DNA of 64,000 bases from Promicromonospora umidemergens (lineage in GTDB: Bacteria > Actinomycetota > Actinomycetes > Actinomycetales > Cellulomonadaceae). Below, piece after piece: positions 1 to 64,000 of the stretch. The translations under genes were made by a program, and so were the position numbers. Under the pieces are notes generated by a model. The model saw only the letters and a list, made by a program, of their open reading frames with translations, did no database searches and had not been told where the DNA came from. The stretch lies in contig NZ_JAMTCT010000025.1 of assembly GCF_024171995.1 (NCBI RefSeq), positions 1 to 64,000 of the forward strand. The letters run 5' to 3'. Each line of letters starts with the position of its first letter. The stretch's first letter is position 1.

Positions 1-258
1 GCCGGCTACGTCGATATCCAGCTCGATCTACGCATGCCGGTCTACTTCGCCGATCCGCACTCGCCGTGGCAGCGCGGCTCGAACGAGAACACCAACCGGC
101 TGCTGCGGCACTGGTTCGCCAAGGGCACCGACCTGTCCGGGTGGAGTCCCGAGGACCTCAAGCGGGTCGCGACCATGCTCAACGCCAGACCACGCCCCAC
201 CCTCGACCTCAAGACCCCCGCCCAAGCACTCAAGAACCTCCTGACCCAAGCCGCCTAA
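1..258 (+). CDS. IS30-family transposase, C-terminal part (5' end outside window)
   Basis: The reading frame is open from base 1 and stops at a TAA. It encodes about 85 residues that match the end of the DDE catalytic core of IS30-type transposases: a segment FADPHSPWQRGSNENTNRLL, containing the third catalytic acid (the E of NEN), followed by an LNARPR-like segment. These enzymes cut and join the ends of their own element. Only the C-terminal quarter lies in the window, so intactness cannot be judged. The element sits just behind the 3' end of rsgA on the opposite strand. Identification of the family is by motif recognition and is fairly secure. Confidence 0.85.
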   Translation, partial: AGYVDIQLDLRMPVYFADPHSPWQRGSNENTNRLLRHWFAKGTDLSGWSPEDLKRVATMLNARPRPTLDLKTPAQALKNLLTQAA

Positions 259-284
259 GTTGCACTAACCGATTGACAACGGGC
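259..284 (+). repeat. Probable terminal inverted repeat of the IS30-like element
   Basis: Directly after the transposase stop lies GTTGCACTAACCGATTGACA and a few more bases. Its reverse complement resembles the end of IS30 as I remember it (CAAT-GGT-A--GCAAC pattern). IS30-type transposase genes usually end very near the element terminus, which fits. The partner repeat would be upstream of the window, so the pair cannot be aligned here. Confidence 0.45.
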
Positions 285-321
285 GTCCTGATGGACGCTC
301 AGGTTGCGGTTCGGCGCCACG

Positions 322-1461
322 TCAGGCGTCCGAGCCCGTACGCGACGAGAGCAGGCGGCGAAACGAGCTCAGTCGGGCGGCGCGGGCGGCCCGCTCGTCG
401 TCCGGGGAGCGTTCGATCCAGTCGTCGAGGGCGCAGTCCGGGGCGTCGGCGAGGTGCGTGCAGCCGCGCGGGCACTCCTGCGCCACCTCGTCCAGGTCCT
501 CGAACGCGTTCAGCAAGTGTGCCACCTCGACGTGTGCCAGGCCGAAGGAACGAACGCCCGGGGTGTCGATCACCCAGCCGTCGAACGCGTCGGAGGGCTC
601 GTCCTCCGCGACGGCGACGGGCAGCGGGAGCGCCACGGCGGACGTCGAGGTGTGCCGACCCCGGCCCGTGACGTCGTTGACCACACCGACGGCGCGCTTT
701 GCCTGCGGCACCAGGGCGTTGATCAGCGTCGACTTGCCCACGCCGGAGTGGCCCACCAGCACGGACACCAGACCGCGCAGCCGGCCGCGGACCTCCTCGA
801 CGGACTCGGGAGCCAGGACGAGGCCGCCGACAGCCTGGCCGGCATCGCCGCCCGCGCCACCGTCAGCCCGACCGGTCGGCGCCCGCCGCGTCACGACCAC
901 CTCGACCCCGAGCGGCTCGTAGAGCGCGCGCAGCTCGTCGGGGGAGGCCAGGTCCGCCTTCGTCAGGCAGAGCAGCACCGACATGCCTGCGTCATAGGCT
1001 GCCACGACGCAGCGGTCGATCATGCCGGTCCGGGGCTCGGGCTGGGCCAGCGCCGTGACGATGACCAGCTGGTCCGCGTTGGCGACGACTATCCGCTCGT
1101 ACGGGTCGGTGTCGTCGGCGGTGCGCCGCAGCGTCGAGGTGCGCTCCTGGATGCGCACGATGCGCGCGAGCGAGCCCTCCCCGCCCGAGACGTCGCCCAC
1201 GACGTCGACCTGGTCGCCCACGACCACGCGGGTGCGAGTGAGCTCGCGGGCCTTCATGGCGGTCACGATCCTCCCGTCGGACGTCCCAGTGGCGTCGTCG
1301 TCGGGGTCCTTGACCAGGAGCGTGTACCGGCCGCGGTCCACGCCGGTGACCAGGCCGGTCACAGCGTCGGAGTGCTCGGGACGCTGCTTGGTCCGGGGGC
1401 GGGAGCCGCGCTTCGACGGGCGGGAGCGGAAGTCCGACTCGTCGATGTCGCGCCGGCCCAT
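322..1461 (-). CDS. rsgA: Ribosome small-subunit-dependent GTPase A (RsgA/YjeQ)
   Basis: 379 residues. RsgA is a late 30S assembly factor whose GTPase is circularly permuted. The sequence shows the expected order: an N-terminal OB-fold with a basic leader, then the G4 motif TKADLASP, G1 GHSGVGKST and G3 DTPGVRSFG, and finally a zinc-binding tail with spaced Cys and His (CPRGCTHL...DCAL). It begins 27 bp after the aroA stop codon on the same strand, so the two are probably co-transcribed. This aroA-rsgA order near sigR is common in actinomycetes. A Gly/Ala-rich stretch lies between G4 and G1. No truncation is seen despite the adjacent IS element. Confidence 0.95.
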   Translation of the reverse strand: MGRRDIDESDFRSRPSKRGSRPRTKQRPEHSDAVTGLVTGVDRGRYTLLVKDPDDDATGTSDGRIVTAMKARELTRTRVVVGDQVDVVGDVSGGEGSLARIVRIQERTSTLRRTADDTDPYERIVVANADQLVIVTALAQPEPRTGMIDRCVVAAYDAGMSVLLCLTKADLASPDELRALYEPLGVEVVVTRRAPTGRADGGAGGDAGQAVGGLVLAPESVEEVRGRLRGLVSVLVGHSGVGKSTLINALVPQAKRAVGVVNDVTGRGRHTSTSAVALPLPVAVAEDEPSDAFDGWVIDTPGVRSFGLAHVEVAHLLNAFEDLDEVAQECPRGCTHLADAPDCALDDWIERSPDDERAARAARLSSFRRLLSSRTGSDA

Positions 1462-1488
1462 CAGGCACGCCCCATCAGGAGATGCCCA

Positions 1489-2817
1489 TCAGGCGACCGA
1501 GTCGAGCATGCTCAGCCACATGCCGGTGAAGTCGGGCAGCGTCTTGGCCGTGGTGCCGACGTCTTCCACCCGCACGCCCGGCACCCGCAGGCCGAGCAGC
1601 GCCGCGGACGTCGCCATGCGGTGGTCGGCATACGTGCGCACGACGTCGCCCCGCAGCGGGCGGGGGGTGATGACCAGGCCGTCGCGAGTCTCCTCCGCCT
1701 GCCCGCCGAGCCGCGTGATCTCACGGGCCAGCGCCGCGAGCCGGTCGGTCTCGTGGCCTCGCAGGTGAGCGATCCCGCGCAGCCTGGACGGCGAGTCCGC
1801 TAGCGCGGCCAGAGCGGCGAACGTGGGCGCGAGCTCGCCGCCCGCGTGCAGGTCGACGTCGATCCCGTGCAGCTCGCCAGCTCCCGTGACGGACAGGACC
1901 CCGTCGGTCAGGGTGTACGTGCCGCCCATCCGCTCCAGGAGGTCGGGCACCATGGCGCCGGGCTGCGTGGTCAGGGTCGGCCAGCCCGGGACGCGGACGG
2001 TGCCACCCGCCACCAGGGCGGAGGCGAGGAACGGCGCCGCGTTGGACAGGTCCGGCTCGACGCGGACGTCACGGGCGGCGATCGGCCCCGGGGAGACGTC
2101 CCACATGCCGTCGCGGGAGTCGTCGACCACGACGCCGACGTCGCGCAGCGTGGCGACCGTCATCTCGATGTGCGGCAGGCTCGGCAGCGTGGTGCCGATG
2201 TGCCGCAGGCTGAGGCCGCGCTCGAAGCGGGCCGCGGCGAGCAGGAGCCCGGAGACGAACTGCGAGGACTCGGAGGCGTCGACGTCCACGGCGCCGCCGG
2301 GCACGCTGCCCCGGCCTTCCACGGTGAACGGGAGGTGGGTCGGCAGGGCCGCGGAGTCTCCGGAGCCTGTCGCCGGATCGTGGACGGTGATCCCGAGGGA
2401 GCGCAGCGCCGCGAGGACGGGAAGCATCGGGCGGACACGGGCCGCGGGGTCCCCGTCGAACCGGACGGGTCCGTCGGCGAGCGCCGCGAACGGGGGCAGG
2501 AACCGCATCACCGTCCCGGCCAGGCCGGTGTCCACCTCGGTGTCGCCGGTGACGGGGCCCGGCGTGACGAGCAGCGTGCTGGGGTGGTCGCCCTCCTCGA
2601 TGCGGGCCCCCAGGCTGCGGAGCGCGCCGATCATGAGGTCGGCGTCCCGGCTGCGCAGGGCGCCGCGCAGGGTGCCGGGTCCCTCTGCGAGGGCGGCGAG
2701 CACCAGGAGCCGGTTGGTGAGCGACTTGCTGCCTGGTACCTCGACCGTCGCGTCCAGCGGAGCGCCGGCGAGCGGGGCTTCCCAGGTGGGGGCGGGCGCG
2801 GTGGTGGAGGAAGTCAT
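1489..2817 (-). CDS. aroA: 3-phosphoshikimate 1-carboxyvinyltransferase (EPSP synthase)
   Basis: 442 residues, normal for the family. The enzyme transfers enolpyruvyl from PEP to shikimate-3-phosphate, the sixth step of the shikimate pathway, in the cytosol. Visible signatures are [19 protein letters not shown] near residue 30 (shikimate-3-phosphate and PEP binding), [12 protein letters not shown] near 100 (PEP loop), and [13 protein letters not shown] in the C-terminal domain. The ATG has no convincing Shine-Dalgarno sequence but a -10-like GATAAT lies 8 nt before it, suggesting a leaderless transcript. It heads a probable aroA-rsgA unit. Confidence 0.96.
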
Positions 2818-2825
2818 GTGCCGAG

Positions 2826-2831
2826 ATTATC
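2826..2831 (-). promoter_or_regulatory. Candidate -10 element for a leaderless aroA mRNA
   Basis: On the minus strand GATAAT is followed by 8 nt and then the aroA ATG. With a transcription start 7-8 nt below a -10 box the mRNA would begin at or next to the start codon, which fits the absent Shine-Dalgarno. No clear -35 is visible. Confidence 0.45.
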
Positions 2832-2914
2832 GCGGACCGCGCCCGAGCAGCGGCTCTGTGTCAGACCCGTGGGTCACCGGGGTGACCTGGAGGCCTGGCA
2901 CCAAGTCCGGAGCG

Positions 2915-3388
2915 TCAGGCCTCGACGGCGGCGGCCTTCGCTTCCGCACGCGCCGCACGCGCCTGCTGGACGCGCCACGACATCCCGGGCCGGCCCTCGA
3001 GGTCCGCGCCCGCGATGAGTGCCGCGCCGACGGAAGCGAGGTTGCGCAGGAACCGCTCGGTGCGCGGGCCGCGCTCTTCCTTCGGTGCGGTGAAGGGCTG
3101 GTTCACCACGGCGAGGGGCAGCGTGAGCAGCGCCAGCACGATGGCGGACGCGCGGGGCGCCTTGCCGAGCGCGAGCAGCGTGCCTGCTGCGGCGGTCGCG
3201 ATGCCGTGCGCGCGGACGAGCGTGGTGACCTGCTTCTCGCTGAGCGGCTCCGCGCCCAGCGCCTGGGTGGCCAGGGCGGACCCGGTCTTGGCCGTGGCGA
3301 CGTGCTCGCCCGGCTTCCGGGCGGCCTGCACTCCGTCGTAGATGAACGATGAGGCCAGCAGGGGTCGCGCGATGTGTCGAAGCAGCAT
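2915..3388 (-). CDS. DoxX family membrane protein
   Basis: 157 residues from the chosen ATG, which has GGTGGAGG just upstream. The N-terminus [19 protein letters not shown] is typical of actinobacterial DoxX-like proteins. It is followed by three hydrophobic stretches (around residues 50-70, 78-98 and 120-140) and a charged Ala/Arg/Glu-rich tail. DoxX relatives are small four-helix membrane proteins; some act with thioredoxin-like or superoxide-handling partners. The proximity to sigR-rsrA makes a thiol or oxidative stress link conceivable, but nothing in the sequence proves it. The exact role is unknown. Confidence 0.8.
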
Positions 3389-3494
3389 GCCTCCACCTTG
3401 GCAGATGCCGGCCACGAATGCAGCAGGATGGCGATACCGGTCGGCACGCGGCGGGCGGTACGGGCGGGCACGGGGGATGGTCCCCGCCACACCG

Positions 3495-3520
3495 GGAATT
3501 CGGCGCCGGGAGCACAGGTT
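3495..3520 (+). promoter_or_regulatory. SigR-type autoregulatory promoter (GGAAT-N18-GTT)
   Basis: GGGAAT (last five bases at 3495-3499), then an 18-nt spacer, then GTT at 3518-3520. This matches the known -35/-10 pattern of SigR/SigH thiol-stress promoters (GGGAAT-N18/19-GTT) exactly. It lies about 270 bp upstream of the chosen sigR start and within reach of in-frame upstream start codons, so sigR probably activates itself from here. Confidence 0.75.
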
Positions 3521-3790
3521 GAACCCGAGGTGGAGCGATGCCACGAGAAGGATCCGGTGAGGAACAGGGTGATCGACACGGTGACAGACATGGCGACCAG
3601 CACGGTGACCAGCGAGGCGACGGGCGCTACCGCCGGTCCGGCGGCGGGCAGGCAGGGCGCGCCCCTGATGTTCGGCGCGGTTCCGGCGCACCTGCTCGAC
3701 CCCGGCGCGGACGCGGTCCGGTCCACCGCGAAGTCCACGACGGACGCTCTGGCGGACACGGGTTGGCCGACGCGGCTAGGCTCAAGTGCG

Positions 3791-4573
3791 ATGACTGACA
3801 ATTCCCGCGAGCAGAAGCAGGACGCCGACGCGGTCGGCGCCGATGCCGGGGCGCGCCCCGACACCAACGCGAGCGAGGGTGTTGTCGGGACCACGGAAGC
3901 CACCGCGGCCGAGAGCACCACCGAGACCAGCACCGAAGCCAGCGGTCAGGACGGCGACGACGAGAGTACCGAGCGTTCTCCGCAGGAGGAGAGCTCCGCG
4001 GCCCGCGCCGCGCGGTTCGAGCGGGACGCGCTCCAGTTCCTCGACCAGCTGTACTCCGCCGCGCTGCGCATGACGCGCAACCCGGCGGACGCAGAGGACC
4101 TGGTGCAGGAGACGTTCGCCAAGGCGTTCGCGGCGTTCCACCAGTACCGGCCGGGTACGAACCTGAAGGCCTGGCTGTACCGCATCCTCACGAACACGTT
4201 CATCAACAGCTACCGCAAGAAGCAGCGCGAGCCGCAGCAGTCCCAGACCGAGGACGTCGAGGACTGGCAGATCGCGCGTGCGGCGTCGCACACGTCGCGC
4301 GGGTTGCGCTCGGCGGAGGTCGAGGCGTTGGACCGGCTTCCGGACAGCGATGTGAAGCGGGCGCTCGCCGAGCTCCCGGAGGACCGTCGGATGGTCGTGT
4401 ACTACGCCGACGTGGAGGGCTTCCCCTACAAGGAGATCGCAGAGATCATGGGAACTCCGATCGGGACCGTGATGTCCCGGCTGCACCGCGGACGCCGGCA
4501 GCTGCGTGAGCTCCTCGCCGATTATGCCGCTCAGCGAGGACTCGTCAGCCAGGCGCCCGGAGGTGCGCAGTGA
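3791..4573 (+). CDS. sigR: ECF RNA polymerase sigma factor, SigR/SigH type (thiol-oxidative stress)
   Basis: 260 residues from this ATG. The conserved core starts near residue 73 ([15 protein letters not shown]) and closely follows SigH of Mycobacterium and SigR of Streptomyces: region 2 with [15 protein letters not shown] and [13 protein letters not shown], and region 4 with [20 protein letters not shown] and [15 protein letters not shown]. SigR directs transcription of thioredoxin, mycothiol and protease genes under disulfide stress and is held by the anti-sigma RsrA, whose gene overlaps by 4 nt. The leader before region 2 is acidic and disordered. The frame stays open upstream, with in-frame ATG at 3590 and GTG at 3557 (the latter preceded by AAGGA), so a longer isoform is possible. 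The Shine-Dalgarno for 3791 is weak. Confidence 0.9.
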
Positions 4574-4845
4574 ACAACATCAAACCGATCCCGCACGACA
4601 CGGCGGGGGAGTCCGAGTGCGAGCACGCACTGAAGCACCTCTACGAGTACCTGGACTCCGAGATGACGCCGGAGGACGAGCAGCGGATGCGCGCACACGT
4701 CGCCCACTGCTCGCCGTGCCTGGCGGAGCTGAGCGTCGAGGACCTCGTGAAGCAGCTGGTGCGCCGGTCGTGCAGCGAGCGCGCGCCGGAGACGCTGCGG
4801 GTGCGTATCCACGAGCAGCTGACGGTGATGACCGTCGTCGAGTGA
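4570..4845 (+). CDS. rsrA: Anti-sigma factor RsrA (zinc-containing, redox sensing)
   Basis: 91 residues, starting at a GTG that overlaps the sigR stop (GTGA), which implies translational coupling. The ZAS signature is clear: a Cys near residue 17 (SECEHAL), then His and two Cys in HVAHCSPC (HX3CX2C). In this family these residues bind zinc, and disulfide formation on oxidation releases SigR. Length and gene order agree with RsrA of Streptomyces and RshA of mycobacteria. It acts in the cytosol, binding SigR directly. Confidence 0.93.
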
Positions 4846-4877
4846 CGGCGTCCGGCTGACGGCCGGCGGGCATGACG

Positions 4878-4916
4878 AAGGGCCGGGACCCAGACGATGT
4901 AGGGGTTCCGGCCCTT
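4878..4916. terminator. Hairpin terminator between rsrA and bL37
   Basis: AAGGGCCGG pairs with CCGGCCCTT, with an inner ACCC/GGGT step and a 10-nt loop. It lies between the convergent rsrA and bL37 genes and could stop transcription from both sides. Confidence 0.65.
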
Positions 4917-4966
4917 TCGCGTGCCCGGCTGGGCGGCTCACAGTCCTGACGGACGCTTGAGCCAGC

Positions 4967-5041
4967 TCAGCAGTTGGGGCGCTTGCCGTGGTTCGCTGCC
5001 TTGCCGGCACGGCTACGGCGCTTGCGACCGCGCTTGCTCAT
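4967..5041 (-). CDS. 50S ribosomal protein bL37 (24 residues)
   Basis: A 24-codon gene, easily missed because of its size. It begins MSKRGRKRRSRAGK and ends with ANHGKRPNC. The pattern of a K/R-rich first half followed by ANHGKRPN matches bL37, the tiny protein found in mycobacterial 50S structures. A strong Shine-Dalgarno (TAGGAG) sits 7 nt before the ATG, and the gene has its own terminator on the far side. The final Cys replaces the Ala I recall for Mycobacterium. It is expected to sit on 23S rRNA, as in mycobacteria. Confidence 0.88.
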   Translation of the reverse strand: MSKRGRKRRSRAGKAANHGKRPNC

Positions 5042-5133
5042 CTGTGTCTCCTACCAGGTGACGGACTGAATGGCTCCAATGATCCCACAGATCACCGGGT
5101 TGTCCGGTCGCAAAAGGGGTTGCCGGACCTGAG

Positions 5134-5176
5134 AACGCGATATATCGTGTCTCTCGCCAACGCGATATATCGTGTC
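5134..5176. promoter_or_regulatory. Twin palindromic operators before the DUF4097-PadR operon
   Basis: The 18-mer AACGCGATATATCGTGTC occurs exactly twice, at 5134-5151 and 5159-5176, 25 bp apart. Each copy centres on the palindrome CGATATATCG. A promoter (TTGCCG at 5120 and a TATCGT-like -10) overlaps the first copy. AT-rich palindromes of this kind are typical PadR targets, and a PadR gene lies in the operon, so autorepression is the likely function. Confidence 0.7.
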
Positions 5177-5218
5177 CGTCAGCGAGAGTTCGAGCCAGTC
5201 CGAGCACCGGAGGAACCC

Positions 5219-6082
5219 ATGAGCGCAGACAGCTGGACCGTCACCGGTCCACAGACCATCGAGCTCGATGGTGTGACCACCGTCGATGCGCACGTCGTCG
5301 ACGGCCGGCTCGACATCGTCGCCCACGACGAGCCAGTGGCTCGGGTGGAGGTGCACTCCGTCGAGGGCAGGTCCCTCGAGGTGCGCCTCGAGGGTGGGCA
5401 CCTGGTGATCGGGCACGAGAGCGGCCTGTCGGGCTGGGGCTCGTTCATGAAGCGGTTCGCTGACTTCGGCGGCAAGGCCCGCGCCGACATCCACGTCGCG
5501 GTGCCGGCCGGGACGACGGTGCGGCTCGGCACCGTCCGCGGCGAGGGCCTCCTCGCCGGCACGACGGCGGGTGCGTCGGCGTCCACCGTCTCCGGTTCTC
5601 TCCTGGTCTCCCGCACGGCAGGGGACCTCAGGCTGAACACCGTCTCCGGCGAGGTGACGGTCCGCGACCACGTGGGTGACGTCACCAGCAACACGGTGTC
5701 CGCCGACGTCGTGGTGAGCGCGTCGGCCGACGCCGTGACGTCGTCGTCGGTCTCGGGCGACGTGACGTTCGACCTGGTGAACCAGCCCAGGACCGTCCGG
5801 GTCAACACGGTGTCAGGGAACATGCTCCTGCGGGTGCCGGACGAGCGGGCCGTCGAGGTGTCGGTGCAGAGCGTCAGCGGGCGCGTGACGCTGGGCGGCC
5901 TGCAGTTCACCGGTGGCGGTGGCGCGAAGGTCACCGGCGGCGAGCGGTCGGCGCGGCAGAGCGTCATGCAGCTGCGGGTGACGGGCGTCTCGGGCGACGT
6001 CACCGTGATCGGCGGGCCGCAGGACGCGGCGGACGGCCCGGCCGACGCAGTGCCCGCGGACGCGGCGCCCGTGGAGCTGTAA
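5219..6082 (+). CDS. DUF4097 family beta-strand repeat protein (first copy)
   Basis: 287 residues from an ATG with GGAGG 6 nt upstream. The C-terminal two thirds consist of short repeats, each ending in a TVSG/SVSG-like turn (STVSG, NTVSG, SSVSG, NTVSG, QSVSG), as expected for the right-handed parallel beta-solenoid predicted for DUF4097. No signal peptide or membrane segment is visible, so it appears cytosolic. The N-terminus (SWTVTGPQTIELDG) resembles that of the second copy at 6864, so the two are paralogues. The gene overlaps the following padR by one base. The biochemical function of DUF4097 is not known to me. Confidence 0.85.
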   Translation: MSADSWTVTGPQTIELDGVTTVDAHVVDGRLDIVAHDEPVARVEVHSVEGRSLEVRLEGGHLVIGHESGLSGWGSFMKRFADFGGKARADIHVAVPAGTTVRLGTVRGEGLLAGTTAGASASTVSGSLLVSRTAGDLRLNTVSGEVTVRDHVGDVTSNTVSADVVVSASADAVTSSSVSGDVTFDLVNQPRTVRVNTVSGNMLLRVPDERAVEVSVQSVSGRVTLGGLQFTGGGGAKVTGGERSARQSVMQLRVTGVSGDVTVIGGPQDAADGPADAVPADAAPVEL

Positions 6083-6786
6083 TGCCACCTGTGTTCGCCC
6101 ACGGGGAGCTTCGCCTGTACCTGCTGGTGCTGCTCCTGGACGGCCCCCGGCACGGGTACGAGCTGATCACGGAGCTCACCCGGCGCTTCGGCGGCACCTA
6201 CCGCCCCAGCGCAGGAACCATCTACCCGCGCCTGGCACGGCTCGAGGAGGAAGGCCTGGTGCGCCGCTCGGTTCCCGGCGCGCAGGCTCCGTCCGAGCCC
6301 GCAGGCTCACCCGGCGCCGGCCGCAAGGCCACGTACGAGCTCACCCCGGCGGGCCGGGCCGAGCTCGACTCCCGCCTCGACGACGTCCGGCGCCTGGAGC
6401 GCAGCGTCGCCGAGACGGTGCGCAGCCTCGCGGACGAGGTGCGGGCGGACGTCCGCGACACGATGCGCGGCCTGCGGGCCGAGCTCGCCGCCGCGGCGCA
6501 GGAGGCCCGTTCCCGATCCCGGCCGCGGCCGGGACCGGACACCACGCCGGACCCGCGCCGCACGCAGTCCAACTCGCTGCGACACGACGGCGAGGCGATG
6601 CTTCAGCGGTTCCGCAACGACGTGCTGGCCGACCTGCGGGAGGCGGACGTCGCAGGTACGGTGTCGGCGCTGACCGTGGAGACGCTGCGTACCGTCCTCG
6701 ACTCGGCGCGTTCCGCGATCCGTGGGACGCTGCCGCACAGCACGAGTTCTCCGCCGAGCCGTGCAGAACGCACGAACCCCGAGTGA
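6082..6786 (+). CDS. PadR family transcriptional regulator
   Basis: 234 residues. The first ~85 residues are a PadR winged helix (LRLYLLVLLLDGPRHGYELI, then AGTIYPRLARLEEEGLV and TYELTPAGRAEL). The C-terminal part is charged and helical, suited to dimerisation, with a Pro/Arg-rich linker around residues 140-165. Translation is coupled to the first DUF4097 gene (TAATG overlap). PadR proteins usually repress their own operon; the twin CGATATATCG sites upstream of this operon are the obvious target. What signal it senses cannot be read from the sequence. Confidence 0.92.
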   Translation: MPPVFAHGELRLYLLVLLLDGPRHGYELITELTRRFGGTYRPSAGTIYPRLARLEEEGLVRRSVPGAQAPSEPAGSPGAGRKATYELTPAGRAELDSRLDDVRRLERSVAETVRSLADEVRADVRDTMRGLRAELAAAAQEARSRSRPRPGPDTTPDPRRTQSNSLRHDGEAMLQRFRNDVLADLREADVAGTVSALTVETLRTVLDSARSAIRGTLPHSTSSPPSRAERTNPE

Positions 6787-6863
6787 TGCGCACTCCCCAT
6801 GAGCGCACCCATGCACCCATCCACGAACGACCCCGCAACGTCCCCAACGAACGGAGCACAGCG

Positions 6864-7661
6864 ATGACCACCGAGTCCTGGAGCGTAGCCGCCCCGCAGA
6901 CCATCGAGGTAGGCGGCGCCTCGACCCTGATCGTCCGACTGACGAACGGCCGCGCTGAGATCGTGGCCGACCCGAACCGGACCTCCGGAGCCCTCGTCGA
7001 GGTGCTCGAGGTGTCGGCGCGGCCGCTACAGATCCTCGCCGAGCACGGCAACCTCCGGATCGCCTACGACTTCCCGGGCCTCGAGGGCTTCGTGGACCGT
7101 TTCCGCGGGCTCAAGGACCACGACAGCGCAGTGGTCCGGGTGACCGTCCCGGCCGCTTCGGTGGTCGACGTCGCCACGGTCGGTGCCGAGGCCGTGGTGA
7201 CCGGGTCGCAGGCGGGGGTCAACGTCAAGACAGCGGGCGGCGCCATCACCGTCACCGGGACCACCGGGTCCGTGACCACCAAGTCGGGCACGGGCGCCGT
7301 CACCGTCGCCGAGCACGCGGGCGACGTGGCGGTCTCGACCGTGTCGGGCGCGGTGTCGGTGGTGGGCGCGCTGGGCCGGGTGTCCGTCCAGACCGTCTCC
7401 GGCGCGGTGGACGTCACGGCCATCGGCACCACGCCGCTCGTCAACGCCAAGACGGTCTCGGGCCCTGCGGCGGTGCAGCTCGACGCCGGGTCCCCGGTCA
7501 ACCTCCGTGCGCGCAGCGTGACGGGCAAGGTGATGATCGACGGCGCGCAGGCGACCTCCAGCGCGCAGCGCACCGTCGTCGTCGACCACGCGGAGCCGGG
7601 AGCGGCCGCGTACATCTCGACCAACACGGTCTCGGGAACGGCGACGATCACCCGCGGCTGA
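6864..7661 (+). CDS. DUF4097 family beta-strand repeat protein (second copy)
   Basis: 265 residues, starting at an ATG preceded by ACGGAG at a good distance. An alternative ATG at 6783 overlaps the padR stop but lacks a Shine-Dalgarno. The repeat region again shows periodic TVSG turns (STVSGAVSVV, QTVSGAVDVT, KTVSGPAAV, NTVSGTATI). It is paralogous to the first copy: both begin with SW-V--PQTIE and share the early layout, but the middle has diverged. The stop codon is followed at once by a long inverted repeat that closes the operon. Confidence 0.85.
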   Translation: MTTESWSVAAPQTIEVGGASTLIVRLTNGRAEIVADPNRTSGALVEVLEVSARPLQILAEHGNLRIAYDFPGLEGFVDRFRGLKDHDSAVVRVTVPAASVVDVATVGAEAVVTGSQAGVNVKTAGGAITVTGTTGSVTTKSGTGAVTVAEHAGDVAVSTVSGAVSVVGALGRVSVQTVSGAVDVTAIGTTPLVNAKTVSGPAAVQLDAGSPVNLRARSVTGKVMIDGAQATSSAQRTVVVDHAEPGAAAYISTNTVSGTATITRG

Positions 7662-7663
7662 CT

Positions 7664-7741
7664 AGAACCGTGGTGAGGTAGAAGCGGGGCCGGAGCGCTG
7701 ATTGCGCTCCGGCCCCGCTTCTTCTACCTCGCCACCGTTCT
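7664..7741. terminator. Long inverted repeat between convergent genes
   Basis: A 35-nt left arm (7664-7698) pairs with a 38-nt right arm (7704-7741) around a 5-nt loop. The core GAAGCGGGGCCGGAGCGC pairs perfectly, with a 3-nt bulge and a few wobbles further out. There is no T-run. It separates the DUF4097 gene from the convergent SGNH-like gene and probably terminates both. Confidence 0.7.
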
Positions 7742-7754
7742 ACTTCACCAGGAC

Positions 7755-8363
7755 TCAGGAGGCCTCGTCCTGGGGGAGGCCCAGCCAGGCGTGCCAGCCG
7801 GTGTGCAGCACGAGCCAGGCCATGAGCCCGTACCCGGCCTGGCCGGGGTAGGTGCCCCCGCCCTGCGCGAGGTCGGCCAGCCACTGCTCGTGCTGGGCGA
7901 GCGGCGTGTACGTGTCGACGTACGGCACCCGACGCCGGCTGGCGACGTCGGCGAACGCGTCGGACAGCTCGGCGATCCGGTCGCCCTCTGCGGGCATCCC
8001 GGGCGGCGGCCCGACCACGAAGGCCGCGGTCCGGTTCGCGTCCGCGACGTCGAGGATGTTCGCCAGGTTCAGGCGCGAGCGGGCGACGGTGAGCCCTGAG
8101 GCGACGTCGTGCCGTCCCAGGGCCACGACCAGGCGGTTCTCGACCTCCGAGTCGGAGCCGAACCGCGTGGCGGTCTCCGTCTCCCAGCGCGCGCCGAGCT
8201 GCGTGCTGGTCTCGCCGGGCACGGCGAGGGTGAAGAGCATGGCGGGCCGGGAGAAATGGGTGCGCGCGACGACGCGACCGGTCCAGCCGAGCGCACGGGC
8301 GTCTCCGACACCTGTGGCCAGCTCGTCACCGACGACGCAGATGCGCACCTCGCGATCCTGCAA
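7755..8363 (-). CDS. SGNH/GDSL hydrolase-like protein lacking the usual serine
   Basis: 202 residues from a TTG start, chosen because AAGGAG lies 7 nt upstream; farther upstream starts lack this. The fold signatures of SGNH proteins are present: block I RICVVGDELATG, a LVVALGRHD strand and a C-terminal GQAGYGLMAW segment. Block I normally reads GDS; here the nucleophile position is Glu (GDE). The usual DxxH near the end is also not evident. It may therefore be non-hydrolytic or use other chemistry. No signal peptide is seen. Confidence 0.75.
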   Translation of the reverse strand: MQDREVRICVVGDELATGVGDARALGWTGRVVARTHFSRPAMLFTLAVPGETSTQLGARWETETATRFGSDSEVENRLVVALGRHDVASGLTVARSRLNLANILDVADANRTAAFVVGPPPGMPAEGDRIAELSDAFADVASRRRVPYVDTYTPLAQHEQWLADLAQGGGTYPGQAGYGLMAWLVLHTGWHAWLGLPQDEAS

Positions 8364-8500
8364 CGGACTCTCCTTGCCTGTTCCCGGCAGCCTGGCGGAC
8401 GGCCGGTTCCCCATTGTGGTGCACGGACCGTAACCGATCGGTGACAACGCGCCGACGCTGACCCGTCGACGTCAGAACGAGAGACGTCAGAGCAGTGTCG

Positions 8501-9463
8501 TCAGAGCAGCGTCAGCCCCCAGCGGACACCGTGCCGCTCGCCCGGAGCGAGGTGCACCAGCCGCTCGCGCGTGCGGAACGCGTCGGCGGCGCAGGTCATC
8601 GGCTCGGCGGCGAGGCCGTGCCTGCGTCGGTCCGGGGCGATGTGGTCACCCGTGCAGATCTGCCAGACGTCCTGGGACTCGTCCATCCAGACAGCCGCCG
8701 TGCGGCCGTCCGGAGCGGACAGGTGGGCCCAGGACAGGCCGTCGGCGTCGCGGACGACGTCCACGTACGCGTCGTCGAGGTCCAGGCCCGCCGCGCTGCG
8801 CGGTTCCCGCAGGTCATAGGTGCCCGACGCCGGCTCGGTGCCGGTCGGCAGGAGCCGCTCGTCGGTCGTGACGCGGGTGCCCGCGTCGAGCCGCACCGTG
8901 CACTCGTCCAGGTCGGCGCCGCCCGTGGACAGCCAGGGATGGAACCCGCACCCGTAGGGCGCCGTGCTCGCACCCACGTTGGTGACGTCGAGGGTGACCT
9001 CGAGGCCGGCGTCGGACAGGGCGTAGCGAATCTGCGCCACCAGCTGGAACGGGTAGCCGGGCCGGGCGACCAGCTCCAGCTCCAGCGTCACGGCGGAGCC
9101 GGAGTGCTCGAGCACCGACCAGCGCTCCCACGCCGCGAGCCCGTGCAGCGCGGTGTTGCGCGCAGGCTCGGTCACGGGCAGCTGGTGGGTCTCGCCGCCG
9201 TACTCGTACGAGCCGTCTCGCAGCCGGTTCGGCCAGGGGACGAGCACCGCGGAGTTGAACACGGGGCTGATCTCGTCAGCGCCGAACGGGACCACGACGT
9301 CGCGTCCGTCCACCGAGTACTCTCGCAGCGCCGCGCCCACCTGGGTGATCGTCGCACGGTGGCCTGCATGGCCGATCCGGAACTGGTCCCCGGAAGGATG
9401 GGGCCTGGCCTCGGCAACCGGAGGAATCTCTGTCGTCACACTCACACCGTAACCGTAGGGCAA
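8501..9463 (-). CDS. Aldose 1-epimerase family protein
   Basis: 320 residues from the TTG at 9463; a GTG at 9445 would remove six residues, and neither start has a clear Shine-Dalgarno. Family features include NRLRDGSYEYGG, LHGLAAWERW (catalytic His region), APYGCGFHPWL (second His) and a late Glu/Asp segment. Such enzymes interconvert alpha and beta anomers of hexoses, or act on hexose-6-phosphates, in the cytosol. The gene is divergent from an aldo/keto reductase, which hints at carbohydrate work but does not identify a substrate. Confidence 0.88.
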   Translation of the reverse strand: MPYGYGVSVTTEIPPVAEARPHPSGDQFRIGHAGHRATITQVGAALREYSVDGRDVVVPFGADEISPVFNSAVLVPWPNRLRDGSYEYGGETHQLPVTEPARNTALHGLAAWERWSVLEHSGSAVTLELELVARPGYPFQLVAQIRYALSDAGLEVTLDVTNVGASTAPYGCGFHPWLSTGGADLDECTVRLDAGTRVTTDERLLPTGTEPASGTYDLREPRSAAGLDLDDAYVDVVRDADGLSWAHLSAPDGRTAAVWMDESQDVWQICTGDHIAPDRRRHGLAAEPMTCAADAFRTRERLVHLAPGERHGVRWGLTLL

Positions 9464-9600
9464 TTTTCGCCTGCGCCACGTAGCGTGAGACAGCAGACTG
9501 GGGGGTCGTGCTGTGACATCTGCAAACGGCCCCGCTACGAACAGGACCTGAGGACGGGTCCGCGCGGGCAGGTCTGCCCGCCCCAGCAGTAGGAGGAACG

Positions 9601-10596
9601 ATGGAACAGCAGGTACTCGGACGGACCGGTCGGCTCGTATCGGCTGTGGGCCTGGGGACCTGGCAGCTCGGTGCTGACTGGGGAGAGGTCAGCGAGAGCG
9701 ACGCCCGCGCGGTTCTCGAGGCCTCGCTGGAGGCCGGGGTGACGTTCTTCGACACCGCCGACGTCTACGGTGACGGCCGCAGCGAGCAAGCTATCGGTTC
9801 CTTCCTCAAGGACCACCCCGACACAGGGATCACCGTCGCCACGAAGATGGGCCGGCGGATGGACCAGGTGCCGGAGAACTACGTGCTGGGACACTTCCGC
9901 GAGTGGACCGACCGTTCCCGGCGCAACCTCGGCGTCGACCGGCTGGACCTGGTGCAGCTCCACTGCCCGCCCACGGCGGTCTACTCGTCGGACGCCGTCT
10001 ACGACGCGCTCGACCAGCTGGTGTCCGACGGCGCCATCGCGGCGTACGGCGTCAGCGTCGAGAAGTCGTCGGAGGCCCTCGAAGCCATCGCCCGGCCCAA
10101 CGTCGCGACCGTGCAGATCATCCTCAACGCGTTCCGGCTCAAGCCGCTCGAGGAGGTGCTCCCCGCGGCCTCGGCGGCGGGAGTCGGCATCATCGCCCGG
10201 GTCCCGCTCGCGTCCGGCCTGCTCTCCGGCCGGTACACGAAGGAGACGGTGTTCGCCGAGAACGACCACCGCACCTTCAACAGGGACGGCGCGGCGTTCG
10301 ACGTCGGCGAGACCTTCTCCGGCGTGCCCTACGAGGTGGGGCTCGAGGCCGCCGGCCGGTTCTCCGAGCTGGCCAAGGACCGCGTCGGCGACTCCCTCAC
10401 CCCGGCGCAGGCGGCCATCGCCTGGGCGTGGCAGCGGCCCGGCGTCTCCTCCGTGATCCCCGGCGCCCGCAACGTCGAGCAGGCTCGCGCAAACGCTGCG
10501 GCGGGTGACGCTGCGACGCTCGGCCCGCTGTTCATGTCCGGCGTGCGCGAGATCTACGACGAGATGATTAAGGAGCACGTCCACGACAAGTGGTGA
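9601..10596 (+). CDS. Aldo/keto reductase
   Basis: 331 residues, ATG preceded by AGGAGG. The (beta/alpha)8 AKR signatures are visible: GLGTWQLG near residue 18, FFDTADVYGDGRSE with the catalytic Asp and Tyr around 55-62, a catalytic Lys in VATKMGR, and DLVQLHCPP with the active-site His near 120. A C-terminal SSVIPGARN segment binds the NADP phosphate. It resembles the YajO/general-stress-69 AKR branch. Substrates are usually aldehydes or sugars and cannot be assigned here. The gene ends in a perfect 25-bp hairpin. Confidence 0.93.
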   Translation: MEQQVLGRTGRLVSAVGLGTWQLGADWGEVSESDARAVLEASLEAGVTFFDTADVYGDGRSEQAIGSFLKDHPDTGITVATKMGRRMDQVPENYVLGHFREWTDRSRRNLGVDRLDLVQLHCPPTAVYSSDAVYDALDQLVSDGAIAAYGVSVEKSSEALEAIARPNVATVQIILNAFRLKPLEEVLPAASAAGVGIIARVPLASGLLSGRYTKETVFAENDHRTFNRDGAAFDVGETFSGVPYEVGLEAAGRFSELAKDRVGDSLTPAQAAIAWAWQRPGVSSVIPGARNVEQARANAAAGDAATLGPLFMSGVREIYDEMIKEHVHDKW

Positions 10597-10606
10597 GCTT
10601 CAGCGC

Positions 10607-10659
10607 GTGACCCGAGAAGGGGCGAGCCGGTACCACCGGCTCGCCCCTTCTCGGGTCAC
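10607..10659 (+). terminator. Perfect 25-bp inverted repeat after the aldo/keto reductase gene
   Basis: Arms 10607-10631 and 10635-10659 are exact complements around a 3-nt loop. No T-run follows. It sits 11 nt after the aldo/keto reductase stop. Confidence 0.75.
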
Positions 10660-10688
10660 CTACCGCCTGCCTGACCGTTCCGGCGGAA

Positions 10689-10731
10689 CACGAGAGGCGG
10701 GCATCCCCCGCAGGGATGCCCGCCTCTCGTG
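10689..10731 (-). terminator. Perfect 19-bp inverted repeat after kgd
   Basis: Arms 10689-10707 and 10713-10731 pair exactly around a 5-nt loop. It lies 7 nt beyond the kgd stop codon on the minus strand, next to the separate hairpin that serves the aldo/keto reductase gene. Confidence 0.75.
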
Positions 10732-10737
10732 GCGCTG

Positions 10738-13700
10738 TCAGCCGCGCGTGAAGGCCTGCTCCAGCAGCGTCTGCTGCTGGGCCGCGTGCAGCTTCGCGGT
10801 ACCGGCGGCCGTCGACGCCGACGCCGGGCGCGAGACCACCTTGACGTAGGGCACGTCCACCGGCAGCGCCAGGTGGATGAAGCCCCAGGCGCCCTGGTTC
10901 TGCGGCTCGTCCTGGACCCAGACCACCTCGGCGTCGCCGTACTTGGCGATCTCCTCACGGAGCTGCGCCTCCGGGAACGGGTAGAGCTGCTCGAGGCGAA
11001 CGATGGCCACGCCCTCGTCACCGCGCTTGGCGCGCTCCGCGAGGAGGTCGTAGTACACGCGTCCCGTGCACAGCAGCACCCGGTCGACCTTCGCCGGGAC
11101 CGCCGTCGGGTCGGTGATGACCTCCTGGAAGGTGCCGGAGGTGAAGTCGTCGACCGAGGACGCGGCCGCCTTGAGGCGCAGCAGCTGCTTCGGCGTGAAC
11201 ACCACCATCGGACGGCGCGGGCGGGCGTACGCCTGACGGCGCAGCAGGTGGAAGTACGACGCAGGCGTGGACGGCTGCGCGATCGTCAGGTTGTTCTCGG
11301 CGCCGAGCTGCAGGAACCGCTCGATGCGAGCCGACGAGTGGTCCGGACCCTGCCCCTCGTAGCCGTGCGGCAGCAGCATGACGACCGAGGACGACTGGCC
11401 CCACTTCTGCTCGGCGGACGAGATGAACTCGTCGATCACCGTCTGGGCACCGTTGACGAAGTCGCCGAACTGAGCCTCCCAGAGCACCAGGGCGTCCGGG
11501 CGCTCCACCGAGTAGCCGTACTCGAAGCCGAGCGCCGCGTACTCCGACAGCGAGGAGTCGTAGATCCAGAACTTGGCCTGGTCGCCGGACATGTACAGGA
11601 TCGGGGTCCACTCGGCGCCCGTCTCCCGGTCGTGTAGCACCGCGTGGCGCTGCACGAACGTGCCACGGCGCGAGTCCTGGCCGGCGAGGCGCACCGGGGT
11701 GCCCTCAGCGAGCAGCGAGCCGAAGGCGACGAGCTCGCCGAAGCCCCAGTCGATGCCACCTTCCTTCGCCATGAGCTGGCGCTTCTCGAGCAGCTGGGCG
11801 AGCTTGGGGTGGACGGTGAAGCCCTCCGGCGGCGAGGTGTGCACGTCGCCGACCCGCTGCAGCATCTCCGGCGAGATCGCCGTCTGCCAGCCCACCATCG
11901 TCCCGGCGTCCTCACGCTGGGACTCGGGGCGCTCCAGGCCGGCGATCTGCTCGGTCTGCGGCGCCGGGGTGAACCCGCCCTTGGTCTCGGTGAAGACCCG
12001 CTCGAGCTGCGACTGGTAGTCCTGCAGCGCGCCCTCGGCCTCCTCGACGGTGATGTCACCGCGCGCGACCAGGTTCTCGGTGTAGAGCTTGCGCACCGAG
12101 CGCTTGGTCTCGATGAGGTTGTACATGAGCGGCTGCGTCATCGACGGGTCGTCGCCCTCGTTGTGCCCGCGACGGCGGTAGCAGATGAGGTCGATGATGA
12201 CGTCCTGGCCGAACTGCTCGCGGAACGCGAAGGCGAGCTCGGCGGTCCGCACGACGGCCTCGGGGTCGTCGCCGTTCACGTGCATCACCGGGACCTGGTA
12301 GCCCTTGGCGACGTCCGTCGCGTACGTGGTCGAGCGGGACGCCGTCGGACCGGTTGTGAAGCCCACCTGGTTGTTCACGACCACGTGGATGGTGCCACCG
12401 GTGCGGTACCCGCGCAGCTGCGACAGGTTCAGCACCTCAGGAACCACGCCCTGGCCCGCGAACGCCGCGTCGCCGTGCACCAGGATCGGCAGCACGGAGA
12501 AACCGTCACCACCGAGGTCGATGCGGTCCTGCTTGGCGCGGACGATGCCCTCGAGCACCGGGTCGACGGCCTCGAGGTGCGACGGGTTGGCCGCGAGGTA
12601 GACGCGCGTGGTGGCGCCGGACTCCGACGTGAACGTGCCCTCGGTGCCGAGGTGGTACTTCACGTCGCCGGAGCCCTGGACGCTCTTCGGGTCGAGCTGG
12701 CCCTCGAACTCCTTGAAGATCTGGCCGTAGCTCTTGCCCGCGATGTTCGCCAGCACGTTCAGCCGGCCGCGGTGGGCCATACCGATGCCGACCTCGTCGA
12801 GCCCGCCTTCCGCCGCGCGGGACAGGATCGCGTCGAGCAGCGGGATCAGGGACTCGCCGCCTTCCAGCGAGAAGCGCTTCTGCCCGACGAACTTGGTCTG
12901 CAGGAACGTCTCGAACGCCTCTGCGGAGTTGAGCCGGCGCAGGATGCGGAGCTGGTCCTCCCGCGGCGTCTTGGCGTAGCCCGCCTCGAGGCGCTCCTGG
13001 AGCCACTTGCGCTGGGCCGGGTCCGCGATGTGCATGTACTCGATGCCGATGGTGCGGCAGTACGAGTCGCGCAGCAGACCGAGCACGTCGCGGAGCGTCG
13101 CCTTCGGCTTGGGGCCGAAGCCCGCCGTCGGGAACGTGCGGTCCAGGTCCCAGAGCGTGAGGCCGTGGGTCTGGATGTCCAGGTCCGGGTGCTTGCGCTG
13201 GCGGTACGCGAGCGGGTCGGTGTCCGCCATGAGGTGGCCACGCGAGCGGTACGACTGGATGACCTCGGCGATCTTGGCCGGCTTGGCGGCCTCGACGTCG
13301 GCGTCCACCGTGTTGTCGCGGACCCAGCGGACGGGCTCGTACGGGACGCGCAGCGCCGCGAAGACGCGGTCGTAGAAGCCGTCCAGGCCGAGCAGCTTCT
13401 CCGAGATGATCTTGAGGAACTCGCCGGACTGCGCGCCCTGGATGATGCGGTGGTCGTAGGTCGACGTGATCGTCATGACCTTCGAGATGCCCATCCGGGC
13501 GAGCTGCTCCTCGGAGGCGCCGGCGAACTCCGCCGGGTAATCCATGGCGCCGACGCCGACGATGGTGCCCTGACCCTGCATGAGGCGCGGCACCGAGTGC
13601 ACGGTGCCGATGCCGCCCGGGTTGGTCAGCGAGATCGTGGTGCCCTGGAAGTCCGGCACGGCGAGCTTGCCGCCGCGGGCCTTGCGGACCAGCTCCTCGT

Positions 13701-14562
13701 AGGCCGCCCAGAACTCGGCGAAGTCGAGCTCCTCGGCCTTCTTGATGCTCGGCACCAGCAGCTGGCGCGAGCCGTCCGGCTTGGCCAGGTCGATCGCGAG
13801 GCCGAAGCCCACGTGGGCGGGCTGGTTCACGCCCGGCTTGCCGTCGATCGGCTCGTAGTGCGCGTTCATGACGGGCATGTCGGCCAGCGCCTCGACCAGC
13901 GCGAAGCCGATCAGGTGCGTGAACGAGATCTTGCCGCCGCGACCGCGCTTGAGGTGGTTGTTGATGACGATGCGGTTGTCGACCATCAGCTTGGCGGGCA
14001 CGGCGCGCACCGAGGTGGCGGTGGGGACCTCGAGCGAGGCCTCCATGTTCGTGACCACCCGCGCGGCGGGGCCGCGCAGCTTCTGGATGTCGTCGACGGC
14101 GTCCGGGTGTGCCATCGGGCGCTCGAACGTGTCCGCGTAGTGCGTGGTGGGTGGGGTGGCGATCGGGTTGGCCGGGTTGACCTTCGGGTCGGCAGGCAGC
14201 CGCTTCTTGCGCAGCTTCTGCGCGGCCTCCGAGGCGGCGGTGCCGCCCGTCACCGGGGTGGCTGTCTGCGGGGCTGGCGCCGCCTGAACGGGCGCCGCCT
14301 GAGCGGAGGCCGGGCTCGCCTTGGCCTTCCCCGCGTCGGCGGGAGCCGTGTCCGCCGGAGCCTTCGGGGCGGCCTCAGCAGCGCCGTCCTTGGTGGAACC
14401 GTTCTCGCCAGGGGTGTAGTCGGCGAAGAAGTCCCACCACGCGGGGTCCACCGCGTTCTTGTCCTTCAGGTACTGCTGGTAGAGCTCGTCCACAAGCCAT
14501 TCGTTGGCTCCGAATGACGAGCTCGCCACGCTGATCGACTCTGAACCAGCCTTAGCTGACAC
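10738..14562 (-). CDS. kgd: Multifunctional 2-oxoglutarate dehydrogenase/decarboxylase (Kgd/OdhA), E2-E1 fusion
   Basis: 1274 residues from the chosen GTG (GAAGGTGGG about 9 nt upstream). Order of parts: an N-terminal helix (ANEWLVDELYQQYLKDKN), an Ala/Pro-rich linker, an E2-like succinyltransferase core ending in TYDHRIIQGAQSGEFL with the catalytic His, then a thiamine-diphosphate E1o module (HRGRLNVLANI, HGDAAFAGQG, CYRRRGHNEGDDP). This fusion is characteristic of actinomycetes, where it forms the 2-oxoglutarate dehydrogenase complex and is held off by the FHA protein OdhI/GarA. It runs in the TCA cycle in the cytosol. No lipoyl domain is present, as usual. It lies 394 bp downstream of the sensor kinase gene and probably has its own promoter. 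Confidence 0.96.
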   Translation of the reverse strand: MSAKAGSESISVASSSFGANEWLVDELYQQYLKDKNAVDPAWWDFFADYTPGENGSTKDGAAEAAPKAPADTAPADAGKAKASPASAQAAPVQAAPAPQTATPVTGGTAASEAAQKLRKKRLPADPKVNPANPIATPPTTHYADTFERPMAHPDAVDDIQKLRGPAARVVTNMEASLEVPTATSVRAVPAKLMVDNRIVINNHLKRGRGGKISFTHLIGFALVEALADMPVMNAHYEPIDGKPGVNQPAHVGFGLAIDLAKPDGSRQLLVPSIKKAEELDFAEFWAAYEELVRKARGGKLAVPDFQGTTISLTNPGGIGTVHSVPRLMQGQGTIVGVGAMDYPAEFAGASEEQLARMGISKVMTITSTYDHRIIQGAQSGEFLKIISEKLLGLDGFYDRVFAALRVPYEPVRWVRDNTVDADVEAAKPAKIAEVIQSYRSRGHLMADTDPLAYRQRKHPDLDIQTHGLTLWDLDRTFPTAGFGPKPKATLRDVLGLLRDSYCRTIGIEYMHIADPAQRKWLQERLEAGYAKTPREDQLRILRRLNSAEAFETFLQTKFVGQKRFSLEGGESLIPLLDAILSRAAEGGLDEVGIGMAHRGRLNVLANIAGKSYGQIFKEFEGQLDPKSVQGSGDVKYHLGTEGTFTSESGATTRVYLAANPSHLEAVDPVLEGIVRAKQDRIDLGGDGFSVLPILVHGDAAFAGQGVVPEVLNLSQLRGYRTGGTIHVVVNNQVGFTTGPTASRSTTYATDVAKGYQVPVMHVNGDDPEAVVRTAELAFAFREQFGQDVIIDLICYRRRGHNEGDDPSMTQPLMYNLIETKRSVRKLYTENLVARGDITVEEAEGALQDYQSQLERVFTETKGGFTPAPQTEQIAGLERPESQREDAGTMVGWQTAISPEMLQRVGDVHTSPPEGFTVHPKLAQLLEKRQLMAKEGGIDWGFGELVAFGSLLAEGTPVRLAGQDSRRGTFVQRHAVLHDRETGAEWTPILYMSGDQAKFWIYDSSLSEYAALGFEYGYSVERPDALVLWEAQFGDFVNGAQTVIDEFISSAEQKWGQSSSVVMLLPHGYEGQGPDHSSARIERFLQLGAENNLTIAQPSTPASYFHLLRRQAYARPRRPMVVFTPKQLLRLKAAASSVDDFTSGTFQEVITDPTAVPAKVDRVLLCTGRVYYDLLAERAKRGDEGVAIVRLEQLYPFPEAQLREEIAKYGDAEVVWVQDEPQNQGAWGFIHLALPVDVPYVKVVSRPASASTAAGTAKLHAAQQQTLLEQAFTRG

Positions 14563-14833
14563 GCGCGGATCGCCCACCTTCACCACAGTTGCGTTCTGAG
14601 CGCGCCACCCTTGTCGTAACGCGCACAGCCCGAATGTTTTCGGACCCTCCAAGGGTAGGCCCTCCGGGCCCCTCGGTGGGTGTGATCCTGCGGGCGCCGC
14701 GGCCCGCCCCGGTGTCAAAGAAGTTGGTTCGTCATGTTTCTCGCACCTAGAGCAAAACTCGGGCAACGTTCGGCCTGGAAGTCGCCAACGTGGCGTTATG
14801 GGTCCGGTCGTAGGGCGGACAACCTTTGGCGCG

Positions 14834-14849
14834 TGTGACAGAGATCACG
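14834..14849. promoter_or_regulatory. CRP/GlxR-like site in the kgd upstream region
   Basis: TGTGACAGAGATCACG fits the CRP/GlxR pattern TGTGA-N6-TCACA with one mismatch. It is 272 bp upstream of the kgd start, in the 394-bp gap (14563-14956) before the kinase gene. The rest of that gap shows GC-rich short repeats but no gene, RNA or clear promoter that I can name. GlxR is known to control many TCA-cycle genes in corynebacteria; the link here is inference. Confidence 0.4.
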
Positions 14850-14956
14850 GGACTCAGTCTCACACCTTGGCCGCTGGCACCCCTAGGCTTCTCCGTTTCT
14901 CGCGGGACCCGTTCCGCGGCGGCACAGGCCCGGGAGCGTGAGCTCCGGGTGCTGGA

Positions 14957-16192
14957 TCAGTCCGTGTGGGTGGCCGAGACGCCGGGTGCCGGGTGTGCCC
15001 GCGCCGGGAGGGTGACCCGCATCGTCGCGCCGCGTTCGGAGTCGACCACCTGGACGTACCCGCCGTGCAGCTCGACCGCCCAGCGGACGATGGCGAGACC
15101 TATGCCGGTCCCACCGCTCGACCCGACGGTGCCACCGACGGCGCTGCCCGGTGCCCCGGAGAGGGCGTCGTTCGCGCCGCCGTCGCGCGCCCTGCCGCTG
15201 TCGCTTCCCCTGCCGCGTCCCCTGCCCTCGTCGCGCCCCCTGGCGCCGCCGTCGCGTCCTCTGCCGTCGCCGCCGCGGTCCGCCGTCGACCCGGTGCCCC
15301 GGACGAATCGCTGGAAGATCCGCTCGCGGTCCGCCGCCGCGATCCCCGGACCCTCGTCGCTGACCTCGAACACGACGTCGGACCCCTCCGTGCCGTCCAC
15401 CGGGTAGGCGTCCAGGCGGATGACGCCGCCCTGCGGCGAGTGCCGGATCGCGTTCTGCAGCAGGTTGATGACCACCTGGTGCAGGCGCTCGGCGTCACCC
15501 TCGATGGTGAGGTCCTCCGGCGTGACGTCGACGACGTAGTGGAGGTCCTTCGCTGCGTCGACCATCGAGAGGTCCTCTGCGCAGTGCTCGAGGAAGTCAC
15601 CCACGGCGATCGTGCCGACGTTCAGCGCCGAGGCGCCCGCCTCGATGCGCGAGAGGTCCAGCAGGTAGGTGACGAGCCGCGTCAGGCGTTCCGTCTGCGC
15701 GTGCGCCTGCTCCAGCGCGGCAGGGGTGGGCTCAACGACGCCGTCGACCATGTTCTCCAGCTGGGCCTTGAGCGCGGCGACGGGCGTGCGCAGCTCGTGG
15801 GACACGTTGGCGATCAGGTCGCGACGCGTCTGCTCGACCGAAGCCAGGTCCTCGGCCATCCGGTTGAACGCGTGCGCGAGCTGACCCACCTCGTCGCTGC
15901 TCGTCGCACGCACCCGCCGGGTGTAGTCGCCGTCGGCCATGGCCTGGACCGCCTCGGTGATCTCCCGCAACGGCGAGGTCATGCCGCGGGCCAGGACCTG
16001 CGTGACCAGCAGCGACAGGATGATCGCCAGGGGGAAGGTGCGGCTGGGGCCCAGGGAGGCCTGCAGACCGAGCCAGGTGATGAGCACAGCGGCGGTCACG
16101 GTGGCCGCGACCAGCACGCCGAGCTTGATCTTCAGGGAGCGCAGCGGATCGAGCGGCCGCACGTCGGGAACGCGGGGCACGTGCGGTCTCAT
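14957..16192 (-). CDS. Two-component sensor histidine kinase with an expanded ATP lid
   Basis: 411 residues from the ATG that follows the regulator stop by 4 nt; a start at 16234 would overlap the regulator gene. Two membrane segments (about residues 24-45 and 52-70) enclose almost no external domain, so any signal is probably sensed in or near the membrane. Then come HAMP (about 70-120), HisKA with NVSHELRTP, and HATPase_c with the N box (HQVVINLLQNAIRHS), G1 (DEGPGI), F box (IFQRFVRG) and G2 (GTGIGLAIV). Between F box and G2 about 60 residues of Gly/Arg/Asp/Ser-rich sequence are inserted, where most kinases have roughly ten. Confidence 0.9.
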   Translation of the reverse strand: MRPHVPRVPDVRPLDPLRSLKIKLGVLVAATVTAAVLITWLGLQASLGPSRTFPLAIILSLLVTQVLARGMTSPLREITEAVQAMADGDYTRRVRATSSDEVGQLAHAFNRMAEDLASVEQTRRDLIANVSHELRTPVAALKAQLENMVDGVVEPTPAALEQAHAQTERLTRLVTYLLDLSRIEAGASALNVGTIAVGDFLEHCAEDLSMVDAAKDLHYVVDVTPEDLTIEGDAERLHQVVINLLQNAIRHSPQGGVIRLDAYPVDGTEGSDVVFEVSDEGPGIAAADRERIFQRFVRGTGSTADRGGDGRGRDGGARGRDEGRGRGRGSDSGRARDGGANDALSGAPGSAVGGTVGSSGGTGIGLAIVRWAVELHGGYVQVVDSERGATMRVTLPARAHPAPGVSATHTD

Positions 16193-16196
16193 CGGG

Positions 16197-16970
16197 TTAC
16201 TGGTTCGCGGGCGGCTCGAACGCGTACCCGACACCGTGCACGGTGCGGATCAGGTCCGGACCGAGCTTGCGGCGCAGCGCCTTGATGTGGGAGTCGACGG
16301 TGCGCGTGCCGCTCGCGTCCGCCCAGTCCCAGACCTCGGCGAGCAGGCGCTCGCGCGTGAGCACGGTCTTGGGCGACCCGGCGAGCATCACGAGCAGCTC
16401 GAACTCGGTGGGGGTCAGGTGGACCTCCTCGCCACCGCGGTAGACGCGGCGCTGGGCCCGGTCCACCGTGACGTCGCCCATCATCATGGGCGGGTCGGCG
16501 GGGGTGGTCGCCGCGGCCTGAGCCGCACGGTCGACGCGCCGCAGGAGCGCCTTGATCCGGGCCACGAGCTCGCGCATCGAGAACGGCTTGGTCATGTAGT
16601 CGTCCGCGCCGACGCCGAGACCGACGAGCATGTCGGTCTCGTCGTCCCGCGCGGTGAGCATGAGGATCGGCGTGGGGTGCTCTGCCTGGATGCGCCGGGT
16701 GACCTCGAGCCCGTCGATGCCTGGCAGCATCACGTCGAGCACCACGAGGTCAGGGCGTAGCCGGGAGGCGGCGTCGACGCCGGACAGGCCGTCGCGCGCG
16801 ACCTCGACGCGCCAGCCCTCGGCGGACAGCCGCTGAGCGATCGCGGTGGCGATCGTCGGCTCGTCCTCCACTACGAGCACGGTCGCGCTCTGCTGGCCGG
16901 TCGAGGCTGCGGCCGACGCCGTACCGGGCTGCTGCGGGGCCCCAGGCGGCTGGGGGATACCAGATGACAT
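16197..16970 (-). CDS. OmpR/PhoB-family response regulator
   Basis: 257 residues. A Pro/Gln/Ala-rich leader of ~28 residues precedes the receiver domain (TVLVVEDEP; phospho-acceptor Asp79 in DLVVLDVMLPG; KPF near 130). The C-terminal winged helix has LTPTEFELLVML and the recognition-helix segment RTVDSHIKALRRKLG. It is the cognate partner of the downstream kinase, only 4 nt away. Regulators of this type bind tandem direct repeats; I cannot name its targets. The next gene downstream of the pair is kgd, but the gap makes co-transcription uncertain. Confidence 0.94.
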   Translation of the reverse strand: MSSGIPQPPGAPQQPGTASAAASTGQQSATVLVVEDEPTIATAIAQRLSAEGWRVEVARDGLSGVDAASRLRPDLVVLDVMLPGIDGLEVTRRIQAEHPTPILMLTARDDETDMLVGLGVGADDYMTKPFSMRELVARIKALLRRVDRAAQAAATTPADPPMMMGDVTVDRAQRRVYRGGEEVHLTPTEFELLVMLAGSPKTVLTRERLLAEVWDWADASGTRTVDSHIKALRRKLGPDLIRTVHGVGYAFEPPANQ

Positions 16971-17188
16971 AGGTCAATCATGCCTGCACCTACCTGATAA
17001 GACACTGAGCCAAGCCTGAGAGTCGGGCCAGGAATGCCTCTGTGCCGTGCTCCGTACCTGCTTCGGCCCTGCTCCCGCAGCCGGGTCCACGCTGTTCCCG
17101 CTACGATCGTTCGCACGATGACCGAGCGATATCCCGACCGAAATCCCTTGCATGCACCGGACTGCCCCAGTGCCCCGCGGAGCGCACG

Positions 17189-18667
17189 ATGACCGGCGAC
17201 TGGATCATGGTCGCCGTCGGCGTTCTCCTCACAGCAGGTACTGCTGTCTTCGTGGCGGGGGAGTTCTCCCTCGTCACCATCGATCCCGCCGTGATCGGCG
17301 ACTCCGACGACTCGGAGGGAGACAGACCCGGCCGGACCAGGTCTGATTCTCGCTCCACGGCCACGAACGGTGCCCGGCCAGGTCTCGGCCAGAGCGTCCG
17401 GGACCGCAGCGTGCGCACCGCGCTGCGCCACCTCTCCACCGAGCTGAGCTCCGCCCAGGTCGGCATCACGCTCACCACGATCCTGCTGGGCTACACGGCC
17501 CAGCCGGCGCTGAACTCCCTGCTGTCCGCCGCGTTCGGCGCCACGTCGGTCCCGACCGCCGTCTCCGCAGGGCTCGCGGGCGTCCTGGCCGTCGTGCTGG
17601 TGAACGTGTTCTCGATGGTGTGCGGGGAGCTGATCCCCAAGAACTTCGCGCTCTCGGCGCCGCTGGCCACCGCGCGCGTGGTGGTGCCGGTGCAGCGGGT
17701 GTTCACCATCACCTTCAAGCCGCTGATCACCGTGCTCAACGGGTCGGCCAACGCGCTGCTGCGCCGCATCGGCGTGGAGCCGCGGGAGGAGCTCTCCGGT
17801 GCCCGGTCCGCGTCCGAGCTGGCCTCGCTGGTGCGCCGCTCGGCCGAGGAGGGCACTTTGGAGGCGTCCGTCGCGACCCTGCTGACCAACTCGATCGAGC
17901 TCGACACGCTCAGCGCCCGCGACGTGATGACCGACCGGCTGCGCATGTCCGTGGTGGACCGGGCCGCGACGGCGGAGGACGTCGTCTCGCTCGCCCGGCG
18001 CACCGGCCACTCGCGGTTCCCGGTGATCGGGCAGGACCGGGACGACATCGTCGGCCTGGTGCACCTGCGGCGGGCTGTGGGCGTGCCGCACGACCGCAGG
18101 AGCGAGGTCCCGGCGGCCGCCCTCATGGTGGACGCGCCCCGCGTCCCCGAGACGGTGCGCCTGGGTCCGCTGCTCGTCGAGCTGCGCGGGTTCGGCCTGC
18201 AGATGGCAGTCGTGGTCGACGAGTACGGCGGAACCTCCGGCGTCGTGACGCTGGAGGACGTCGTCGAGGAGCTGGTGGGCGACGTCGCGGACGAGCACGA
18301 CCCCCGGCGCGCGGGCGCTGCCCGTGCGGCCGACGGGTCCTGGATGGTGCCGGGCGTGCTGCGCCCCGACGAGCTCGACGAGTACACCGGGATCGAGGTG
18401 CCGGAGGGCGCCGCGTACGAGACGCTCGGTGGACTGGTCATGGCCGAGCTGGGCCGGATGCCCGTCGTCGGCGACCAGATCACGGTGGGCAGGCCGCTCG
18501 CTCGCGTCACGCTGCGCGTCGAGGCCATGGACGGGCGGCGGGTCGAGCGGGTACGGGTCCGGCCGCTGCCCGACGACGGGGGCGGTGGCAGGGCCGACGA
18601 CGACCGGGCCAGAAACGACCGGGCCAGGGCCGACCGGCCGCGCAGCGAGAAGGGGGCGAACCGATGA
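17189..18667 (+). CDS. CNNM/CorC-type transporter with CBS domains (hemolysin family)
   Basis: 492 residues, ATG with GGAG upstream. A DUF21 (CNNM) membrane domain occupies roughly residues 1-190, with the conserved GEFSLVTID start and CGELIPKNFALS. Two CBS domains follow (about 210-330, including HSRFPVIGQD and VVDEYGGTSGVVTLEDVVEELV), then a CorC_HlyC domain. Homologues export or regulate Mg2+/Co2+. The last ~30 residues are low-complexity Asp/Arg repeats. A charged insert around residues 37-70 interrupts the usual first loop. Overlap of 4 nt with the next gene (ATGA) shows an operon of two related proteins. Confidence 0.9.
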   Translation: MTGDWIMVAVGVLLTAGTAVFVAGEFSLVTIDPAVIGDSDDSEGDRPGRTRSDSRSTATNGARPGLGQSVRDRSVRTALRHLSTELSSAQVGITLTTILLGYTAQPALNSLLSAAFGATSVPTAVSAGLAGVLAVVLVNVFSMVCGELIPKNFALSAPLATARVVVPVQRVFTITFKPLITVLNGSANALLRRIGVEPREELSGARSASELASLVRRSAEEGTLEASVATLLTNSIELDTLSARDVMTDRLRMSVVDRAATAEDVVSLARRTGHSRFPVIGQDRDDIVGLVHLRRAVGVPHDRRSEVPAAALMVDAPRVPETVRLGPLLVELRGFGLQMAVVVDEYGGTSGVVTLEDVVEELVGDVADEHDPRRAGAARAADGSWMVPGVLRPDELDEYTGIEVPEGAAYETLGGLVMAELGRMPVVGDQITVGRPLARVTLRVEAMDGRRVERVRVRPLPDDGGGGRADDDRARNDRARADRPRSEKGANR

Positions 18668-19710
18668 GCACGACCACAGCGCTCGTGATCGGCCTGGTGC
18701 TGCTCGCGGGCAACGCGTTCTTCGTCGGCGCGGAGTTCGCCGTCATCTCGGCGCGCCGGAGCGCCATCGAACCCCTCGCCGCCGCGGGTGACCGGCGGGC
18801 CGTCACCGTCCTGTGGGCGATGGAGCACGTCTCGCTCATGCTGGCGTGCGCGCAGCTGGGCGTGACCGTCTGCTCCACCGGCCTCGGCATCGTGGCGGAG
18901 CCCGCACTGGCGCACCTCCTCGAGGGGCCGCTGCACAGCATGGGCGTGAGCGAGAGTCTCACCCACCCGATCGCGCTGGTCATCGCCCTGTCGCTCGTCG
19001 TGTACCTGCACGTGGTGCTCGGCGAGATGGTGCCGAAGAACCTGGCCGTGTCCGGTCCCGACAAGGCGGTCATGTGGTTCGGGCCGCCGCTGGTGCTCCT
19101 CGCCCGCGTGCTGCGCCCCGTGATCGGTGGCCTCAACTGGGTGGCCAACCACGCGGTGCGGCTGGCCGGCGTCGAGCCGAAGGACGAGGTCGCGTCGGCC
19201 TTCACCGCCGAGGAGGTGCAGTCCATCGTGCAGCACTCGCAGGCCGAGGGCGTGCTGCGCGACGAGCAGGGCCTCCTGACGGGCGCCATCGAGTTCTCCA
19301 ACCGCACCGCGAGCGACGTCATGGTGCCGGCCGACGGCCTGGTGGCCGTCGACGAGACGAGCACGCCCGACGACGTCGAGCGGCTGGTGTCGAAGCACGG
19401 CTTCAGCCGCTTCCCCGTGGTGACCCACGGGGAGGACGGCGACGAGCTGGTCGGGTACCTGCACCTCAAGGACGTCCTGTACGCGACGGGGCCGGCCCGG
19501 TTCGAGCCGGTGGCCGTGTGGCGCGTGCGCGCGCTGGCCGCCGTCGGGCCGGACGACGAGGTCGAGGACGCCCTGCGGGTCATGCAGCGGTCTGGGTCAC
19601 ACCTCGCTCGCGTCGAGGGCGCGGAGGGCGAGCTGCTCGGTGTCGTCTTCCTCGAGGACATCCTGGAGGAGCTCGTCGGCGAGGTGCGGGACGCCATGCA
19701 GCGCCGTTGA
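18664..19710 (+). CDS. CNNM/CorC-type transporter with CBS domains, second copy
   Basis: 348 residues. It has the same architecture as its upstream neighbour without the C-terminal tail: a DUF21 membrane domain (GNAFFVGAEFAVISARRS, LGEMVPKNLAVSG), then CBS domains (FSRFPVVTHGE, HLARVEGAEGELLGVVFLED). It ends before a full CorC_HlyC domain, which is common for the second member of such pairs. The two probably form a hetero-oligomeric divalent-cation transporter or regulator in the membrane. Translation is coupled through the ATGA overlap. Confidence 0.9.
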   Translation: MSTTTALVIGLVLLAGNAFFVGAEFAVISARRSAIEPLAAAGDRRAVTVLWAMEHVSLMLACAQLGVTVCSTGLGIVAEPALAHLLEGPLHSMGVSESLTHPIALVIALSLVVYLHVVLGEMVPKNLAVSGPDKAVMWFGPPLVLLARVLRPVIGGLNWVANHAVRLAGVEPKDEVASAFTAEEVQSIVQHSQAEGVLRDEQGLLTGAIEFSNRTASDVMVPADGLVAVDETSTPDDVERLVSKHGFSRFPVVTHGEDGDELVGYLHLKDVLYATGPARFEPVAVWRVRALAAVGPDDEVEDALRVMQRSGSHLARVEGAEGELLGVVFLEDILEELVGEVRDAMQRR

Positions 19711-19855
19711 GCGGGGAACGGCCAGGTAAGGAGAACGTGATGTGCAGGTCTGCTCATGCACAGGCCGGGGCTTGGCAGGCGGGCCGACCCCGGTTAGTGT
19801 CTCGTGCGACATACATACCGCGAGGGGCCGCGGCACACATGACGACGGAGGACCA

Positions 19856-20734
19856 GTGGAGTCCACGGCTGTGACGAGCGTGCAGCCTGCCCTCACGACG
19901 CGCCGCGCCCGGCGCGAGGCGGAGCAGCGCACCCAGACGACACGAGCCCGGTCCACGCGCGCGACGACGTCGTTCGACCGGCTGGTCACGGGGTCCGTGC
20001 CGAGGTCCGCCAGGCCGACGTCCTCGGTGCCGGCCGGACAGCGGTTCATCTCCCGGGCGACGGTGATCGGCACGCTGGCCGCCGCGACCATCGCGGCGCC
20101 GCTCGCGCAGGCCCACCAGACCGGTGAGTCCCCGTTCGACGTCGAGGCGCCGCCCACCGGGCCGAGCACGCTGGACCTCGTGACGCAGCCGGTGGAGCGC
20201 CCCGAGGTCTCCGAGTCCGTGGTGCGTGCCGAGGCGATCACGCGCCCGGAGTCGGCGGCCAGCCGCTCGCTCGACCGCAGCCCCTTGCCCGACTGCGACG
20301 TCGACGCCCCCGTCGACGGGACCAACGGCGCGCTCGCGGACCACTCGCTGTGCGAGCTGTGGCAGCAGGGGGAGTACCTGCGGCCCGACGCCGCGATGTC
20401 GCTCAGCGCACTCAACGAGGCGTTTCGCGCCTCGTTCGGGCGAGAGATGTGCCTCGTGGCGAGCTACCGCGACCTCGACACGCAGTACGAGCTCAAGGCC
20501 TCTCGCGGGTACTACGCCGCCTCGCCGGGCACGTCCATGCACGGCTGGGGCCTCGCGATCGACCTCTGCTCCAAGGAGACCGGGAGCAGCGAGGTCTTCT
20601 CCTGGCTCTGGGCCAACGCGCCCACCTACGGGTGGCAGAACCCCTCGTGGGCGCAGCTCGGCGGCAGCAAGTACGAGCCGTGGCACTGGGAGTTCGTGTC
20701 CGGCGTCAGCGAGAAGGGCGAGTGGCGGGGGTAG
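19856..20734 (+). CDS. M15-family D,D-carboxypeptidase-like protein, membrane anchored
   Basis: 292 residues from a GTG chosen for its GGAGG 5 nt upstream. A 65-residue cytosolic leader rich in Arg/Thr is followed by one hydrophobic segment (about 67-85) and an Ala/Pro-rich linker, then a VanY/M15 domain. Zinc-binding residues are visible in SMHGWGLAIDLCS (His and Asp) and PWHWEF (His). Such enzymes trim the peptide stems of peptidoglycan outside the membrane. Two Cys pairs in the domain (DC..., LCEL, MCLV, LCSK) may form disulfides. It converges on the CYTH gene with no spacer at all. Confidence 0.87.
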   Translation: MESTAVTSVQPALTTRRARREAEQRTQTTRARSTRATTSFDRLVTGSVPRSARPTSSVPAGQRFISRATVIGTLAAATIAAPLAQAHQTGESPFDVEAPPTGPSTLDLVTQPVERPEVSESVVRAEAITRPESAASRSLDRSPLPDCDVDAPVDGTNGALADHSLCELWQQGEYLRPDAAMSLSALNEAFRASFGREMCLVASYRDLDTQYELKASRGYYAASPGTSMHGWGLAIDLCSKETGSSEVFSWLWANAPTYGWQNPSWAQLGGSKYEPWHWEFVSGVSEKGEWRG

Positions 20735-21400
20735 CTACATGCGCAGGTGGGTGTTCGGCCCGAAGTCCTGGCGGAACACCGGGCCTTCGTCCGCGAGCTC
20801 GGCGGCGAACGCCGGCGCCCACGCGCTGTAGGGCTCCATGGCCAGCGACTCGTTGGAGAACCGGCGGTCGTCGGTGATCTCGGTGACGCAGAAGTCCGGG
20901 ATCTGCAGGCTGGTGACCGGTCCGGAGCGCTCGCACTCGGCCACCACGAGCGGGTGGTTGGCACCACCGAACACGTCGATCGACCAGCCGTCCGCCCCGA
21001 GCCACACGGCGTAGCGGACCTTGACGACGGGCGCCCCGCCGCGGCGGACCAGCTCGACGCCGACGCTCGGGTCCAGCTCGCGCTCCGCCTCGTAGCGGGT
21101 CCCGCCGACCGCCGGGCCCTTGACGGTGACGGCGGCGAAGTCGATGTCCGCGGTGTGCGCCCGCAGGACCTCCGCGGGATCCGTGTCACCCGTGAGGTCG
21201 GCGTCGACGTCACCGGCCTGGACACGGACGCGGAGGGCATAGCCGTCGTCGGCCAGGAAGTAGGACTGGACGATGAGGGCAGGTGCGTCCCGGAGCTCGG
21301 CCGGGAGGTCGCGCACGAAGAACCGGCGCTCGAACTCGAAGTCGGCGTAGCCACGGTCGGCGTCGGCCGCGGCAGGCTCGTCGAAGCGATCGTCGCTCAT
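20735..21400 (-). CDS. CYTH domain protein
   Basis: 221 residues from an ATG with AGGGA upstream. The start of the CYTH fold is visible as FEFERRFFV, a variant of the ExExK signature with Arg in place of Lys. Alternating charged strands follow (ALRVRVQAG, VTVKGPAVG, VKVRYAVWLG, LVVAECERSG). CYTH proteins form a closed beta-tunnel that binds triphosphates with metal ions; relatives are tripolyphosphatases or thiamine-triphosphatases. The exact substrate is open. It is followed on the minus strand by the stop of the M15 gene from the other side. Confidence 0.82.
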   Translation of the reverse strand: MSDDRFDEPAAADADRGYADFEFERRFFVRDLPAELRDAPALIVQSYFLADDGYALRVRVQAGDVDADLTGDTDPAEVLRAHTADIDFAAVTVKGPAVGGTRYEAERELDPSVGVELVRRGGAPVVKVRYAVWLGADGWSIDVFGGANHPLVVAECERSGPVTSLQIPDFCVTEITDDRRFSNESLAMEPYSAWAPAFAAELADEGPVFRQDFGPNTHLRM

Positions 21401-21482
21401 GAGAGATCCCTCGCCATGCTCGGCAGATGGTGCTCGGTAGGTGCTTCTCGGCAGATGGTGGTCCGCGGATGCTTCAAGAAGT

Positions 21483-22043
21483 CTACGCAACCGGCTTCGG
21501 GCGCGGAGCGCGGCCGGCCACGAACACGCTCACCGCGGACGCGACCTCCTCCGAGCGGCCGTCGATGCTTCCTGGCTTGAGGACGACCGGCGTGCCGACC
21601 AGGGCGATGTTGGCGGAGGCGGCGATGCGGCGGACGAACGTGCGCTGGCGCAGGACCACGGCCCTCGGGTTCGCGACGTCCACGGCGAGCACCCGCCGGA
21701 AGGCCAGCCGGGTCTCGCGGACGCCCGTGACCTCGGACCAGAGCACCTGCTCGACGCCGAGGTTGGGCAGCCAGTCGACGAGGCCGTCGTCGTCGAGCGT
21801 GAGCACGGGCCACGTGGGAAGCAGCAGCCGGCGCACCACGAGGAGCCCCAGGCCGGTGAAGACCAGGACTCCGATGGCGCTCGCGGACACGGCCGCCAGG
21901 GCGGCCGGCGAGGCGCTGGTCTGGGCGGCGTCGAAGCCGAGGCGAGCGGCCACCGCGCACAGCACCACGAGCGCGAGCGTGGTCAGGGCGAGCGTGACGA
22001 CGTGCGCACGGGACGGATAGAAGTCCACGGACTCGCTGGGCAT
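21483..22043 (-). CDS. Small membrane protein with a PH-like cytosolic part, unknown function
   Basis: 186 residues. Two hydrophobic helices near residues 15-35 and 45-70 are followed by a beta-rich segment (WPVLTLDDDGLVDWLPNLG, VLWSEVTGVRE, LAVDVANPRAVVLR) that looks like a bacterial PH domain of the STM3941 type. It ends with a basic Arg/Pro tail. I do not recognise a named family member. It lies 82 bp upstream of the CYTH gene on the same strand, so the two may be co-transcribed. Confidence 0.7.
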   Translation of the reverse strand: MPSESVDFYPSRAHVVTLALTTLALVVLCAVAARLGFDAAQTSASPAALAAVSASAIGVLVFTGLGLLVVRRLLLPTWPVLTLDDDGLVDWLPNLGVEQVLWSEVTGVRETRLAFRRVLAVDVANPRAVVLRQRTFVRRIAASANIALVGTPVVLKPGSIDGRSEEVASAVSVFVAGRAPRPKPVA

Positions 22044-22120
22044 ACCGGGACACTATCGGCACCCCGGGACTATCCGGTAGCTCGCGCCCTGGCTGGCAGG
22101 AACCGTGATCACATGGGGAC

Positions 22121-24445
22121 ATGATCGACCGTACGCGCCTCCCCATCGACATCCCGACACCTACCAACGGGGCGGTGCCGCCCGGAACCCCCGTGCAGCC
22201 CGTCCGCCCTCCTTCGGGTGCCCCGCACGTGCTGCTGATCCTGGTCGACGACATGGGCTTCGGTGCGTCCAGTCCCTTCGGCGGGCCCTGCCGTATGCCC
22301 ACAGCAGAGCGGCTTGCCGGGCGGGGGCTGCGGTACAACCAGTTCCACGTCACCTCCCTGTGCTCGCCGAGCAGGCAGGCCCTGATGACCGGCCGCAACC
22401 ACCACTCCGTCGGCATGGGCGTGACCACGGAGATGGCGACCAGCCAGCCCGGGTACACCGGCTTCCGTCCGGCCAGCGCCGCGACCGTCGCGCAGACGCT
22501 GTCCGGCAACGGGTACAGCACCGCAGCCTTCGGCAAGTGGCACCAGACTCCGCCGGCCGAGGTGAGCCCGTCCGGACCGTTCGACCGCTGGCCAACCGGT
22601 GAGGGCTTCGATCACTTCTACGGCTTCATGGGCGCCGAGATGAACCACTGGTACCCGCAGCTCTACACCGACACCACCCCGATCGAGCCCGAGCAGCGGC
22701 CGGAGGACGGGTACCATCTCTCCGAGGACCTCGTCGATCGCGCGGCCGAGTGGATCCGTCGCCAGCACGAGGTCACACCGGACAAGCCGACGTTCACCTA
22801 CCTCGCCTTCGGCGCCACGCACGGCCCGTTCCACGTCTCCGAGGAGTACCGGGAGCGCTACGCGGGACAGTTCGACGACGGCTGGGACGCCCAGCGCGAG
22901 AAGACCCTCGCCGAGCAGAAGCGCCTCGGCATCGTCCCGCCCGAGACGGAGCTGGCCCCGTGGGTCGACGGCGTGCCGCACTGGGACGAGCTCGACGAGC
23001 GGGAGCGCCGCGTCAGTGCGCGGTTCATGGAGACGTACGCCGGGTTCGCGGAGCACACCGACGCGCAGATCGGGCGCCTGCTCGACGAGCTCGACGACAC
23101 GGGCGTGCTCGAGGACACCGTCGTGGTCCTGATCCTCGGCGACAACGGCGCCACTGGCGAGGGCGGCATCGAGGGCACGATGCGCGAGCACCTGGTCGGG
23201 CACGGCCACGCCGACGACGTCGCCTGGATGGACGAGCACCTCGACGAGCTGGGCGGACCGCGCAGCTACGGGATCTACCCCGTCGGCTGGGCGCTCGCGA
23301 TGAACACGCCGTACCAGTGGACCAAGCAGGTCGCCTCGCACTACGGCGGGACCCGGGACGGGATGGTCGTGTCGTGGCCGAACGGGATCAGCGCCCAGGG
23401 CGAGGTCCGTTCGCAGTGGCACCACCTGATCGACATCCTGCCCACGCTGCTGGACGTGGCCCGGGTGCCGGAGCCCGAGACCGTGAACGGCGTTGCGCAG
23501 CAGCCCATCGAGGGCGTCAGCATGCGATACAGCTTCGACGACGCCGAGGCCGCCGACCGCCGTCGGACTCAGTACTTCGAGATGGTCGGCAACCGGGGCA
23601 TCTATCACGAGGGCTGGACAGCGGTCGCCCAGCACGGCATTCCCTGGCAGATGGTCGGAGGGCACGGGCCGTTCGAGGACGACAAGTGGGAGCTCTACGA
23701 CACGCGGGTCGACCCGAGCCAGGCGCACGACCTCGCCGACGCCGAGCCCGAGCGGCTCGCCGAGCTGCAGCGGCTGTTCCAGTCCGAGGCCGAGCGCTAC
23801 CAGGTGCTGCCCCTCGACGACCGGGTGACCGAGCGCGAGAACCCGCGGATCGCCGGCCGGCTGGACCTGCACGGTGACCGGAAGGAGATGACGTTCGGCC
23901 CGGCCACGGCACGGCTGGGCGAAGAGGCAGCGCCGAACGTCAAGAACCGCAGCCACACCATCACCGCCCACATCACGTGCGCCACCTCCGCCGACTCGGG
24001 GGTGATCGTCGCGCAGGGCGGCCGGTTCGGCGGCTGGTCGCTGTACTGCACCGGCGGGCGCGTCGCATACGCCTACAACTGCTACGGGGCGGACCTCACC
24101 ACCGTCGAGAGCGGGCCAGTGCTGACGCCAGGCGAGCACCGGGTGGTCGTCGAGCTCGACTACCAGGGCACGGACGCGGAGCCGGGTGGCCCGGCGGCGG
24201 TCCGGCTCCTGGTCGACGACGTCCCGGTCGCTGCGGGGCAGGTCGACCGCACGACCGCCTACTACTTCGCGTTCGACGAGACGTTCAACGTCGGGATCGA
24301 CCGCGGCACGCCCGTCACCGACGCCTATGAGGCCATCGACAACCGGTTCGCCGGGAAGATCTCGCGGGTGCACTTCGCCCTCGAGCCCGAGAGCGAGCAG
24401 GCCGAGACGCGACGGCGCCAGGCGCTGAAGCTCGCGGACGACTGA
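22121..24445 (+). CDS. Arylsulfatase (formylglycine-dependent sulfatase)
   Basis: 774 residues, within the range of large bacterial arylsulfatases. The metal-binding start LLILVDDMGFG (Asp43, Asp44) and the modification motif CSPSR at Cys81 are present; this Cys must be oxidised to formylglycine by a sulfatase-modifying enzyme not found in this window. Other active-site parts include GKWHQTP, ATHGPFH and GDNGATGEGG. The last ~170 residues form a beta-rich C-terminal domain. No signal peptide or lipobox is seen, so it appears cytosolic. It hydrolyses sulfate esters to supply sulfate or process sulfated compounds. The gene has no evident operon partner. Confidence 0.93.
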   Translation: MIDRTRLPIDIPTPTNGAVPPGTPVQPVRPPSGAPHVLLILVDDMGFGASSPFGGPCRMPTAERLAGRGLRYNQFHVTSLCSPSRQALMTGRNHHSVGMGVTTEMATSQPGYTGFRPASAATVAQTLSGNGYSTAAFGKWHQTPPAEVSPSGPFDRWPTGEGFDHFYGFMGAEMNHWYPQLYTDTTPIEPEQRPEDGYHLSEDLVDRAAEWIRRQHEVTPDKPTFTYLAFGATHGPFHVSEEYRERYAGQFDDGWDAQREKTLAEQKRLGIVPPETELAPWVDGVPHWDELDERERRVSARFMETYAGFAEHTDAQIGRLLDELDDTGVLEDTVVVLILGDNGATGEGGIEGTMREHLVGHGHADDVAWMDEHLDELGGPRSYGIYPVGWALAMNTPYQWTKQVASHYGGTRDGMVVSWPNGISAQGEVRSQWHHLIDILPTLLDVARVPEPETVNGVAQQPIEGVSMRYSFDDAEAADRRRTQYFEMVGNRGIYHEGWTAVAQHGIPWQMVGGHGPFEDDKWELYDTRVDPSQAHDLADAEPERLAELQRLFQSEAERYQVLPLDDRVTERENPRIAGRLDLHGDRKEMTFGPATARLGEEAAPNVKNRSHTITAHITCATSADSGVIVAQGGRFGGWSLYCTGGRVAYAYNCYGADLTTVESGPVLTPGEHRVVVELDYQGTDAEPGGPAAVRLLVDDVPVAAGQVDRTTAYYFAFDETFNVGIDRGTPVTDAYEAIDNRFAGKISRVHFALEPESEQAETRRRQALKLADD

Positions 24446-24480
24446 GGCTGCGCGGCGCCCGGTAGGCACGCCATCTTCTG

Positions 24481-24538
24481 CGTGTCATGCCATCTTCCAC
24501 CGAACAGCTGGTCGGACCGCGGAAGATGGCATGGCACG
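24481..24538. repeat. Inverted repeat cluster behind the arylsulfatase gene
   Basis: An 18-bp stem (24481-24498 with 24521-24538, one G-T wobble) carries the core ATGCCATCTTCC. Further partial copies of GCCATCTTC or its complement lie at 24467 and 24540. It may act as a terminator for the arylsulfatase gene, though the 22-nt loop is larger than in the other terminators here. Confidence 0.5.
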
Positions 24539-24567
24539 CGGAAGATCGCATGGTTCGGTGAGGGCGC

Positions 24568-24588
24568 AAAAAAAACCCGCAACCGGGT
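24568..24588 (-). terminator. Rho-independent terminator of tRNA-Arg
   Basis: On the minus strand ACCCG-GTTG-CGGGT is followed by eight T residues. It lies 20 nt past the tRNA 3' end. It is the only classical T-tailed terminator I see in the window. Confidence 0.85.
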
Positions 24589-24608
24589 GCGATGCCTGGT
24601 TACGGGCC

Positions 24609-24684
24609 TGGTGCGCCTGAAGGGATTCGAACCCCCGACCTTCTGCTCCGGAGGCAGATGCTCTATCCACTGAGCTACAGGCGC
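24609..24684 (-). tRNA. tRNA-Arg (anticodon CCG)
   Basis: 76 nt including an encoded CCA. The acceptor stem GCGCCTG/CAGGCGC pairs fully. The D-arm TAGCTCAGTGGATAGAGCA, the anticodon loop CTCCGGA (anticodon CCG) and the T-arm with GGTTCGAATC are all standard. It reads CGG codons, which are frequent in this GC-rich genome. It is divergent from argS, whose product charges it. Confidence 0.97.
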
Positions 24685-24859
24685 GTGGTGTGCCGAACGA
24701 CCCGTGGGGTCACGCTCGACGCACGGAGCAGACTACCAGCACTGGCCGGGTGGGCGAGCATCGATATCGGTGAGCGGAACGAGCAGGAGGGCGCCACCGC
24801 CGTCGGGCAGCACGTTCTCGGCCTGTGGAAAAGCGGGGCGGCGGACTTGGCCCGGCCGA

Positions 24860-24865
24860 TAGAAT
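24860..24865 (+). promoter_or_regulatory. Candidate -10 element for a leaderless argS mRNA
   Basis: TAGAAT is followed by exactly 6 nt and then the argS GTG. There is no Shine-Dalgarno. The rest of the 187-bp gap between the tRNA and argS shows no gene. Confidence 0.55.
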
Positions 24866-24871
24866 CGGTCC

Positions 24872-26533
24872 GTGACACCCACTGAGCTCTCTGAAGCGCT
24901 GAGCGCTGCCCTCGCCGCGGCCGTAGCCGACGGCACACTCGCCCTGCCCGCCGACGCCGTCCCGGCGTCGGTCCACGTGGAGCGACCCCGGCAGCGAGAG
25001 CACGGAGACTGGGCGACGAACGTGGCCCTGCAGCTCGCGAAGAAGGCGGGCACGACGCCGCGCGCGCTGGCCGAGGACCTGGCCGCGCGCCTCGGTGCGA
25101 CGCCGGGCATCAAGTCCGTCGGCGTCGCAGGCCCCGGCTTCCTCAACATCACGCTCGATGCCGCGACAGCGGGCGAGCTGGCCCGCACCATCGTGGAGGC
25201 GGGCGAGGCGTATGGCAGGGGCGAGGCCCTGACCGGCCAGGTGATCAACCTGGAGTACATCAGCGCCAACCCGACCGGTCCGCTGCACATCGGGCATACC
25301 CGCTGGGCCGCGCTGGGCGACTCGCTCGGGCGCATCCTCCGTGCGGCCGGCGCCGAGGTGGCCGCCGAGTACTACATCAACGACGCCGGCGCGCAGATGG
25401 ACCGCTTCGGCGAGTCCGTCCTGGCACGCGCAACGGGCGGCGAGGTGCCAGAGGGCGGTTACCGCGGCGAGTACGTCAAGGAGCTCGCGGCCAAGGTGCT
25501 CGCGGACCGCCCGGACCTGCCGGAGCTGCCGCGTGCGGAGGCCATCGCCGTCGCCCGCGAGGCGGGCTACACGCACCAGCTCGCCGAGATCCGCGAGGTG
25601 CTGGCGAACTTCGGCGTCCACTTCGACGTCTGGTTCTCGGAGCGCGAGCTGCACAGCTCGGGCGCCGTCGACAAGGCGGTGGCCCGACTGCGGGAGCAGG
25701 GTCACGTCGTCGACAAGGACGGCGCGGTCTGGTTGCGCACCACGGACTTCACGGACGACAAGGACCGCGTGATGATCCGGGCGAACGGCGAGCCCACGTA
25801 CTTCGCCTCGGACGCCGCGTACTACCTGTCCAAGAAGGACCGCGGGTTCCCCGGCAAGATCTACCTGCTCGGCGCCGACCACCACGGGTACGTCAACCGG
25901 CTCAAGGCCATCGCGGCCTGCGCGGGGGACGACCCGGAGTCGAACATCGAGGTGCTGATCGGCCAGCTCGTCAACGTCGGTGGTGCCAAGCTGTCCAAGC
26001 GCGCCGGCAACATCATCGAGCTGCGCGACCTGGTCGACTGGATCGGCAAGGACGCCGTGCGCTACTCGCTGGCCCGCTACCCCGCGGACTCGCCGCTGGA
26101 GCTGCAGGGCGAGGACATGATCAAGCAGTCCAACGACAACCCCGTGTTCTACGTGCAGTACGCGCACAGCCGCACGGTCCAGATCGGGATCAAGGCCGTC
26201 GAGCGTGGCGTGCGCCGCGTGGACGGTTTCGATCCGGCGCAGCTGTCGCACGCCTCGGAGACGGCGCTGATCGGGCGGCTCACCGAGTTCCCGCGGATCG
26301 TGGCGCAGGCCGCCGAGCTGCGCGAGCCGCACCGCGTGGCCCGCTACCTCGAGGCCCTCGCCGGCGACTTCCACTCCTGGTACAACGACGACGAGAAGCT
26401 GCGCGTCACGCCGTACGCGGACGAGGAGGTCACGGACGCCCACCGGGCCCGCCTGTGGCTGAACGACGCCGTCCGCACGGTCCTCGCCAACGGCCTGGAC
26501 CTGCTGGGCGTCAGCGCACCGGAGCGGATGTGA
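24872..26533 (+). CDS. argS: Arginyl-tRNA synthetase
   Basis: 553 residues, normal for the class I enzyme. It attaches arginine to tRNA-Arg in the cytosol. The N-terminal additional domain is followed by the HIGH motif in NPTGPLHIGHTRWA (near residue 135). The KMSKS-like motif is GAKLSKRAGN near 370. The C-terminal anticodon-binding helical domain ends in NDAVRTVLANGLDLLGVSAPERM-type sequence usual for ArgS. The GTG start is supported by the -10 box 6 nt upstream. It overlaps lysA by 4 nt, the common actinobacterial argS-lysA arrangement. Confidence 0.97.
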   Translation: MTPTELSEALSAALAAAVADGTLALPADAVPASVHVERPRQREHGDWATNVALQLAKKAGTTPRALAEDLAARLGATPGIKSVGVAGPGFLNITLDAATAGELARTIVEAGEAYGRGEALTGQVINLEYISANPTGPLHIGHTRWAALGDSLGRILRAAGAEVAAEYYINDAGAQMDRFGESVLARATGGEVPEGGYRGEYVKELAAKVLADRPDLPELPRAEAIAVAREAGYTHQLAEIREVLANFGVHFDVWFSERELHSSGAVDKAVARLREQGHVVDKDGAVWLRTTDFTDDKDRVMIRANGEPTYFASDAAYYLSKKDRGFPGKIYLLGADHHGYVNRLKAIAACAGDDPESNIEVLIGQLVNVGGAKLSKRAGNIIELRDLVDWIGKDAVRYSLARYPADSPLELQGEDMIKQSNDNPVFYVQYAHSRTVQIGIKAVERGVRRVDGFDPAQLSHASETALIGRLTEFPRIVAQAAELREPHRVARYLEALAGDFHSWYNDDEKLRVTPYADEEVTDAHRARLWLNDAVRTVLANGLDLLGVSAPERM

Positions 26534-27891
26534 CGGGCGCGCCCTGGTCGACGGGCGTCGGGCGCCTGCCGGACGGCGCACTGGCCGTCGCGGGCGTCGA
26601 TGTCCGCGACCTCGCCGCTGAGCACGGCACGCCCGCGTACGTCCTGGACGAGACCGACTTCCGGATGCGTGCCCGCGCGTACCGCACGGCGTTCGAGGCG
26701 GCGTTCGGCGCCGTCGGGGCCGGCGTGGACGTGTACTACGCCGGGAAGGCGCTGCTCACGGTCGCCGTCGCACGCTGGGCGCGCGAGGAAGGGTTGCGGG
26801 TCGACACGGCGTCGGGCGGCGAGCTCGCCCTCGCGCTGCGCGCGGAGGTGCCGGGTGCCGAGATCGGCCTGCACGGCAACAACAAGTCCGACGCCGAGAT
26901 CCTCCGTGCCCTGGACGCCGGCGTGGGGCGCATCATCGTGGACTCGCTGGTCGAGATCGAGCGGGTCGCGTACCTCGCGGCAGAGCGCGGGGTCGTGGCG
27001 CCGGTGATGGTCCGCGTGACCACCGGCGTGCACGCGGGCGGGCACGAGTACATCGCGACGGCCCACGAGGACCAGAAGTTCGGGCTCTCGGTGAACCCGG
27101 CGGGGCGCTCCGAGAGTCCCGCGATGACCGCGCTGCTGGACGTGCTGAAGCGTCCCGAGCTGAAGCTGCTCGGCATCCACTCGCACATCGGCTCGCAGAT
27201 CATCGATCCCGACGGGTTCGAGGCCGCTGCCGGCGTGGTGCTGCGGCTGCGCGCCGACCTGGCCGAGCGCTCCGGCGTGCTGGTCGACGAGGTCGACCTC
27301 GGGGGCGGTTACGGCATCGCCTACCTGCCCGGCGACGTCGCGCTCGACCCGGAGCGGGTGGCCAAGGACATCGCGCAGTCGGTCGCCGGTGTGTGCCAGG
27401 AGCTGGGTACGAGCCTGCCGCGGTTCTCGATCGAGCCCGGCCGGGCGATCGTCGGGCCCGCGGGTCTCACGCTCTACACGGTCGGCACGGTCAAGCCGGT
27501 CACGGTATCGAGCGACGACGGCACGGAGCTCACCCGCACCTATGTGTCCGTCGACGGCGGCATGAGCGACAACATCCGCCCGGCCCTGTACGGGGCGGCG
27601 TACCACGCGGAGGTCGTCGGCCGGTCGTCGACGGCCGAGCGGGTGCTGGCGCGTGTGGTGGGCAAGCACTGCGAGTCGGGGGACATCGTGGTGCACGAGG
27701 TCCAGCTGCCCGCCGACGTGCGGGCGGGCGACCTGCTCGCGGTCGCGGCGACCGGCGCCTACGGGCGCTCCATGGCGTCGAACTACAACATGCTGCCGCG
27801 ACCGCCCGTCGTCGCGGTGGCCGACGGCTCCTCGCGGGTGCTGGTGCGTCGCGAGACCGAGGCGGACCTGCTGGGGCTCGACCTGGGCTGA
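26530..27891 (+). CDS. lysA: Diaminopimelate decarboxylase
   Basis: 453 residues from a GTG overlapping the argS stop (GTGA), with CGGAGCG upstream. The enzyme converts meso-diaminopimelate to lysine, the last step of lysine synthesis. PLP lysine 73 is in YYAGKALLT. Further signatures are HSHIGSQI, VDLGGGYGI, IEPGRAIVGPAG and the substrate-binding KHCESGD with the catalytic Cys. In actinomycetes lysA commonly follows argS and precedes thrA/hom and thrC; those genes do not follow here, since a terminator and a minus-strand gene come next. Confidence 0.97.
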   Translation: MTGAPWSTGVGRLPDGALAVAGVDVRDLAAEHGTPAYVLDETDFRMRARAYRTAFEAAFGAVGAGVDVYYAGKALLTVAVARWAREEGLRVDTASGGELALALRAEVPGAEIGLHGNNKSDAEILRALDAGVGRIIVDSLVEIERVAYLAAERGVVAPVMVRVTTGVHAGGHEYIATAHEDQKFGLSVNPAGRSESPAMTALLDVLKRPELKLLGIHSHIGSQIIDPDGFEAAAGVVLRLRADLAERSGVLVDEVDLGGGYGIAYLPGDVALDPERVAKDIAQSVAGVCQELGTSLPRFSIEPGRAIVGPAGLTLYTVGTVKPVTVSSDDGTELTRTYVSVDGGMSDNIRPALYGAAYHAEVVGRSSTAERVLARVVGKHCESGDIVVHEVQLPADVRAGDLLAVAATGAYGRSMASNYNMLPRPPVVAVADGSSRVLVRRETEADLLGLDLG

Positions 27892-27893
27892 CC

Positions 27894-27929
27894 TCCCTCG
27901 ACTCCGGGCATCGGCTCGGAGTCGAGGGA
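27894..27929 (+). terminator. Hairpin terminator after lysA
   Basis: TCCCTCGACTCCG pairs with CGGAGTCGAGGGA around a 10-nt loop, starting 3 nt after the lysA stop. It lies between lysA and a convergent gene. Confidence 0.7.
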
Positions 27930-27946
27930 TCGGGTCAGGCGCTCTG

Positions 27947-28702
27947 TCAGACGTTCTGCGCGTCGTCGATGTGGCAGCCCTCGGCAGAATCGCCGTAGTC
28001 GTCGATGTGACCGGCGATCTCCGCGGACAGGTCCTCGATCTGCACGGTGAGCTTGTCCATCTCTGCGCCGACCGTCTCGACCGCTGCGACGTCACGCGCG
28101 TTGACGGCGGCGAGGAAGTTGTTCAGTCCCTCGACGTACGTGAGCATCTTGTCGTCCAGCTTTGCCGAGACCTCGAGCATCGCGTCCGCGTCGTCGATCG
28201 CGCCGACGCAGGCTGTCGCGGTGCTCTCGGCGCGGTCCTTGGCGATCTCGAGGTCGTCGATCGCCGCCTCGGCGTCGGCGAGGCTCTGCTCCGTGCCTGC
28301 CAGGTCGGACGAGAGCGACGTGGCGCGCGACTCCCAGTCGTTGGCCGAGACCGTACCGAGTGCGCCCCACACGACCGCGCTGACGAGCAGCACCACCAGC
28401 ACGAGCACGGCGGCGTTGGCCCTGAGGAAGGCCGCGGCCTTGCTGGGATCCTTCGTCGGTGCGGGTGCGGGTGCGGGTGCGGGTGCGGGTGCGGGTGCGG
28501 GTGCGGGTGCGGGTGCGGGTAGGACCGCCGTGTCGCCGACAAGCGGCAGCGCTGCGGCCGGCGCCGTAGCACGAGCCGTATCACTCGTCGGAGCGGGTTC
28601 GGTGCCGTCCGGCAGCCCTTCGGTGGCCGGGGCGGGGGCCGGTCCGGGATCGGGTACCGGTTTTGGTTCAGCGGCGGGACGCGCGCTCTCGTCGTCGGAC
28701 AT
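27947..28702 (-). CDS. Single-pass membrane protein with Ala-Pro repeat linker, unknown function
   Basis: 251 residues. A Pro/Ala-rich cytosolic leader (residues 1-85) contains an uninterrupted run of about ten Ala-Pro dipeptides near 62-82. One membrane segment follows (about 95-117), then an external part of ~130 residues that is largely helical and acidic, with a coiled-coil look (SLSSDLAGTEQSLADAEA, DLEIAKDRAES) and two Cys (ACVGA, EGCHI). The design resembles actinobacterial cell-envelope proteins of unknown role. I cannot assign a function. The Ala-Pro run is encoded by a hexanucleotide repeat. Confidence 0.75.
   Translation of the reverse strand: MSDDESARPAAEPKPVPDPGPAPAPATEGLPDGTEPAPTSDTARATAPAAALPLVGDTAVLPAPAPAPAPAPAPAPAPAPAPTKDPSKAAAFLRANAAVLVLVVLLVSAVVWGALGTVSANDWESRATSLSSDLAGTEQSLADAEAAIDDLEIAKDRAESTATACVGAIDDADAMLEVSAKLDDKMLTYVEGLNNFLAAVNARDVAAVETVGAEMDKLTVQIEDLSAEIAGHIDDYGDSAEGCHIDDAQNV
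28459..28520. repeat. Hexanucleotide tandem repeat (GTGCGG)n
   Basis: About ten perfect copies of GTGCGG in 62 bp, encoding the Ala-Pro run on the minus strand. Unit gain or loss changes the linker length by two residues without a frameshift. Confidence 0.9.
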
Positions 28703-28851
28703 GCGGGCACCGTATCGACCGGAAAGGGCTGAACCGCGCGATTATCGACCGCGCGACGATAGTTCACCCGCCTCGGCGAGACTGTTCTTGCTCTGCAGCA
28801 GCCGGTCGCGGCGAGTGCTCGGCAAACCGGCTTCCTGAGGGCCGGCCGAGG

Positions 28852-30522
28852 TCAGCGCACGTCGACGTAGATCGGGTTCGTGTAGAGCCAGGTGTCCGCC
28901 CACGGGTCGCCGTCGTTGTCGGCGTGCTGCAGGGGGCCGGCGGGGTCGATCGACGCTCCGAGGAACCCTGCGCCGTGGCGGTTGCCGTCGCTGCCGCGCA
29001 GCCGGATGTAGCAGGACTCGGTGATGCGGCCGAGCGGGATGCGCAGGTTGTAGGTGCCGTGGCGACGACTGGTGTCGACCTGCTCGACCACACGTGTCTC
29101 GGGCGCCCGCCAGCTGTCGCGGTCGGTCGAGGGGCCGGTCACGGTGCCCCGGATCACGTCGAGGTGGGCGAGCCGGGGGAGCACCCCGTGCGGGTTGGGC
29201 CGGTGCGCGCTGCGTACCTTGATCATCAGCTCGACCGAGGTACCGCGCTCCACGGTGAGCCGGCCGCCGAGCGTGGTGCCGTTGCCGCGACCGCCACGAC
29301 CGCCACGGGCGCCGACGAGGCGGACGTCCAGTGCGTCGACGAGGTGTCCGTGGTCTACCCAGACCCGGCCTCGGCGCAGGCCGTCCATGACATCGAGGTA
29401 GCCGTGCCGGGTCACACCGACGTGGGTTCGGCTGAACTCGCCCGGCCAGAAGTCGCTCCCCGGCTGGGGTGTGCCGGTGTCGACGGGGGACGGCTTCCAG
29501 CCCAGGGAGTCGAAGTTCTGTCCGGCCGGCATGTCGCCGTCGCGCCAGGTGTCCCAGATGGTGCGGTGGTTGTCGGAGTTGGAGGTGATCGAGAACAGGG
29601 TGCCCTCGGCCAGCATCGCGTCCCACATGCCCCCGACCGTGGCGGTCATCCAGTCGAAGCCGCCGAAGGTGCGGTACGACTCGATCGGGTAGCCGGAGTA
29701 GGAGTCCGGGCGCGGCGCGTTGTTGTACTCGCCCCGCTGGGCCCGCGTGCTGCCGCGGTAGGCGACCCAGGCCGGATCGGCATCGCCCTGGGCGCCCGGC
29801 GCGCCTTCCATCCCGATGACGACGCCGCGTGCGGCGTCGCGCCACGCCCGGATCTCGTGCGGAGAGTCGATGCCGAGCCGGGACGGGTGGTTGGCCAGCA
29901 CGAGGACGTCGTCGACGTAGCCGTTGGCCTTCTGGGCGGCGAGCCACCGCAGTGCCTCCACCGCGCGCTGCTCGTTCTCGGGCAGGTCGGCGTCCCAGCC
30001 GTTGAGCTTGGCGTCCCACCGGCGCTCGAACTCGCGCAGCAGCTCGACCTCGTGCCGCCCGGGTGCGGCGAACACGGTGCCGTGCTCAGCAGCGGGGATG
30101 TACCACTCCAGGCCCTGGAAGATGAGCTGGCGCGGGTTACGAGCCCGCGCGGTCATGATCTCCGCGTGCTCGGCAGCGGCCCCCTTGTCGCGGTGCCCGT
30201 GGTTGCTGTGCTCGGTCAAGACCATCCAGTCCAGACCGAGCTCCGCACCCTTCCTGGCGAGCTGGTCGAAGTCGTACTTGGCGTCGTGGCTGTAGCGGGA
30301 GTGCACGTGGTGGTCGCCGACGAGCCACGCGAGCTGCGGGTCGCCGGGACGGCCCGAGGCGGCGGCGGTTCCGGCGTGCGCGCCGGTGGCGAGGGCCAGC
30401 CCACCGGCCATGCCGAGGCGCAGGAAGTTGCGGCGGGAGGCGCCTTGCGGGTCCAGCGACGAGGCGGGGACCGATGGATCGGCCCAGGTGGGCAGATCGG
30501 TGGCGCGGAACGGGGTGGGCAT
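28852..30522 (-). CDS. Tat-exported CehA/McbA-type metallohydrolase (PHP domain)
   Basis: 556 residues, ATG with GCAGGAGGAACC upstream. The twin-arginine signal SRRNFLRLG (residues 29-37) is followed by a hydrophobic stretch and an Ala-rich cleavage region, so it folds in the cytosol and is exported. The mature protein starts with the PHP metal site HHVHSRYSHD (His71-His74), with further ligands in LTEHSNHGHR and NHPSRL. CehA/McbA relatives are phosphoesterase-like hydrolases, some acting on carbamates. A Gly/Arg-rich stretch lies near residue 420. The real substrate is unknown. It is divergent from the DUF222/HNH gene. Confidence 0.85.
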   Translation of the reverse strand: MPTPFRATDLPTWADPSVPASSLDPQGASRRNFLRLGMAGGLALATGAHAGTAAASGRPGDPQLAWLVGDHHVHSRYSHDAKYDFDQLARKGAELGLDWMVLTEHSNHGHRDKGAAAEHAEIMTARARNPRQLIFQGLEWYIPAAEHGTVFAAPGRHEVELLREFERRWDAKLNGWDADLPENEQRAVEALRWLAAQKANGYVDDVLVLANHPSRLGIDSPHEIRAWRDAARGVVIGMEGAPGAQGDADPAWVAYRGSTRAQRGEYNNAPRPDSYSGYPIESYRTFGGFDWMTATVGGMWDAMLAEGTLFSITSNSDNHRTIWDTWRDGDMPAGQNFDSLGWKPSPVDTGTPQPGSDFWPGEFSRTHVGVTRHGYLDVMDGLRRGRVWVDHGHLVDALDVRLVGARGGRGGRGNGTTLGGRLTVERGTSVELMIKVRSAHRPNPHGVLPRLAHLDVIRGTVTGPSTDRDSWRAPETRVVEQVDTSRRHGTYNLRIPLGRITESCYIRLRGSDGNRHGAGFLGASIDPAGPLQHADNDGDPWADTWLYTNPIYVDVR

Positions 30523-30702
30523 GGTTCCTCCTGCGGCAGAGCATGGTGAAGCCACAGGGTCGCGCGGCCCGGAGGCACACACATGAACCTCGGGTGTCTG
30601 GCGCCTGTCGGTCGGCCGTCGAGTGCTCGGCTCGGCCCCGGACAGTCCATCGGCGAACCAGGGGCGACGAGTCTTCAAGAGGCGGATCGAACGGGCGTGC
30701 CA

Positions 30703-30708
30703 TATGAT
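30703..30708 (+). promoter_or_regulatory. Candidate -10 element for a leaderless DUF222/HNH mRNA
   Basis: TATGAT, one base from the ideal TATAAT, ends 6 nt before the ATG. No Shine-Dalgarno is present in front of the start codon. Confidence 0.6.
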
Positions 30709-30714
30709 CATGGC

Positions 30715-32334
30715 ATGTTCAGAGAGAATGCAGCGGAGGGGCGATCGGTCGGCAGCATGTTGCCCGCGGCCTCGTTCGCTGACGCTCGAAGTGGAGTAGG
30801 TGCCAGCCTGGCACTCGTCACTGACACCGGTGCCGACGACGTCGGCGGCCCTTCCAGCACTTTCGTCGGTGACGTATCGGCTGACAGGATCGCGGCCCTG
30901 CACGCGTGGTTGCTGTCCGGTTCTGGTCCGGCCGATGCCGCCTCGCGGGTCGCCGTGCTGCGTGCCCTGGAAGAGCTCGCTGCTGGTGTCGTGGCCGTGC
31001 AGTCGCAGGTGCTGGTCGACCTGCGGGACGACGAAGTCCGGGCCGCGAAAGAGGCGGCGGTCGCGTCGGGTGGCACCGCGCACGACAAGCGCGGCCGGCA
31101 GATCCCGGTCACCGCCAAGTCCGCGGCGCGCGACGCGGAGTCGAACGTGGCCCAGCAGGTCGGGCTCGCGTTGCGGGTCTCGCCGCACCGGGCGCGGTCA
31201 CTGCTCGGCGTCGCGAAGGTCTGGCACACCGAGATGCCCCGCACCCTCGGCGCGCTCCGCGAAGGACGGCTGTCCCAAGAACGCGCGACGCTGCTGGTCA
31301 AGGAGACCGCCTGCCTGACCCTGGCCGACCGCCAGATCATTGACGCGGAGCTCTGCGCCGACCCGGCCGTGCTGGAGGGTGTGGGCACGCGGCGACTTGG
31401 CGCCCTCATCAACGAGCACGCGGGCCGGCTGGACCCCGCCGCGCTGGCCAAGCGGGCGGCGAAGGCTGTCTCGGACCGGTGCGTGACCCTCCGGCCGGCC
31501 CCGGACACGATGACGTACCTGACCGCGCTCCTCCCTGTTGCCGAGGGTGTCCAGGCCTACGCGGCACTGAAGGTCGCCGCGGAGACCTCCCGGCACACGG
31601 GCAGTGACGAGCGGCCGATCGGGCAGATCATGGCCGACACCCTGGTCGAGCGGGTCACGGGCCAGGTGCACGCAGCGGACGTCCCGGTTACGGTGCACCT
31701 GGTCGTATCCGACGAGGCGCTGCTGGCAGGCGGGCACGAACCCGCAGTCGTGCTGGACGGCACCGGCGCTGGACACGGAGCCATCCCCGCGGAAGTGGCG
31801 CGCAACCTCGTCGCCAACGGCCTGGACCTGAACGCGGCGTGGCTGCGGGCCGTCTACACCACCAGCACCGGGAACCTGATCGGGGCGAGCAGCAAGCAGC
31901 GGTTCTTCACCGACGGGCTCGCCGACCTGCTCCGTGTGCGGGACCAGGGCATCTGCCGCACCTCCTGGTGCGACGCACCGATACGGCACCTCGACCACGT
32001 CACCCCGGCCGCCCACGGCGGGGACACCACCCTGGCGAACGGCCAAGGACTCTGTGCTGCTTGTAACCAGGCCAAAGAAACCCCCGGCTGGTCCGCAGCC
32101 ACAGAGACCGATCCCGGGACCGGCAGACACACGGTCACCACCACGACACCGTCCGGACAGCAGTACCGGTCGGTCGCACCCGAGCCACCACGACCCGCCC
32201 GACCGGACCAACCCGCGCTGTCAGCCCCGCGGCCTGGCACACGATCGGGCTCGGCGACCGGCCCGGTCACCCTCTCGTGCCGGGTGCGCCAACCAGTGCG
32301 CCACCACCTGCGCCCGGTAGCACGCGCAGCCTGA
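30715..32334 (+). CDS. DUF222 domain HNH endonuclease (13E12-like)
   Basis: 539 residues. The long N-terminal helical DUF222 region (about 50-400) contains VAQQVGLALRVSPHRARSLL and GRLSQERATLLVKET. The HNH module near 425-465 reads CRTSWCDAPIRHLDHVTPAAHGG and then CAACNQAKE; the Cys pairs bind zinc and the His-Asn-His residues would cut DNA. Such proteins are present in many copies in actinobacterial genomes and correspond to the REP13E12 family of Mycobacterium. The biological role is unclear; they may behave as selfish elements. The C-terminal tail is Pro/Arg-rich. The start was chosen by the leaderless -10 at 30703. Confidence 0.9.
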   Translation: MFRENAAEGRSVGSMLPAASFADARSGVGASLALVTDTGADDVGGPSSTFVGDVSADRIAALHAWLLSGSGPADAASRVAVLRALEELAAGVVAVQSQVLVDLRDDEVRAAKEAAVASGGTAHDKRGRQIPVTAKSAARDAESNVAQQVGLALRVSPHRARSLLGVAKVWHTEMPRTLGALREGRLSQERATLLVKETACLTLADRQIIDAELCADPAVLEGVGTRRLGALINEHAGRLDPAALAKRAAKAVSDRCVTLRPAPDTMTYLTALLPVAEGVQAYAALKVAAETSRHTGSDERPIGQIMADTLVERVTGQVHAADVPVTVHLVVSDEALLAGGHEPAVVLDGTGAGHGAIPAEVARNLVANGLDLNAAWLRAVYTTSTGNLIGASSKQRFFTDGLADLLRVRDQGICRTSWCDAPIRHLDHVTPAAHGGDTTLANGQGLCAACNQAKETPGWSAATETDPGTGRHTVTTTTPSGQQYRSVAPEPPRPARPDQPALSAPRPGTRSGSATGPVTLSCRVRQPVRHHLRPVARAA

Positions 32335-32336
32335 GA

Positions 32337-32434
32337 CGCCGGGCCCACCAGGCCCGGCGACCACACCCGACGCCGCACCGGTCACGCCCCAGGGGTGGTG
32401 GGGGAGAGAGACCAGCGACCGGCACGGCGTCGGG
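32337..32434. terminator. Two hairpins between the HNH gene and aceB
   Basis: A 9-bp stem (CGCCGGGCC/GGCCCGGCG, 32337-32359) lies just past the HNH stop. A second, longer stem follows: 32366-32383 with 32417-32434, 18 bp with two mismatches, which would serve the convergent aceB. No T-runs. Confidence 0.6.
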
Positions 32435-32453
32435 CAGATTGTGCGGACGAACC

Positions 32454-34298
32454 TCAGACCTGGTCGGCCGGCGAGCCCACCAGTTGCCCCTGGTAGGCGG
32501 AGTTCGTCAGGAACGGCGGGAAGGCGTCCCGGAGGGCGACCTCACGGAAGATCGCTGCCGCGTCCTCGATGCGGTTGCCGTGGTCGGGTGACAGCGAGGC
32601 GACGACGTCGAGCAGGAGCGCCTCGACCCGCTCCCGGGTGACCGGCAGCTGGTCGTCGTCGGTCACGGTGCCCGAGGCGATCCACTGCCACACCTGCGAC
32701 CGCGAGATCTCGGCGGTGGCGGCGTCCTCCATGAGGTTGTCGAGCGCCGCGGCCCCGGTACCGCGCAGCCAGGCGTCGAGGTAGCGCACGGCCACCGAGA
32801 CGTTCGACCGCAGGCCGACGGACGTCACGGTCGCCCCGGCGCGGCGGACCGACGCGATGTCGAGCAGCTCGTGCTGGCCCACGACGACGTCGGGCCGCTG
32901 GCGCGCGACCTGGTTCGGCGCGTCACCGAGCACGGCGTCGAACTCAGCCTCGGCCACGGGGATGAGGTCGGGGTGGGCCACCCAGGTGCCGTCGAAGCCC
33001 GCGCCGGCCTCGCGCTTCTTGTCCGCGGCGACCTGCTGGAACGCCTTCGCGGTGACCTCCGGGCTGCGGCGGTCGGGGATGAACGCGCTCATGCCGCCGA
33101 TGGCGTGCGCCCCCCGCTTGTGGCAGGTGGCGACGAGCAGCTCGGTGTAGGCGCGCATGAACGGAGCCGTCATGGTCACCTGCGCGCGGTCGGGCAGCAC
33201 GTAGGACCTGCCACGTGTGCGGAAGCACTTGATCACCGAGAACAGGTAGTCCCAGCGCCCGGCGTTGAGTCCGGCGCAGTGGTCACGCAGCTCGTAGAGG
33301 ATCTCCTCCATCTCGAACGCCGCGGGCAGCGTCTCGATGAGCACGGTGGCGCGGATCGTCCCGCGGGGGATGCCGAGCACTTCCTGCGCGAGCTCGAACA
33401 CGTCGTTCCACAGCCGTGCTTCCTTGTAGCCCTCCAGCTTGGGCAGGTAGAAGTACGGGCCGCGGCCGCGGGCGATCAGCTCGGCGGCGTTGTGGAAGAA
33501 GTAGAGCCCGAAGTCCACGAGGCTGCCCAGGGCGTTGCTGCTGATGCCCTCGGCGTCCGTGTACCGCAGGTGCGCCTCGTCCAGGTGCCAGCCGCGAGGC
33601 CGGAAAACGATGGTCGGCAGGTCCGTGATGGACGACGACCGCAGCGTGTACTCCTTGCCCGCGTCGTTCGTGAAGCTGAGCGTGCCGCGGATCGCGTCGT
33701 GCAGGGAGAGCTGCCCCTCCACGACGTTTGGCCACGTGGGGCTGGACGCGTCCTCGGCGTCGGCCAGCCAGCACCGGGCACCGGAGTTGAGCGCGTTGAT
33801 GGTCATCTTCGGGTCGGTCGGACCGGTGATCTCCACGCGGCGGTCCTCCAGGCCGGGCGCGCGCCGCGATCCCGCGACGCGCCAGTGCGGGTCGTCGCGC
33901 ACCGGGCGGGTGGAGGCTCGGAAGTCCGGGTCGCTGCCGTCGGCGATGTCCTGGCGGCGCAGCTGGCGGCGCGCGAGCAGCTCGTCGCGCCGCGCGTCGA
34001 ACCGGTCGTGAAGGAGGGCGAGGAACCCGAGGGCGTCGGGAGTCAGGATCTCGCCGTAGCGCCGGCCGACGGCGCCGGTCACGGTGATCACGCCCCGGCG
34101 GACACCGGTCCTCGAGGCGCCCACCCCGCCGCTCGGCAGCGTGCTCGGTGCCGAGCTCCTCGGCGCCGGGCCGGCGCCGGCGCGCGCCTCCGCTGCGGCG
34201 TCGGCGCGCGCCGCAGGCGGAGTGCCGATCCCGGCCAGACCGGCGTCGGGGTCGAAGGGGTTCGCGCCCTGTGGGCGGGTGTCGATGGTCGCGGTCAT
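32454..34298 (-). CDS. aceB: Malate synthase A (glyoxylate shunt)
   Basis: 614 residues, longer than the usual ~530 because of an Ala/Pro/Ser-rich leader of about 65 residues. The enzyme condenses glyoxylate with acetyl-CoA to malate in the cytosol. Isoform A features are present: the TIM-barrel segment ITGPTDPKMTINALNSGA, LADAEDASSPTWPN, TVLIETLPAAFEMEEI and GTWVAHPDLIPVA. The C-terminal helical plug follows. Its ATG overlaps the aceA stop by one base, so aceA-aceB form one unit. Induction on acetate or C2-yielding substrates is expected through RamB-type control from the divergent gene. Confidence 0.96.
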   Translation of the reverse strand: MTATIDTRPQGANPFDPDAGLAGIGTPPAARADAAAEARAGAGPAPRSSAPSTLPSGGVGASRTGVRRGVITVTGAVGRRYGEILTPDALGFLALLHDRFDARRDELLARRQLRRQDIADGSDPDFRASTRPVRDDPHWRVAGSRRAPGLEDRRVEITGPTDPKMTINALNSGARCWLADAEDASSPTWPNVVEGQLSLHDAIRGTLSFTNDAGKEYTLRSSSITDLPTIVFRPRGWHLDEAHLRYTDAEGISSNALGSLVDFGLYFFHNAAELIARGRGPYFYLPKLEGYKEARLWNDVFELAQEVLGIPRGTIRATVLIETLPAAFEMEEILYELRDHCAGLNAGRWDYLFSVIKCFRTRGRSYVLPDRAQVTMTAPFMRAYTELLVATCHKRGAHAIGGMSAFIPDRRSPEVTAKAFQQVAADKKREAGAGFDGTWVAHPDLIPVAEAEFDAVLGDAPNQVARQRPDVVVGQHELLDIASVRRAGATVTSVGLRSNVSVAVRYLDAWLRGTGAAALDNLMEDAATAEISRSQVWQWIASGTVTDDDQLPVTRERVEALLLDVVASLSPDHGNRIEDAAAIFREVALRDAFPPFLTNSAYQGQLVGSPADQV

Positions 34299-35647
34299 CA
34301 GAACTGCGCCGCCTCGGTAGAACCGGCCAGGGCGGTGGTGGCGGAGTCGGGGTTGAGCGCCGTCGCCACGCGGTCGAAGTAGCCGGTGCCGACCTCGCGC
34401 TGGTGCTTGGTGGCGGTGTAGCCGCGCTCCTCGGCGGCGAACTCCGCCTCCTGCAGCCGCACGTACGCCGACATCTGCTCGCGGGCGTAGCCGTGGGCCA
34501 GGTCGAACATCGAGTAGTTCAGGGCGTGGAAGCCGGCCAGGGTGATGAACTGGAACTTGAAGCCCATGGCGCCGAGCTCACGCTGGAACTTCGCGATGGT
34601 GTCGTCGTCCAGGTGCTTCTTCCAGTTGAACGACGGGGAGCAGTTGTAGCTCAGCATCTGGTCCGGGAAGTCTGCCTTGACGGCCTCGGCGAACTTGCGT
34701 GCGAGCTCGAGGTCGGGCGTGCCGGTCTCCATCCAGATGAGGTCGGAGTACGGAGCGTAGGCCTTGGCCCGGGCGATGCACGGCTCGATGCCGTTCGTCA
34801 CCTTGTAGAAGCCCTCGGCGGTGCGCTCGCCGGTGATGAACGGCAGGTCCCGCTCGTCCACGTCGGACGTGATCAGCGTCGCGGCCTCTGCGTCGGTGCG
34901 GGCGATCACGATGGACGGAACGGAGGCGACGTCGGCCGCGAGGCGGGCCGCGTTCAGCGTGCGCACGTGCTGCTGCGTCGGGACGAGCACCTTGCCGCCG
35001 AGGTGGCCACACTTCTTCTCCGAGGCGAGCTGGTCCTCCCAGTGCACGCCCGCGGCGCCGGACTGGATCATCGACTTCATCAGCTCGTACGCGTTGAGCG
35101 GGCCACCGAAGCCGGCCTCGGCGTCGGCCACGATCGGGGCGAGCCAGTCGCGGGTCGGCGTGCCGTTCTCGGAGACGTCGATCTGGTCGGCGCGCAGGAG
35201 CGCGTTGTTGATGCGCCGGACCACTGCGGGCACCGAGTTGGCGGGGTAGAGCGACTGGTCGGGGTAGGTCTGGCCCGAGAGGTTCGCGTCACCCGCGACC
35301 TGCCAGCCGGACAGGTAGACGGCCTGCAGGCCCGCCTTGACCTGCTGCACGGCCTGGTTTCCGGTCAGCGCCCCGAGGGCGTTGACGTAGTCCTCCTCGT
35401 GCAGCTGCCGCCACAGGCGCTCGGCGCCGCGGCGGGCGAGCGTGCTCTCCTCGCCGACCGAGCCGCGCAGCGCGACGACGTCCTCGGGGGTGTAGGTGCG
35501 CTCGATACCGGCCCATCGCGGGTCGGAGTCCCAGGACTGCTGCAGCTCCGCGGCCGTCTGCACCTGGTCGCCGGTGCGCACGGGCTTCGACGCGGTCGTC
35601 GCGGGCACGGTCGCCTCGTCCGTTGAATCGATGGTGGGTGCGCTCAT
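34298..35647 (-). CDS. aceA: Isocitrate lyase (glyoxylate shunt)
   Basis: 449 residues, typical of the prokaryotic form. It splits isocitrate to succinate and glyoxylate. The signature [13 protein letters not shown] with the catalytic Cys, the metal-binding [10 protein letters not shown], and [14 protein letters not shown] are all present. With aceB it forms the complete shunt. Transcription is divergent from ramB and shares a 139-bp control region that contains an AGAAGAA/TTCTTCT inverted repeat. A start ATG with AGGAGAT-like sequence upstream (GAGAAGGAGATCGCC on the minus strand) is convincing. Confidence 0.97.
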
Positions 35648-35745
35648 GGCGATCTCCTTCTCGGTGGAACGTCGTCACCGCGCCTGCCGGGTGACGTGTT
35701 ACGACCTTCTGCCCTGCGCAACCCACTTCTCAAGCAGATCTGAGT

Positions 35746-35765
35746 AGAAGAAATCAAGTTCTTCT
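35746..35765. promoter_or_regulatory. Candidate operator between aceA and ramB
   Basis: AGAAGAA-ATCAAG-TTCTTCT is an exact 7-bp inverted repeat with a 6-nt spacer. The region is far more AT-rich than its surroundings and carries further CTTCT half-sites at 35705 and 35726. It is a plausible site for RamB or another regulator of the shunt, although it is not identical to the corynebacterial RamB motif I recall. Confidence 0.5.
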
Positions 35766-35786
35766 GTTGAACGGAAGCCTCCTCGT

Positions 35787-37406
35787 ATGTCACCCTCGGG
35801 CATGGCAGGAACCACCGGCAATGGCAGAACCGCGCGAAACGTGACTTCTTCGCGTTCTACGCAGAACGGCGTAAGCCAGGCAACGGGCCGGCCGCGCGGT
35901 CGGGTACCGGGTCAGGCGCTCGGCCGGGTGCCCGGCCAGGCGTCGGCGCCTGCCCCTGGTCAGGCAGATGCCGAGCCGGACGCCCTCACGATCGGCCGCC
36001 GCATCCGGCACCTCCGGACCAGCAGGGGGATGACGCTCGACGACCTGGCCTCGGCGATCGACCGGGCACCGTCGCAGGTCAGCACGCTGGAGAACGGCAA
36101 GCGGGAGCCCAAGTTCTCGCAGCTGCAGGCCATCGCCCGGGCGCTCGGCACCGGCGTCGACGACCTGCTGTCGGCGGAGGCGCCGTCGGAGCGCGATGCG
36201 CTGGAGATCGAGCTGGAGCGCGTGCAGCGCGGCCCGCTGTTCGCGTCGCTCGGGATCGAGGGTGTGCGTATCGGCAAGTCGCTGCCGCACGACGCGCTCT
36301 CGACCATCCTGGCGCTGCACCGGGAGCTCGAGCGGCTGCACATCGAGCGCGCGGCCACGCCGGAGGAAGCCCGCCGGGCCAACGGAGAGCTCCGTGGCGA
36401 CATGCGCGCCAAGGACAACTACCTGCCCGAGCTGGAGCAGGTCGCCAAGGGCCTGCTCGCGGACGTCGGGCACACGTCCGGCCCGCTGCCGCAGCGCATG
36501 GCGGCCGAGATCGCCGCACACCTCGGCTTCACGCTGCACTACGTGAGCGACCTGCCGCACTCGACGCGATCGGTCATCGACACCCGCAACCGGCGGCTCT
36601 ACCTGCCGTCCAAGGGATTCCGCGGCCGTTCCAACACGCGGTCGGCGCTGCTGCAGGCGCTCGCCTCGCACGTGCTCGACCACACCGAGCCCGGAGACTA
36701 CGGCGAGTTCCTGCGACAGCGCGTCGAGGCGAACTACCTGGCGGCGGCGCTCATGGTCCCGGAGAAGCCGGGCGTGAAGTTCCTGCGCGACGCCAAGGAC
36801 GAGCGCGCCATCGCCATCGAGGACCTGCGCGACGCCTTCGGGGTGTCGTTCGAGACCGCGGCGCACCGGTTCACCAACCTCGCGACGCGGCACCTCGGCA
36901 TCCCGGTGCACTTCATGAAGGTCCACGAGTCGGGGATCCTGCACAAGGCGTACGAGAACGACGGCGTGCGGTTCCCTGCGGACGCCCTCGGCGCCGTCGA
37001 GGGCCAGCACGTGTGCAAGCAGTGGACCGCGCGGCGGGTGTTCGACGTCGAGGACCGGTTCAACCCGTACGCGCAGTACACCGACACGCCGTCGGGCACC
37101 TACTGGTGCACCTCACGAGTCGAGAACACGTCGGACGGCGCGTTCTCCGTGTCCGTCGGCGTGCCGTTCGCGGACGTCAAGTGGTTCGAGGGGCGCGAGA
37201 CGACGGAGCGGAACATGTCGCTGTGCCCCGACGAGTCGTGCTGCCGGCGTCCGCCCGAGGAGCTGTCCGCGAAGTGGGGCGACTTCGCCTGGCCCTCGGC
37301 GCGACCCCACGCCTCGATGCTGGCGGCGATGCCCTCAGGTGCGTACCCGGGCGTGGAGACCACGGAGGTCTACCGGTTCCTGGAGCGGCACGCGCCGGAA
37401 GGCTGA
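35787..37406 (+). CDS. ramB: RamB/ScfR-type regulator (XRE helix-turn-helix plus short-chain fatty acyl domain)
   Basis: 539 residues. A disordered ~65-residue leader precedes an XRE helix-turn-helix (IGRRIRHLRTSRGMTLDDLA, SQVSTLENGKREP). Then come an IrrE-like region (DNYLPELEQVAKGLLAD, NRRLYLPSKGFRG, HVLDHTEPGDYGEFLRQ) and a C-terminal domain with clustered Cys (SLCPDESCCRRPPEE). This is the layout of RamB, which in corynebacteria and mycobacteria represses or activates acetate and glyoxylate genes. Its position divergent from aceA-aceB supports that role. The start is uncertain: ATG at 35787 or 35802, neither with a clear Shine-Dalgarno. Confidence 0.88.
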   Translation: MSPSGMAGTTGNGRTARNVTSSRSTQNGVSQATGRPRGRVPGQALGRVPGQASAPAPGQADAEPDALTIGRRIRHLRTSRGMTLDDLASAIDRAPSQVSTLENGKREPKFSQLQAIARALGTGVDDLLSAEAPSERDALEIELERVQRGPLFASLGIEGVRIGKSLPHDALSTILALHRELERLHIERAATPEEARRANGELRGDMRAKDNYLPELEQVAKGLLADVGHTSGPLPQRMAAEIAAHLGFTLHYVSDLPHSTRSVIDTRNRRLYLPSKGFRGRSNTRSALLQALASHVLDHTEPGDYGEFLRQRVEANYLAAALMVPEKPGVKFLRDAKDERAIAIEDLRDAFGVSFETAAHRFTNLATRHLGIPVHFMKVHESGILHKAYENDGVRFPADALGAVEGQHVCKQWTARRVFDVEDRFNPYAQYTDTPSGTYWCTSRVENTSDGAFSVSVGVPFADVKWFEGRETTERNMSLCPDESCCRRPPEELSAKWGDFAWPSARPHASMLAAMPSGAYPGVETTEVYRFLERHAPEG

Positions 37407-37446
37407 GGGCCGGCGGCCACGACCAGGTCTGCAGCCGACGGGCCCG

Positions 37447-38376
37447 TCATGCCGCCCCGTCGAGGCCCAGCATGCGGTCCCGCTGGCGCGCCATCTCCTC
37501 CAGCAGCGCCTGCACGACGGCGGCCACGGCCGGCCGGCGCCAGGACTCGCTGCGGATCACCGCCCAGTAGGGCAGCCGCTCGGTCACCTCGTCGGGCAGG
37601 AGCCGCACCAGGTCGTCGTGCCGGTCGGCCATGAAGCAGGGCAGGAACCCGAGCCCGGCGCCGGCGCGGGTGGCCTCCACGTGCACGAACACGTTCGTCG
37701 AGGCCAGTGCGTCCTGCATGCCCGGCACGAGGCGGCGCGGTGCGTCGAGGTCGTTGACCTGGAGCATGGAGTCGACGAAGTAGACCAGCCCGTGCTCGGA
37801 CATCTCGGCGACCGTTGCCGGTGTGCCGTGCCGCGCCAGGTAGTCGCGCGAGCCGTACATGCCGAGCACGTACTCGCCCAGGAGCAGGGCCTTCGCCCGC
37901 TGGACGCTCGGCTGGCCGACGACGACGTCGACGTCGACCCCCGAGCGGTGGTGCGTCGCCACCCGGGTGACCGTGACGAGCTCGACCGACAGCTCGGGGT
38001 GCGCGCCCCGGAGCCTGGCGATGGCGGGGGAGGCGACGTACGCGCTGAACCCGTCGGTCGCCGTCATCCGCACGACCCCGGTGATCGGGTCGGCCTCGGT
38101 GTCGCCAGCCACCAGCCGGTCGACCGCGTCCGACACGGCCTCGCCCGCCCTGGCCGCGCGGCGGCCGAGCGACGTGAGCTCCCAGCCGTCCGCTCCACGC
38201 ACCAGGAGGCGACCGCCGAGGGCGCGCTCCAGCGCCGTGATGTTGCGGGCGACCGTGGTGTGGTTGACGCCGAGCGCCTGCGCCGCCGTCGTGTAGCGGC
38301 CGGTGCGGGCCACCTCCAGCAGCACCAGGAGCTGGTCGGCGACCTGGCCGGCCGGCGGGTCGTTGCGGGCTGGCAT
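37447..38376 (-). CDS. LysR-type transcriptional regulator
   Basis: 309 residues. The N-terminal winged helix reads LLVLLEVARTGRYTTAAQALG and HTTVARNITALERALGG; the effector-binding domain fills the rest, ending ALLEEMARQRDRM. It is divergent from the MHS-type transporter that heads the 3-hydroxybutyrate gene run and probably controls it. A perfect inverted repeat at 38408-38427 lies in the shared region. The gene appears leaderless: TAGCGT ends 6 nt before the ATG. The inducer could be 3-hydroxybutyrate or acetoacetate, but this is inference from context. Confidence 0.93.
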   Translation of the reverse strand: MPARNDPPAGQVADQLLVLLEVARTGRYTTAAQALGVNHTTVARNITALERALGGRLLVRGADGWELTSLGRRAARAGEAVSDAVDRLVAGDTEADPITGVVRMTATDGFSAYVASPAIARLRGAHPELSVELVTVTRVATHHRSGVDVDVVVGQPSVQRAKALLLGEYVLGMYGSRDYLARHGTPATVAEMSEHGLVYFVDSMLQVNDLDAPRRLVPGMQDALASTNVFVHVEATRAGAGLGFLPCFMADRHDDLVRLLPDEVTERLPYWAVIRSESWRRPAVAAVVQALLEEMARQRDRMLGLDGAA

Positions 38377-38407
38377 GCGGCGACGCTACCAAGCCGCAGG
38401 GCCGCAG

Positions 38408-38427
38408 GGTGTGCATTCCTGCACACC
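38408..38427. promoter_or_regulatory. LysR-type operator, perfect inverted repeat
   Basis: GGTGTGCA-TTCC-TGCACACC is an exact 8-bp inverted repeat. It lies about 32 bp from the LysR start, where the -35 of that gene's leaderless promoter would be, and 129 bp before the transporter ATG. The position suits autorepression plus activation of the divergent operon, the classic LysR arrangement. Confidence 0.7.
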
Positions 38428-38555
38428 GCGTCTGCCCAACTCGTCATTGCCCCGCACAGTGCTTCGCGGGAACACTCTGGCGAGTCACAGTGGCGGGCCG
38501 TGCGGATCGCACCGGCCGGCCACTCCCCGTGTCAGAGTCGACACCAAGGAGCAGC

Positions 38556-39920
38556 ATGTCTGCACAGCAGAGCACCGAAGCACCGGACGACCGGTCGCTG
38601 ATCCGGCGCATCGTCGCCGCCTCGATGGCCGGCACCGTCGTCGAGTGGTACGACTTCTTCCTCTACGCGACCGCCGCGGCGCTCGTGTTCAACAAGGTCC
38701 TCATGCCGGAGACGGGCAACGAGTACGACGCGATCATCGCGGCGTTCGTGACCTATGCCGTCGGCTTCCTCGCCCGCCCCCTTGGTGGCGTCATCTTCGG
38801 CCACATCGGCGACAAGGTGGGGCGCAAGCACACCCTGCAGCTCACGATCCTGCTGATCGGGGTCGCCACCGTGCTCATGGGTTGCCTCCCCACGTTCCAG
38901 CAGGTCGGCTTCCTCGCACCGGCGCTCCTCGTCGTGCTGCGGTTCGTGCAGGGCGTCGCGCTCGGCGGCGAGTGGGGCGGCGCGGTGCTGCTCGTGGCGG
39001 AGCACAGCAAGGACGACGAGCGGGCCCGCTGGACGGCGTGGCCGCAGGCCGGTGTGCCGGCCGGGAACCTGCTCGCGACCGTCGTGCTCTACACGATGTC
39101 CGGCGTCCTGAGCGAGGCCGAGTTCCTCGCCTGGGGCTGGCGCGTCGCCTTCTGGCTGTCGGCCGTCGTCATCGTCGTCGGCTACTACGTCCGGACCCGG
39201 GTCTCCGACGCCCCGATCTACGAGGAGACGAAGGCCCAGATCGACCAGGGTGCCAAGAGCTACGGCGTCTTCGAGGTGATCAAGCGCTACCCGCGCGGCG
39301 TCCTGACCGGCATGGGCCTGCGGTTCGCGGAGAACATCCTCTACTACCTCGTCGTGAGCTTCTCGATCGTCTACCTCGGTACCGCGCTCGGCATGGACAC
39401 CACCCGCATCCTCGGCGTCGTCGCGGCGGCGCACGCGTTCCACTTCGTGGTGATCCTGGTCGTCGGACGCCTCGCCGACAGCATCGGCCGGAAGCCGTTG
39501 TACGTGGTAGGTGCCGTCCTCGGTGCGACGTGGTGCTGGTTCGCCTTCCCCGCGATGGACACCCGGAACGTCTGGGTGATCCTCGCCGTCCTCATGGCCG
39601 GCCTGCTGTTCCACGCCATGATGTACGCGGTGCAGCCGGCGATCATGGCCGAGATGTTCCCGACCCGGATGCGCTACTCAGGCGTCTCGATCAGCTATCA
39701 GGTCACCTCGATCGTCGCGGGCTCCCTCGCCCCGATCCTGGCCGTCACCTGGCTCAAGAACACGGGCTCCTGGTGGCCCACAGCTGTCTACATGCTGGTC
39801 GCGTCCGCGATCACCCTGGTAGCGGCGCTCGCACTGCGCGAGACCCGGGGCGCCTCCCTGCACGACCTCGACGCCGAGGACCAGGCGCGCGAGCGGGCGC
39901 TCGCGGAGGGCCGGTCGTGA
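38556..39920 (+). CDS. MHS-type MFS transporter (probable 3-hydroxybutyrate or related carboxylate importer)
   Basis: 454 residues, ATG with AAGGAG at 6 nt. Twelve membrane segments are predicted from hydrophobic blocks. Metabolite:H+ symporter features are visible: SMAGTVVEWYDFFLYATAA at the start, GHIGDKVGRKHTL in the first cytosolic loop, and PTRMRYSGVSISYQ near helix 10. Members carry carboxylates such as shikimate, ketoglutarate, proline-betaine or benzoate-type acids. Being first in a run that oxidises 3-hydroxybutyrate suggests that substrate, but transport specificity cannot be read from the sequence. It overlaps the next gene by 4 nt. Confidence 0.9.
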   Translation: MSAQQSTEAPDDRSLIRRIVAASMAGTVVEWYDFFLYATAAALVFNKVLMPETGNEYDAIIAAFVTYAVGFLARPLGGVIFGHIGDKVGRKHTLQLTILLIGVATVLMGCLPTFQQVGFLAPALLVVLRFVQGVALGGEWGGAVLLVAEHSKDDERARWTAWPQAGVPAGNLLATVVLYTMSGVLSEAEFLAWGWRVAFWLSAVVIVVGYYVRTRVSDAPIYEETKAQIDQGAKSYGVFEVIKRYPRGVLTGMGLRFAENILYYLVVSFSIVYLGTALGMDTTRILGVVAAAHAFHFVVILVVGRLADSIGRKPLYVVGAVLGATWCWFAFPAMDTRNVWVILAVLMAGLLFHAMMYAVQPAIMAEMFPTRMRYSGVSISYQVTSIVAGSLAPILAVTWLKNTGSWWPTAVYMLVASAITLVAALALRETRGASLHDLDAEDQARERALAEGRS

Positions 39921-40666
39921 GCACCACCCTCGAGGGCCGCCGGGCACTCGTGACCGGCGGTGCCAGCGGCATCGGCGCCGCGTGCGCCCGGGAGCTCGCG
40001 GCGCGTGGCGCGCACGTGACCGTGGCCGACGTGGACGGCGCCGGCGCCGAGGCCGTCGCCGACGAGGTCGGTGGCGACGTCTGGGTGGTGGACCTGTCCG
40101 ACACCCGGGCGCTCGACAGCCACGAGCTGGACACCGACGTGCTGGTGAACAACGCGGGCCTCCAGCGGGTCAGCGCCATCCAGGACTTCGTGCCGGACGA
40201 CTTCAGGCTGGTCCACCGGATCATGCTGGAGGCACCGTTCCTGCTGGTCCGTGCGGCGCTGCCCGGCATGTACGAGCGGGGCTGGGGCCGGATCGTCAAC
40301 ATCTCCTCCGTGCACGGGCTGGTCGCGTCGCCGTTCAAGTCGGCGTACGTGTCGGCCAAGCACGGGCTGGAGGGGCTGTCGAAGGTGGCGGCCCTCGAGG
40401 GCGGGGAGCACGGCGTCACGAGCGTCTGCGTCAACCCCGGGTACGTACGCACCCCGCTGGTGGAGGAGCAGATCGCCGAGCAGGCGAAGGCCCACGGCAT
40501 CCCGGCGTCAGAGGTGATGGCTAAGGTCATGCTCGCGGAGTCCGCAGTGAAGCGGCTCGTGGAACCCCACGAGGTCGCCTCGCTGGTCGGGTGGCTCACC
40601 GGGCCGGACGGGGCAATGGTGTCCGGCGGCTCGTGGACGATGGACGGCGGATGGAGCGCGCGATGA
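39917..40666 (+). CDS. bdhA: 3-hydroxybutyrate dehydrogenase (short-chain dehydrogenase)
   Basis: 249 residues from a GTG that overlaps the transporter stop (GTGA). The SDR layout is complete: NAD-binding VTGGASGIGAA, NNAG near 79, catalytic Ser131 in NISSVHG, and Tyr144/Lys148 in YVSAKHG. The substrate region SVHGLVASPFKSAYVSAKHG is characteristic of D-3-hydroxybutyrate dehydrogenase. Reaction: 3-hydroxybutyrate + NAD+ to acetoacetate + NADH in the cytosol. The location ahead of a CoA-transferase and thiolase agrees well with this call. Confidence 0.9.
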   Translation: MSTTLEGRRALVTGGASGIGAACARELAARGAHVTVADVDGAGAEAVADEVGGDVWVVDLSDTRALDSHELDTDVLVNNAGLQRVSAIQDFVPDDFRLVHRIMLEAPFLLVRAALPGMYERGWGRIVNISSVHGLVASPFKSAYVSAKHGLEGLSKVAALEGGEHGVTSVCVNPGYVRTPLVEEQIAEQAKAHGIPASEVMAKVMLAESAVKRLVEPHEVASLVGWLTGPDGAMVSGGSWTMDGGWSAR

Positions 40667-40755
40667 CGAAGGGTGCAGTGGAGGATACGGGCCGAGGAAC
40701 GAGGCACGTGCCCGGAACGGAACACGAGGAATCGCGCCAGGAGGTACTGCGGTGA
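40663..40755 (+). CDS. Possible 30-residue coupling peptide between bdhA and the AtoE-type gene
   Basis: An ATG overlaps the bdhA stop (ATGA) and opens a 30-codon frame whose own stop overlaps the GTG of the next gene (GTGA). The start MTKGAVEDTG resembles the start of that gene, MTKDAVTKT, and the DNA around the two starts is also alike. It may be a relic of a duplicated start region or a short frame that passes ribosomes from bdhA to the transporter. No homologue is known to me, so its reality as a protein is unproven. Confidence 0.4.
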   Translation: MTKGAVEDTGRGTRHVPGTEHEESRQEVLR

Positions 40756-42122
40756 CGAAGGATGCTGTGACCAAGACCAGGAACCCCTTTGCCGCCGCCA
40801 TGCGCCCGGTGAACGCCGTCGTGGAGCGGTTCATCCCGAGCGCGCTGGTGTTCGCAGTGCTGCTGACGTTCGTCGTGGCGGCGCTCGCGCTCCTGCTGAC
40901 CGACGCCGGCCCCACCGCCGTGCTCACCGGCTGGGGCGACGGGCTGTCGGGGCTGCTCGCGTTCATGACCCAGATGGCGCTCGTCCTGCTGCTGGGGCAC
41001 ATGCTCGCCAACACGCGGCTGGTGCGTCGCGGGCTGGCCCTGGTCGCCGCGCTGCCGCGGAGCCCGGTGCAGGCGTACGTGTTCGTGGCGGTCCTCGCCT
41101 CGGCGCTGTCGCTGGTGCAGTGGGGGCTCGGCCTGGTGGCCGGCGGCCTGCTCGCCCGGGAGGTGGCGGCCCAGATGCGGGCCAAGGGCGTGCGCGTGCA
41201 CTTCCCGCTGCTGGTCGCCGCGGGGTTCTCGGGCTTCGTCGTCTGGCACATGGGATACACCGGGTCGGGCCCGCTGACGGCGGCGACCGCCGACTCGTTC
41301 GTCGTCGAGCAGCTGGGGGAGACGATCCCCGTCTCCGCGACCACGTTCGCGCCGTGGAACCTGATCGCGGCGGTCGTCACGGTGGTCGTGGTCGCCGGGG
41401 CGCTCGCCCTGGTGGCTCCGCGCGGGAACGACCGCGTGGTCGAGCTCGAGGTCGACGCGCGCGCCGCCGAGGTCGAGATCGAGCAGCCGGTGACCCCGGC
41501 GGACCGCCTCGACGCGAGCCGGGTCCTGACCACCCTGACGGGCCTTGGCCTCGTCGCCTACCTGGTCGTCTACTTCGCCGACGGCGGCACGCCGACCCTC
41601 GACATCGTGAACTGGACGTTCCTCGCGCTCGTGCTCCTCCTGGTGCGCAGCCCGTTCGAGGTCGCTGCGCTGGTCAAGAACGCCGCGGCCAACGTGGGCG
41701 ACATCCTGCTGCAGTTCCCGCTGTACGCGGGCATCCTCGGGATCATGACGGCGACCGGCCTCATCCAGATCTTCAGCGACGCGATAGTGAGCGTGTCGAC
41801 GCCGCAGACGTTCGGGGCGCTCGCGTTCCTGGCGGCGGGCGTCGTGAACTTCTTCGTGCCGTCGGGCGGCGGGCAGTTCGCGGTCCAGGCGCCGATCCTG
41901 CTCGACGCCGCCACCCAGCTCGGCGTCGACCCGGCGGTCGCGATCATGGCCGTGGCGTACGGCGACCAGTGGACCAACATGATCCAGCCGTTCTGGGCGC
42001 TCCCGCTGCTCGCCATCGCCGGCTTGAAGGTGCGCGACATCCTGGGATACACCACGGTGACACTGCTGGCCTCGGGGATCGTGTTCGCGGCGACCCTGCT
42101 GATCGTCGGGCCCGGGGCCTGA
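40752..42122 (+). CDS. AtoE-type short-chain fatty acid transporter
   Basis: 456 residues, starting at a GTG after CAGGAGGTACTGC. It has about ten to twelve hydrophobic segments and the features of the AtoE/TIGR00366 family: FIPSALVFAVLLTF near the start, GFSGFVVWHMGYTGSGPL in the middle, and VNFFVPSGGGQFAVQAPI plus GDQWTNMIQPFWALPLL near the end. AtoE-like permeases take up short-chain fatty acids and acetoacetate. Its position between bdhA and the CoA-transferase subunits mirrors ato operons. It gives the run a second carboxylate transporter beside the MHS protein. Confidence 0.92.
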   Translation: MTKDAVTKTRNPFAAAMRPVNAVVERFIPSALVFAVLLTFVVAALALLLTDAGPTAVLTGWGDGLSGLLAFMTQMALVLLLGHMLANTRLVRRGLALVAALPRSPVQAYVFVAVLASALSLVQWGLGLVAGGLLAREVAAQMRAKGVRVHFPLLVAAGFSGFVVWHMGYTGSGPLTAATADSFVVEQLGETIPVSATTFAPWNLIAAVVTVVVVAGALALVAPRGNDRVVELEVDARAAEVEIEQPVTPADRLDASRVLTTLTGLGLVAYLVVYFADGGTPTLDIVNWTFLALVLLLVRSPFEVAALVKNAAANVGDILLQFPLYAGILGIMTATGLIQIFSDAIVSVSTPQTFGALAFLAAGVVNFFVPSGGGQFAVQAPILLDAATQLGVDPAVAIMAVAYGDQWTNMIQPFWALPLLAIAGLKVRDILGYTTVTLLASGIVFAATLLIVGPGA

Positions 42123-42150
42123 CCTGATCCCGATCGGAATGGAGTCAACG

Positions 42151-42990
42151 ATGACCGAAGCGACAAGCAGCGGGTTCGACAAGGTGGTCGCGAGCGCGGC
42201 CGACGCGGTAGCCGACATACCGGACGGCGCGTCCCTGGCCGTCGGCGGGTTCGGCCTCTGCGGCAACCCGATAGCGCTGATCGAGGCGCTGCTGGCGCAG
42301 GGAACGACCGGCCTGTCCGTGGTGAGCAACAACTGCGGCGTCGACGACTGGGGGCTCGGCGTGCTGCTGAACGCCCAGCGGATCCGCAAGATGACCAGCT
42401 CGTACGTGGGGGAGAACAAGGAGTTCGAGCGCCAGTTCCTCTCGGGCGAGCTCGAGCTGGAGCTCACCCCGCAGGGCACCCTCGCCGAGAAGCTGCGCGC
42501 CGGTGGCGCCGGCATCGCCGCCTTCTTCACGCGCACGGGGGTGGGCACCCAGGTGGCCGACGGCGGCCTCCCGCGCAAGTACGACGGTGCCGGTGGCATC
42601 GCGATCGCGTCGCCCGCCAAGGAGGTGCGCACCTTCACGACCGCCGGCGGCGACCCCGCCGAGTACGTGCTGGAGGATTCGATCAGCACCGACTTCGCGC
42701 TGGTGCACGCCCTGCGTGGCGACCGGCACGGGAACCTGGTGTTCAACAAGTCGGCCCGGAACTTCTCGCCCCTCGCGGCGATGGCGGGGCGCGTGTGCAT
42801 CGCCCAGGTCGAGGAGCTCGTCGAGCCGGGGGAGATCGACCCGGACACCGTGCACCTGCCTGGCGTCTACGTGCACCGCATGGTGCACGTCGGCACCGAC
42901 ATCGAGAAGCGGATCGAACGGCGCACGGTCGCCACGCCGTCGTCCACCACCACGCCGTCCACCACCACGCCGTCCACGAAGGGGGCCTGA
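42151..42990 (+). CDS. scoA: 3-oxoacid CoA-transferase subunit A
   Basis: 279 residues from an ATG with TGGAGT upstream. The glycine-rich start VGGFGLCGNPIALIEALL and later GGIAIASPAKEVRTF and GDRHGNLVF are family signatures. With subunit B it moves CoA from succinyl-CoA to acetoacetate, giving acetoacetyl-CoA. The usual A subunit ends near residue 235-255; here a tail with three near-identical Thr/Ser/Pro repeats (TTTPSTTTPST) is added. The B gene follows after 3 nt. The name scoA is used for the succinyl-CoA type; an atoD/atoA type using acetyl-CoA cannot be excluded. Confidence 0.92.
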   Translation: MTEATSSGFDKVVASAADAVADIPDGASLAVGGFGLCGNPIALIEALLAQGTTGLSVVSNNCGVDDWGLGVLLNAQRIRKMTSSYVGENKEFERQFLSGELELELTPQGTLAEKLRAGGAGIAAFFTRTGVGTQVADGGLPRKYDGAGGIAIASPAKEVRTFTTAGGDPAEYVLEDSISTDFALVHALRGDRHGNLVFNKSARNFSPLAAMAGRVCIAQVEELVEPGEIDPDTVHLPGVYVHRMVHVGTDIEKRIERRTVATPSSTTTPSTTTPSTKGA

Positions 42991-42993
42991 CCC

Positions 42994-43644
42994 ATGGCGC
43001 TGACACGACACGAGATGGCCGCGCGCGCCGCGCGCGAGCTGACCGACGGCATGTACGTGAACCTGGGCATCGGGCTGCCGACGCTCGTGCCGAACTACGT
43101 GCCGGAGGGCCGGCACCTGGTGCTGCAGTCGGAGAACGGGATCCTGGGCGTTGGGCCGTACCCCACGGAGGACGAGGTGGATCCCGACCTGATCAACGCG
43201 GGCAAGGAGACGGTGACGCTGCTGCCCGGCTCGTCGATCTTCGACTCCGCGACGTCGTTCGGGATGATCCGCGGCGGCAAGATCGACGCCGCCATCCTCG
43301 GCGGCATGCAGGTGTCAGCCACGGGCGACCTGGCCAACTGGATGATCCCGGGAAAGATGGTCAAGGGCATGGGCGGCGCCATGGACCTGGTGCACGGCGC
43401 CGGCCGCGTGATCATCCTGATGGAGCACGTGGCGCGCGACGGGTCGCCGAAGATCCTGCGCACCTGCTCGCTGCCGCTGACCGGCAAGGGTGTGGTGAAC
43501 CGGATCATCACGGACCTGGCGGTGCTCGACGTGACGCCGTCCGGCCTGGTCCTGCGGGAGCTCGCGCCAGGGGTCACGGCCGACGAGGTCGTCGAGAAGA
43601 CGGAGCCGGACCTCACGGTGGACCTCGCCGAGGCGGCGAGCTAG
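42994..43644 (+). CDS. scoB: 3-oxoacid CoA-transferase subunit B
   Basis: 216 residues. The catalytic Glu47 lies in LQSENGILG, where the glutamyl-CoA thioester forms during the reaction. [29 protein letters not shown] and [19 protein letters not shown] are typical of SCOT subunit B. Together with the preceding A subunit it forms the heterodimer that activates acetoacetate. Spacing of only 3 nt between the genes implies co-expression in equal amounts. Confidence 0.95.
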
Positions 43645-43705
43645 CCCCTCCCACCGAGCTGTATCACCCGGTCGTCCCGTAGTTGACTCGATGAGGAGCT
43701 GCTCC

Positions 43706-45967
43706 ATGCCACTGCCCATGCGCCGTCGGCCACCAGGTCGCCGATCCCTGAGCCGAACGCTGAGCCGAACCCTGACCAGCGTGGCGGTCACCGCCCTCGT
43801 CGTCCCGCTCGCCGTCGTGACGTCCGCGGCGGCGGAGGAGGACGGCACATCGGGCGGTGACACCGGCGGCCTCCGGATCGTCACCGTCTCGAGCCGGCCG
43901 GACGCCGTGAGCGGCACGGAGACCCTCGCGCGCGTCACCGTGCCGGCAGGGGTCGAGCCGGTCGAGGTGACGGTGACCCGCGACGGCGTCGACGTGACGG
44001 AGTCCTTCCGAGCCGACGGCAACGGCCTGCTCGGCCTGGTCGACGGGCTGGATCCAGGCCGTCACAGGCTGGTCGCGCGGGCGGCAGGCACAGCGGCGTC
44101 GGCGGAGCGGATCGACGTGCACCCGGCCACCGGACCGGTGTTCTCCGGGCCGCAGCAGGAGCCGTTCTTCTGCGAGACGGCGGAGTACCGGAGCCCGGCG
44201 GGAACGCCAGGGGGCGCGCCGGTCGACGAGGACTGCTCGCTCACGACCCGGGTCGAGTACCTCTACCGCACGACAGGGGGGAAGTTCGCGGCGCTGCCGG
44301 ACCCGGCGCGGCACCCGGCGGACCTCGCCACGACCACGACGCTGGACGGCGCGGAGGTGCCGTACATCGTCCGGGTCGAGATCGGTACGGCGAACCGCGG
44401 GATCTACGAGATCGCGAGCCTGCACGACCCGGCGGGCGAGGCGGAGCCGACGGCGCACCAGCGCAGCGCGGGATGGAACGGCCGGTTGGTCTACACGCTC
44501 GGCGGAGGCTGCCGGGGTGGCTGGTACCAGCAGGGCAGCGTGACGGGCGGCGTGCTGGTCGACCCGATGCTGTCGCGCGGCTTCGCCGTCGCCTCGAACA
44601 CCCTCAACGCGTTCGGCAACAACTGCTCGGACCTGCTGACCACCGAGTCGCTCGCGCTGACCAAGGAGGTGTTCGTCGAGGCGTACGGCGAGCCCGACCA
44701 CACGATGGGCTGGGGGTGCTCCGGCGGCGCGTACCAGGCGCACCAGGCCGCCGACTCCTACCCCGGCCTGCTGGACGGGATCATCGTGGGTTGCGGCTTC
44801 CCTGACGTCGGCTTCGGCACCTCGCAGAAGCTGGCCGACGCGCGCCTGCTGCACACGTGGTTCACCGGCGACGAACCTGGCGCGGACACCTTCACACCCC
44901 AGCAGCAGCTCGCCGTGTCGGGCTTCGGGGTGCACCAGTCGATCGCCGCGCAGAGCGACGGCGCCAAGCGTCTCGATCCTGACGCCGAGTTCGACGGGTC
45001 GGTCCCGCTGGAGCTGCGCTACGACGCCGAGACCAACCCGACCGGGGCGCGTGCGACCGTCTGGGACCACACCCGCAACGCGTACGGGATCGACCGCGGC
45101 ACGGGGTTCGCGCTGCGCCCGCTCGACAACGGCGGGGTGCAGTACGGCCTCGATGCCCTGCGGGACGGCGCGATCAGCGTGGACCAGTTCCTCGACCTGA
45201 ACGAGGGGATCGGGGGCTTCGACATCGACGCCGAGCCCACGGCGGAACGGATCCGTGCGGATCCGGCGGCCCGGCGGGCGGCGTACCGGACGGGACGCAT
45301 GCTCGACGGCGGAGGCGGGCTGGCCCGGACGCCGATCATCGACTTCCGCGCGTACACCGACGATCTGGCGGGCGGCGACATCCACATGCGGTACCACTCG
45401 TTCTCCACGCGGGATCGGCTGATCGAGGCCAACGGTGACGCCGACAACCAGGTGATGCTCGTCCAGGACAACACCTACGGGGGCTTCGACCCCGCGAACC
45501 CGGTGCTCGTCCAGGCGCTCGAGCAGATGGACCGGTGGCTCCGCGCCGTCCGCGCCGACGAGTCCGGGCGTGACCCGCACGACGTCGTCGTCGACAGCAA
45601 GCCCGCCGACCTGGTCGACGCCTGCTGGACGCCTGGCGCCATCGGTTCGCCGGAGGAGCTGGAGAGCAAGAAGGTCGTCGAGGACATCCGGCCCGACGCC
45701 GGCCGGTGCGACGACCTCTACCCGACGTTCACCTCCCCGCGGATCGTCGCGGGCGGCCCGCTCGCCAGCGACGTGATCACGTGCCGGCGGACGGCGCCGG
45801 ACCAGGCCGACTACCCGGCGACGTCCACGCGCCAGTGGCACCGGCTCCGCCAGGTCTTCCGGGACGGGGTGTGCGACTACGGGCGTCCCGGGGTCGACGA
45901 GGTCCCGATGGGCGGCACCTGGGCGTTCTTCTCCGCGCCCGGCCGGTGGGACTTCGCGGGGGAGTGA
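43706..45967 (+). CDS. Secreted DUF6351-type protein, predicted serine esterase
   Basis: 753 residues from the ATG that follows GAGGAG; an ATG at 43691 lacks one. An Arg-rich head and hydrophobic core (TSVAVTALVVPLAVVTSAAA) form a Sec signal peptide cleaved near residue 43. An Ig-like domain (about 50-120) comes next, then a large alpha/beta-hydrolase-like region with GRLVYTLGGGCRGGWYQ and the nucleophile-elbow GCSGG around Ser339. Many Cys are scattered through the mature protein, as expected for an exported enzyme. The family has no function I know for certain. Its place between CoA-transferase and thiolase genes suggests it hydrolyses 3-hydroxybutyrate oligomers or a related ester outside the cell. 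Confidence 0.8.
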   Translation: MPLPMRRRPPGRRSLSRTLSRTLTSVAVTALVVPLAVVTSAAAEEDGTSGGDTGGLRIVTVSSRPDAVSGTETLARVTVPAGVEPVEVTVTRDGVDVTESFRADGNGLLGLVDGLDPGRHRLVARAAGTAASAERIDVHPATGPVFSGPQQEPFFCETAEYRSPAGTPGGAPVDEDCSLTTRVEYLYRTTGGKFAALPDPARHPADLATTTTLDGAEVPYIVRVEIGTANRGIYEIASLHDPAGEAEPTAHQRSAGWNGRLVYTLGGGCRGGWYQQGSVTGGVLVDPMLSRGFAVASNTLNAFGNNCSDLLTTESLALTKEVFVEAYGEPDHTMGWGCSGGAYQAHQAADSYPGLLDGIIVGCGFPDVGFGTSQKLADARLLHTWFTGDEPGADTFTPQQQLAVSGFGVHQSIAAQSDGAKRLDPDAEFDGSVPLELRYDAETNPTGARATVWDHTRNAYGIDRGTGFALRPLDNGGVQYGLDALRDGAISVDQFLDLNEGIGGFDIDAEPTAERIRADPAARRAAYRTGRMLDGGGGLARTPIIDFRAYTDDLAGGDIHMRYHSFSTRDRLIEANGDADNQVMLVQDNTYGGFDPANPVLVQALEQMDRWLRAVRADESGRDPHDVVVDSKPADLVDACWTPGAIGSPEELESKKVVEDIRPDAGRCDDLYPTFTSPRIVAGGPLASDVITCRRTAPDQADYPATSTRQWHRLRQVFRDGVCDYGRPGVDEVPMGGTWAFFSAPGRWDFAGE

Positions 45968-46021
45968 GCAGATCCCCCACGTACTGAGGTTTACGCTGGA
46001 CGGAAGACCAAAGGAGGTCCC

Positions 46022-47296
46022 ATGACTGACCCGAGCACCACTCCGGGAGGCGCCACGAGCGCCGGACCGGGTGCAGAGAACGGCGCTGACAAGACCAGCG
46101 CCCAGAAGAACAGGGCTGACGACGTGGTGATCGTCTCAGCGGCGCGGACGCCGCAGGGACGGCTGAAAGGTTCGCTGGCCACGCTGAGCGCCGTCGAGCT
46201 GGGCGCGGTGGCGGCGCGACGCGCCCTGGACGGCGCGGGGGCACTGGCCGCCGAGGTCGACAAGGTGGTCTTCGGCCAGGTGATCCAGGCGGGGGCAGGG
46301 CAGAACCCGGCCCGGCAGACGGCGGTCGCCGCCGGCGTCTCCTGGGAGGTGCAGGCGGTCACGGTCAACAAGGTCTGCCTCTCCGGGCTCACGGCGATCA
46401 TCGACGGCGCACGGCTGCTGCGGACGGGCGAGGCCGCCGTGGTGCTCGTGGGCGGGCAGGAATCGATGACGAACGCACCGCACATGCTGCCCGGGTCCCG
46501 GTTCGGGTTCGGCTACGGCCCCGCGGAGCTCCTGGACGCGACGGCGCACGACGCCCTGACCGACGCGTTCGACGGCGTCTCTATGGGCATCTCGACGGAG
46601 GACCACAACTCGGGCTCCGTGTTCGTGTCCCGCGAGGAGCAGGACGCGATTGCCGCTGCCTCCCACCAGCGGGCCGCGGCGGCGGCGAAGGACGGGGTGT
46701 TCGAGGCGGAGCTCGCGCCGGTGTCGGTGCCGCAGCGCCGCGGCGAGCCGGTCGAGGTGCGCACCGACGAGGGCGTCCGGCCCGACACGACGCCCGAGTC
46801 GCTGGCGAAGCTGCGCCCGGCGTTCGCGGGCGAGGGGACGCTGACGGCGGGCAACTCGTCGCAGATCTCCGACGGCGCCTCGGCGCTCGTGCTCACCACG
46901 CGCGGCCGTGCGGAAGCGGCGGGGGTGCCCGTGCTCGCGACGGTTCGCGCGCACGGCCAGGTGGCCGGCCCGGACAACTCGCTGCACTCCCAGCCGGCCC
47001 GGGCGATCGCCCAGGCTCTGGAGCGGCAGGGGTGGACGGCTGACGATCTCGACGTCGTCGAGATCAACGAGGCGTTCGCCGTGGTGGTCGGCGTGTCCGC
47101 GAAGGCACTGGGCGTCCCGCTGGACCGCGTCAACGTGCACGGCGGGGGGATCGCGCTGGGGCACCCTGTCGGGGCGTCCGGGGCCCGCATCGCCGTCCAC
47201 GCGGCGCACGAGCTGGCGCGGCGCGGGGGTGGCAGGGCCGCCGTCGGCCTGTGCGGTGGCGGAGGCCAGGGCGAGGCGCTCCTCCTGGAGTACTGA
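46022..47296 (+). CDS. Acetyl-CoA acetyltransferase (thiolase)
   Basis: 424 residues, ATG preceded by the near-ideal AAAGGAGGT. A disordered Ala/Gly leader of ~33 residues precedes the thiolase fold. Acylation Cys119 sits in VNKVCLSGLTA; the second-half signatures EINEAFAVV, HGGGIALGHPVGASGAR and CGGGGQGEA give the catalytic His and Cys. It cleaves acetoacetyl-CoA with CoA to two acetyl-CoA, finishing the pathway encoded upstream. The reverse, condensing direction is also possible for this class. It closes the plus-strand run and is followed by a nested double hairpin. Confidence 0.95.
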   Translation: MTDPSTTPGGATSAGPGAENGADKTSAQKNRADDVVIVSAARTPQGRLKGSLATLSAVELGAVAARRALDGAGALAAEVDKVVFGQVIQAGAGQNPARQTAVAAGVSWEVQAVTVNKVCLSGLTAIIDGARLLRTGEAAVVLVGGQESMTNAPHMLPGSRFGFGYGPAELLDATAHDALTDAFDGVSMGISTEDHNSGSVFVSREEQDAIAAASHQRAAAAAKDGVFEAELAPVSVPQRRGEPVEVRTDEGVRPDTTPESLAKLRPAFAGEGTLTAGNSSQISDGASALVLTTRGRAEAAGVPVLATVRAHGQVAGPDNSLHSQPARAIAQALERQGWTADDLDVVEINEAFAVVVGVSAKALGVPLDRVNVHGGGIALGHPVGASGARIAVHAAHELARRGGGRAAVGLCGGGGQGEALLLEY

Positions 47297-47395
47297 CCAT
47301 CCTGCCGAGGTAGGACTGCGACGAGACAGAGCTGCAGCGCACCCACCGGGTGCGCTGCAGCTCTACTTCGCCCTGGTCCTACCTCGGCAGGGTGG
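47297..47395. terminator. Nested double hairpin between thiolase and nhaA
   Basis: Outer arms 47297-47316 and 47376-47395 pair over 20 bp with one wobble. Inside, 47328-47344 and 47348-47364 form a perfect 17-bp stem with a 3-nt loop. It fills the whole space between the convergent thiolase and nhaA stops. Confidence 0.75.
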
Positions 47396-47397
47396 TG

Positions 47398-48690
47398 TCA
47401 GCTGGACTCGCGGTCCTTGGCGTCGCCGATGTACTCGTGGACCTCGTCGGCCCGGCCGTCGAGGTTCATGTCGGACGAGCGGGCGCGGCGGGCGTCCCAG
47501 CGCAGCGAGATCGCGCCGAGGATCGCGGCGAGCACCGAGGCGCCGAGGATGGCGATCTTGGCCCCGTCGGTGTGCTCCGAGTCGCCGAACGACAGCTCGC
47601 TGATCAGCAGCGACACGGTGAACCCGATGCCGGCCAGGAACCCGACGGGCAGCAGGTCGCGCACGCCGATGCCGTCCGGCAGGCGCAGCGGTGTGAGCCG
47701 GGTGAGCAGCGCCGTGGTCCCGAGCACGCCGATGAGCTTGCCCAGGATGAGTCCGGCGGCGATCGCCGCGACGACCGGCTGACCGATCACGGCGCCGGGC
47801 CCGTCGCCGTCCAGCAGCGAGACGCCCGCGGCGAAGAACGCGAACACGGGCAGCGCGATGCCGGACGACAGCGGCTTGAGCCGGTGCTCGTACTGGGTGG
47901 TGCGGGACTTCGCCTCGCCGTGCAGGGCGAGCGCCGGCACGGTGAAGCCGAGCAGCACGCCCGCGATGGTCGCGTGCACGCCGGACGCGTGCATCAGTGC
48001 CCAGGCCACGACGGCGAGCGGCAGGAGGACGAACCAGCGGGGCTTGCGCGACCGGACGTGCCACAGGAACAGGGCGACGCAGGCGAGCGTGCCGAGCAGG
48101 GACAGCCAGTGGATCTCGCTGGTGTAGAAGATCGCGATGACGACGATCGCGAGCAGGTCGTCCACCACAGCGAGCGTCAGCAGGAAGGTCCGGATCGCTA
48201 TCGGCAGGCCGCGACCGAAGATCGCGAGGACCCCGACGGCGAACGCGATGTCCGTGGCGCTGGGGATGGCCCAGCCGTGCAGGGCGCTGGGGTCGCCGAG
48301 CGCCAGGACGACGCCGACGTAGACCAGGGCGGGGACGGCCATGCCGCCGACCGCCGCGATCATCGGGACGCCGGCTTCCTTCGGGTTGCGCAGGCTGCCT
48401 GCGACGAACTCCTGCTTGAGCTCGACACCGACCACGAAGAAGAAGATGGCGAGCAGGCCGTCGGCGGCCCAGGTGCTGAGCGACAGGTCGAGGTGTACCG
48501 GCAGCGGTCCGAGCGCGGCCGGCCCGATCACCGTCTCGGACAGCGCCTGGTAGGTCTCCCGCCAGGGGGAGTTGGCCCACAGCAGGGCAAGGAACGCAGC
48601 CCCGATCAGGAGCGCACCGCCAGTGGTCTCTCGGGCGGCCCAGGCCCGCAGGCGCTGGATTCGGGTGGGTGCGGCGGCGTTAGGGATCAA
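47398..48690 (-). CDS. nhaA: Na+/H+ antiporter NhaA
   Basis: 430 residues from a TTG start with GAGAGGA upstream. NhaA exchanges internal Na+ for external H+ to control pH and salt. Eleven to twelve hydrophobic helices are apparent. The ion-binding Asp pair is in LAVVDDLLAI; other markers are FFFVVGVELKQEF, SATDIAFAVGVLAI and LPVGFLAGIGFTVSLLI. A charged C-terminal tail of ~40 residues follows the last helix. It is divergent from phoH across a 494-bp gap. Confidence 0.95.
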   Translation of the reverse strand: MIPNAAAPTRIQRLRAWAARETTGGALLIGAAFLALLWANSPWRETYQALSETVIGPAALGPLPVHLDLSLSTWAADGLLAIFFFVVGVELKQEFVAGSLRNPKEAGVPMIAAVGGMAVPALVYVGVVLALGDPSALHGWAIPSATDIAFAVGVLAIFGRGLPIAIRTFLLTLAVVDDLLAIVVIAIFYTSEIHWLSLLGTLACVALFLWHVRSRKPRWFVLLPLAVVAWALMHASGVHATIAGVLLGFTVPALALHGEAKSRTTQYEHRLKPLSSGIALPVFAFFAAGVSLLDGDGPGAVIGQPVVAAIAAGLILGKLIGVLGTTALLTRLTPLRLPDGIGVRDLLPVGFLAGIGFTVSLLISELSFGDSEHTDGAKIAILGASVLAAILGAISLRWDARRARSSDMNLDGRADEVHEYIGDAKDRESS

Positions 48691-49184
48691 CGCGTGTCCT
48701 CTCGGCTTTGCGGGTCGTCTGAGAAGGACCGGTCGACCCGGTCCACGCCGACCAGACTTCCCGGCACACCTTGCTTTACCTTACCCGCCAGGTAGTAGTG
48801 CCACGTCGTCCTATCTGCCGCTACGGCGCGCCGCCCAGCGAGTTTTGCCATCCCTTGGGGTGCGGGTCAAGCCATTGCCAGCGTGTGAACAGTTCGTGAC
48901 AACATGCGACCCGCCGGTGCGTGGGTCTGGTCATGGGATGGCAGTGCGCGTAGTTTCCACATTGAGGGACGGCACCCAGTCGCCCCTTCGGGAGGCCAAC
49001 CTATGGAGTGCTCGCTCCGTGGAGAAGGGCCGGTCCCGGCTCTGCGCCACGCCGCGGCGTACCGAGTCGGTCACCCGGCCCATCCACCAGTCCCGGTTCG
49101 TCCGGGTCGGTTCCGCCGTCAGGCGGTACCCGCCAGGTAGCGACGTGACTGTCACGGCGCTTCGGCGCCGGAGGGAGAACCGTA
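48691..49184. other. 494-bp intergenic region between nhaA and phoH
   Basis: No convincing gene is present. A weak iron-box-like string (TTTACCTTACC) at about 48775 lacks its second half. A 6-bp stem closed by a TTCG tetraloop (49155-49170) touches the phoH Shine-Dalgarno sequence GGAGGG. Several GC-rich palindromes (for example CCCCTTCGGGAGG near 48985) suggest a structured leader for phoH. I see no match to a known riboswitch. Confidence 0.5.
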
Positions 49185-50570
49185 GTGAGCCATTCCGCAA
49201 ACACCACCCGTCCGACCGACCAGAGTGCCGACGCCGCTCCCGGCGCGGCCGGTGACGAGCGCAGGACCTTCGTCATCGACACGTCTGTGCTGTTGAGTGA
49301 TCCGAAGGCGATGTTGCGGTTCGCGGAGCACGACGTCGTACTCCCGATCGTCGTGATCACGGAGCTGGAGGCCAAGCGTCACCACCCCGAGCTCGGGTAC
49401 TTCGCCCGGAGCGCCCTGCGGATGCTGGACGGGCTGCGGGTGCAGCACGGCCGCCTCGACTCACCGGTCCCCGTGGGGGACGCTGACGGAACTCTGCGGG
49501 TGGAGCTCAACCATGTGGACCCCATGGTCCTGCCTGCCGGCTTCCGGCTGGGCGACAACGACACGCGCATCCTCGCCGTGGCCGCCAACCTGGCGGCAGA
49601 GGGCAACAGTGTCACGGTGGTCTCCAAGGACCTGCCGATGCGGGTGAAGGCGTCCGCCGTCGGTCTGCCGGCCGAGGAGTACAAGGCTGAGCTCGCGGTG
49701 GACTCGGGCTGGACCGGGATGCGCGAGATCGACCTCTCCGACGAGCAGATGGGATCCCTCTGGGAGAGCGACTCGGTGGAGATCGCGAGCCTGGACCCTG
49801 CGACCGTCGAGGCGGCGACGCCGCTGCTGGTGCACACGGGGATGGTGGTGCACTCGCCGGGAGGTTCCGCGCTCGGGCGGGTGACGGCGGACAAGCGGGT
49901 GCGGCTGGTCCGCGGTGACCAGGACGTGTTCGGGGTCCACGGCCGCTCGGCCGAGCAGCGCGTGGCGATCGACCTGCTGCTCGACCAGGAGATCGGGATC
50001 GTCTCGCTCGGTGGCCGGGCCGGTACCGGGAAGTCGGCGCTCGCCCTGTGCGCGGGGCTGGAGTCCGTGCTGGAGCGGAACCAGCACCGCAAGGTGGTCG
50101 TGTTCCGGCCGCTGTACGCGGTGGGCGGACAGGAGCTGGGCTACCTGCCCGGCTCCGAGTCCGAGAAGATGAACCCGTGGGGGCAGGCCGTCTACGACAC
50201 GCTCGGTGCGTTGGTCTCGCCGGCCGTGGTCGAGGAGGTCATGGAGCGCGACATGCTCGAGGTGCTGCCGCTCACGCACATCCGCGGGCGTTCCCTGCAC
50301 GACTCCTTCGTCATCGTGGACGAGGCGCAGTCGCTCGAGCGGAACGTCCTGCTGACGGTGCTGTCCCGGATCGGCCAGGGCTCGCGCGTGGTGCTCACGC
50401 ACGACGTCGCGCAGCGCGACAACCTGCGGGTCGGGCGGCACGACGGTGTCGCCGCGGTCATCGAGGCGCTCAAGGGGCACCCGCTCTTCGCGCACGTCAC
50501 CCTGACCCGTTCGGAGCGCTCGCCGGTCGCCGCGCTGGTGACCGACATGCTGGAGCGCTTGGAGGTCTGA
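49185..50570 (+). CDS. PIN-PhoH protein (PhoH2-type RNase/helicase)
   Basis: 461 residues from a GTG with GGAGGGAG upstream. An N-terminal PIN domain ([11 protein letters not shown] near 30, [31 protein letters not shown]) carries the acidic residues of this RNase fold. A linker leads to the PhoH ATPase: Walker [29 protein letters not shown], and Walker [11 protein letters not shown]. In mycobacteria PhoH2 unwinds and cuts RNA and is paired with a small antitoxin-like PhoAT encoded directly upstream. I see no such gene here. It acts in the cytosol. Confidence 0.92.
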
Positions 50571-50593
50571 CCGCGCGCCGGGTGCAACCGCCC

Positions 50594-50645
50594 GGGCATG
50601 TCAGACGCTCAGGTCACGAGGGTGACCTGAGCGTCTGACATGCCC
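50594..50645 (+). terminator. Perfect 24-bp inverted repeat after phoH
   Basis: Arms 50594-50617 and 50622-50645 match exactly around a 4-nt loop. It begins 23 nt after the phoH stop. No T-run. Confidence 0.75.
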
Positions 50646-50734
50646 TTGAGCTTCAGCGTGCCACTGGACGGAAACCCCCCAGCCCCGCAGTCCAGCGGTG
50701 CGCTTCTCCGAGTGCAGGAGCGACCGTAGCAGAC

Positions 50735-50753
50735 TTAGGTAAGGCTAACCAAA
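50735..50753. promoter_or_regulatory. DtxR/IdeR iron box
   Basis: TTAGGTAAGGCTAACCAAA agrees with the 19-bp DtxR/IdeR consensus TTAGGTTAGGCTAACCTAA at 17 positions. The only downstream gene is the GPP34 gene, whose ATG is 87 bp away. No other gene starts in the interval 50571-50839, so either GPP34 is iron-regulated or the box is left over from a lost gene. Confidence 0.7.
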
Positions 50754-50801
50754 GGACATCGCGGCGCAGCGCACACTGATCGCGCTCAGCAAGAGTCTTA
50801 A

Positions 50802-50831
50802 TTGGGGTGTGTCCCCCTTGTCGGATATAGC
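50802..50831 (+). promoter_or_regulatory. Candidate promoter for GPP34, near-leaderless
   Basis: TTGGGG at 50802 and TATAGC at 50826 are separated by 18 nt. The -10 ends 8 nt before the ATG, so the mRNA would start at or next to it. No Shine-Dalgarno is present. Confidence 0.5.
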
Positions 50832-50839
50832 ATCAGACC

Positions 50840-51589
50840 ATGCTGATTGCCGAAGACTTCCTGCTGCTCGCCGTCGATGACGAGACGGGCAAGACCGCCA
50901 ACGTCGACAACCTGGGTGTTCGCCTCGCGGGTGCGCTCCTTGCCGACCTCGCTGCCGCGAACAAGACCCTCATGCGGGGCGCGCCGGAGGCCGGCGCGAC
51001 CAAGGAGGAGCGTGAGAAGGCTGGGGACACCGCGATCCTCGTCACCGACAACGCCCCCACCGGCCACGTGGCCCTCGACGCCGCACTGCAGGCCGTGCTC
51101 GACACCCCTGAGGCGCCGGCGCGGAAGGTCGTCGAGGCCATCTCCGACAAGGCGGAGGACAACCTGCTGGCGGCCCTCGTCGAGCGCGGGATCCTCGAGA
51201 AGGAGGAGTCCAGGCTCTTCCGGATGCTCCCGATCACCCGCTGGCCCGCTGCTGACTCGAGCCACGAGGTCGCGCTGCGCGCCAACCTCACGAAGGTCCT
51301 GCTCGAGGGCGCTGAGCCCGACGAGCGCACCGCCACCCTGATCTCCCTGCTGCACGGGTCGGGCCTGGTGCCCCGTCTGGTCGGCAAGGAGCAGCGCAAG
51401 GCCGCCGAGGAGCGGGCCGAGGAGATCGCCGGCAGCGAGTGGGGCGTGGCCACCGTCGCGACCCAGGTCGCGATCGCCGCGACGGTCGCCACTGTCGCGA
51501 CGGTCGGTGTCGCCGCGGCGGCGTTCATCCTCCTGTCGAGCGACGCCGACAAGACGGCTGCCCCGGCCGCCGAAGCTCCCGTCTCCTGA
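50840..51589 (+). CDS. GPP34 (GOLPH3/Vps74-like) family protein
   Basis: 249 residues. The start MLIAEDFLLLAVDDETGK is the hallmark of bacterial GPP34 proteins. The helical core continues through DNLLAALVERGILEKEE and FRMLPITRWP to a region LHGSGLVPRLVGKEQRKAAEERAEEI. A C-terminal hydrophobic segment rich in Ala/Thr/Val (about 205-238) should insert in the membrane. Eukaryotic relatives bind phosphatidylinositol-4-phosphate at the Golgi; the bacterial role is not established. A strong iron box 87 bp upstream makes iron control possible. Confidence 0.88.
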   Translation: MLIAEDFLLLAVDDETGKTANVDNLGVRLAGALLADLAAANKTLMRGAPEAGATKEEREKAGDTAILVTDNAPTGHVALDAALQAVLDTPEAPARKVVEAISDKAEDNLLAALVERGILEKEESRLFRMLPITRWPAADSSHEVALRANLTKVLLEGAEPDERTATLISLLHGSGLVPRLVGKEQRKAAEERAEEIAGSEWGVATVATQVAIAATVATVATVGVAAAAFILLSSDADKTAAPAAEAPVS

Positions 51590-51604
51590 TCAGTCCACGC
51601 TCGT

Positions 51605-51652
51605 CGCTGGTCGAGCTTGTCGAGACCCGGGTCTCGACAAGCTCGACCAGCG
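51605..51652. repeat. 48-bp perfect palindrome between GPP34 and fumC
   Basis: The sequence reads the same on both strands over 48 bp (24-bp arms, no loop), built around GGTCGAGCTTGTCGAGACC. This motif is widespread in actinobacterial genomes as far as I recall, usually between convergent genes. It probably terminates both GPP34 and fumC. Confidence 0.8.
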
Positions 51653-51658
51653 GTCTTG

Positions 51659-53101
<1,443 letters not shown>

Positions 53102-53168
53102 GGAACTATCGTGCCGCAGCCTCGCCCCGCCGACGCACCCGAGCGCGTGACTCCTGTCACCCCTGAGG

Positions 53169-53846
53169 TCACTCCGCGTGCGCCACGGGCGACGGCAGCT
53201 CGCCGACCTCCCCGATCACGTTCACCATGCGCGCGCTGCCGACGGCGAGGTCGTACTCGAGGCCGACCACGGCGCACCTGCCCTCCTCGACGGCCTGGGC
53301 CAGGCCGGCCGAGTAGCTGTGCAGCATCCCGACGGTGTGCTTCACGTGCTCGCGGCGCAGCAGGTCCTGGTCGGCCAGTGCGGCCATCGCCTTGGCGGGG
53401 TCTCCCGAGGTGATGTTGACGATCGAGGGAATCACCCGGTCCACCACTGCACGCACGAACCCGCCTGGCTGCTCGCCCGTCGCTAGCGTGTGAGCGGCGG
53501 CCGCCACGGCACCGCACGAGTCGTGGCCCAGCACGACCACGAGGGACGCACCGAGCAGGTCGACCCCGTACTCGATCGAGCCGATCACCGTGGTGTCCAC
53601 GACGTGCCCCGCCGTGCGCACCACGAACACGTCGCCCAGGCCCTGGTCGAAGATGATCTCGGCGGCGACGCGAGAGTCCGAGCAGCCGAAGATCACGGTG
53701 TGCGGGTGCTGCGTGGACTGCAGCTCGCGGCGCCGTTCGGCGTTCTGGGACGGGTGGGCAGGTGCGTCCGCCACGAAGCGGTCGTTGCCCGAGCGCAGGA
53801 GCGCCCAGGCGTCGCGCGGGCTGAGCCGCTCCGGTTCCGGGTTCAT
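53169..53846 (-). CDS. Beta-class carbonic anhydrase
   Basis: 225 residues, ATG overlapping the kinase stop by 4 nt (ATGA). It converts CO2 and bicarbonate. Zinc ligands are Cys55 in FGCSDSR, and His108 and Cys111 in VLGHDSCGA; the Asp57-Arg59 pair that completes the active site is present. It resembles the actinobacterial enzymes of ~200-220 residues. The operon order is xseB, PfkB-type kinase, carbonic anhydrase. It probably supplies bicarbonate for carboxylases. Confidence 0.95.
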
Positions 53847-54799
53847 CGGCCGATCTCCATTCGACTGGGCGGGTTGGCTCCCGCGCGGGACACGGTGATG
53901 GCCGCGACGGCGCAGCAGCGGTCGACGATCTGCTGCAGGGTCGCCGGGGCGACGGCGTTCAGCGCGTCCCGCCGGTCGGCGCCCAGCAGCTCGTGCTCCC
54001 ACAGCCCGTCGATCAGAGCGCCCATGAACGAGTCGCCGGCCCCCACGGTGTCGACGACCTCGACCCGCGGAGCCACCGCCTCGACCTCTCCGGCGTCGGA
54101 CACGGCTACGGCTCCCTTGCCGCCGAACGTGACCACCACCAGCGCGGGCGTGCCGCGCTGCCAGTCGCGCGCGACGGCCACCGGGTCGGACCCCGGGTAG
54201 AGCCAGGCCAGGTCCTCGTCGCTCACCTTGACCACGTCGGACAGGTCCACCAGCGCTTCGACGCGCGGGCGCACCTCCTCGGCGGAGCCCATGATCGCGG
54301 GCCGTGCGTTCGGGTCGTACGTGGTGGTCGACGTCGTCCTCGCGGCCTCAAGGACCTGCCGCACCTGTCCGGCACCCGGTTCGAGCAGCGCCGCGATCGA
54401 GCCGGTGTGCACGGCGAGCGCATCGCTGCCGCCGACCTGGGCGCTCGGCTCGGCACTGGTGTCCCCGCCCGGCATCGCCTGGGCGGGCACCTGCCAGGTC
54501 AGGTCGAAGTCGTAGGTGGCCGAGCCGCCGTCGTCCAGCGTGGCCACCGCGACGCTGGTGCGCTCCGCACCGTCGCTGCCCTGCACGAGCTCGACGTCGG
54601 ACTCGGCGAGCCAGTCGCGCACCAGGTCGCCCCGCGCGTCGGCGCCGAGCCAGGTCGCGAGCCGGACCTCCCGGCCAAGGCGGCCCAGCGTGAGCGCCAC
54701 GTTGGCGATGCTGCCGCCGGGATGCTCGGCGGTGGAGCCGTCCGGGCGACGCACCTCGTCCACCAGGGCCTCGCCCACGGCGAGGACGTACGCGCTCAC
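53843..54799 (-). CDS. PfkB-family carbohydrate kinase (fructokinase-like)
   Basis: 318 residues from a GTG that overlaps xseB by 4 nt. PfkB signatures are present at both ends: [16 protein letters not shown] near residue 30 (substrate loop) and [19 protein letters not shown] near 250 with the catalytic Asp and anion hole. [10 protein letters not shown] is the ATP-binding strand. It phosphorylates a sugar or nucleoside; fructose is the best guess from similarity to fructokinases of this class, but this is uncertain. It is co-transcribed with xseB and the carbonic anhydrase. Confidence 0.9.
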
Positions 54800-55065
54800 T
54801 CGGCGCCCTCGGGCGACTCGGCAGACCCGTCCCGCGCGGCCGCGAGGCGTTCGCGCGCGCCGTCGAGCCACTCCTGGCAGCGCGCCGCCAGGGCCTCACC
54901 ACGCTCCCAAAGTGCCAGCGACGCCTCCAGCGGCTCGCCACCGGTCTCCAGGCGGCTGACCACCTGCACGAGCTCGTCGCGTGCCTGCTCGTAGCTGAGC
55001 GTCGCGACGTCGAGGGCGTCCTTCGCCGGATCGGTGCCGGCCTCGGTCACAGCATCTGTACTCAC
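54796..55065 (-). CDS. xseB: Exodeoxyribonuclease VII small subunit
   Basis: 89 residues from a GTG, the usual size of XseB. The signature [20 protein letters not shown] followed by [22 protein letters not shown] is diagnostic. It binds the large subunit XseA in the enzyme that trims single-stranded DNA. xseA is usually directly upstream, but here it is 6.8 kb away at 61863 on the same strand, and the intervening genes belong to other functions. The kinase gene is translationally coupled downstream. Confidence 0.93.
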
Positions 55066-55205
55066 GGGAACAGTCAACAGCACACCACCGACATCCGCGG
55101 ACTCCGTCCACAGGTAGGTCGCTGCGCGTCCGAGAGCTGGTTCCCGGCGTCGGTTCCGCGAAACAGTTTGGTCCTGGCCGGTCCGACGTCGGACCATGGT
55201 GACCC

Positions 55206-56825
55206 ATGGGCCATCTCGAAGTAGCGCACGCCGAATACCACCTGCCGGATGGCCGGACCTTGCTGGGTGACGTCTCGTTCCGCGTGGGCGAGGGCAGCGC
55301 GACGGCGATCGTGGGGCCGAACGGCGCGGGCAAGACCACCCTGCTGCGCATCATCACCGGTGAGCTGACCCCGCACGGCGGCTCCGTGGCGGTGAGCGGC
55401 GGGCTCGGCGTGATGCGCCAGTTCGTCGGCTCGGTGCGCGACGAGACAACCGTGCGTGACCTGCTGGTGTCCGTGTCCGCACCCCGCCTCCGCGAGGTGG
55501 CGCGCGCCGTCGACGAGGCGGAGCACGCGATGCTGACCGTCGACGACGAGGCAGCCCAGATGGCGTACGCGCAGGCCCTGTCGGACTGGGCAGAGGTACG
55601 CGGGTACGAGGCCGAGACCCTGTGGGACGTCTGCACCATGGCCGCGCTCGGGCTGCCCTACGACCGGGCGCAGTTCCGCGAGGTGCGGACCATGTCGGGC
55701 GGTGAGCAGAAGCGGCTCGTGCTGGAGGCGCTGCTGCGCGGCACGGACGAGGTGCTGCTGCTCGACGAGCCGGACAACTACCTCGACGTGCCGGGCAAGC
55801 GCTGGCTGGAGGCGCAGCTCAAGGCCACCAAGAAGACGATCCTGTTCGTGTCCCACGACCGGGAGCTGCTCTCGCGCGCGGCGGACCGGATCGTGTCGCT
55901 GGAGCCGGGCCCGGCCGGCGCCGACGCCTGGGTGCACGGCGGCGGGTTCGCCACGTTCCACGACGCACGGCGCGAGCGGTTCGCCCGGTTCGAGGAGCTG
56001 CGCCGCCGCTGGGACGAGAAGCACGCGCAGCTCAAGAAGCTGGTCCTGACGCTGCGGAACCAGGCGGCGAGCAGCCCCGACATGGCGTCGAGGTACCGGG
56101 CGGCGCAGACCCGGCTGCGGAAGTACGAAGAGGCAGGGCCCCCGCCGGAGCCGCCGCGCGAGCAGGACATCTCGATGAAGCTGCGCGGCGGACGCACCGG
56201 CCTGCGCGCCGTGACCTGTGTGGGCCTGGAGCTCACCGGGCTCATGAAGCCGTTCGACCTGGAGGTCTTCTACGGCGAACGGGTAGCGGTGCTGGGCTCG
56301 AACGGGTCGGGCAAGTCCCACTTCCTGCGGCTGCTCGCCGGCGGGGACGTCGCGCACACGGGCACGTGGAAGCTCGGGGCGAGAGTGTCCGCCGGACACT
56401 TCGCGCAGACGCACGCGCACCCGGAGCTGTTCGGCCGCACGCTGCTCGACATCCTGTGGGAGGACCACGCGCAGAACAAGGGCATGGCGATGTCGCGGCT
56501 GCGGCGCTACGAGCTCACCGAGGCGGCGGACCGGCCCTTCGACCGCCTGTCCGGCGGCCAGCAGGCCCGGTTCCAGATCCTGCTGCTCGAGCTCGCAGGC
56601 TCGACGGCGCTGCTGCTCGACGAGCCCACCGACAACCTCGACCTCGAGTCGGCCGAGGCGCTGCAGGAGGGCCTCGAGTCGTTCGACGGGACGGTGCTGG
56701 CCGTGACGCACGACCGCTGGTTCGCGCGGTCGTTCGACAGGTACCTCGTGTTCGGGTCCGACGGGGTGGTGCGCGAGACCGCCGAGCCCGTGTGGGACGA
56801 GCGGCGGGTGGAGCGCGAGCGGTAG
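55206..56825 (+). CDS. ABC-F family ATPase
   Basis: 539 residues with two ABC modules and no membrane segments. First module: Walker [10 protein letters not shown], signature TMSGGEQKR, Walker [14 protein letters not shown] linker of charged helices (residues about 255-330) joins it to the second: [34 protein letters not shown] proteins act on the ribosome, some protecting it from antibiotics and some rescuing stalled translation. The class here is not clear. It is transcribed away from xseB and heads the block between xseB and xseA. Confidence 0.92.
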
Positions 56826-56876
56826 ACCGCGGTCGCCGTGCACCGCGCGTGGGCGCGGCGCGCGGCTACGGGGGGA

Positions 56877-57491
56877 TCACGCAGGCGCGACGCCGTGCTC
56901 GGCGAGCCGCCCCAGCAGCACGTCGTGTCCCTCGACGAGGCGCCAGTGGACGGCGGGCATCCCGGTCGACCGGGCACCCTCGACGTTGGGGAGGTGGTCG
57001 TCGATGAAGAGGATCGCGGCCGGCTCGGCCCCGATCCGGGTCGCGGCCTTCTGGAAGAACGCGGCGTCCGGCTTGGCGACCCCCAGCTCGCAGGAGTAGA
57101 GCTTGACGTCGAACAGCTCGTCGTACGGCAGCGTGGCCCGCATGTAGTCGGCCCGACGCCGGACCTGGTTGGTCCCCAGGTGCACCCCGTAGCCCGCCTC
57201 GCGCAGCTGCCGCACCAGGTCGAGCGAGGCCGTGGCGGGCTCGATGTTCTGCCACACCGCCGTGTACAGGTCCGCTGCCGGCACCTCTACGCCGTACTCC
57301 CGGAGGACCCCGGCGAGGACCGGCAGGAAGTCGTCGTCGCCCGCGAGGAGCGGGTGCTCCCGCTCGGACGCGAGGGCCAGGATCTCGAGGGTGTGCTCGC
57401 CGAGGAGCGGCGCGGCGGCGTGGAAGTAGCCGCCGGGGATCCCCTGGAGCACACCGTCGGCGTCGAAAAGGACGTGTCGGATGGTCGTCAC
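56877..57491 (-). CDS. HAD-superfamily phosphatase
   Basis: 204 residues. The nucleophile motif LFDADGVLQG (first Asp) lies near residue 10, the Thr motif GTNQV near 105, the Lys in AKPDAAF near 135, and the acidic pair in FIDDHLPN near 160. A helical cap sits between the first two. Members dephosphorylate small phosphates such as sugar or glycolate phosphates. No specific substrate can be named. The Shine-Dalgarno of the GTG start is weak. It is convergent with the ABC-F gene. Confidence 0.88.
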   Translation of the reverse strand: MTTIRHVLFDADGVLQGIPGGYFHAAAPLLGEHTLEILALASEREHPLLAGDDDFLPVLAGVLREYGVEVPAADLYTAVWQNIEPATASLDLVRQLREAGYGVHLGTNQVRRRADYMRATLPYDELFDVKLYSCELGVAKPDAAFFQKAATRIGAEPAAILFIDDHLPNVEGARSTGMPAVHWRLVEGHDVLLGRLAEHGVAPA

Positions 57492-57694
57492 GAGCGAACC
57501 GTAGCCGGTCCGGGTGAAGCCACCGGGCCGCTCCCGGTGCGCCGGTCACAGATCCGTGGTGCTCGCGGTCGAACTGGTGACGGGCCGTCCGGCGAGCGGT
57601 CGGCGCTGCGACACGCGCGGAGGTGCAACACCCAGCGTGTCCGCACGCCGCGAATGTCCTTGGGCTTCCGCCCGCGCCGGGCGAACATGGTGCG

Positions 57695-58444
57695 ATGACC
57701 ACACCCGACCCGATCTTCGTCGACCCGCGCCTGGCGCGGCTCTACGACGCCTTCGACGACGACCGCGGCGACCTCGACCTGTACGTCGGGCTCGCTGAAC
57801 GCTTCGGCGCACGCACGGTGCTCGACGTCGGCTGCGGGACCGGGGTGCTCGCCCTGCTGCTGGCCGGGCGCGGCCTGAGCGTCACAGGCGTCGACCCGGC
57901 CGCCGCGTCGCTCGAGGTCGCCCGGGCCAAGCCCGGTGCCGGTGCCGTCACCTGGGTCGAGGGCGCGGCCGAGGCCGTCGCCGGACTCGGCCTCGCCGCG
58001 GACCTGGCGACCATGACCGGCAACGTCGCCCAGGTGTTCGGCACCGACGTCGAGTGGGCGCAGGCGCTCGCGGCAGTGCGGGAGGCGCTCCGCCACGGGG
58101 GCCGCCTCGTGTTCGAGACCCGGGTGCCTGCGCGGCAGGCCTGGCTCGGCTGGACCCGCGAGCGCAGGTCCGCCCGCCGCGACATCCCCGGCGTCGGGCC
58201 GGTCGAGATGTGGAGCGACCTGCTGGAGGTCGCACTGCCACTGGTCACCTTCCAGCAGTCCTATCGCTTCCCGCCCGGCATGCTGCCCGACGGCGACGTG
58301 GTCACCTCGGTCTCGACCCTGCGGTTCCGCGAGCGGGACGAGATCGAGGCGTCGTTGAGCGCCGCGGGGTTCGAGGTCGACGAGGTGCTGGACGCACCAG
58401 ACCGGCCGGGTCTCGAATGGGTGTTCGTGGCCCGGCGGATCTGA
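57695..58444 (+). CDS. Class I SAM-dependent methyltransferase
   Basis: 249 residues. The SAM-binding loop VLDVGCGTGVLALLLA is near residue 42, followed by the acidic strand VTGVDPAAASLEVARAK and a post-I segment (DLATMTGNVAQVF). The C-terminal half ends in beta strands with YRFPPGML and FEVDEVLDAPDR, typical of small-molecule methyltransferases in actinomycetes. The methyl acceptor is unknown. The gene stops 6 bp before the convergent epoxide hydrolase, with no room for a terminator. Confidence 0.9.
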   Translation: MTTPDPIFVDPRLARLYDAFDDDRGDLDLYVGLAERFGARTVLDVGCGTGVLALLLAGRGLSVTGVDPAAASLEVARAKPGAGAVTWVEGAAEAVAGLGLAADLATMTGNVAQVFGTDVEWAQALAAVREALRHGGRLVFETRVPARQAWLGWTRERRSARRDIPGVGPVEMWSDLLEVALPLVTFQQSYRFPPGMLPDGDVVTSVSTLRFRERDEIEASLSAAGFEVDEVLDAPDRPGLEWVFVARRI

Positions 58445-58450
58445 GCGGGG

Positions 58451-59593
58451 TCAGGCGAGGTCGCGGAAGAACGCGCGGATGTCGTTCGCCAGCAGCTCGG
58501 GCTCCTCCATCGCGGGGAAGTGGCCGCCCTCGGTGAACTCGCTCCAGTGGCTGGCCGCGTTCCACGGGTCCATCGTGCGACGCATGAGGGGGTGCGTGTC
58601 GAACACGGCCCAGGCGGCCGGCACGTCAGCGGACCCGGCCCAGTCGAGACCCGCATGCTCGGACTCGTAGTAGAACTGCGCGCTCGACGCACCGCTGCGG
58701 GTGAACCAGTAGAGGCTGACGTTGGTGAGCAGCTGGTCCCGGTCGACCGCATCGTCAGGGGTCTGGTGGGCGCCGTTGGTCCAGGTCTGGAACTTCTCGG
58801 CGATCCAAGCGAGCTGGCCGACGGGCGAGTCGACCAGGGCGGCGCCGATGGTGTCGGGGCGGTGGTTCTGCATCTCGAAGTAGCCCCGCTCGGCGGCGTC
58901 CTCGGCGCGGATCTTCTCGATCTGGGCGACCTCGTCCTCGGACAGCCCCTCGGGGTACGGGAATTTGTCGCCCACCATGCCGAGCATCCGGCCGTCGCTG
59001 CCGACGTGGGTGCCGATGACCCGCTCGGGGTAGAGCGCGGCGAGCCGACCGGTGGTGCCGGCGCCGATGTCGGTGCCGTGCGCGGCGAACCGCTCGTAGC
59101 CGAGCCGAGTCATGATCTCGGCGTACGCCTCGGTCGTGCGCGCCACCTCCCAGCCGGTGCCCGACAGCGGGGTGGAGAACCCGAACCCCGGTAGCGACGG
59201 GATGACCACGTGGAACTCGTCCGTCAGCAGCGGGACGAGGCGCTGGTACTCGACGAACGAGCCCGGCCAGCCGTGGCTCAGGATCAGCGGGGTGGCGTCG
59301 GGGTTGGCCGAGCGCACGTGCACGACATGGAACGTCTGGCCGTCGACGACGGTCGTGAGCTGCTCGTACTCGTTGAGTGCCGCTTCCTGCGCACGCCAGT
59401 CGAAACCGTCGCGCCAGTACTCGGCGAGCTCCGCCAGGTAGGCCTGCGGGATGCCGCGGCTGAAGTCCGTGCGGTCGTCCCGGCCGGGTACCGGGAGGGG
59501 CCGCCGGGTACGGGCGAGCCGGTCGTGCAGGTCGTCGACGTCGGCCTGCGGGATGTCGATGCGGAACGGTGTGAGTGCGCTGTTCTCTGTCAT
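58451..59593 (-). CDS. Epoxide hydrolase, first paralogue
   Basis: 380 residues. The epoxide-hydrolase N-terminal domain (EHN) covers about residues 5-110 with FDWRAQEAALNEYEQ. Oxyanion-hole motif HGWPG begins at His107, and the nucleophile Asp lies in AAHGTDIGAG. A late YYESEHAG and GGHFPAMEEPE (catalytic His) complete the alpha/beta-hydrolase active site. It opens epoxides to diols in the cytosol. The neighbouring gene at 59678 encodes a close paralogue. Both face a WYL regulator. Confidence 0.92.
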   Translation of the reverse strand: MTENSALTPFRIDIPQADVDDLHDRLARTRRPLPVPGRDDRTDFSRGIPQAYLAELAEYWRDGFDWRAQEAALNEYEQLTTVVDGQTFHVVHVRSANPDATPLILSHGWPGSFVEYQRLVPLLTDEFHVVIPSLPGFGFSTPLSGTGWEVARTTEAYAEIMTRLGYERFAAHGTDIGAGTTGRLAALYPERVIGTHVGSDGRMLGMVGDKFPYPEGLSEDEVAQIEKIRAEDAAERGYFEMQNHRPDTIGAALVDSPVGQLAWIAEKFQTWTNGAHQTPDDAVDRDQLLTNVSLYWFTRSGASSAQFYYESEHAGLDWAGSADVPAAWAVFDTHPLMRRTMDPWNAASHWSEFTEGGHFPAMEEPELLANDIRAFFRDLA

Positions 59594-59677
59594 GACACCC
59601 ACGATGTCAGGCGAAGCGGACAGGTTCTGGCCTCTATTACCGCCGTATCCGAGGCCCCCGCAGGCCCTGGCGCGGAG

Positions 59678-60814
59678 TCAGGAGATGCCGCGGAAGAAGG
59701 TGCGGAGGTCGTCCGCGAGCAGCTTCGGCTCCTCCATCGCGGGGAAGTGGCCGCCCTCGGTGAACTCGCTCCAGTGGCCGATCGCCTTCCAGGGGTCCAT
59801 CGCTCGGCGCACGAGCGGATGGGTGTCGAAGACGGCCCATCCGGACGGTACCCCCGTGGCCATGGCCATGCCGGCTCCGGAGTGCTCGGACTCGTAGTAG
59901 AACTGCGCGATCGACGCGCCGCTGCGGGTGAACCAGTACAGGCTGACGTTCGTGAGGAGCTGGTCGCGGTCGACCTCCGGGGTCCGGTAGCCGCCGCTGG
60001 TCCTGCTCTTGAACTTCTCGGCGATCCACGCGAGCTGACCGGCCGGCGAGTCGGTGAGTGCCGCGCCGATCGTGTCGGGCCGGTGGTTGTGCATCCCGAT
60101 ATACCCGCGCTCGGCCGCACTCTCGGTGTGCAGTGCCTCGATCTGGGTGACCTCGTCGTCGGACAGGCCGTCGGGGTAGGGAAGCTTGTCGCCGACCAAC
60201 CCGAGCCACCAGCGGTCACTGCCCAGGTGCGTGCCGATGACGCGCTCCGGGTAGACCGACGCGAGGAGCCCGGTGGTGCCCGCACCGATGTCGGTGCCGT
60301 GGGCCGCGAACCTCTCGTAGCCCAGACGCGTCATGATCTCGGCATAGGCGTCCGACGTCCGTGCCAGCTGCCAGCCGGTCCCCGACAGCGGGGTGGAGAA
60401 CCCGAAGCCGGGCAGCGACGGGATGACCACGTGGAACTCGTCGGTCAGCAGCGGGACGAGTTGCTGGTACTCGACGAACGAGCTCGGCCAGCCGTTGTTC
60501 AGGATCAGCGGAGTGGCCGCCGGGTTCGCCGATCGCGCGTGGAGGACGTGGAACGTCTGGCCGTCGACGACCGTCGTGAGCTGTTCGTACTCGTTGAGCC
60601 GCGCCTCCTGTGCGCGCCAGTCGAACCCGTCGCGCCAGTACTCGGCGAGCTCCTTCAGGTAACCCAGCGGGATACCGCGGCTGAAGTCGGTGGGGTCGTC
60701 CCGGCCCGGCACGGGGATCGGCCACCGCGTGCGTGCCAGCCGGTCGCGCAGGTCGTCGACGTCGGCCTGCGGGATGTTGATGCGGAACGGCGTGAGCGCG
60801 TTGTTCTCGTTCAT
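59678..60814 (-). CDS. Epoxide hydrolase, second paralogue with altered oxyanion motif
   Basis: 378 residues and similar to the first paralogue over the whole length, including the EHN domain, AAHGTDIGAG with the nucleophile Asp, and GGHFPAMEEPK with the catalytic His. The oxyanion motif HGWPG is changed to NGWPS (NNGWPSSF): His107 is Asn and a conserved Gly is Ser. This may alter the substrate or disable the enzyme. The two genes probably arose by tandem duplication. The upstream WYL gene is divergent, with a ~50-bp shared control region. Confidence 0.9.
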   Translation of the reverse strand: MNENNALTPFRINIPQADVDDLRDRLARTRWPIPVPGRDDPTDFSRGIPLGYLKELAEYWRDGFDWRAQEARLNEYEQLTTVVDGQTFHVLHARSANPAATPLILNNGWPSSFVEYQQLVPLLTDEFHVVIPSLPGFGFSTPLSGTGWQLARTSDAYAEIMTRLGYERFAAHGTDIGAGTTGLLASVYPERVIGTHLGSDRWWLGLVGDKLPYPDGLSDDEVTQIEALHTESAAERGYIGMHNHRPDTIGAALTDSPAGQLAWIAEKFKSRTSGGYRTPEVDRDQLLTNVSLYWFTRSGASIAQFYYESEHSGAGMAMATGVPSGWAVFDTHPLVRRAMDPWKAIGHWSEFTEGGHFPAMEEPKLLADDLRTFFRGIS

Positions 60815-60865
60815 GACGTCCACGTTCCCCGGTAATGCGGCAGGTTAGCTTCCGCGATCGCTGGA

Positions 60866-61840
60866 ATGATCGAGAACATGTTGGAGACCTCGGCCCGCCT
60901 TCTCGAGCTGCTGTCGTTGCTCCAGCTCAAGCGCGACTGGACGAGCTCCGAGCTCGCCGGCCGGCTCGGGGTGAGCACGAGGACCGTTCGCGCCGACATC
61001 GGCAAGCTGCGGTCGCTCGGCTATCCCGTGGACGCGCGTCCCGGCGTCGCGGGCGGGTACCGGCTGGTCGCCGGGACGGCGATGCCCCCGCTGCTGCTCG
61101 ACGACGACGAGGCCGTCGCCGTCGCGGTCGGGCTGGGTGCGGTCGCGACCCGGGGGCTCGGTGTCGAAGAGACCTCGCTCACGGCGCTCGCGAAGCTGGA
61201 GCAGGTGTTGCCCTCGCGCTTGCGCCGACGCGTCGAGGCGGTCCGGGAGGCGACGAGCGTCGTCCCGGGTGCCGACCTGCCGCTCGATCTCTCGCTGCTC
61301 GGCGTGGTCGCGGCAGCGGTCCGTGCCCACGAGCGGCTCCGGTTCGGGTACACCAAGCCCGGGGGCAGCGAAGCGGCGCGCCACACCGAACCGCAACGGC
61401 TGGTGAGCTGGGGGCCGCTCTGGTATCTGCTCGCGTGGGATCTCGACCGGGACGACTGGCGGGTCTTCCGTGTCGACCGCATGGTTCCGCGCGCACCGAC
61501 GGGGGCGCGGTTCCGGCCGCGCGTCATCCCGGACGACAAGGTCGTCGAGTACGTCGTCGGACGCGTCAGCAAGGGGGCCTCGAAGTATCGCGCCCGGGTG
61601 CTCGTGCATGCTCCCGCCGCGGCGGTCGCCGCGAAGATCCACATCCCGGTCGATATCGAGGCGGTCGACGAGTCCACCTGCCGGGTCGACGTGGGTTCCG
61701 ACGACCCGGACCACCTCGCGCTGTGGATGACACAGCTCGACGTCGACATCGAGGTGATCGAGGGCAGCGAGCTCGCGATGGCGTTCGAGCGCCTCGCGAG
61801 GAGGCTGCGTCGCGCGGCGGGTGGCGCAGCCGCGACGTGA
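60866..61840 (+). CDS. WYL-domain transcriptional regulator
   Basis: 324 residues. An N-terminal winged helix (LLELLSLLQLKRDWTSSELAG, STRTVRADIGKLRSLGY) is followed by the WYL domain (VSWGPLWYLLAWDLDRDDW, FRVDRM) and a WCX C-terminal extension. WYL regulators often bind nucleic-acid or small-molecule ligands. It is divergent from the second epoxide hydrolase, the usual arrangement of a regulator and its target. Target specificity is inference. Its stop is 23 bp from the convergent xseA stop. Confidence 0.92.
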   Translation: MIENMLETSARLLELLSLLQLKRDWTSSELAGRLGVSTRTVRADIGKLRSLGYPVDARPGVAGGYRLVAGTAMPPLLLDDDEAVAVAVGLGAVATRGLGVEETSLTALAKLEQVLPSRLRRRVEAVREATSVVPGADLPLDLSLLGVVAAAVRAHERLRFGYTKPGGSEAARHTEPQRLVSWGPLWYLLAWDLDRDDWRVFRVDRMVPRAPTGARFRPRVIPDDKVVEYVVGRVSKGASKYRARVLVHAPAAAVAAKIHIPVDIEAVDESTCRVDVGSDDPDHLALWMTQLDVDIEVIEGSELAMAFERLARRLRRAAGGAAAT

Positions 61841-61862
61841 GGCGGGTCCTGCCGGGCCAGGA

Positions 61863-63125
61863 CTACGAGGCTGTCGCGGTGACCTCGGCGTCCAGGACAC
61901 CTTCCGCGAGGCGCACGTGCACGCCCGCGCCGACCGCGACGTCGTCGGGCCGCCGCACCACGTGGCCGTCAGCGCGCTGCACGACGGCGTAGCCCCGCTC
62001 CAGCGTCGACGCCGGGGAGAGTGCCCGCACCTGGGCGCCGAGCCGCCCGATCTCGCCGGTCGCACGCAGGAGCAGCGCGTTCAGCGCGTTGCGGCTGTGC
62101 CGGAGCGCCTGGACGATGTCGCGCTCGCGGGAATCCAGCATGGTGTGCGGCACGGCGAGGACCGGGCGCGAGCGGATGCCGTCGAGCCCGTGCTGCTCGC
62201 GGTCGAGCATCGCCGTGACGGCTCCGCGCATCCGGCTCCGGGCCTGGGTGAGGCGCAGGCGCTCCTCGGAGACGTCGGGCACGATCCGCTTGGCGGCGTC
62301 GGTCGGTGTGGAGGCGCGGTAGTCGGCGACGAGGTCGAGGAGCGGCGCGTCGGTCTCGTGACCGATGGCGCTGACCAGGGGAGTGCGGGCCTGTGCGGCG
62401 GCGCGCACCATCGACTCGTTGCTGAAGGGCAGCAGGTCCTCGACCGAACCGCCGCCGCGGGCGACCACGATGACGTCGACGCTCGGGTCCTGGTCGAGCT
62501 CGGCTATGGCGTTCGACACCTCGCGCACCGCGTTGACGCCCTGCACCGCTACCTCGCGGATCTCGAACCGCACCTGGGGCCAGCGGGCGCGGGCGTTCAC
62601 CACGACGTCGTGCTCCGCCTTGGACTCGCGTCCGCACACGAGTCCCACGACGGCGGGCAGGAACGGGAGCTTCCGCTTGCGGGAGAGGTCGAACAGGCCC
62701 TCCGCCGCGAGGACCTTCTTGAGCGCCTCGATCCGGGCGAGCAGCTCGCCGACGCCGACAGCCTTGATCTCACCGGCCTGCATCTGCAGCGTCCCGCGCT
62801 TGGTCCAGAACACGGGCTTGGCGTGCACCACGACGTGATCGCCCTCGCTCGGCGGCTGCGCCAAGGTGCTGAGGACGCGCGAGAAGATGGTCACGGGCAG
62901 GGAGGCATCCGCCTCGGTGTCACGGAGTGTGAGCCACTGCATGCCGGAGCCGGGGCGCTGGTTGAACTGCACCACCTGCCCCTCGACCCAGACCGGCGGC
63001 ATCTTGTCGATGTAGCCCTTGATCTTCTCCGAGAGCACGCGGACCGGCCAGGGGCTGGTGGGAGTGGTGTCGAGTGCTTTCCGGGGGAGCTCGGTGGTCA
63101 GCGGCCGCTGGGTTGGTTCCGTCAC
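61863..63125 (-). CDS. xseA: Exodeoxyribonuclease VII large subunit
   Basis: 420 residues from a GTG with AGGG a few bases upstream. The OB-fold (VWVEGQVVQFNQRPGSGMQW) covers about residues 25-110; the nuclease domain includes VVARGGGSVEDLLPFSNE and SAIGHETDAPLLDLVAD, and a coiled-coil region (RLTQARSRMRGAV) follows. With XseB it degrades single-stranded DNA. It is divergent from ispH with a 63-bp gap. Its partner gene xseB lies 6.8 kb further on. Confidence 0.95.
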   Translation of the reverse strand: MTEPTQRPLTTELPRKALDTTPTSPWPVRVLSEKIKGYIDKMPPVWVEGQVVQFNQRPGSGMQWLTLRDTEADASLPVTIFSRVLSTLAQPPSEGDHVVVHAKPVFWTKRGTLQMQAGEIKAVGVGELLARIEALKKVLAAEGLFDLSRKRKLPFLPAVVGLVCGRESKAEHDVVVNARARWPQVRFEIREVAVQGVNAVREVSNAIAELDQDPSVDVIVVARGGGSVEDLLPFSNESMVRAAAQARTPLVSAIGHETDAPLLDLVADYRASTPTDAAKRIVPDVSEERLRLTQARSRMRGAVTAMLDREQHGLDGIRSRPVLAVPHTMLDSRERDIVQALRHSRNALNALLLRATGEIGRLGAQVRALSPASTLERGYAVVQRADGHVVRRPDDVAVGAGVHVRLAEGVLDAEVTATAS

Positions 63126-63176
63126 GTGTCCAACCCTGCCACCCACCACCGACACAAGCCCTCCGCACGCCGCCCC

Positions 63177-63182
63177 TAGACT
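63177..63182 (+). promoter_or_regulatory. Candidate -10 element for a leaderless ispH mRNA
   Basis: TAGACT ends exactly 6 nt before the GTG. No Shine-Dalgarno precedes the start. A GACACA string at 63151 is a weak candidate -35, though with a long spacer. Confidence 0.5.
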
Positions 63183-63188
63183 GCAGGT

Positions 63189-64000
63189 GTGACTGTCACG
63201 AGCCCTGAGCGTCCTGCTGAGACCCAGACCAAGCGCGTCCTGCTGGCTGCGCCCCGCGGTTATTGCGCCGGTGTCGACCGTGCCGTCATCGCCGTCGAGA
63301 AGGCGTTGGAGACCTACGGCACACCTGTCTATGTGCGCAAGGAGATCGTGCACAACAAGCACGTGGTCGAGACGCTGCGGGAACGCGGCGCGATCTTCGT
63401 CAACGAGACCGACGAGGTGCCGGAGGGCGGCCGGCTCGTCTTCTCGGCGCACGGTGTGTCCCCGGCCGTGCGCGCCTCCGCCGTGGCCCGCAGCCTCGAC
63501 ACCATCGACGCGACCTGCCCCCTGGTCACCAAGGTGCACAAGGAAGCGGTGCGGTTCGCGAAGGACGACTACGACATCCTGCTGATCGGGCACACCGGTC
63601 ACGAGGAGGTCGAGGGCACGGCCGGCGAAGCGCCCGAGCACGTGCAGATCGTGAACTCGCCGGACGACGTCGATCAGGTGGTGGTGCGCGACCCCGACAA
63701 GGTCGTGTGGATCTCGCAGACCACGCTCTCGGTGGACGAGACCATGGAGACCGTGCGGCGGCTGCGCCAGAAGTTCCCGACCCTGCAGGACCCGCCCAGC
63801 GACGACATCTGCTACGCCACGCAGAACCGCCAGGTGGCGGTGAAGAAGCTGGCGCCGGAGTGCGACCTCGTCATCGTGGTGGGCTCGGCCAACTCGTCCA
63901 ACTCCGTTCGACTGGTCGAGGTGGCGCTCAAGGCGGGTGCCACTGCCTCCTACCGCGTGGACCGCAAGACCGAGATCAAGGACGAGTGGCTGGAGGGCGT
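63189..64000 (+). CDS. ispH: 4-hydroxy-3-methylbut-2-enyl diphosphate reductase, 3' end outside window
   Basis: The first 270 codons are present and the frame is still open at the window edge. IspH reduces HMBPP to IPP and DMAPP, the last step of the MEP isoprenoid pathway, using a [4Fe-4S] cluster. All three cluster Cys are visible: [22 protein letters not shown] and [11 protein letters not shown]. Other active-site parts are [20 protein letters not shown] and [10 protein letters not shown]. It is divergent from xseA, the usual actinobacterial neighbour. Confidence 0.96.

Follow-up and report, generated by a model that had tools for sequence, protein, structure and literature searches.

A DUF6351 protein in a Promicromonospora 3-hydroxybutyrate operon is a predicted tannase-like serine hydrolase with an invariant histidine in an unusual place

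The window (the whole stretch of DNA that was analyzed, 64,000 nucleotides from a contig of Promicromonospora umidemergens) carries a 3-hydroxybutyrate operon with a divergently transcribed LysR-type regulator. The genes of the operon, and the features of one of its products, are listed in Table 1. This product is a DUF6351 protein, whose gene is slotted between the genes for CoA-transferase subunit B (ending at 43644) and thiolase (starting at 46022). Within the operon, sites resembling promoters or terminators were no more numerous than in shuffled sequences, and an Rfam search produced no match.

Table 1. Genes of the operon and features of the DUF6351 protein; paired cysteine codons are given at their outer limits
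Feature	Position	Strand	Basis
LysR-family regulator, divergent from the operon	37447..38376	-	PF03466, PF00126
MFS metabolite/H+ symporter (MHS type)	38409..39920	+	best model TIGR00883, under its cut-off
3-hydroxybutyrate dehydrogenase (SDR)	39896..40666	+	NF009093, 260.7 bits (cut-off 258); TIGR01963, 296.3 bits (under cut-off 307.05)
Short-chain fatty acid transporter	40752..42122	+	PF02667
3-oxoacid CoA-transferase subunit A	42139..42990	+	TIGR02429, above cut-off
3-oxoacid CoA-transferase subunit B	42994..43644	+	TIGR02428, above cut-off
DUF6351 (PF19878) protein, 753 aa, predicted exported tannase-like serine hydrolase	43706..45967	+	translation, Pfam search
Signal peptide-like N terminus, residues 1-44	43706..43837	+	read off the translation
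N-terminal all-beta domain, approximately residues 56-140	43871..44125	+	AlphaFold2 secondary structure, block pLDDT mostly >80
Cys269 (44510-44512) and Cys307 (44624-44626), putative disulfide	44510..44626	+	co-occurrence
Nucleophile elbow GCSGG, Ser339 codon 44720-44722	44714..44728	+	alignment; strand 5/helix junction in model
Cys338 (44717-44719) and Cys363 (44792-44794), putative disulfide	44717..44794	+	co-occurrence
Asp367, candidate catalytic acid after strand 6	44804..44806	+	conservation; putative role
Lid-like insertion between strands 6 and 7, approximately residues 376-540	44831..45325	+	model, low confidence
His560, the only invariant His, after strand 7, candidate base	45383..45385	+	63/63; putative role
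Acetyl-CoA C-acyltransferase (thiolase)	46022..47296	+	TIGR01930, above cut-off
Strand 5	model residues 288-294		AlphaFold2
Helix after strand 5	model residues 296-307		AlphaFold2
Strand 6	model residues 314-318		AlphaFold2
Strand 7	model residues 500-506		AlphaFold2
Strand 8	model residues 538-544		AlphaFold2
Long helix after strand 8	model residues 555-573		AlphaFold2

Translation of 43706-45967 on the plus strand yields 753 amino acids with WGCSGGAYQAHQ, and this protein matches positions 1-654 of the 655-position PF19878 profile (769.3 bits, with the cut-off at 22.4; E = 5.1e-231). The longest open frame begins 15 bases 5' of 43706; the start at 43706 is backed by a ribosome-binding-like GAGGAG at 43693-43698, seven bases 5' of the ATG. 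In the translation, residues 1-44 are rich in Arg at the start and include a hydrophobic stretch and an Ala-rich site resembling a cleavage site, and the protein is probably exported or secreted. All 10 of its Cys residues belong to the mature part. A preliminary description of this DNA took the GCSGG around Ser339 for the nucleophile elbow of an alpha/beta-hydrolase. However, approximately 0.5 GxSxG motifs are expected by chance per shuffled mature protein, and a second real copy is found at residues 47-51. A bare GxSxG being weak evidence, the conservation of this motif and the fold around it were both put to the test.

The DUF6351 family is not rare. Of the 396 genomes sampled from the phylum to which the window belongs, 26, its own genome included, have a match that exceeds the Pfam cut-off (25 of these at >80 bits); in a second phylum, that of a Ramlibacter assembly, 14 of 398 genomes do so (8 at >300 bits). 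Named genomes also contributed 13 loci, and 11 of the 15 plasmid records with a match were taken (H2, H12, H14, and H15 were not); a search of phage records and viral contigs returned no DUF6351 relatives. The weakest matches from the phylum samples were not used: four of them (in G097, G353, G552, and G604) coincide with tannase genes, and others, judged by the position of the Ser residue, look like S9 peptidases. Fragmentary or weak sequences (L037-L042, L054-L061, L063, and the fragments at G347:C25 and G326:C265) were not taken, and L090 and L091 (copies of L011 and L014, respectively), as well as both open reading frames of L101, a single frame-split gene, were dropped before counting. 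The final alignment comprised 63 proteins including that from the window, to which the others are 29 to 83% identical (61 of the 63 measured; L084 and L089 were left out).

In this alignment, Gly337, Ser339, His560, Trp611, and five cysteines (Cys156, Cys177, Cys640, Cys693, and Cys723) are present in all 63 sequences. Position 367 is always acidic (Asp in 59 sequences, Glu in 4), Glu225 is retained in 62, and position 378 (Asp378 in the window protein) holds an acid in 62. The proposed nucleophile has thus withstood the conservation check. The accompanying characterization of DUF6351 as a family without known activity needs correcting as to label: Pfam describes PF19878 as a "Tannase-like family of unknown function," so that a tannase-like fold is not new for this family. 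A literature search for "DUF6351," "PF19878," and "Tannase-like family" found no published activity for DUF6351. Rhs proteins carry DUF6531. The tie between DUF6351 and Rhs/type VI effectors that appears in an excerpt of PMC10434147 is therefore probably due to swapped digits and was not used here.

Structure models were built with AlphaFold2 from 14 of the 63 sequences. The model of the mature window protein with 13 relatives had a mean pLDDT of 71.4 and a pTM of 0.72; a second model, of a Phenylobacterium homologue with the same 14 sequences, had a mean pLDDT of 68.1 and the same order of elements. In both models the Ser residue ends strand 5, and the invariant His is located between strands 7 and 8 (model numbering is protein numbering minus 44, and the strand names are our assignment). 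Foldseek searches with the window model retrieved, as the best solved structures, feruloyl esterase C (FaeC; 2.8e-8), MHETase (1.0e-7), and FaeB (4.1e-7), and also tannase (5.9e-6), and those with the Phenylobacterium model had MHETase (3.5e-8) and FaeB (4.4e-7) as the best matches. In VIA-align, the 50 entries listed had Z scores of 13.0 to 14.5 and, by their titles, were nearly all alpha/beta-hydrolases. Because the TM-scores of the models to the esterases were only ∼0.2 to 0.4, nothing beyond the fold and the strand order was taken from the models. The blocks containing His560 average pLDDT values of 55 and 46, and the stretch around Asp367 stays below 50. By strand order, the lid-like insertion is the counterpart of the tannase-type lid. 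As modeled, the core sheet and the nucleophile elbow after strand 5 place the protein in the alpha/beta-hydrolase superfamily. Two models and two Foldseek searches agree on this core with Ser339 at the elbow, as anticipated in the preliminary description. Being invariant in all 63 sequences and forming a strand-helix elbow in both predicted models, the GCSGG of Ser339 goes beyond a chance occurrence.

The relationship to tannases can be traced in the sequence as well. The tannase profile PF07519 matches residues 256-389 at 14.9 bits, below its cut-off of 29.8, so that the protein does not count as a PF07519 member by the Pfam threshold. Nevertheless, hhalign of the 63 DUF6351 sequences against 13 tannases drawn from the searched genomes aligned residues 257-362 with E = 6.6e-12 and 30% identity, pointing to common ancestry with the PF07519 catalytic domain over this stretch; the rest aligns only with low confidence. 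In a forced full-length alignment of such low confidence, Trp611 falls opposite a tannase Trp located 19 residues past the catalytic His, and His560 falls three residues past the tannase Asp, with strand 7 facing a gap. Likewise with low confidence, at a lower hhalign threshold, Cys668 and Cys693 are placed opposite the C-terminal Cys pair of tannases. The two families thus share a homologous catalytic stretch, the elbow Ser, a long insertion between strands 6 and 7, and probably, given that low-confidence alignment, the same Trp past the strand 8 loop; it is also to tannases, feruloyl esterases, and MHETase that the top solved-structure matches of DUF6351 belong.

The differences concern the catalytic His and the cysteines. 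Feruloyl esterases and MHETase, as described in an excerpt of PMC6461665, have a Ser-Asp-His triad in which the Ser-adjacent Cys is bonded to a His-adjacent Cys; in MHETase, these are S225-D492-H528 and C224-C529. The resulting CS-D-HC motif is not found in the window protein, which has no His-Cys pair. Instead, DUF6351 lacks a conserved His after strand 8 and has an invariant one after strand 7, and its Ser-adjacent Cys338 goes with Cys363, close to where strand 6 ends. Among the 63 sequences, both of these cysteines are present in 29 and neither in 34, and never is one found alone. Because of this perfect covariation, the tannase bridge would have no counterpart in DUF6351 and would be replaced by a different one. 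A further putative disulfide connects Cys269 with Cys307 (both in 41 sequences, neither in 22). The many cysteines singled out in the preliminary description are therefore accounted for in part, as disulfides, two of which are deduced from perfect co-occurrence. What is new here is the place of the invariant His and the Cys338-Cys363 swap, not the fold.

Strands 7 and 8 flank the GD-x-H segment to which His560 belongs. According to excerpts of a 2024 classification of the superfamily (PMC11878206), the catalytic His comes from the loop between strand 8 and helix F, and the acid may move to strand 6; an excerpt of a 2020 comparison of 40 families (PMC7034887) gives the same placing, and SulM, in the portion of PMC11298585 that describes it, has an ordinary His. 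Judging by the alignment and the models of modest confidence, DUF6351 appears to depart from this rule, which does not define the fold. A literature search for unusual placements of the His found, in the portions of the papers retrieved, no report of an alpha/beta-hydrolase family like DUF6351. The sequences do not show the usual arrangement of a Ser near an Asp and a His that the preliminary description looked for, and the simplest reading, which we propose from the alignment and the predicted strand order, is a triad Ser339-His560-Asp367 shifted one strand back. The DUF6351 protein is very likely a serine hydrolase, and His560 is a good candidate for its base, with the balance of probability in its favor. 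The assignment of Asp367 as the acid is more tentative and falls somewhat short of even odds. Against such a role, this residue falls opposite an Asp that oligopeptidase B conserves and that is not known to be catalytic there. Glu225 and Asp378 are other candidates for the acid. The low model confidence around His560 and Asp367 and the gap that faces strand 7 in the forced tannase alignment also count against the shifted triad.

An ordinary triad would be retained if the catalytic His were a poorly aligned residue after strand 8 and His560 had a structural role. The loop between strand 8 and helix F does align badly and carries indels, and 14 of the 63 sequences have some His there, in no fixed place. 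However, the other 49, including the window protein, have none in this loop, whereas at least 12 of the 13 tannases keep theirs in the alignment, and His560 is the sole invariant His of the family, all of which makes this explanation improbable. Even less probable is a pseudo-enzyme that lost its strand 8 His and kept Ser339 and His560 for binding or folding: neither the canonical His nor the tannase Cys-Ser...His-Cys bridge is conserved, as this would predict, but the invariance of Ser339 and the elbow Gly in all 63 sequences, together with one His and an acid, is the pattern of an active site.

Several other hydrolases were compared with the DUF6351 protein. Oligopeptidase B (family S9) can be matched by profile along 52 positions that take in the elbow and strand 6 (E = 9.4e-5), and two of its chains are among the 50 Foldseek matches listed; the sequence match is confined to the elbow and strand 6, however, and the esterases rank higher in Foldseek. 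The 3-hydroxybutyrate oligomer hydrolase family 3HBOH (PF10605) resembles DUF6351 in length (∼700 amino acids), in the placement of the Ser in a glycine-rich elbow, and, if the proposal below is right, in a related substrate; these enzymes are exported. In contrast to DUF6351, the five 3HBOH sequences aligned have the ordinary order Ser302, Asp593, His629, by our reading of the invariant columns. Membership of DUF6351 in 3HBOH was rejected on an hhalign probability of 0.3% (14 versus 5 sequences) and the lack of a Pfam match at E values up to 1. PF10605 was found neither in the 13 Promicromonospora genomes nor in any control genome, and was present in 8 of the 200 genomes of another search. 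The type 1 polyhydroxyalkanoate (PHA) depolymerase (NF050058/PF10503) is also a serine hydrolase with a signal-like N terminus and is encoded beside the same operon in six sister genomes; it differs from the DUF6351 protein in length, and the latter has no match to PF10503 or NF050058 at E values up to 1. Chains of 3HBOH and PHA depolymerases were not among the 50 matches listed for Foldseek and VIA-align, which excludes nothing.

The core of the 3-hydroxybutyrate operon is found in all 13 Promicromonospora genomes: the LysR regulator, the dehydrogenase, both CoA-transferase subunits, and the thiolase were matched in every one (LysR and thiolase only partially in G922), the symporter in 12, and the short-chain fatty acid transporter in 5. 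DUF6351 is encoded in 3 of the 13, always between CoA-transferase B and thiolase; in the other 10 the matches to these two genes are ∼30 to 105 bases apart. Being absent from 10 of 13 similar operons, DUF6351 is dispensable for the use of 3-hydroxybutyrate. A search of 150 genomes of the taxonomic family detected it in no genus besides Promicromonospora.

Six of the 10 genomes without DUF6351 have a PF10503 match above the cut-off, 12 to 14 kb from CoA-transferase B. One copy (L188) scores 181.4 bits (cut-off 150) with the NCBIfam model "extracellular catalytic domain type 1 short-chain-length polyhydroxyalkanoate depolymerase" and begins with a signal-like stretch; its counterparts in the five other genomes are 78 to 79% identical to it. 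The depolymerase is part of a shared insert. In G825, G871, and G905, which show both a regular gene order and the flanking RamB-like gene, this insert spans ∼9 to 10 kb from that gene to LysR. The sequence read from G858 and G899 does not reach the RamB-like gene, and G922 has a disturbed gene order. The L188 depolymerase is separated from LysR by an ABC transporter of the branched-chain type, an acyl-CoA ligase, and another alpha/beta-hydrolase, so that the insert may serve another substrate. The 13 genomes thus include three with DUF6351 in the operon, six with a PHA depolymerase in the adjoining insert, four with neither, and none with both; the chance of no overlap is 0.12. The six depolymerase genomes form one clade in a tree built from five proteins of the operon, so that the mutual exclusion amounts to approximately one event, and the three DUF6351 genomes are scattered, for which reason DUF6351 is probably ancestral and was lost several times (or was gained more than once). 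The genome of the window has a single sub-threshold PF10503 match elsewhere (E = 1.9e-4). The distribution of the two genes over the 13 genomes weakly favors a role of DUF6351 in the hydrolysis of 3-hydroxybutyrate esters in Promicromonospora.

Outside this genus, none of the 60 other aligned members is encoded near homologues of the CoA-transferase of the window (E values up to 1e-12; contig ends truncate several of the loci). With such homologues nearby in only 3 of the 63 members, a family-wide link to 3-hydroxybutyrate was rejected, and this substrate is unlikely to be common to the family. Leaning the other way, thiolase homologues are found near DUF6351 in two loci (L092, 34% identity, and L096, 42%), SDR homologues (30 to 36%) in six (L064, L068, L093, L096, L110, and L111), and a CaiB-type CoA-transferase gene ∼6 kb from DUF6351 on a Variovorax plasmid. 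No 3-hydroxybutyrate dehydrogenase model was among the best 25 NCBIfam matches listed for three of the SDR neighbors, from Phenylobacterium and Cupriavidus, or among the 8 NCBIfam matches of one from Geodermatophilus. Other neighbors include Bug-type solute-binding proteins on two Variovorax plasmids, glycoside hydrolases around a Caulobacter plasmid copy, an SDR and a hydrolase in Cupriavidus, near aromatic-degradation genes, a TonB receptor and an SDR in Phenylobacterium, and genes of the aldehyde-oxidase type in Modestobacter and Geodermatophilus. Since the neighbors differ between the loci, the substrate of DUF6351 probably varies across the family. The operon, offered in the preliminary description as a hint to the substrate, keeps this value inside Promicromonospora, where 3 of 13 genomes carry DUF6351 as an optional extra, and loses it at the other loci examined, with their different neighbors.

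Taken as a whole, the observations are best explained, by a slight balance of probability, if the protein is a secreted serine ester hydrolase of the tannase/feruloyl esterase/MHETase type that has a shifted triad and, in this genus, acts on 3-hydroxybutyrate esters. In this scheme, Ser339 would attack the ester carbonyl, aided by His560 reaching in from the strand 7 loop, and Asp367 at the end of strand 6 would complete the shifted triad. In Promicromonospora, the acid released would most likely be (R)-3-hydroxybutyrate (or acetoacetate), derived from extracellular oligomers or polymer; it would enter the cell via one or both transporters of the operon, after which the dehydrogenase would oxidize it, the CoA-transferase would activate it, and the thiolase would split it. 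The substrate part of this proposal, 3-hydroxybutyrate esters in Promicromonospora, stands at about even odds. A tannase-like esterase might instead act on other esters (plant aromatic, acetyl, or carbohydrate), its place in the operon being incidental. The nearest folds are indeed feruloyl esterases and MHETase, only the three Promicromonospora members lie with CoA-transferase homologues, the Caulobacter and Cupriavidus copies have the neighbors described above, and DUF6351 is optional in Promicromonospora itself. Such an incidental location is rather unlikely, however, given that three species scattered over the operon tree keep DUF6351 at one and the same site, between CoA-transferase B and thiolase, and that six sister genomes have a depolymerase-like gene in an insert adjoining this operon.

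The most far-reaching version of the shifted-triad proposal combines two ideas: that the acid-base pair of DUF6351 has moved one strand back (5-6-7 rather than 5-7-8 or 5-6-8), as a family-wide exception that arose near the tannases, and that in Promicromonospora the protein stands in for an extracellular PHA depolymerase. This combination is conceivable, with the odds somewhat against it. If His560 is the base, DUF6351 is an exception to the strand 8 His rule of a very large superfamily, and such enzymes would be called dead by annotation that expects a His after strand 8. If the protein acts on 3-hydroxybutyrate esters, a secreted relative of tannases and MHETase would represent a new type of bioplastic-oligomer hydrolase.

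The designation DUF6351 in the only paper found to use it is probably, as we take it, DUF6531 with the digits swapped. That paper (PMC10434147) assigns the name to effectors of the Rhs/type VI class. On two Variovorax plasmids (loci L105 and L106), the DUF6351 gene adjoins a gene for a tripartite tricarboxylate transporter binding protein of the Bug type, and a sensor kinase-like gene lies beside it as well; one plasmid matches DUF6351 in four places.

Features of the DUF6351 protein and its surroundings (window coordinates)
Feature	Position	Remarks
Malate synthase-like, isocitrate lyase-like and RamB-like regulator genes	32454-37406	immediately precedes the 3-hydroxybutyrate operon
Short-chain fatty acid transporter	40752-42122	
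Predicted N-terminal all-beta domain of DUF6351 protein	43871-44125	residues ~56-140; high-confidence prediction; precedes the hydrolase

Of the operon stretches from 13 Promicromonospora genomes, only 5 match the short-chain fatty acid transporter, one of these being the window's own. Six Promicromonospora genomes (L185, L188, L189, L191, L193, and L194) share an insert that adjoins the 3-hydroxybutyrate operon. Its annotated copy, in L188, encodes a probable exported PHA depolymerase, together with an acyl-CoA ligase, an alpha/beta-hydrolase and an ABC transporter of the branched-chain type. In L191, two of the L188 insert genes have no match and the gene order is disturbed.

In the window, the genes directly before the operon are those that we take, from reading their translations, to encode malate synthase-like and isocitrate lyase-like proteins and a RamB-like regulator. 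Given this adjacency, acetyl-CoA derived from the operon could supply the glyoxylate shunt encoded next door.
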